Positions 1 through 21,859 of a DNA stretch of 21,859 nt are shown in pieces (the stretch's first letter is position 1; each line of letters starts with the position of its first letter). The notes under the pieces were generated by a model. The model had not been told where the DNA came from, searched no databases, and worked only from the letters and a program-made list of their open reading frames with translations. The DNA lies in the IMG/VR virus record IMGVR_UViG_3300033233_000173, positions 1-21,859 of that record. The stretch is one strand, 5' to 3'. The translations under genes were made by a program, and so were the position numbers. The DNA comes from a virus.

Positions 1-8
1 CTGTAAAA

Positions 9-168
9 AAGCATGCTTGCCGATGCCCGCCACCCCGCACCCGTATAATCCCGGTACCATCTAGCCCAATGTCAACTTGTCACACCCTGATGTCAACTAT
101 AACACCCGCAACATCAACAACTTCCACCACCCCGAAAAATAGTGATTGTCAACTACCGGAGAATCTGA
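9..168 (+). promoter_or_regulatory. Leader and probable promoter region of the packaging/structural operon
   Basis: This AT-richer stretch precedes the first gene. It holds a consensus -10 box TATAAT at 44-49, but no good -35 at 17 bp (TTGCCG at 17-22 is 21 bp away), so this promoter would need an activator. A second candidate is TTGTCA (77-82) with TATAAC (98-103), spacer 15 bp. The octamer TGTCAACT occurs at 70-77, 91-98 and 147-154. The first two copies are 21 bp apart, about two helical turns, and share flanking ACACC-like bases, as operator sites often do. A perfect palindrome AAGCATGCTT lies at 9-18. No convincing gene is seen here. Promoter function is inferred. Confidence 0.4.
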
Positions 169-390
169 ATGCTCCCGCTCGTGCATACGAGAATCGAGTT
201 TTTCGGTCGCCCTTATCGCGGGCGCCTCGCCATCACCCGAGGGTTGTGGCAGATGGGCCTGTGCGTGAATCTTGGGTCGTTCCTGGTGGGCGTCTCCATC
301 TTCAGCCTGCGCTACCCCAGCTTCGAGCTGGACGTCGGATTCTTCAGCGTGGACGTCTCGCGCCAGCAAGTCTGGACTCACTCCCGATGA
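169..390 (+). CDS. Small hypothetical phage protein (73 aa)
   Basis: I do not recognise this gene. The product has alternating hydrophobic and basic residues, with a hydrophobic centre at about residues 27-47 (GLWQMGLCVNLGSFLVGVSI) that may be a short membrane-associated or buried segment. The next gene starts inside its stop codon (ATGA at 387-390), which supports it as a real, translationally coupled first gene of the operon. A minus-strand reading frame across the same DNA has no such coupling and a shadow-like composition. The upstream bases cggagaatctg hold a weak GGAG, one of the few Shine-Dalgarno-like sequences in the window. Confidence 0.55.
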   Translation: MLPLVHTRIEFFGRPYRGRLAITRGLWQMGLCVNLGSFLVGVSIFSLRYPSFELDVGFFSVDVSRQQVWTHSR

Positions 391-635
391 ACCTCATCCT
401 GGACGAGTTCACCTCGCTGAAGGTGTCACGCCAGCGGCGCTATCAGCTGCGCCGCGAGCGGGATGGTCTCTGCCGGCTCTGTGGCGAGCCTGTGGAGGCC
501 CCGAGCCACTACTGCGCGAAGCACCGCGCCGAGCAGGCGGCGAGGATGACCCCGGACGGCCTCAAGCGGCGTCGTCGCCGGAAACTCCGCCAGCTTCGTC
601 AGTCCCGCCCGGTGGACCCCCGAGACCTTATCTGA
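387..635 (+). CDS. Small zinc-finger-like basic protein (82 aa)
   Basis: The product is very basic and carries a CX2C-X10-CX2H cluster (C29, C32, C43, H46) that looks like a single zinc-binding knuckle, followed by an Arg/Lys-rich tail (RRRRRKLRQLR near residues 62-72). This suggests a small DNA- or RNA-binding protein. Such zinc-ribbon proteins are common beside terminase genes, but this exact family is not known to me. The start is the ATG overlapping the previous stop. A longer in-frame extension back to position 69 exists, but it runs through the leader repeats and reads as non-coding sequence. Confidence 0.6.
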   Translation: MNLILDEFTSLKVSRQRRYQLRRERDGLCRLCGEPVEAPSHYCAKHRAEQAARMTPDGLKRRRRRKLRQLRQSRPVDPRDLI

Positions 636-638
636 ACC

Positions 639-1142
639 ATGCCTGTCACGCATACATCCGGCACGAAAATCGGCATGGCCAACGGGCGCCGTGTCAACGC
701 CCAGACCCGCTGGTCCAAGAAGTTCGACGCGTTCGGCGTCATCAATCTGGCGCGCGAGCGGTCCAAGCAGGCCATCCTGAAGCTGGAGAAGCTGATGAAT
801 GGGGACGCGGGCACGATCAAGGTCATGAACCCCAAGACGGGGGAGCTGATGACCGTGCCGGTGGAGGTGCCGGCGACCGTGCAGGCCAAGTGCGCGGAAC
901 TCATCATCGAGCGGGCCTACGGCAAGAGCCCCCAGGCCATCCTGGTGGACGACGGCAAGAATCTCCTTCAGGACCGGACACTCACCGTCGCCGAGAAGAT
1001 CGTGGCGCTCCAGCAGGCGCGGGAGGCGGGACCCTCCACCGACCTCGAAGCGTCAGAGATCACCGAGGTGGACGCGACCCCGGCCCTCGCGCTCCCGGAG
1101 CCCGCCCCCAACTCAACCATCAACCCCCTGGACCTCATATGA
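639..1142 (+). CDS. Probable terminase small subunit or packaging-associated protein
   Basis: The 167-aa protein has a basic N-terminus and a central helical region (about residues 35-95). That region ends in a segment reading AERAYGKSP-like (actual: IIERAYGKSPQAI), which resembles the 'aelLLdRayGKp' segment of phage small-terminase-like and DUF5681-type proteins. The C-terminus is acidic and Pro/Ala-rich and probably disordered. Small terminase subunits bind the packaging initiation site and recruit the large subunit. The position two genes before the terminase large subunit supports the role. It starts 3 bp after the previous stop, and the next gene overlaps its stop. No clear helix-turn-helix could be assigned by eye, so the call is moderate. 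Confidence 0.5.
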   Translation: MPVTHTSGTKIGMANGRRVNAQTRWSKKFDAFGVINLARERSKQAILKLEKLMNGDAGTIKVMNPKTGELMTVPVEVPATVQAKCAELIIERAYGKSPQAILVDDGKNLLQDRTLTVAEKIVALQQAREAGPSTDLEASEITEVDATPALALPEPAPNSTINPLDLI

Positions 1143-1498
1143 ACGACGCCGAAGACGACCTCACCAACCCCACCGATCAAGCCCGGGTTCACGCATCCAA
1201 GGACGTGATGTCGGAGCAAGGACTGATTCTGGTGTTGCTGAAGCACCAGTCGTTGAGCACGCAGCTGGACGATCTCCTGAATCAGCAGCGCGAGATAGAT
1301 CGTCAGATGGTGCGAGTTCGCGATCAACTGCGGGGGATTCGGCAGACCTTGGCGAAGCACACGCAGGCGCTTGAGCAGTCGGAAGCCGTCCTGATCGACG
1401 GTTGGGTGCATTACGTGGGTCTGGTGGGGAGCGCCTTCGGAGGCGTCGCGGAGGTCTACCCGCAGATCATCAAGCCTATCGTGGCCGCTGCGTCATGA
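1139..1498 (+). CDS. Hypothetical coiled-coil protein (119 aa)
   Basis: This gene begins in the stop codon of the previous one (ATGA). The acidic N-terminus is followed by a long heptad-like helix at about residues 35-85 (repeated L/I/V spacing with Q, R and E), predicted as a coiled coil. A more hydrophobic C-terminus follows (VHYVGLVGSAFGGVAEVYPQ), which could be a membrane-interacting helix. I do not recognise the family. The architecture of a coiled coil followed by a hydrophobic tail is seen in haemolysin XhlA-like phage proteins, where the membrane segment is also C-terminal, but the match is too vague to assert. A longer same-frame ORF starting at 272 is a shadow. Confidence 0.55.
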   Translation: MNDAEDDLTNPTDQARVHASKDVMSEQGLILVLLKHQSLSTQLDDLLNQQREIDRQMVRVRDQLRGIRQTLAKHTQALEQSEAVLIDGWVHYVGLVGSAFGGVAEVYPQIIKPIVAAAS

Positions 1499-1764
1499 GA
1501 ACCCAGCAGGACCTCATTCGCGAGATGCACGCCGCGGCGCCCCCGCGCGCCCCGGAGGATCCGCTCCGGTCGTTCCTGTCGGAAGTGGTCCTGCGCGACC
1601 ACGCGCGGCTGCTCAAGGTGACTTTGCGCAAGCTGCATCCCGGCGAGCGCATCCGCCCGGGGGACCTCCACAGCGTCGCGGGGGCGCTCGCACGGGTGCC
1701 GTGGCGCCTCTGGGGCCGCCGCACGGCCGCGCCGGTGCTCAACGACGTGTATCGACTGATCTGA
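1495..1764 (+). CDS. Small hypothetical protein upstream of terminase (89 aa)
   Basis: The start ATG overlaps the preceding stop (ATGA at 1495-1498). The product is helical and basic, with many Arg and Leu residues and no recognisable motif. It ends 6 bp before the large terminase start. Genes of this size directly upstream of terL are sometimes small terminase subunits, so this and the 639-1142 gene are the two candidates for that role. The latter has the better sequence resemblance. Codon use is GC-rich, like its neighbours, so it appears to be a native part of the operon. Confidence 0.5.
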   Translation: MRTQQDLIREMHAAAPPRAPEDPLRSFLSEVVLRDHARLLKVTLRKLHPGERIRPGDLHSVAGALARVPWRLWGRRTAAPVLNDVYRLI

Positions 1765-1770
1765 TACCGC

Positions 1771-3156
1771 ATGACGACCGGAGACTTCATCGGCTTCTGG
1801 GACTACTTCAGCACGTGCTTCGTGCCCTTTCAGAACCTGGAGCTGCCGCTGAAGCCGCTGCACCGGGGTATGTGCGACCTGCTGGAGCGAGCCGTGCTGG
1901 GGGAGCGCGCCAAGAGCTTCTACGTCGTGAACATTCCGCCGCGGGTGGGCAAGACGAAGACCATGGAGGCCCTCGTGACGTGGATGCTCGCCTACTTCCC
2001 CGACGCCCAGATCATCTACACCTCCTACTCCAACGACCTCGCCAAGACCTCTGTCCGCTACTCGCAGGAGGTCATGGCCAGTCCGTGGTACTGCGAGCTG
2101 TTCTCGACCCGGCTCGGCAACATTCGGCAAGCCGACCACTTCACAACTACGGCAGGCGGCAAGGTCTACGGTGATGGGGTCGGCGGCAGCCTCACCGGCC
2201 TGGGGGCGGGGCTGAAGCGCAAGGCCGGCGGGTTCATCATCGTCGACGACCCCGCGAAACCAGACGAGGCCCTCTCGCGGGTCGAGTCGGAGAAGCTGAA
2301 GTTCTGGTTCGAGAATACACTGAAGAGTCGGCGCAACAGCTCCTCGTGGACGCCGATCGTGATCTGCGCGCAGCGGCTGTCGACCGACGACCTGCCCGGC
2401 TTCCTGCTGGAGAACTACCCCGACGACGTGGAACTCATCAAGTTCCCCGCCCTCGTGAACGGCGAGAGCATCATCCCGGAGACCGTCTCAACGAAGGAGC
2501 TGCTCGACACCCAGCGGGTCAATCCGTTCGCCTTCAGCGCGCAATACATGCAGGAGCCGGTCGTCTTGGGCGGCAACCTGATCAAGCTGGCGGACTTCCA
2601 CTACTACGACTACGGGGAGCCCCCGCGGCTGGAGTTCAAGGTCATCACCTGTGACACGGCGATCAAGGCCAAGCAATCGAACGACTTCTCCGTCCTCCAG
2701 TGCTGGGGTCGGTCGCTGCGCCGTGCGTTCCTCATCGATCAGGCCCGCGGCAAGTGGAGCGGCAACGAGCTGCTGAAGAACTCCCGCGCCTTCTACGAGA
2801 AGCACAACAAGGCGGCGAGCCCCGTCAACTACATGAGCGTGGAGGAGGCGGCGGTAGGGTTTCCGCTGATACAAGACCTGCGGAAGAAGGGCATCCCCGC
2901 CCGCGGCGTCATCCGCACGAAGGACAAAGTCACCCGGGTTCACGAGATGCTGCCGTACCAAGCCACCGGCATGGTCTATCTCCCCAAAGGGGCGCCGTGG
3001 CTGTCGGCGTTCGAGGCGGAGTGCGCCCAGTTCCGGGCGGACGGCAAGAGCACGCACGATGATCAGGTCGATTGCGCCACTGATGGCGTAACTTTGTGTT
3101 TGGGTAAGGGAACAAGCATCCTAAGTGTCTTAGGACCAAGGAAAAAGGCGGGTTGA
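1771..3156 (+). CDS. terL: Terminase large subunit (packaging ATPase/nuclease)
   Basis: The 461-aa protein cuts concatemeric phage DNA and pumps it into the prohead. A Walker A-like motif PPRVGKTKT lies at residues 56-64 (K61). A Walker B GGFIIVDD lies at 153-160, with acidic residues following. The RNase H-like nuclease begins with VITCDTA (D295) and closes with HDDQVD (429-434), whose Asp residues would bind metal. Length fits the family. The last ~30 codons (from about 3058) lose the GC-rich third positions of the rest of the gene and include GTA, CTA, TTA and AGG. This break adjoins the HNH gene and suggests an exchanged or intron-invaded 3' end. The residues after DQVD still read as a plausible native C-terminus (TSILSVLG), so the gene may be intact. 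Confidence 0.93.
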   Translation: MTTGDFIGFWDYFSTCFVPFQNLELPLKPLHRGMCDLLERAVLGERAKSFYVVNIPPRVGKTKTMEALVTWMLAYFPDAQIIYTSYSNDLAKTSVRYSQEVMASPWYCELFSTRLGNIRQADHFTTTAGGKVYGDGVGGSLTGLGAGLKRKAGGFIIVDDPAKPDEALSRVESEKLKFWFENTLKSRRNSSSWTPIVICAQRLSTDDLPGFLLENYPDDVELIKFPALVNGESIIPETVSTKELLDTQRVNPFAFSAQYMQEPVVLGGNLIKLADFHYYDYGEPPRLEFKVITCDTAIKAKQSNDFSVLQCWGRSLRRAFLIDQARGKWSGNELLKNSRAFYEKHNKAASPVNYMSVEEAAVGFPLIQDLRKKGIPARGVIRTKDKVTRVHEMLPYQATGMVYLPKGAPWLSAFEAECAQFRADGKSTHDDQVDCATDGVTLCLGKGTSILSVLGPRKKAG

Positions 3157-4004
3157 TTAAAAGACTGGACACAATCTCAGATGGGATTAACGTGCGTAAA
3201 TGATCCACTCTGAAGCGATCGTTTACAAGGAAATAGTTTTTCGTCGTTATCCGGGGTCCCGGGTAAAGGCTCACCGGAATTACTACCGGCCGCATTCCGG
3301 GCACGTCAGCAATGGAGTGCAGGCGCTCCACCAAGAGATCTGGAAGGACCATCACGGGGCGATCCCCAAGGGAAAAGTGGTTCATCACCAAGACGGGAAC
3401 CCACTCAACAACCAACCCAATAACTTGATCCTTATCACTCAGCGCGAACATCTGGCGGTCCACCGCGCACGAGGCGACTGGGACCCGAGCAGCAGGAAGC
3501 AACTCCGGCATTTGAAGAGCATTCGCGGTCTTACTAAAGCGTGGCACAAGTCGACAGCTGGCTGGAAGTGGCACAGCCAAAACTCCAAGCAGTTGTGGAA
3601 GAAGAAAGAGGTGATGACGAAAGCCTGTGTTGAATGTCAAAAGACCTTCCGTACGAAAGTCGTTTCGGCTCGCTTTTGTTCAGCGCGATGTCAAGGTCGC
3701 GCCCGACGTAAGAACCCGGACCAATACGTGGAGAAAACGTGCGAGGTCTGCGGCGAGAAATTCAGCATCTTCAAATGCGAACTGAGCCGGTCTGACCGAC
3801 CCGTGCAGCGTACTTGTTCGCGCGTTTGTGGGTGGACGTTGCGGTCGATAAATTAGAGTTGATCGTCGGAGGCCGATCCGTCACGGTCAGCTTTCGTCAG
3901 TCGTTCTTTGCACAGTCTCCGGGCTGAGTGGAACGTATGTGGGGTAGAAAACAAGCGAAGGAAGAGTGAACTCCGCCCGGAGACGAAAGACTTTGACTCC
4001 CCAC
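3094..4004 (+). ncRNA. Candidate group I intron core around the HNH gene (ends not determined)
   Basis: Several pairings fit group I order. A P3-like pair is TTGTGT (3094-3099) with ACACAA (3169-3174). A P7-like pair is AGACTG (3162-3167) with CAGTCT (3913-3918). The 3' strand of P3 lies two bases after the 5' strand of P7, as in group I cores, and AAGACTGGAC resembles the conserved R element. A perfect hairpin TCCTAAG-TGT-CTTAGGA (3119-3135) could be a P5-like arm. The HNH reading frame would sit in the P8 loop. Downstream, GTCTCCGGG (3915-3923) pairs with CCCGGAGAC (3976-3984), in competition with part of P7. Against it: no convincing second terL exon is seen before the terminator, and terL reads through to its own stop. 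Splice sites are not assigned. Confidence 0.35.
3200..3856 (+). CDS. HNH homing endonuclease
   Basis: The 218-aa protein has an HNH_3-type nuclease core: HQEIWKDHHG (44-53), then VHHQDGNPLNNQPNNL (61-76), with H62/H63, D65 and Asn residues as the expected catalytic and metal ligands, and H84/H88 after it. The C-terminal half carries two zinc-ribbon clusters (C143, C146, C160, C164, and C181, C184, C206, C210), typical DNA-recognition parts of intron-encoded and free-standing HNH enzymes. These nick or cut a target in an allele lacking the element and so spread it. Codons are AT-richer than in flanking phage genes, a sign of separate origin. Its place at the 3' end of terL fits a selfish insertion at a conserved gene. 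Confidence 0.85.
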   Translation: MIHSEAIVYKEIVFRRYPGSRVKAHRNYYRPHSGHVSNGVQALHQEIWKDHHGAIPKGKVVHHQDGNPLNNQPNNLILITQREHLAVHRARGDWDPSSRKQLRHLKSIRGLTKAWHKSTAGWKWHSQNSKQLWKKKEVMTKACVECQKTFRTKVVSARFCSARCQGRARRKNPDQYVEKTCEVCGEKFSIFKCELSRSDRPVQRTCSRVCGWTLRSIN

Positions 4005-4110
4005 CGCGAACTGTTTTTCTGGTCTCCTCTCAAGGGTACTTCACCCCGATAAAAACATGCTCCGGGTCAGAAAGCCGGATACCGATTAACTCCAAAAGCC
4101 TTACCAAGAT
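3857..4110 (+). other. Non-coding stretch between HNH gene and terminator
   Basis: No credible gene is seen in this stretch. A frame open from 3908 runs on antisense to the next gene and has shadow-like composition. The DNA holds complementary segments: GTCTCCGGG (3915-3923) with CCCGGAGAC (3976-3984), and GTGGGG (3939-3944) with CCCCAC (3999-4004). The two helices would cross, forming a pseudoknot, if both formed fully. This is compatible with the 3' half of a folded intron RNA. Base composition is less GC-rich than the structural genes. Confidence 0.4.
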
Positions 4111-4145
4111 AGCCCGGTGCCTCTCAGCACCGGGCTTCTTCGTTT
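4111..4145 (+). terminator. Rho-independent terminator after terL/HNH
   Basis: A perfect 10-bp stem, AGCCCGGTGC (4111-4120) with GCACCGGGCT (4127-4136), closes a 6-base loop (CTCTCA). The T-rich run TTCTTCGTTTT follows on the + strand. It would end transcripts of the packaging genes and HNH gene. It also sits just past the stop of the convergent minus-strand gene (ends at 4146), so it probably helps to stop that transcript too, although the minus-strand side lacks a clean U-tract. Confidence 0.8.
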
Positions 4146-4871
4146 TCAGGCGTGGCCCTTGGTGGTCTCCTGCGCCCCGGGCTGATGCAGCTTCAGCATG
4201 TCCATCATCCCCATGTGGCCGACCTGCACTTTCGGATCGACGTAGATCGTCTCGCCGTGCTCGCGAGCGCGGAGGGAGAACATGAAATCCTCCGGCATCC
4301 GCCGCCGATAGCGCCGGCCCGGCACCCACTCACCCTCGACCGGACCCATGGCGAAGACCTCGTGGCCCGTCTCGCCGCGGTAGGCGAAGTCCTCGATCTC
4401 GTATTGCCATTCTGGATGCAGGGCGATCATCTCCTCTACGAGCCCGAGGTCGATGCAGGTGAAGCCGGTGGCCACCTCGAAGACTTCCCAGAGCCCGGGC
4501 TTCTTCGCCGACTCCTTGGCCCAGCCGCCATAGCTCCAGCGCAGTTCCATACCCTTGAGCGGGTAGAGGCCTGCGATATATCGCACCGCGGGGTCCTTCA
4601 TCCACGAGAGCAGCTGGCCGAGGTGCTCCGGGCCGAAGACCTCGTCAGCGTCGATGAAGAGGATCTTCGAGGCGTCGGTCTTCGTGAGCGCATGGTGCAG
4701 CATCAGGTTCCGCGCATGGGCGATGTCGCAGCCGCCACCGGGTATGAGTTGGAAGCGCCAGTCCTCGATTTTCGAGAGAGCAACGCGGATTAGGGCCATG
4801 CTGGTTTCCCAGCGGGTGGTGCCGTCACGCAGGCCCACGCCTATGACGACTGATTTGGGATCTCGGGTCAT
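4146..4871 (-). CDS. Glycosyltransferase-like protein (GT-A fold), antisense cargo gene
   Basis: The 241-aa protein resembles small GT-A (family 2/Anp1-like) glycosyltransferases found in phages. It starts with a strand-turn segment SVVIGVGLRDG, has a conserved-looking DIAHARN (49-55), and a DxD-type motif in ILFIDADE (70-77; D74, D76) that would bind metal and nucleotide sugar. A later EDFMFSLRA and VGHMG fit acceptor-side elements of the family. It could decorate virion proteins or modify host surface or phage DNA sugars; the substrate is unknown. It is the only clearly supported gene on the minus strand and splits the packaging genes from the portal, the usual look of a moron with its own transcription. 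Its start lies 48 bp from the portal ATG. No Shine-Dalgarno sequence is seen. Confidence 0.7.
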   Translation of the reverse strand: MTRDPKSVVIGVGLRDGTTRWETSMALIRVALSKIEDWRFQLIPGGGCDIAHARNLMLHHALTKTDASKILFIDADEVFGPEHLGQLLSWMKDPAVRYIAGLYPLKGMELRWSYGGWAKESAKKPGLWEVFEVATGFTCIDLGLVEEMIALHPEWQYEIEDFAYRGETGHEVFAMGPVEGEWVPGRRYRRRMPEDFMFSLRAREHGETIYVDPKVQVGHMGMMDMLKLHQPGAQETTKGHA

Positions 4872-4919
4872 TGCGCCAAAGAGTTGACAAAAAGTCCGGT
4901 CCGTATCAAGACACGAAAA

Positions 4920-6407
4920 ATGCCTTCGGTCATGCCAGCAGCCTCGAACCCGTCGATTATCAGCCGGATCAACAGCTTGGAATCACTGGTCGACGCGCTG
5001 ACGCCGACGCAGGTTCCCCTCCAAACCACCCAGACGATTGCGCAGCCGTACACGCTGGCCCTGGGCAACGCCTACACTCCGCTCACCCTCAACCGCATCC
5101 TGTTGTCGTACTCGTTCATGACGCAGGGACTGGTGCAGACGGTCATCAAGCAGCCGGTTGACGACGCGTTCCGCGGTGGTTTCATCATCAAGACGGACGA
5201 ACTGGATGAGGCTGAGTTGAAGCAGTTGCACGCCGCCCTGAAGCGCCCGCGGCGCATCGGCCGCTCGAAGAAGCTCAACCGCAATGTCAATCCGAACGCG
5301 TGCGTGAACCTCGGGCATTCGGACCTGCGGGTCATCAAGGACGTGCTCAACTGGTCGCGGCTCTACGGTGGCGCCGGGCTCATCGTGAACACGGATCAGG
5401 ATTTCCGCACGGAGCTGGACATCGAGAAGATCCGGCAGGATTCCCCGCTGGAGTTCATCGCGGCTGACCGCTGGGAGTTGATCCTTTCGCAGACCAACAT
5501 CTACGCCGAGACCACCCCGACGCCGTTCAACTACTATGGACTGCCGTTGAACCGCACGCGCGTGGTGAAGGTGCTTGGCGTCGAGGCGCCCTCATACATC
5601 CGGCTCCGGTTGCAAGGCTGGGGCATGAGCGAGATCGAGCGGTGCATCCGGGCGATCAACTCGTTCGTGAAGTTCGAGTCGCTCATCTTCGAGTTGATCG
5701 ACGAGGCCAAGATCGACGTGTTCTCGATCATGGGGTTCAACGACTCCTTGCTCACCGACGATGGCACGGCTAACACCCAGCGCCGGGTGGACCTCGCCAA
5801 CCGGATGAAAAACTTCCAGAATGCTCTCGTGATGGACAAGGAGGACCAGTATCAGCAGAAGCAAATCACGTGGTCCGGGCTGGCGGAGTTGTGGAATCAG
5901 CTTCGGCTGAACCTTTCGGCCGCCTTGAAGATCCCGATGAACAAACTGTTCGGCGAGAGCGCCACGGGGTTTGGTGGCGGCGAGGACGCGCTGGAGAACT
6001 ACAACACCATCGTCGAGCAGGTGCGCGTGGATGCGGACCCCGTCGTCATGGAAGTGGTCGATCTGCGCTGCCAGCAGCTGTTCGGCTTCGTGCCGGACTA
6101 CGAAGTCATCTGGCCGGAGCTGAAGGTGCTCGATGGCGTCCAAGCCGAGCAGGTGAAGACTTCCAAGCAGAAGCGGGTCATGGAGCAGTTCCAGGCCCGG
6201 CTCACCACCGGCCGCGAAGCGTCTTCGATCCTGCGCACTGAGGGCCTGCTCAACATTGAGACCGAGGTCTCGAAGGGCCTGCGCGAAGTCGAGCCGATGG
6301 GGCCGAACGACGGCGATCCGTCTGCGGTCGCCCTCGACGCGCAGAAGCAGCAGGCCGACGCCCAGAACAAAGCCAAGGAGAAGAAGGACCCCAAGTCCAA
6401 GAAGTGA
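4920..6407 (+). CDS. Portal protein (DUF1073/Phage_portal_3 type)
   Basis: The 495-aa portal forms the dodecameric ring through which DNA enters and leaves the head and docks terminase and neck proteins. Diagnostic stretches are the segment around VIKQPVDDAFRGG, DWSRLYGGAGLIV-like (actual NWSRLYGGAGLIV), GWGMSEIERC, and IPMNKLFGESATGFGGGED followed by NYNTIVEQVR, all in the order of the DUF1073 family. The C-terminus is Gln/Lys-rich and probably disordered. I chose ATG 4920; an in-frame TTG at 4884 would add 12 residues and overlaps the divergent promoter space. Neither start has a clear Shine-Dalgarno. Databases may label this domain anti-CBASS Acb1-like, but the HxT motifs of the Acb1 nuclease are not seen. 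Confidence 0.88.
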   Translation: MPSVMPAASNPSIISRINSLESLVDALTPTQVPLQTTQTIAQPYTLALGNAYTPLTLNRILLSYSFMTQGLVQTVIKQPVDDAFRGGFIIKTDELDEAELKQLHAALKRPRRIGRSKKLNRNVNPNACVNLGHSDLRVIKDVLNWSRLYGGAGLIVNTDQDFRTELDIEKIRQDSPLEFIAADRWELILSQTNIYAETTPTPFNYYGLPLNRTRVVKVLGVEAPSYIRLRLQGWGMSEIERCIRAINSFVKFESLIFELIDEAKIDVFSIMGFNDSLLTDDGTANTQRRVDLANRMKNFQNALVMDKEDQYQQKQITWSGLAELWNQLRLNLSAALKIPMNKLFGESATGFGGGEDALENYNTIVEQVRVDADPVVMEVVDLRCQQLFGFVPDYEVIWPELKVLDGVQAEQVKTSKQKRVMEQFQARLTTGREASSILRTEGLLNIETEVSKGLREVEPMGPNDGDPSAVALDAQKQQADAQNKAKEKKDPKSKK

Positions 6408-7405
6408 AAGTTTCCGCCGAGCCCATCATCCACAAGGACGAATACTCCGCTCTCGTCGAGACGGAGGTGATGGCGTATTTCATCGAGGTGATCTTCGAGC
6501 CCCTGCGCGACTTGGTGGCGGACGCGGGCCTGCGGGCCAACGAGCGCCGGAGCGACGATCACAGCGCGCTGTGGGATGCGCTGCTTCTCGGCACGGTCTG
6601 GTACGCTGCTGGCGTCTTCACCGGCAAGTTCAACGCCGCCATCAGCCGTGAGCTGCGCGCGATCGGCGCCCGCAAGACTGCGCTCGGGTTCTACCTCGCC
6701 GCGATGAATCTGCCCATGGGACTGCGCGGCGTGATCAGTCTGTCGACGGCGCGCAGCGTGGGCGTCCACAAGGCGGTTTTGTCGTTTTTGGACCAAGCCG
6801 CGGAGAATCAGATTCGCACCGAGCCGGGCGTCGTCTTTCCGAAGACTGTTGACATCATCGTCAAGGATTTGCAGAAGCAGCTGACCGGAACAATGTCAGG
6901 CGTCAAAGGACTTCCGGCTCCATCGCCCGCCCCCTCGGATCTGACGGAGTCGCTGCGAGAGGGACTTACACAGGGCACGAACCGGGCAATCAAAAATTTC
7001 TCGTTTGAGGCAACCCAACAACTCCGTGCCAAGGTCCTGCAAAATCTCCGTGATGGTGGACGAGTTGATCGACTCGCTCAAGTCATCGAGACGGAGTTTG
7101 GCGTCTCTCAACGCAAGGCCCGCATCATCGCCGAGACCGAGACCGCGCAGTTGGTCTCTGGTTTCCGCCGATCGCGTTACGAATCTCTGGGCAGCACTGA
7201 GTATCGCTGGAGTACCAGCCACGACGAGAAGGTCCGCCCCACCCACGGGGAGTCCAACGATCACCGCATCCTCGACAACCGAGTTTTCACGTGGGCTTCG
7301 CCGCCCGTCGTCGACTCCGCCACCGGCCGCCGGTGCCACCCCGGGGATGACTACGGTCCGTGTCGTTGTGTCGCCCGACCCATTTTCAACCTCCTAGCCG
7401 CATGA
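6404..7405 (+). CDS. Head morphogenesis protein (Mu gpF / SPP1 gp7-like)
   Basis: The 333-aa minor head protein is of the MuF type (PF04233), injected or internal head proteins that sit near the portal and help assembly. The N-terminal two thirds is helical. The MuF domain is at the C-terminus: ARIIAETETAQLVSGFRR, then WSTSHDEKVRPTHGE, and a final cysteine-containing part with RRCHPGDDYGPCRC, matching the family pattern of 'H...D.RP.H' followed by 'HP...C.C'. It begins with GTG overlapping the portal stop (GTGA), so it is translationally coupled, and ends in an ATGA overlap with the next gene. Portal followed by MuF is the standard order. Confidence 0.88.
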   Translation: MKVSAEPIIHKDEYSALVETEVMAYFIEVIFEPLRDLVADAGLRANERRSDDHSALWDALLLGTVWYAAGVFTGKFNAAISRELRAIGARKTALGFYLAAMNLPMGLRGVISLSTARSVGVHKAVLSFLDQAAENQIRTEPGVVFPKTVDIIVKDLQKQLTGTMSGVKGLPAPSPAPSDLTESLREGLTQGTNRAIKNFSFEATQQLRAKVLQNLRDGGRVDRLAQVIETEFGVSQRKARIIAETETAQLVSGFRRSRYESLGSTEYRWSTSHDEKVRPTHGESNDHRILDNRVFTWASPPVVDSATGRRCHPGDDYGPCRCVARPIFNLLAA

Positions 7406-8487
7406 GCTGCCTCACCGTCACTCAGTTTCTGCGCTATGTCGACACCGACCGATTCAACATCGCGCCGGCCTCGAAGAAGTTCGACTGCAAGTTCCTCGAA
7501 CCCGGGTTCGTCTCGTACCGGGACGTCGGCGGCAAGCTGGAGCTGTTGAAGAAGGAGACGATCGAGCGAGCGATGCCTTCCGCCGTGGGCAGCCCGATCA
7601 CCGTGGGCCACGTCATGGTGACGGCGGAGAACCGGGCGGAACTAGAGAACGGCATCATCGAGAGCTGGTATTTCAATTCGGAGGACGGCTGGTATCACGT
7701 CAAGGGGACTGTCGAAACGGACAACGCGATTCAGCTGATTCGGAAGGGGTACCGACCCTCCTGCGGGTTTGCGGTGACCGACCTCGGCCCGGGGGGTCGA
7801 GACCACGGCATCCGCTACGATCGGGAGATCACCGGACTTATCTTCAATCACCTCGCCATCGTCGAGCGCCCGCGATACGCCGGAGCGGATTTTCGTCTGA
7901 ACCACATCACGTCAGTCAACCCAACCATGAACGTATTCAAGTTCCTCAGAAAGCTCGTCACGACCGAAACCGTGGACGGCAAGCCGGTCGAGAAGGTCTC
8001 GACTGTTCCGCATGAGGCTTCCGGTGACACGGAAGTCGAGATCGACGGCTGCAAAGTCCGTCTCAACGAGCTATTCGACGCCTACCTCAAAGAGACGGCG
8101 GAGGCTTTCACCATCACGCCCGAGACCGCCCTGGAGATTTCCGGCAAGACGGTCACCATGGGTCAGCTGGCCGACGCGTATCGCAAGAACCGCGCCAACG
8201 CCGCCCCCGCGGAAACCGCCGAGCAGAAGGCCGTCCGCGAGAAGGCGGAGGCCGATGCCAAGGTTGCGCGTGAAAACGCGCTGAAGACCGAGACGCCGGA
8301 GGCCAAGGCGGCTCGCGAAAAGCAGGAAGCCGACGACAAGGCTGCCACGGACAAGAAACGTGAGAACGACCAAGCGGCGTTCTTCACCCTCCGCGCCGCC
8401 AGCGCGACCCCGAAGGTCGACGGCGGGTTCTCCACCACTTCCGGCTCGCTCAAGGAAAAGTGCGAGATCGGGGCCAAACGTTACTAA
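7402..8487 (+). CDS. DUF2213-like head protein: probable prohead protease with scaffold tail
   Basis: The 361-aa protein has a globular N-terminal domain (about residues 1-175, including FLEPGFVSYRD, GSPITVGHVMV, RKGYRPSCGFAV and LIFNHLAIVERPRY) that matches the DUF2213 family found between portal/MuF and capsid genes. The pattern NHLAIVERPR is like the 'hlAl...R' segment of capsid maturation proteases, with H as a likely catalytic residue. The rest, after about residue 265, is a charged Ala/Glu/Lys coiled coil (repeated EAKAAREKQEADDKAA-type sequence), as in internal scaffolds. A protease fused to a scaffold is therefore likely but unproven. The start is the ATG overlapping the MuF stop. A longer frame from 7360 is less likely. 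Confidence 0.7.
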   Translation: MSCLTVTQFLRYVDTDRFNIAPASKKFDCKFLEPGFVSYRDVGGKLELLKKETIERAMPSAVGSPITVGHVMVTAENRAELENGIIESWYFNSEDGWYHVKGTVETDNAIQLIRKGYRPSCGFAVTDLGPGGRDHGIRYDREITGLIFNHLAIVERPRYAGADFRLNHITSVNPTMNVFKFLRKLVTTETVDGKPVEKVSTVPHEASGDTEVEIDGCKVRLNELFDAYLKETAEAFTITPETALEISGKTVTMGQLADAYRKNRANAAPAETAEQKAVREKAEADAKVARENALKTETPEAKAAREKQEADDKAATDKKRENDQAAFFTLRAASATPKVDGGFSTTSGSLKEKCEIGAKRY

Positions 8488-8511
8488 CCGCAACCATCAA
8501 CTCAGACCATC

Positions 8512-9003
8512 ATGTCCTTCCTCAGTCAGACCATGAATACGTTCACGCAGGCCCCGATTCTGGGTCTCGTGGACCTCATCCCCTCGCCGGAGGTCATCTC
8601 CGTGCAGCTCAGTCCGTCCACTGCCGCCGTGTGCCAAGTCGGCTCGGCGCTCAAACTGATCGGCGGCCAAGCGGCCCTCCCGATTGTCGATGTGTGCTCC
8701 GGCCCGACCGACGGCCCGGTGTTCGCCGTCGTCCCCTACAACAACCGCAAGAACACGTACTCCGCGGGCGAAATCCTGAATGCCGTCATGAAGGGTACGT
8801 TCGTGTATCTGCGGTCCAGTGCCGCCATCAACCGCGGTGACAAGGTCACCACGACCGCGGCCACCACCACGACGGATCCGTTGGTGACGACCGTCTCGAC
8901 CCCGACCACGCAGTACGTGACCGGCGTCGCCATCGACCTCGCGACCGGGGCCGACCAGCTCATCCGCATTCGGATTGCCCCGAGTCTTAACGGCGCTGTC
9001 TAA
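8512..9003 (+). CDS. Head decoration/stabilisation protein
   Basis: The 163-aa protein sits directly before the major capsid gene. It is rich in beta-branched and small residues, with the pattern YNNRKNTYSAGEILNAV, FVYLRSSAAINRGDKVT and TQYVTGVAIDLATGADQLI. This resembles DUF2190-like and lambda gpD-like capsid decoration proteins, which trim or cap the capsid surface and resist internal pressure. A Thr-rich run (TTTAATTTTDP) lies between strands. The leader before the ATG (8488-8511) is A/C-rich with no Shine-Dalgarno. The family is inferred from position and the 'GD.V......G.A......' style; no catalytic motif is expected. Confidence 0.6.
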   Translation: MSFLSQTMNTFTQAPILGLVDLIPSPEVISVQLSPSTAAVCQVGSALKLIGGQAALPIVDVCSGPTDGPVFAVVPYNNRKNTYSAGEILNAVMKGTFVYLRSSAAINRGDKVTTTAATTTTDPLVTTVSTPTTQYVTGVAIDLATGADQLIRIRIAPSLNGAV

Positions 9004-9035
9004 GCGCTCCACCCAATAACCAAAACATCTCAACC

Positions 9036-10160
9036 ATGAAATCCGTTCTTCTCCGGCCCACTGGCCGATTCAATGAACAGGGTGTCGAGATCGTGGAGCC
9101 GCAGTTCCTCGACAATCGCCACACCGCGAGCAAGTCTCTCTATCAAGGGGCGAATCGCAACAATGGCCTCGACACCCGCTACAATGCGGCCGGCGTCTCG
9201 GTCGAAAACGCGACGGGATACCAGATCCTGATCGACACGATGACGTACATCAAGCAGCAGGAGTCCAAGCAGACCTACTACGAGCTGGGCTCGTTCGGCC
9301 TGACTCCGAGCAGCTTCGTGCCGATCGCCGTGGGCGACGGCTCGTGGGCCGCGAACATCCTCACCCGCCGGACCTACGCCAACGCCGGCGACTTCGAGGC
9401 GGGCCTCACGCGGCAGGGCTCCAACAACGAGCGCTCGACGCAGTCCGACGTGTCAATGGACTCGGTCACGCTGCCGACGTTCATCTGGGACGACGGCGTG
9501 TCCTACACGCTCGCGGAAATCGAACAGGCCCTGGTGGCGTCCAACTGGGACATCATCGCCTCGAAGCACGCCAGCCGCATGAAGAAGTGGCAGCAGGGCA
9601 TCCAGATCACCACGTTCCTCGGCACCAAATCGAAGAACATGGAGGGGTTGTTCATCAACACCGCCACCAACGTCAACACGGCGCTGATTACGAAGTACAT
9701 CAGCAGCATGAGCGCCGCGGAGTTCCTCACCTTCGTGCAGACGCTCATCTCGACGTACTGGACGAACACGAACTCGACGGTGCTTCCGACGCACTTCGTC
9801 ATCCCGATGATCGACTACCTCGGTCTGATGGTGCTCGTCCCCGGCTCCGCCGGCACGTTCCCGGTCCCGATGCTCACCTACCTGGAGAACGCCTTCAAGA
9901 CGCTCTGCGGGCCGAACTTCAAGATCATCGGCAACGCCTACGCGGACGCCACGAACTCGAACAACCTGCGCGGGGTGAACAAGAACACCTACGCCCTCTA
10001 CCGGCACGACCCGGAGACGCTCCGCCGCGACATCCCGGTGGACTTCACCGTCACGCAGCCGCAGACGATCAACAACTGGCAGTTCCAGGACGTGGCCTAC
10101 GGTCAGGTCACGGGCGTCGGCTTCTACAAGCCGCTCGAAGTGCTCCTGTTCCAGTTCTAA
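9036..10160 (+). CDS. Major capsid protein (DUF2184-like)
   Basis: The 374-aa protein is likely the shell subunit. It has the DUF2184-type order: an N-terminal arm, TYYELGSFGLTPSSFVPIAV, a central WDDGVSYTLAEIEQAL helix, KHASRMKKWQQGIQ, the 'GLFIN' segment, and the C-terminal TYALYRHDPETLRRDIPVDF with QTINNWQFQDVAYGQVTGVG. The family adopts the HK97 fold and this ending is characteristic. No cleaved propeptide is obvious. It is preceded by a 32-base leader almost free of G (gcgctccacccaataaccaa and onward) and lacks a Shine-Dalgarno sequence. As the most abundant virion protein it shows that such leaders can be strong in this host. It follows the decoration gene. Confidence 0.9.
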   Translation: MKSVLLRPTGRFNEQGVEIVEPQFLDNRHTASKSLYQGANRNNGLDTRYNAAGVSVENATGYQILIDTMTYIKQQESKQTYYELGSFGLTPSSFVPIAVGDGSWAANILTRRTYANAGDFEAGLTRQGSNNERSTQSDVSMDSVTLPTFIWDDGVSYTLAEIEQALVASNWDIIASKHASRMKKWQQGIQITTFLGTKSKNMEGLFINTATNVNTALITKYISSMSAAEFLTFVQTLISTYWTNTNSTVLPTHFVIPMIDYLGLMVLVPGSAGTFPVPMLTYLENAFKTLCGPNFKIIGNAYADATNSNNLRGVNKNTYALYRHDPETLRRDIPVDFTVTQPQTINNWQFQDVAYGQVTGVGFYKPLEVLLFQF

Positions 10161-10178
10161 CCAGCAAACCACCCAGCC

Positions 10179-10547
10179 ATGAGAGATCCCAAACCCGTCA
10201 AACCGACTGTCACCCCCGTGGTGGCGGCCGTTCCGCCCGTCGTCGCTGCTCCCGCAGCGGCGCCGATCAAGGCCGAGGAAGTGGTGCGTGTCTACAACCG
10301 TAGCACGCGCCAGACCTTCGAGCACGGAAAGCACAAACTGCCGCCGTCCATGTTCGTCAACGTCCCGCGGGACGTGGCCGATCGCTGGCTGCGGCTGTTC
10401 CCGGACACCGTCGTCGAGGCCGCCATTGCTCAGAAAGAGCTGGGCGGCGCGGCAGCGGAACTGGCGTTGGTACGCGACGAGCTGGCCGCAGCGAAGAAGC
10501 GCATCAGCGAACTCGAAGAGCAGTTGAAGGTAGCTCAATCCGTCTGA
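10179..10547 (+). CDS. Small coiled-coil protein after the capsid gene
   Basis: This 122-aa protein has a Pro/Ala/Val-rich N-terminal 30 residues, probably disordered. A small domain follows (VVRVYNRSTRQTFEHGKHKL and then FVNVPRDVADRWLRLFP), which reads like a beta-hairpin plus helix. The C-terminal helix has heptad spacing (LALVRDELAAAKKRISELE) and should form a coiled coil. Proteins of this size between capsid and connector genes are often head accessory or neck proteins; the 'YnRs..tf.h...kl.P......v' pattern is shared with several myovirus accessory proteins, but I cannot name the family. The leader is A/C-rich. Confidence 0.6.
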   Translation: MRDPKPVKPTVTPVVAAVPPVVAAPAAAPIKAEEVVRVYNRSTRQTFEHGKHKLPPSMFVNVPRDVADRWLRLFPDTVVEAAIAQKELGGAAAELALVRDELAAAKKRISELEEQLKVAQSV

Positions 10548-10550
10548 TCG

Positions 10551-11255
10551 ATGTCCTACGTCCTCCCCACCATCCCGGATTTCAAGGCGCAGTTTCGACG
10601 GGATTTCCCGTTCGCGACGCCCTTGGCTTCGCCCGGGGTGGTGGGAGCGACGGCCAGTGCATCGGTCGATAGTGGTCAGCATGTCACGGCCATCGCCGTG
10701 GTCACTCCGGGCAGCGGGCTTCCCACCAACCCGACCCCGATTGAAGTCGTCATCTATGGTGGGGGTGGCATTGGCGCCTCGGCGCAGGCCACAGTCGTCA
10801 GCGGGGCGGTGACCGTCATCGCCATCACGAATCAAGGAATCGGATACGCCACAGCGCCGACGGTCTACGTGCCGATCGGAGGCGACAACACCAACGTCAA
10901 GCAGGTGTCGGATTTCGACATTGCCGGAGCGTTCGCTGCCATGAGCGTGAATCTCACGCAGCAGCTTTTTGCCTCCCAGTCTTCTTTCACCCGCGGCTAC
11001 AATCTACTGGCCGCCCACTATCTTTGCGAAGCTCTGATGGCGTCGGGCACCGGGCTCGGCGGTCAAGCGCAATGGCTCACCGCATCCAAGACCGCGGGGA
11101 ATGTCACCGAGTCGTTCTCCATCCCGGATCGCGTGCTCAAGAGCCCCATCCTTTCCAAGTTGTCCAAGACCACCTACGGGGCGCAGTTCTTGGAGCTCAT
11201 CTCGCCGCAGCTCATCGGGAACTTCAAGTCCTTCTATCGGCCAACCCTTCCGTGA
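10551..11255 (+). CDS. DUF4054 head-tail connector with an inserted beta-repeat domain
   Basis: The 234-aa protein combines a connector fold with an insertion. Residues 1-25 (TIPDFKAQFRRDFPFATP) and 116-234 (VSDFDIAGAFAAMSV, GYNLLAAHYLCEAL, KTTYGAQFLELI) match DUF4054, a helical ring protein that joins portal to tail. Between them, about residues 29-111 form a Gly/Val/Thr-rich repeat with GSG- and GIGY-APTVYV-type units, the 'vtnGGsGYt.aPtV' module usually seen in tail fibres and other surface proteins. Normal DUF4054 proteins are near 130-150 aa, so the extra length equals the insert. The next gene starts in its stop codon (GTGA). Confidence 0.75.
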   Translation: MSYVLPTIPDFKAQFRRDFPFATPLASPGVVGATASASVDSGQHVTAIAVVTPGSGLPTNPTPIEVVIYGGGGIGASAQATVVSGAVTVIAITNQGIGYATAPTVYVPIGGDNTNVKQVSDFDIAGAFAAMSVNLTQQLFASQSSFTRGYNLLAAHYLCEALMASGTGLGGQAQWLTASKTAGNVTESFSIPDRVLKSPILSKLSKTTYGAQFLELISPQLIGNFKSFYRPTLP

Positions 11256-11746
11256 ACACCGTCAAGTCCAACTTCACCGGGCTTCAGACGCTTCAGCGTC
11301 AGGTCGGGGAGCTGACCGGGTTCAAGGCGCAGGTGGGGCTCTTTGCCGACAATGCGGGGCGCGTCGCCGAGCGGGGCCGCATCGCCCACAACCCGAGCCT
11401 CGGCTACATTCACGAGTTCGGCATGACCTACTCCGTGGTCAGCACCAAGACGACCATCAGCATCCCCGAACGGTCGTGGCTGCGCGTGCCGCTCATGCTG
11501 CACCTCGCGCCACTGGTGCAGGAGACTGGCGCCCGCTGGTTCGCTCTCATGGCTCGCCACGGAGTCAAGCGGGGGCTGGCGCATCTCGGCACCCTGGCGG
11601 AGGACGTCATCCAGGAGGCCTTCGCCACTGGCGGCTACGGGCTCTGGCCCGCCTTGGCTCCGCACACCGTCCGACGCAAGGGCTCATCGGCCATCCTCAT
11701 TGAAACGGCGCAGATGCGCCGCGCCATCGCTTCCCGAGTCGTATGA
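11252..11746 (+). CDS. Neck / virion morphogenesis protein (Mu gpG / HK97 gp10-like)
   Basis: The 164-aa protein starts with GTG overlapping the previous stop and ends in an ATGA overlap with the next gene. It has the pattern of Mu gpG-like tail completion proteins: an early KAQVGLFADNAGR, then NPSLGYIHEFGM, ISIPERSWLRVPL, a helix, and the end LWPALAPHTVRRKGSS with ILIETAQMRRAI ('L.dTG.L..si'). These features are shared across the HK97 gp10/Mu gpG superfamily. Such proteins form the head-tail joining ring or complete the tail tip. Its position between the connector and tail terminator fits. Confidence 0.8.
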   Translation: MNTVKSNFTGLQTLQRQVGELTGFKAQVGLFADNAGRVAERGRIAHNPSLGYIHEFGMTYSVVSTKTTISIPERSWLRVPLMLHLAPLVQETGARWFALMARHGVKRGLAHLGTLAEDVIQEAFATGGYGLWPALAPHTVRRKGSSAILIETAQMRRAIASRVV

Positions 11747-12162
11747 TCGCCTCCACTGGAATCCCCTGCGCCCGAGACCTGACCGTGCAGGAAGCGGTCA
11801 ATCCGTTGCCCTCGCTGCGTGAAACCATCACGGGCTGGTTTCGCCCGCTCACGCTTACCCGCATCACCAAGTCCCAAGTGGATTTCGAGACGAAGGAGGT
11901 CCGGCAGGAGATCAACTGCATGGGGCTCATCCAACCCTTCGGCCCGAGGGAACTGAAGCTGAAGGCAGAGGGCCAGCGCGCCTGGAACTGGCAGATGCTG
12001 CACACGACAGCCGACGTCGCCCTGAAGGATGACGAGGAGTTCACCGTGCGGGGTCTGCGCTACCGGGTCATGAGCCAGAAGGACTGGTCCGGTGACGGTT
12101 ACATGCTCTACGAGCTGGTGCAGGATTACGTCAACAGCCCCACCAACGCCAATGGCGACTGA
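11743..12162 (+). CDS. Neck/head-completion protein, family uncertain
   Basis: The 139-aa protein resembles small beta-rich neck proteins of simple myoviruses. Recognisable stretches are INCMGLIQPFGPRELKLKAE, GQRAWNWQMLHTT, FTVRGLRYRVMSQKDWS and YMLYELVQDY. The last two, in the pattern 'i.y.G..yRv.....w...Gy..yel...Y', are typical of head-closure or stopper-like proteins encoded between gpG-like and terminator genes in Bcep781-like phages. It starts in an ATGA overlap and overlaps the next gene by 11 bp. Function is inferred from position and these motifs; no catalytic site is visible. Confidence 0.6.
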   Translation: MIASTGIPCARDLTVQEAVNPLPSLRETITGWFRPLTLTRITKSQVDFETKEVRQEINCMGLIQPFGPRELKLKAEGQRAWNWQMLHTTADVALKDDEEFTVRGLRYRVMSQKDWSGDGYMLYELVQDYVNSPTNANGD

Positions 12163-12664
12163 ACCTCTCAAAGTCATTGCAGACATCATTCGGATCGAGC
12201 TTCGGCTGAAGAACGATCAGGTGGTGGTCTACAACCAGCGGTTCGCGATCCCCACGGATGATCGGCTCTACGTGAGCGTCGGGCTGGCCGGGCTGCGGAC
12301 TTTCGGCAGCAGCAACCGGCACGTCCCCGACCCCATCACCGGGGAGTTGATTTCCCAGCAGCGGATCAACCGGCAGGAGGCGTATTCAATTCACGCTTAC
12401 AGCCGGGGCTCCGAGGCGCGGCTGCGCAACTGGGAGATTCCGCTGGCGCTCAAGAGCGACACCGCGCAGCGCTGGCAGGAGACCAACGGCATGAAGATCG
12501 GCGAGGTCCCGGCGACGATGAGCGACGCCTCTGAACTCGATGGCACAGCCATCCTCAACAAATATGCCTTGCTGGTGAACGCCCTTGTGGCGTATCAGAA
12601 GGAGTCCTCGGTCCCGTATTTCTCAGTGTTCTCGATTCCACCCGTCGTCGTACCCAACCCATAA
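12152..12664 (+). CDS. Probable tail terminator/neck protein
   Basis: The 170-aa protein directly precedes the tail sheath gene, the standard place for the tail terminator, which caps the sheath and tube and docks them to the neck. It has an N-terminal helix-strand portion (IRIELRLKNDQVVVYNQRF), then LYVSVGLAGLRTFGSSNRHV, a central QQRINRQEAYSIHAYSRGSE and a final helix with a strand VPYFSVFSIPP. The mid-protein 'e.ysi.iys' pattern resembles gp12/LIC-type neck terminator proteins of small myoviruses. I chose ATG 12152, which overlaps the upstream gene by 11 bp; an in-frame ATG at 12092 would overlap far more. Confidence 0.6.
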   Translation: MATEPLKVIADIIRIELRLKNDQVVVYNQRFAIPTDDRLYVSVGLAGLRTFGSSNRHVPDPITGELISQQRINRQEAYSIHAYSRGSEARLRNWEIPLALKSDTAQRWQETNGMKIGEVPATMSDASELDGTAILNKYALLVNALVAYQKESSVPYFSVFSIPPVVVPNP

Positions 12665-12670
12665 CTCGCC

Positions 12671-13828
12671 ATGTCATTCATCGACATCACCAACTTCGTG
12701 ACGGTCAGTGTGTCGTCACCGCCCGCCGGCTTTGCGGACTATCAGGTCAACAACCTTGCGATCTTCACCAAGGAGACGCCGGTCAACGTCGCCATCACCG
12801 CGGCCAACCCCGGCATCTACGTCAGCCCGGCCGACGTGCTCGCCGACTGGGGCGCGGGCAGCGAAGTTTATTCGCAAGCGCTCCTCGTGTTCTCGCAGAG
12901 CCCGAACATCCTCGATGGCGGCGGATCGCTCGTCATCTCGCCCATGCAGTCGGGCGATCTGTTGAAGGACGTCATCCCGGTGGCCATCACCAAAGTCTTC
13001 TTCGGCGGCGCCATCTGGGCCGGCTACAGTCCGAACGACGCCGAGATTCTCGCCGCCGGCACGGCCTGTGAAGCCCTGCGTGTGAAGCTGTTCGTGGCGA
13101 CCTTCGCCACGGCGGACATGACCACCACGACCGGCATCCTCTGGAAGCTGGTCAACGCGAATCTGAAGCACTCCCGCTGCCTGCTCTATTTGGGCGCGAC
13201 ACCCACCGCGCTGGCGGCTCGCGCCATGGCGGCGGCCTACGCCGGCCGGGCGCTCTCCGTGGACTTCACGGGTCCGGCCACGACATCCACCATGCACGGC
13301 AAGACGCTGGCGGGCATCGTGGCGGACACCGCCATCACCCAGACCATTCTCAACACCGCCCAGACAGTCGGCGTGGACCTCTACCCGAATGTGGGTGGTG
13401 GTGCCCAATACGCCGGCAAGGTCTTCTGCTCGGGCACGAACGACTTCTTCGACAACGTCTACAACCTCGACTGGTTGGTCTTCGCTCTTCAGGTGGCCGG
13501 GTTCAACGCCCTCACCACGGTGGGCTCGAAGATTCCCCAGACCGAGCCCGGCATGTCGGTGCTCAAGGGCGCCTACCTCTCGGTCCTCCAGCAAGCGGTC
13601 ACCAACAACTTCGTCGCCCCGGGCGTGTGGAACTCGCCGGAACTGTTCGGCATCCCGCAGGACCTCAAGCGCAACATCCTCGACCTCGGCTACTACCTCT
13701 ACAGTACGCCGGTCAACGCCCAGACGCAGGCCCAGCGTGTGGCCCGGCAAGCGCCGCTCGTGCGCATTGCGGTGAAGTACGCCGGCGCCATCCACAGCTC
13801 ATCGGTTATCGTAAGCGTAAACCAGTAA
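12671..13828 (+). CDS. Tail sheath protein (DUF3383-like)
   Basis: The 385-aa protein is likely the contractile sheath subunit. The N-terminus IDITNFVTVSVSSPPAG followed by FADYQVNNLAIFT is characteristic of DUF3383. The middle shows HSRCLLYLGATPTALAARAM, the family's central domain with the 'AmaAayaGralsvdf' pattern. The later NLDWLVFALQVAGFNAL and the C-terminal PLVRIAVKYAGAIHSSSVIV also match. DUF3383 sheaths occur in Bcep781-like, Pam3-like and related myoviruses. The length is near the lower family range, in line with a small machine. It fixes the phage as a myovirus. It is followed by the tube gene after a 19-bp A/C/T-rich gap. Confidence 0.88.
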   Translation: MSFIDITNFVTVSVSSPPAGFADYQVNNLAIFTKETPVNVAITAANPGIYVSPADVLADWGAGSEVYSQALLVFSQSPNILDGGGSLVISPMQSGDLLKDVIPVAITKVFFGGAIWAGYSPNDAEILAAGTACEALRVKLFVATFATADMTTTTGILWKLVNANLKHSRCLLYLGATPTALAARAMAAAYAGRALSVDFTGPATTSTMHGKTLAGIVADTAITQTILNTAQTVGVDLYPNVGGGAQYAGKVFCSGTNDFFDNVYNLDWLVFALQVAGFNALTTVGSKIPQTEPGMSVLKGAYLSVLQQAVTNNFVAPGVWNSPELFGIPQDLKRNILDLGYYLYSTPVNAQTQAQRVARQAPLVRIAVKYAGAIHSSSVIVSVNQ

Positions 13829-13847
13829 CCCTCCAGCCTTTACTACC

Positions 13848-14303
13848 ATGCCCGCAGTTTCTCTCACTGGCAACGACACTCTGGTTATCGGCGGACTCAC
13901 GATCACCGACACCTCGGACGGCGACTGGTTCGTCCTGACCTACGACAACGACCTCGCCAATCTGAAGCGCGGTAAGAACGGCAACGCCATCTTCGCGGAG
14001 AACGCAATGGGGCCGGTCGGGGTCGCCACGCTCCGACTGATCCGCGGCTCGCAGGACGACAAAGCCTTGAACTCGCTGCTCCAGCAGCAGATCCAGGACT
14101 TCGCCTCTTTCGTCCTGCTCAACGGCCAGTTCGTCAAGCGAGTCGGTGACGGCCAAGGCAACATCACCGACGACGTCGGCCAGATGTCGGGAGGCATCTT
14201 CAAGCGCAACGTGGACGCGAAGTCCAACGCCGAAGGTGACACCGAGCAGAGCGTCGCACTTTATCGCTTCGAGTTTGCGGACGTGCAACGCGGCCTGTTC
14301 TGA
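13848..14303 (+). CDS. Tail tube protein
   Basis: The 151-aa protein lies straight after the sheath. It begins VSLTGNDTLVIGGLTITDTSDGDWFVL and continues KRGKNGNAIFAENAMGPVG, ATLRLIRGSQDDKALNSLL, MSGGIFKRNVDAKSNAEGD and YRFEFADVQRGLF. The order of two-layer beta strands, a middle helix (SLLQQQIQDFASF) and the final 'y.f.fadv.rgl' matches the DUF3277/T4 gp19-like tube fold. Tube hexamers stack to the length fixed by the tape measure and carry DNA. It ends just before the structured non-coding segment at 14308-14389. No Shine-Dalgarno is seen before its ATG (leader ...tttactacc). Confidence 0.85.
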   Translation: MPAVSLTGNDTLVIGGLTITDTSDGDWFVLTYDNDLANLKRGKNGNAIFAENAMGPVGVATLRLIRGSQDDKALNSLLQQQIQDFASFVLLNGQFVKRVGDGQGNITDDVGQMSGGIFKRNVDAKSNAEGDTEQSVALYRFEFADVQRGLF

Positions 14304-14307
14304 CCTT

Positions 14308-14389
14308 CGGCGCCGGGCGGGAAAGAGGAAGGTCTCTTGGGGTCTCCTTCCTCCGACTCTCGGGTGACCGTGAGCCCCGCTCGGCGTCG
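14308..14389 (+). ncRNA. Structured RNA element between tail tube and chaperone genes
   Basis: The 111-bp gap folds into a two-hairpin junction. A closing helix of 14 pairs joins 14308-14321 to 14376-14389, with two G-U pairs. Inside it, hairpin 1 is GAGGAAGG (14325-14332) with CCTTCCTC (14346-14353), 8 perfect pairs over a 13-base loop. Hairpin 2 is CGG-GTGA-CCG (14361-14370), capped by a GNRA-type GUGA tetraloop and extended by CTC/GAG (14357-14359 with 14372-14374). No U-tract follows, so it is not a simple terminator. Its place suggests an mRNA processing, stability or attenuation element separating the abundant tube message from the low-level chaperone. Function is unknown. Confidence 0.55.
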
Positions 14390-14414
14390 TTCCTGACCCC
14401 GAAACAAACTGCAC

Positions 14415-14843
14415 ATGAAAGACCCTATCCTACTCAAAAGCGGGGCCAGTCTCACCGTGAGCTTGGCTTCTTTCGCAGACGGCACCCGGCTTCTCCGGGT
14501 CGTGGCGCGCGAACTGGCGGCAGTCAACTTCGACATGGACCTCGTCAACTTCGAGGAGCTGTCGGGCAAGGACGTGAACGTGCTCAAAAGCGCCATCTGC
14601 CAGCTGGTGCAGTCCGAGGCCATCGAGGGAGTCCTGAAGGACTGCATGAAGAAGTGCCTCTACAACGGCACTCGAATTGTATTCCCGGATACGTTCGAGG
14701 CGGAAGACGCCCGGCAGGATTATCTGCCCGTGGTGTGGGAGGTGATGAAAGCCAATCTCCGCCCTTTTTTCGCGGGCCTCAGCTTGTCGTCCTCAACAAG
14801 CAAAGAGCCCAGCACGTCCGACCCGAAGTCCGAATCACCATGA
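14415..14843 (+). CDS. Tail assembly chaperone, short form (G-like)
   Basis: The 142-aa protein lies between tube and tape measure, the fixed position of the tail assembly chaperone. It has an N-terminal strand region (KDPILLKSGASLTVSLAS) and helices including LKSAICQLVQSEAI and DCMKKCLYNGTRI, like other G-type chaperones. It binds the tape measure and recruits tube subunits and is normally absent from the virion. The C-terminal 24 residues after the slippery site are Ser/Pro-rich and look disordered. A -1 shift near 14768 gives the long form (see the separate entry). The A/C-rich leader ...gaaacaaactgcac lacks a Shine-Dalgarno sequence. Confidence 0.75.
   Translation: MKDPILLKSGASLTVSLASFADGTRLLRVVARELAAVNFDMDLVNFEELSGKDVNVLKSAICQLVQSEAIEGVLKDCMKKCLYNGTRIVFPDTFEAEDARQDYLPVVWEVMKANLRPFFAGLSLSSSTSKEPSTSDPKSESP
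14762..14811 (+). other. Programmed -1 frameshift signal in the chaperone gene
   Basis: The zero-frame codons CGC CCT TTT TTC (14760-14771) contain two overlapping slippery heptamers, C CCT TTT and T TTT TTC. The -1 frame is open from before this point to 15013. A hairpin candidate follows: GGGC (14774-14777) with GCCC (14807-14810), stacked via a bulge on GCTTGT (14782-14787) with ACAAGC (14796-14801), starting about 5 bases past the first heptamer. A shift at 14768 would yield 118 zero-frame residues plus 81 from the -1 frame, about 199 aa. This is the lambda G/GT arrangement that many tailed phages conserve. Confidence 0.7.
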
Positions 14844-15013
14844 GCAACACCACCCTGATGGCTTTGCGGCTGGCCCGCGAAGGCTTCTGGGGTGGCCAAC
14901 CCGAACGCATCCAACAAGCACCACTCGATCTCGTCCTCGACGCCTGGGAGTTCGTGAACTTCCAAGCTGAATACGAAGAGACGACGATCGAACTCAACAA
15001 ACCCAAAACATGA
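14840..15013 (+). CDS. Tail assembly chaperone, T-like C-terminal part
   Basis: This short frame (57 aa from ATG 14840) starts in an ATGA overlap with the short chaperone and ends in an ATGA overlap with the tape measure. It contains REGFWGGQPERIQQAPLDL and VLDAWEFVNFQAEYEE, the small helical 'G......p...vl......f..e....' domain that phages commonly encode as the T part of a GT fusion. It is in the -1 frame relative to the upstream gene, which has a slippery site, so it may be made mainly as the C-terminal half of a ~199-aa fusion (14415-15013), with independent initiation as an alternative. Confidence 0.65.
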   Translation: MSNTTLMALRLAREGFWGGQPERIQQAPLDLVLDAWEFVNFQAEYEETTIELNKPKT

Positions 15014-16251
15014 AAGTTGCCGAAATCTACGCGGACCTGGGCTTCAAGGTGCAGGGCGCGGACGACCTCAAGGCTTTCGACACGATGCTCAAGAGCATTG
15101 CGCAGTCGGCGCGCAACGCAGCTTTGGCGCTGAGGATCTTGGCGCGCACGCCGGGCTTCAGCCAGATCACTGGCCGGTCAGGCGGGGGAGGGGGCGGCGG
15201 CGGGGGTGGGGGTGGCGGCAACCGGCGGCCGGTTCTCGGGCCGAACCAGTCCATCGTCCCGGGCAACCCCAATTTCATCGGGCCTCTGGCTCCGCAGACG
15301 GTGGCGCCCACGCAGGGCAACACCGCGGTGAATCAAGGTCTCAAGAGTCTGACCACCTTCGTCAAGCAGCTGGTCGGAATCGGGTCCCTCGCCTACGCGC
15401 TGAAGGCGCTCATCGGCGGGTTCTCGCGCATGGTCAAAACGTCCATGGAGGCGAGCTTCGGCCTCGACAAGTTCACGCGGCAGACCGGGGTGACCCTCGC
15501 CGAGATGAAGCGTTGGGAGCAAATCGCAGCTGCCAACGACGTGACCGCCGAGGAGATCATGGAGAGCCTGAAATCTCTTCAGCAGAATGCACAGCAGATC
15601 GCCATGGGCAATGGCGGCACCAACGCGAACCGCTGGGGTATCGACCCGCTGGTGGCGTTGACGAATCCAGGCGCCATCTTCAAACGCTTCCAGGAGGTGA
15701 CCCAGGGCATGACGCAGGCGCAGGCAATGGCGGTCGCCCAGAACGCCGGCATCTCCGAACGAGTGGCCCAGATGCTTCTGCGCGAGCGGGAGCACCCGAC
15801 CACGGTACGCGAGGGCCTCGCGCAGACGGAGGACCAGTTGAAGGCCGTGCGGGACCTCGGGGCGGCATGGAACACCCTGAAGGTCACGCTCTCATCTCTG
15901 GCGGACAAGATCACAGCCGACGTGGCGCCCGCCTTGAACAGTGTGTTGAGTTTCTTCACGCGCATCGCAGCCGCTCTCACCATCAGCAATCAACTGCGCC
16001 AGTTGGTCACGGGCAGTGCCGGGTCGGGTTTTGGGGGAGGCATGATGCCTGCGACGCTAGCGCTCCCACTCCTGAAGGGTTTGATCAACCAAGCCCCCTC
16101 GACAACGAAAGTAGACAACCAGATCAACGTGAGCATCGACGGCGCTGCGCGGCCACAGGACACCGCCAAGGCGACCGCTTCTGCGATTGATCGAATGCTC
16201 TCGGACGCTTACTATGGGCGTCAGGCACCCTATTTCGTCGGCGCCAACTAA
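15010..16251 (+). CDS. Tail tape measure protein (short)
   Basis: The 413-aa protein sets tail length. The N-terminus (VAEIYADLGFKVQGADDLKA) is a typical tape-measure start that pairs with chaperone. A run of 13 glycines at residues 58-70 (15181-15219) follows. Helical stretches come next: KQLVGIGSLAYALKALIGG (partly hydrophobic), GLDKFTRQTGVTLAEMKRWE, and QTEDQLKAVRDLGAAWNTLK, a TMP-like segment, with a C-terminus containing INVSIDGAARPQDTAKATA that is typical of TMP ends. At roughly 1.5 angstrom per residue (family rule), a tail near 60 nm is expected, short for a myovirus. It begins at ATGA in the previous stop. Confidence 0.8.
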   Translation: MKVAEIYADLGFKVQGADDLKAFDTMLKSIAQSARNAALALRILARTPGFSQITGRSGGGGGGGGGGGGGNRRPVLGPNQSIVPGNPNFIGPLAPQTVAPTQGNTAVNQGLKSLTTFVKQLVGIGSLAYALKALIGGFSRMVKTSMEASFGLDKFTRQTGVTLAEMKRWEQIAAANDVTAEEIMESLKSLQQNAQQIAMGNGGTNANRWGIDPLVALTNPGAIFKRFQEVTQGMTQAQAMAVAQNAGISERVAQMLLREREHPTTVREGLAQTEDQLKAVRDLGAAWNTLKVTLSSLADKITADVAPALNSVLSFFTRIAAALTISNQLRQLVTGSAGSGFGGGMMPATLALPLLKGLINQAPSTTKVDNQINVSIDGAARPQDTAKATASAIDRMLSDAYYGRQAPYFVGAN

Positions 16252-16262
16252 CCAACCTTCAC

Positions 16263-17066
16263 GTGAACAACATCGTCCCGACCGACTCCGCGAGCGTCTT
16301 CGCCGCCCTCAACACGCTGGTGTTGAACTCGGCGGCGCTGGCCATCGTGCGACCGGACAACCCGCCACCGGGGATTGCCGGATTCGTGCTCGATGTGGTG
16401 GAGGACGACGGCGTGGAGTTGGAGAGCGACATCACCGACCACTTCCTCGAAGACAACACCGCGGTGCAGGATCAAATCGCCCTGCGCCCGGAGGTGGTGA
16501 CGGTGACGGGTCAGGTCGCGGAAGTGGTGCGCACGATCCCGCGAACCAAGATCGAGGCGCCCGTGCCCAATCCGCTGCCGTTGATTCCTGAGATGCTGCC
16601 AGTGTTCACTCCGGGCGCCGAGGCGCAGCAGCAACAGGCCGCGGAGGATGCCGCTGACCTCAAGGCCTCCATCACGGACGACCAGACGCTCTACGGCTAC
16701 TACACCTCCCGCCTGCCGCAGCAACCCAACCAGACCAAGCAGAGCGTGGTATTCGGCTACCTCTACCAGCTCTGGAAGGGTCGCCAGTTGTTCTCGGTCG
16801 AGACCCCGTGGGGGATCTTCACGAACATGGCGATTCTCAGCATGGGGGCCAAGCAGCCCGCCGTGTCCAAGTCGGTTTCGGAGTTCAGCGTCACTTTCAA
16901 GAAGATCCGCGTGGCGCGCAGCATCACCGTGGTGCCGGGACTGTTGGCGGGCCGCTCGGTGTTTCAACAAGCCGGCATCAGTCAGAACGGGACCATCGGC
17001 CAGCTGCCGCTCTCCAGTTCGCAGATCAGTCAGTACATCGCGCGCACGGCGCCCACGTCGCCATGA
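16263..17066 (+). CDS. Dit-like distal tail/baseplate protein
   Basis: The 267-aa protein follows the tape measure, the position of proteins that join the tube to the baseplate hub. Near residues 45-85 it has DDGVELESDITDHFLEDN and LRPEVVTVTGQVAE, the 'E..itDH....p..i.l.G.v.e' pattern of the Dit-like N-terminal domain. Later it shows SVETPWGIFTNMAILSMGA and SEFSVTFKKIRVA, the 'T..g.y.nmii.....d....f..ti.f..v' strand pair shared with the same family. The middle has a Gln/Ala-rich linker. It starts with GTG 16263 after an A/C-rich gap. The next gene overlaps its stop. Confidence 0.65.
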   Translation: MNNIVPTDSASVFAALNTLVLNSAALAIVRPDNPPPGIAGFVLDVVEDDGVELESDITDHFLEDNTAVQDQIALRPEVVTVTGQVAEVVRTIPRTKIEAPVPNPLPLIPEMLPVFTPGAEAQQQQAAEDAADLKASITDDQTLYGYYTSRLPQQPNQTKQSVVFGYLYQLWKGRQLFSVETPWGIFTNMAILSMGAKQPAVSKSVSEFSVTFKKIRVARSITVVPGLLAGRSVFQQAGISQNGTIGQLPLSSSQISQYIARTAPTSP

Positions 17067-17407
17067 CCACCATCACCGGACTCACTGACCAGCCGAAGCA
17101 GCAATCTACCGTGGTGCTGCCGGACGGCTCGCAAGTGTCGTTGTATCTTGAATACCGCTCGCAGTCTGCGGGCTGGGTGCTGGACGTGGCTTGGCAGACT
17201 TTCGGAGTCAACGGACTGCGGCTGACGGCGTCGCCGAACGTGATGCGTAAGTGGCAGAACATCGTGCCGTTCGGACTGGCCGTCCTCACGGCGGGCAACG
17301 CAGAGCCCGTCACTCTCGCCGCTCTGGCCGACGGCACGACCACCCTGCTGTTGCTGGACCCGACGGACATTGCTCAGATCAACGCGACAGCTTACCCCGG
17401 CAACTGA
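17063..17407 (+). CDS. Baseplate plug protein, Pam3 gp18-like (DUF6983)
   Basis: The 114-aa protein is an all-beta domain that starts ITGLTDQPKQQSTVVLPDGS, continues VSLYLEYRSQSAGWVLDVAW and ends LLLLDPTDIAQINA. This is the pattern of the DUF6983 / cyanophage Pam3 plug gp18 family ('l.g.p.q...v.Ldg..y.l.l.y....gW.ldi') found in the baseplates of small contractile phages. It probably seals or supports the tube end above the hub. It starts at ATG overlapping the Dit-like stop (ATGA) and its stop shares one base with the hub start (TGATG). The assignment rests on motif pattern and context. Confidence 0.65.
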   Translation: MTTITGLTDQPKQQSTVVLPDGSQVSLYLEYRSQSAGWVLDVAWQTFGVNGLRLTASPNVMRKWQNIVPFGLAVLTAGNAEPVTLAALADGTTTLLLLDPTDIAQINATAYPGN

Positions 17408-18327
17408 TGCAAAAACTCGGGCGAGTCTATTCGTTGAAGGTGGAGGTCGATACCGGCATCGCTGGTGTGTCGCCACTGCGCCCCGAGTTCCAAGCGAACA
17501 AGAACGTCACTATCACGCTGCCCTACACGGTCGAGTTTGAGATCTCGCGGCAGAACCAGAGCTTCGCCCAGACGGCGACGTTCCGCATCTTCAACCTGTC
17601 GGAAGTCACCCGCAACGCGCTCCAGAAAGATCGCTGGCGCTATCAGAACCGGGCGATTCAGTTCCGCGCTGGCTACGAGTCGCCCAGTGGCAACTTCATG
17701 CCGCTCGCCTTCAACGGGCAGGTCCTCCAGGCGTACAGCTGGCGTCGGGGCGTTGACTTCATCACGGAGATCGAGGCGTTCGACGGCGGGCTGGCGCAGA
17801 CCCTCGGCACGGTGGCATTCACGCAAAAGGCCGGCGCTTCCGCTGCGGAGACGGTCACGAAGCTGGCCACCCTGCTGCCCTTCCAGTCGGGCGTACCGAT
17901 CGTGGGCTCGTTCCCGGTCACGAACCTACGCGGCGAAGTCTTCTTCGGCAACACGTGGCAGTTCATCCTCCAGAAGACGAAGGGCCAAGCGTGCATCGAC
18001 AACGGGCAGGTGAAGGCCCTCAACTTGAACGAGGTGATTGAGGGTGGACTGCCGCTCATCTCCTCGGACACCGGCCTGCTGGGCAGCCCCAAACGCGGCG
18101 AGCAGACACTGGATTGCGAGATGCTCTTCGAGCCCCGGCTGACGTTGAACCAGAAAGTGCGGCTGGAGAGCACCACGGTGCGTCAGTACAACCGCGAGTG
18201 GAAGGTCATTGGCTTCGATCATCGCGGAATGATTTCGCCGTCAGTGGCTGGCGACTGCATCACCAACGTGCGCCTGTTCTTCACCCAGACCGACCTGCTC
18301 GCCGTGGAAGGAGTGCCGATCACATGA
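17407..18327 (+). CDS. Baseplate hub protein
   Basis: The 306-aa protein lies between the plug and the spike, the place of the gp27/gpD-type hub trimer that connects tube to spike. The N-terminal beta domain includes PYTVEFEISRQNQSFAQTAT and FRIFNLSEVTRNAL, the 'f.v.......n.a.i.iyNLs..t' pattern of hub proteins in Pam3-like and other small myoviruses. FRAGYESPSG and DFITEIEAFDGG fit its later strands. The C-terminus (REWKVIGFDHRGMISPSVAG, LFFTQTDLL) is also hub-like. The start ATG 17407 overlaps the previous stop by one base. Confidence 0.7.
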   Translation: MQKLGRVYSLKVEVDTGIAGVSPLRPEFQANKNVTITLPYTVEFEISRQNQSFAQTATFRIFNLSEVTRNALQKDRWRYQNRAIQFRAGYESPSGNFMPLAFNGQVLQAYSWRRGVDFITEIEAFDGGLAQTLGTVAFTQKAGASAAETVTKLATLLPFQSGVPIVGSFPVTNLRGEVFFGNTWQFILQKTKGQACIDNGQVKALNLNEVIEGGLPLISSDTGLLGSPKRGEQTLDCEMLFEPRLTLNQKVRLESTTVRQYNREWKVIGFDHRGMISPSVAGDCITNVRLFFTQTDLLAVEGVPIT

Positions 18328-19028
18328 ACCAACCAGTCGCCACCCCCAACCCTCCGACCCTGCGGTCCTTGATGGATTCGCTGAAGGTGGAGATCTTCAA
18401 CGAACTCAACTGCCACTTGCTGGGCACGATCACCGAGTACAACAAGAATACGCAGGTGGCGAGCGTGCAGATCTCCTCGCTGCGCGTGCTGCCGGATGGG
18501 TCGCAGGTGCAGTATCCACTTCTCACGGACTGCCCGGTCTTCGTGGCGGGAGGGACGGGAGGGTTCCTCCTCTTCCCAATCAAGGTGGGTGACCCCTGTC
18601 TTGTGCTATTCCACGATACCGACTTCGACAAGTGGTTCACCACAGGCAACGTCGTGGCGCCCAACAGCAGTCGGACGCACAGTCTCAGCGACGGACTCGT
18701 GCTACCAGGGTTCCGCAGTCTGGCAAATGCGGTGGTGGGGGACGCCTACATCCACCTGAAGAACACGGCAGGCAACTGTGAGGTCCTTCTGTACGACACC
18801 GGCGAACTCAATGTGATCGGGCGGACCAGCGGAGGCGGCGTCAGCTTCTTGAAGCTGACCAATAAGGTGAACCTCGGCAACTTGACGGGTGTGACTCTGG
18901 GCGCTGCCCTGGACAACCTCTGCACGGCTTTGGAGGCGTGGGTCAACACGGGTGGGTCCACCCCCAACACAGCTACGATTGCCGCCATTGCAGCGGTGCG
19001 ATCACAACTATCGGGCCTCCTCTCATGA
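18324..19028 (+). CDS. Baseplate spike/puncturing protein (Gp138-like)
   Basis: The 234-aa protein has an N-terminal OB-type domain: LMDSLKVEIFNELNCHLLGT, then ITEYNKNTQVASVQISSLRV, and QYPLLTDCPVFVAGGTGGFL, PIKVGDPCLVLFHD and DFDKWFTTG. This ordered pattern matches the Gp138 N-terminal domain of phage cell-puncturing devices, with 'GD.vlv.f.d.d.d.W...G' as the signature. The C-terminal part (about residues 135-234) has short beta repeats (ILHLKN-like, YDTGELNVIGRTSGG) for a small trimeric tip. It would pierce the host outer membrane. ATG start in the hub stop (ATGA). A cytosine at 'GDPC' is the only odd Cys there. Confidence 0.8.
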   Translation: MNQPVATPNPPTLRSLMDSLKVEIFNELNCHLLGTITEYNKNTQVASVQISSLRVLPDGSQVQYPLLTDCPVFVAGGTGGFLLFPIKVGDPCLVLFHDTDFDKWFTTGNVVAPNSSRTHSLSDGLVLPGFRSLANAVVGDAYIHLKNTAGNCEVLLYDTGELNVIGRTSGGGVSFLKLTNKVNLGNLTGVTLGAALDNLCTALEAWVNTGGSTPNTATIAAIAAVRSQLSGLLS

Positions 19029-19393
19029 GCATGATCTTTCGCGGCATCACCGCAACGAGCGATTGGACCTTTGGTCGAGGGCGAAGCAGCTACTTCACGC
19101 GGGAGCAAGCCATCGCGGCCAACATCCGCACCCGGCTGCTGTTCTTCCTGAACGACTGTTTCTTCGCGATGAACTTCGGCGTCGATTGGTGGAATCTGCT
19201 GGGGGCGAAGAACCCCACTGCCGAGGCCAACATCCTGCTCCAGACGCGCGCCATGCTCGCCAAGTGCGAGGGGGTCGTGCGCATCAACTCCGTCAGCACG
19301 CAGATGCAGGCTATTCCGCGACGATTGACTCTGAGCTATAATGTTGACACGACATTCAGCCGCAACGTGACGGGTGCAGTTCAAATTTCCTAA
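19025..19393 (+). CDS. Baseplate wedge protein, gp25-like
   Basis: The 122-aa protein has the compact gp25/GPW fold pattern: WTFGRGRSSYFTREQAIAAN, then IRTRLLFFLNDCFFAMNFGV, DWWNLLGAKNP, ILLQTRAMLAKCEGVVRINS and the C-terminal strand LTLSYNVDTTFS. T4 gp25 homologues nucleate sheath assembly at the baseplate and sit beside gpJ-like wedge genes, as here. The start ATG 19025 overlaps the previous stop; an alternative ATG lies two codons later. It ends 2 bp before the gpJ-like gene. Confidence 0.75.
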   Translation: MSMIFRGITATSDWTFGRGRSSYFTREQAIAANIRTRLLFFLNDCFFAMNFGVDWWNLLGAKNPTAEANILLQTRAMLAKCEGVVRINSVSTQMQAIPRRLTLSYNVDTTFSRNVTGAVQIS

Positions 19394-19395
19394 CC

Positions 19396-20595
19396 ATGCC
19401 CACCAATGCCATTGACGCCAGCGGGCTTCAAATCCAGACCAGCGACGAAATCGTAGCTGAGATCCTGAACGGCACGCCGGACTACCCGGGAATGTATGCC
19501 GTCTACGGGTCGGACATCAACGTCGACCCGAACAGCCCCGACGGGCAGATGATCAACATCATCGCGCAGGCGAAACTGGATGTGCTCCAGTTCCTCCAGC
19601 AGATCTACAACAGCATGGACCCGGATCAGGCGGTCGGCGTTTCGCTCGATCAACGCTGTGCCATCAACGGAGTCTTCCGTCAGGCGGGCTCCTACACGGT
19701 GACCAATATCACGCTGGTCGTCGATCGGGCGCTGACCTTGGCGGGCCTGGACACGGCGCCGGACGCGCCCTTCACGGTCTCCGACGCCAGCGGCAATCAG
19801 TTCCAGTTGATCACGACCTACGTGTTCAGCGCCGCAGGCACGCAGGCCCTCGCCTTCCAAGCCAAGACACTGGGCGCGGTTCAGACCATTCCCAACACGA
19901 TCACGACCGTGGTAACCATCACGCTGGGCATCCTCAGCGTGAACAACCCCACGGCGGCCACGTCGATTGGCTTGGCGGAGGAGACCGACTACAACCTGCG
20001 TATCCGCAGATCCAATTCGGTGGCCCTCCCGAGCAAGGGGTTCCTCTCTGGTTTGTACGGGGCGCTCATTGACACTGTGGGGGTGACGAGCGCCGTGGTG
20101 CTGGAGAACGACACGAACGCCCCGGACAGCAACGGAGTCCCGGCGCACTCCATCTGGTGCATCGTCACTGGCGGAGCCCTGGTGGACATCGCCAACGTGA
20201 TCTACACCAAGCGTAACGCCGGCTGCGGGATGAAAGGCGCGGTGACTTACTCCATCACACAGGTGGACGGCACCACTTTCGTGGTCCTGTTCGACAGACC
20301 CACGAATGAGAACCTCTACATCAGCTTCAACACCGCAGCAGTCACTGGGACGGTGGACCGGGTCTACATCCGCAATCAACTTCTCGCGCTGCTGTCATAC
20401 AGTATCGGTCAGAGCGCGGACGCCAGCGCCATCACGGCCCTCCTGAAGTCGATCGCCCCCAACGTGGCGTTCAGCAACGTGTCCGTCTCGGGGGATGGCT
20501 CGACTTACTTCGGGGGTTTGCTTGCGCCCACGGCGGTCAACTATCAGTTCCAGCTGGCGGCAGCCCGCATCATCATTGACGGATCTCACCCGTGA
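19396..20595 (+). CDS. Baseplate wedge protein, gpJ-like
   Basis: The 399-aa protein resembles baseplate J proteins (T4 gp6/P2 gpJ-like). Evidence includes SPDGQMINIIAQAKLDVLQF ('p.g.l..ila......') with LDQRCAINGVFRQAGSYTVT ('ld......g..R..g......v'), ISTIPNT-like spacing (actual GAVQTIPNTITTVVTIT), NNPTAATSIGLAEETDYNLR ('n...a..G.d.EtD...r.r') and KGFLSGLYGALIDTVGVTSA. This protein bridges wedges and triggers sheath contraction. It starts 2 bp after gp25, and the next gene starts with GTG in its stop (GTGA). Confidence 0.85.
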   Translation: MPTNAIDASGLQIQTSDEIVAEILNGTPDYPGMYAVYGSDINVDPNSPDGQMINIIAQAKLDVLQFLQQIYNSMDPDQAVGVSLDQRCAINGVFRQAGSYTVTNITLVVDRALTLAGLDTAPDAPFTVSDASGNQFQLITTYVFSAAGTQALAFQAKTLGAVQTIPNTITTVVTITLGILSVNNPTAATSIGLAEETDYNLRIRRSNSVALPSKGFLSGLYGALIDTVGVTSAVVLENDTNAPDSNGVPAHSIWCIVTGGALVDIANVIYTKRNAGCGMKGAVTYSITQVDGTTFVVLFDRPTNENLYISFNTAAVTGTVDRVYIRNQLLALLSYSIGQSADASAITALLKSIAPNVAFSNVSVSGDGSTYFGGLLAPTAVNYQFQLAAARIIIDGSHP

Positions 20596-21473
20596 GCCTG
20601 CGCACTCTCACCGACTACTACACCAACCTCCTGAGCTACGCCTACCGTAGCCAGCCGAAGGCCCAGCAACAGATCCAGCTCTGGAGCAAGCAGGCTCTCG
20701 GAGATTTCTTAGCGGCTGACCTGAGCACGTGCTTCGTGCTCGATACCGCGGTGGGCGCCCAGCTCGACATTCTCGGCAAGTACATCGGTGTCGCCCGCAA
20801 CATCGGCACCGGGACCCCCCATTCCTATTTTGGTTTGTGGGATTACGCCAGCACGCTGGGTCCTGCGCTATACAAGGGAACGTGGGACCCAGCTAGTGAT
20901 TCACCGACGCTGCCTGCTGCCGCCGGCGGGAACAACGGTTGGTGGTACGCCATCCAGGTGCCGGGCACCTCTACCTCACCCATCGCGGAGACTTTCGCCG
21001 CGGGCGACGTGATCGTGTCGAACGGTTCGGTATGGGCCAAGAGCACCTTGGACAACGCAAACGGGCTGACCGACTACACGAATCTGGCGACCAATGCGCT
21101 CGCCGAGATGTACTCCTACAGCACCGCAGGGACCAACGTGGCGGACTTGTCCGACTCGGACTACCGTCAGGTCCTGAAGTTTCAGGTCATCCGCAACGCG
21201 AGCGACCACACCCTCGCGTCCATCATGGCGGCGCTTCACGAGGTTTTCCCGGGGCTCATCCAGCTGGTAGACAACACGGACATGACCATGAGTTATTTGG
21301 TCTCCGTGGCGTTTCCGCTCTCGCCGACACTGCTTGAACAGTTCCTTCCGCGTCCGATGGGGGTCGGAATTACGGTCACGATCATCACGCCTTCAGGTGG
21401 TGGCGGGGCGTTGTTGACAGAAGGCGGCGACTTTCTTACGACTGAAGACGGGGATCATCTCGTGCTCGGTTGA
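20592..21473 (+). CDS. Baseplate protein, DUF2612/gpI-like, with an inserted fibre-type module
   Basis: The 293-aa protein follows gpJ, the place of gpI-type tail proteins. Residues 53-87 (AVGAQLDILGKYIGVARNIG, YFGLWDYAS) match DUF2612 ('gaqLdiiG..vgv.R'), and 158-250 (YRQVLKFQVIRNASDHTLAS, MAALHEVFPGLIQLVDN) its second half. Between them, residues about 91-157 carry YKGTWDPASDSPTLP, WWYAIQVPGT and GDVIVSNGSVWAK, the 'Y.GtWda..ntP.l...Gy.v...Gt...f..GD.ii.ng..W' module repeated in many tail fibres. The C-terminus LLTEGGDFLTTEDGDHLVLG is a common phage end motif. GTG start in the gpJ stop. Confidence 0.75.
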   Translation: MSLRTLTDYYTNLLSYAYRSQPKAQQQIQLWSKQALGDFLAADLSTCFVLDTAVGAQLDILGKYIGVARNIGTGTPHSYFGLWDYASTLGPALYKGTWDPASDSPTLPAAAGGNNGWWYAIQVPGTSTSPIAETFAAGDVIVSNGSVWAKSTLDNANGLTDYTNLATNALAEMYSYSTAGTNVADLSDSDYRQVLKFQVIRNASDHTLASIMAALHEVFPGLIQLVDNTDMTMSYLVSVAFPLSPTLLEQFLPRPMGVGITVTIITPSGGGGALLTEGGDFLTTEDGDHLVLG

Positions 21474-21481
21474 ATTTTCCC

Positions 21482-21859
21482 ATGAACAAATTCCTAAGAC
21501 TCTTTGCTCTCGGCGCCCTCCTCGGGGGGTTGCGTGCGGCCGACGTTCCGATTTCAGGCCTGCCAGCCGCTGGCACAATCACCGGCACCGAGGTGACTGT
21601 CGTGGTGCAGGGGGGCGTCACCAAGAAGGCGACGGTGGTCGGACTCGCTCCGGGGTTGCCGGAGGCGACGGTCAGTGTGCCCGGCCTAATGCCGGCTGCG
21701 GACAAGACCAAGCTCAATGCCGCCACCAACTCGAACACCGCCTCGGCCATCGTGCAGCGCGATGCGAGCGGCAACTTCTCCGCGGGCACCATCACCGCCA
21801 ACTACGTCACGGGCTTGTCCAGTCCGGTGAACGGCAGCGATGCCGCCAACAAGTCTTAT
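21482..21859 (+). CDS. Tail fibre protein, N-terminal part, with an apparent signal peptide (cut by window end)
   Basis: The frame is open to the window edge (126 codons). The fibre-like portion has VPISGLPAAGTITGTEVTVV, AADKTKLNAATN, VQRDASGNFSAGTITAN and SSPVNGSDAANKS, standard motifs of phage tail fibres and of the collagen-like/needle stalks ahead of receptor-binding tips. The first ~20 residues (MNKFLRLFALGALLGGLRAA) have a basic start, a hydrophobic core and an AxA-like end, reading as a secretion signal, which tail fibres do not normally have. The start, ATG 21482, is 9 bp after the previous stop. An alternative start further in would be needed to avoid the signal-like region, but none with better support is seen. 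Confidence 0.75.
   Translation, partial: MNKFLRLFALGALLGGLRAADVPISGLPAAGTITGTEVTVVVQGGVTKKATVVGLAPGLPEATVSVPGLMPAADKTKLNAATNSNTASAIVQRDASGNFSAGTITANYVTGLSSPVNGSDAANKSY

Follow-up and report, generated by a model that had tools for sequence, protein, structure and literature searches.

Tail assembly chaperone frameshifts reportedly form a conserved set (Xu, Hendrix and Duda 2004), and the slip site of phage P2 is T TTT TTG. In phage lambda, the short G ORF lies upstream of the tape measure gene and has near its 3' end a slippery site, where a -1 shift gives T as a fusion (G/GT); in P2 and related phages, the frameshift efficiency is 2- to 3-fold higher (PMC5009743). In the Vandenendeviridae and Andersonviridae (e.g. 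Pseudomonas phage Adele), the -1 frame is conserved with the poly-T slip motif GTTTTT, and the C-terminal ORF is mostly annotated as a separate hypothetical gene (PMC12846349). The window described here (the whole stretch of DNA that was analysed) is a 21,859-base virus fragment from IMG/VR (record IMGVR_UViG_3300033233_000173). Terminase, portal, sheath, tube-like protein, the G/T locus, tape measure and baseplate J were assigned in it with Pfam and PHROG and, by this gene content, the fragment is from a contractile-tailed phage. Judged from sequence comparison, positions 14415-15013 very probably constitute a G/GT tail assembly chaperone locus with a -1 programmed frameshift; the locus is of the lambda G/GT type, a well-known kind of frameshift. 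The genes concerned are as follows:

12671-13828, plus strand: tail sheath (contractile tail); phrog_205 tail sheath (4e-61), PF11863 DUF3383 (2e-35)
13848-14303, plus strand: tail tube-like structural protein; phrog_280 virion structural protein (2.3e-9)
14415-14843, plus strand: G ORF, putative tail assembly chaperone in the zero frame, 142 aa, ending at TGA 14841-14843
14771-15013, plus strand: T domain in the -1 frame, 80 aa past the slip; stop 15011-15013
15010-16251, plus strand: tape measure protein, 413 aa; PHROG tape-measure families (best 2.8e-7)

The gene order is sheath-tube-G-T-tape measure, with the tape measure ATG overlapping the T stop (ATGA) at 15010. The product of 13848-14303, which is kept between the sheath and chaperone genes in relatives, is presumably the tube, given the gene order; a G-like gene between the tube and tape measure genes, one of the marks of the G/GT type, is present. 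The G ORF matched PF21822 (Phage_TAC_15) with 36.9 bits (E 6.1e-9), above the curated gathering cut-off of 22 bits, which bears out the chaperone identity claimed in the initial annotation; two PHROG chaperone families, including phrog_1613 (5.4e-5), were matched weakly. The helical domain of G was modelled by AlphaFold with a pLDDT of 87. Profile searches of a solved-structure library with G or T gave no match, nor did Foldseek at E <= 0.001 (G and T against the PDB, T against viral models).

The window shares with lambda the position of G upstream of the tape measure gene, the 3' slip site and the putative -1 T fusion; its heptamers (C CCT TTT and T TTT TTC) and its contractile tail are different, and family scans revealed no relation in sequence to G or T of lambda. 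The P2-like E/E+E' system is similar as a myovirus chaperone with a -1 shift, whereas G of the window matches PF21822 and no P2 E family match was found. Adele and the window are both contractile-tailed with a conserved -1 frame, whereas in the family of the window the slip motif is CCT TTY, with codon-level evidence for it (see below). The best named match to the G protein was from Bdellovibrio phage phi1422 (E 2e-9), a member of the dwarf myovirus group (PMC3391216); in the IMG/VR copy of phi1422 (L023), C CCT TTT and T in the -1 frame are both present. Unlike in the fusion reading given here, T of phi1422 is annotated separately as phi1422_0058, and the word 'frameshift' is absent from the text of the phi1422 paper (PMC3391216). 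The gene phi1422_0058 (L027 3393-3557, JQ177062) comes after phi1422_0057 and corresponds to the T domain in the -1 frame; its annotation makes it a hypothetical protein of its own, starting at a TTG within the domain.

The zero-frame codons around the putative slip site are CGC (14760), CCT (14763), TTT (14766), TTC (14769) and GCG (14772), and they contain two slippery sequences:

14762-14768, plus strand: slippery heptamer C CCT TTT; N CCT TTN in relatives
14765-14771, plus strand: second, overlapping heptamer T TTT TTC; CCCTTTTTTC in most of the closest relatives

Both heptamers are in the zero frame, 75-78 nt upstream of the G stop, and the coordinates and frame given for them in the initial annotation are exact. 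The downstream frame, as also proposed there, is the -1 frame and runs without interruption up to its stop codon (15011-15013), so that 14415-14771 joined to T encodes a fusion of 119 + 80 = 199 aa (about 199 aa had been proposed). The openness of this frame by itself is weak evidence, because in this GC-rich DNA it is open from 14240 onwards (257 codons); the evidential weight for it comes from the relatives. The pair of heptamers is more than chance would give: in the main genes of the window, CCT is the rarest proline codon (5/126) and TTT the rarer phenylalanine codon (7/120), and when G was recoded synonymously, two overlapping in-frame heptamers arose in 0.125% of cases, against 2.5% when the order of its codons was shuffled. 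The junction (...PFFRGPQL...) is identical from either heptamer; thus proteomics could prove the shift without telling the heptamers apart, and these are distinguishable by codon changes only.

We propose that most ribosomes would read G and terminate at 14843, and that a minority would move back by one base on CCT TTT TTC, where the Pro- and Phe-tRNAs (on C CCT TTT) or two Phe-tRNAs (on T TTT TTC) may re-pair. The shifted ribosomes would read on in the -1 frame as far as 15013, yielding a GT fusion of 199 aa. If lambda is a guide, G would coat the tape measure protein, the T part of GT would recruit tube subunits, and the ratio of G to GT would be set by the efficiency of slipping. Here we infer that slippage occurs, and likewise its frequency, the heptamer used, the stimulatory role of the hairpin (see below) and the chaperone action.

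A search of the IMG/VR viral contigs with the G protein alone gave no relatives; they were recovered from IMG/VR by queries with the sheath, tube, major capsid and baseplate J proteins. The first set contained 63 sequences and the enlarged set 98 distinct G genes, of which the closest had 55-64% identity. The T domain was in the -1 frame in 63/63 sequences of the first set and, wherever T was found, in 96/96 of the enlarged set. Where the site was located, every relative but one had N CCT TTN at the slip codon, the next codon being TTT, TTC or TTA; the exception (L012) had GAT TTT TTC. The base before CCT was C in 48/63, and the heptamer started with CCC in 73/96, so that about a quarter of the relatives had another base there; among these, L006, L012 and L022 carried T TTT TTC and the others just N CCT TTY, which retains the U_UUY tetramer. 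Measurements in E. coli have shown such tetramers, and also all-pyrimidine heptamers, to be prone to shifting (PMC4066793). Across the family as sampled, a heptamer of the strict X XXY YYZ form is accordingly usual, not obligatory. Pantoea phage LIET2 and Erwinia phage phiEt88 have the same tandem heptamer in their homologous genes. Loss of the heptamer or interruption of the -1 frame in relatives, which the initial annotation had named as evidence against a frameshift, was looked for in about 100 relatives, and the frameshift reading stands: some hundred related phage sequences share the slip site and the second frame, and by this comparison the signal looks real.

Codon statistics were calculated for the 63-sequence set with the expectation taken from the codon use of each locus itself. 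The slip proline was CCT in 62/62 (19.5 expected; z 12, although z-scores ignore shared ancestry and overstate independence), and in 47/47 (14.2 expected) when 48 representatives below 60% identity were used. The phenylalanine codon two positions past the slip proline was TTC in 19/19. Past the slip proline, synonymous constraint was strong from codon +4 onwards (AGC 27/29, CTC 39/60), the pattern expected where a second frame starts being read at the slip. To judge from this codon use, selection at the nucleotide level is demonstrated for the slip codons as well as for the dual-frame stretch that follows.

The T segment (80 aa, modelled with a 60-sequence alignment) gave an AlphaFold pLDDT of 92.7, with strands at residues 5-7 and 20-22 and a helical bundle. 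Val7 was kept in 54/60 and Pro18 in 59/60 of the T domains, and both residues lie between the slip and the following sole internal ATG:

14840-14842, plus strand: ATG overlapping the TGA of G (14841-14843); a T fragment of 57 aa might start here in addition

T is thus predicted to fold as a domain that begins upstream of this ATG. The family phrog_16793 (function unknown) matched 54/60 of the aligned T domains (best 1.2e-22), and T of the window itself gave no phrog_16793 match at E 0.01; PHROG 16793 is best read, from these matches, as a frameshift-encoded chaperone C-terminus. By the comparative evidence, the recoding site is confirmed as predicted and a role can be suggested for a PHROG so far without one; a mistake that recurs in annotations, T listed as a gene of its own (phi1422 is an example), is also corrected. 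The approximately 100 diverse sites, in which the slip codon, Shine-Dalgarno (SD)-like and hairpin elements vary naturally, should be useful for testing what frameshifting in bacteria needs.

The ATG at 14840 had been proposed in the initial annotation as a second route to T. The ATGA overlap is present, but the route is not equivalent, since the ATG is T residue 24 and lies past Pro18, Val7 and both predicted strands. It was considered as an oddity of the window until near relatives showed an ATG at the same T codon, and that idea was dropped: the codon is ATG in 20/22 near sequences, mostly 5-11 nt past the start of the G stop, and overlap with the stop is found in the window alone among the sequences compared. 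If there were no frameshift, G and T would be separate proteins, and T would be made from this ATG by termination-reinitiation at ATGA. The recurrence of the ATG, its overlap with the G stop and the similar ATGA/GTGA coupling at the T-tape measure junction are in favour of such a separate T, but its product would be without the near-invariant proline, Val7 and both strands, no SD was seen before the ATG, 26/63 relatives have no ATG, GTG or TTG between the slip and the T core (52/63 have no ATG), and the selection for CCT and the dual-frame constraint upstream of the ATG would be left unexplained; we regard this explanation as highly improbable. Because its product drops the near-invariant Pro and the confidently predicted beta-hairpin, and 26/63 lack a start, initiation at ATG 14840 is no substitute for the frameshift and GT.

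The two routes may also coexist, with GT made by the frameshift and a short T fragment from ATG 14840 in the clade of the window. The ATG at T codon 24, conserved near the G stop in this clade, makes an extra T fragment possible; however, the methionine may persist for protein reasons, its position is fixed relative to T whereas that of the G stop varies, and the fragment would be without part of the predicted fold and has no ribosome-binding site that we could see, so that coexistence is unlikely, if conceivable. As for the mechanism of the shift, transcriptional slippage, a parallel mechanism according to a review (PMC5009743), might make the fusion on the run of six T in CCCTTTTTTC. Against this, many relatives keep the frame with 3-4 T (CCCTTTC G, CCCTTTT A; CCCTTTTA), which makes polymerase slippage unlikely for the family as a whole, and selection acts on the CCT codon, not on a long run; we give it very little credence. 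Ribosomal -1 slippage at CCT TTT TTC is thus the explanation adopted here.

Two elements near the slip site were considered as stimulators of this ribosomal slippage:

14738-14745, plus strand: Shine-Dalgarno-like GGAGGTGA, 16-19 nt upstream of the heptamers
14772-14813, plus strand: bulged hairpin, possible stimulator; -19.3 kcal/mol, z about -4.5

The hairpin had been noted in the initial annotation; it is real by folding, with modest support in the nearest relatives, but is not conserved family-wide. No 44-nt segment in 14415-15013 has a stronger z-score than that of the hairpin (14772-14813). The hairpin begins 0-2 nt past T TTT TTC and 3-5 nt past C CCT TTT, i.e. closer than the usual stimulator spacing of 5-8 nt (PMC4066793). 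As a family-wide stimulator it was rejected (mean z -0.53 over 63 loci, like the neighbouring segments). In 15 near relatives, the hairpin segment had the lowest mean z among the segments (-1.72), and the inner helix CUUGU/ACAAG was kept in most of 14 near relatives, with the outer stem lost; pair counts were modestly above the controls, and no consensus fold was found among the near relatives with RNAalifold. The conservation of the inner helix is moderate evidence only, since part of it follows from the conserved LVV.DK peptide. In L188-L191, the partner of the 5' arm CUUGUCG is a 3' arm offset by several nt relative to the window, which suggests that the helix partners have shifted within this clade.

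In the 14 codons before the slip, the strongest biases over the family were K at -5 (AAG 28/39) and E at -8 (GAG 27/39), both SD-like. AAGGAG/AAGGA-type sequences 6-17 nt upstream, within codons -9 to -4, were present in 31/63 relatives, about twice the synonymous expectation (15.9; 31 was reached in 0/300 simulations), mostly in SD-using genomes. The SD-like words of the window end 18-21 nt away when measured as in the published work, outside the published stimulatory range of 6-17 nt, and an SD-like stimulator in the window is unsupported, 0.43 of synonymous recodings doing as well. At the structural gene starts of the window (e.g. 9036, 12671, 13848, 14415, 15010, 19396), no SD was seen and the anti-SD energies were near 0, unlike in many relatives, which have an SD before gene starts. 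These starts suggest a host with little SD use, and a function of GGAGGTGA in the window genome is doubtful. A wider model, in which slippage would occur family-wide on the U_UUY core after a fixed CCU with a selected upstream SD-like stimulator, and G, GT and a reinitiated free T would all be made in the clade, appears distinctly unlikely.

Three further observations were made in the window. The tape measure protein has a poly-glycine tract (G-rich DNA, 15182-15214) close to its N-terminus, which may be an assembly or slippage-prone site. An HNH-type homing-endonuclease-like ORF (3200-3856, plus strand; HHQDGNPLNN... motif recognised by eye) lies between the terminase and portal genes, and a glycosyltransferase-like ORF on the minus strand (4146-4871; FIDADEVFGPEHL..., likewise by eye) lies within the plus-strand head module.
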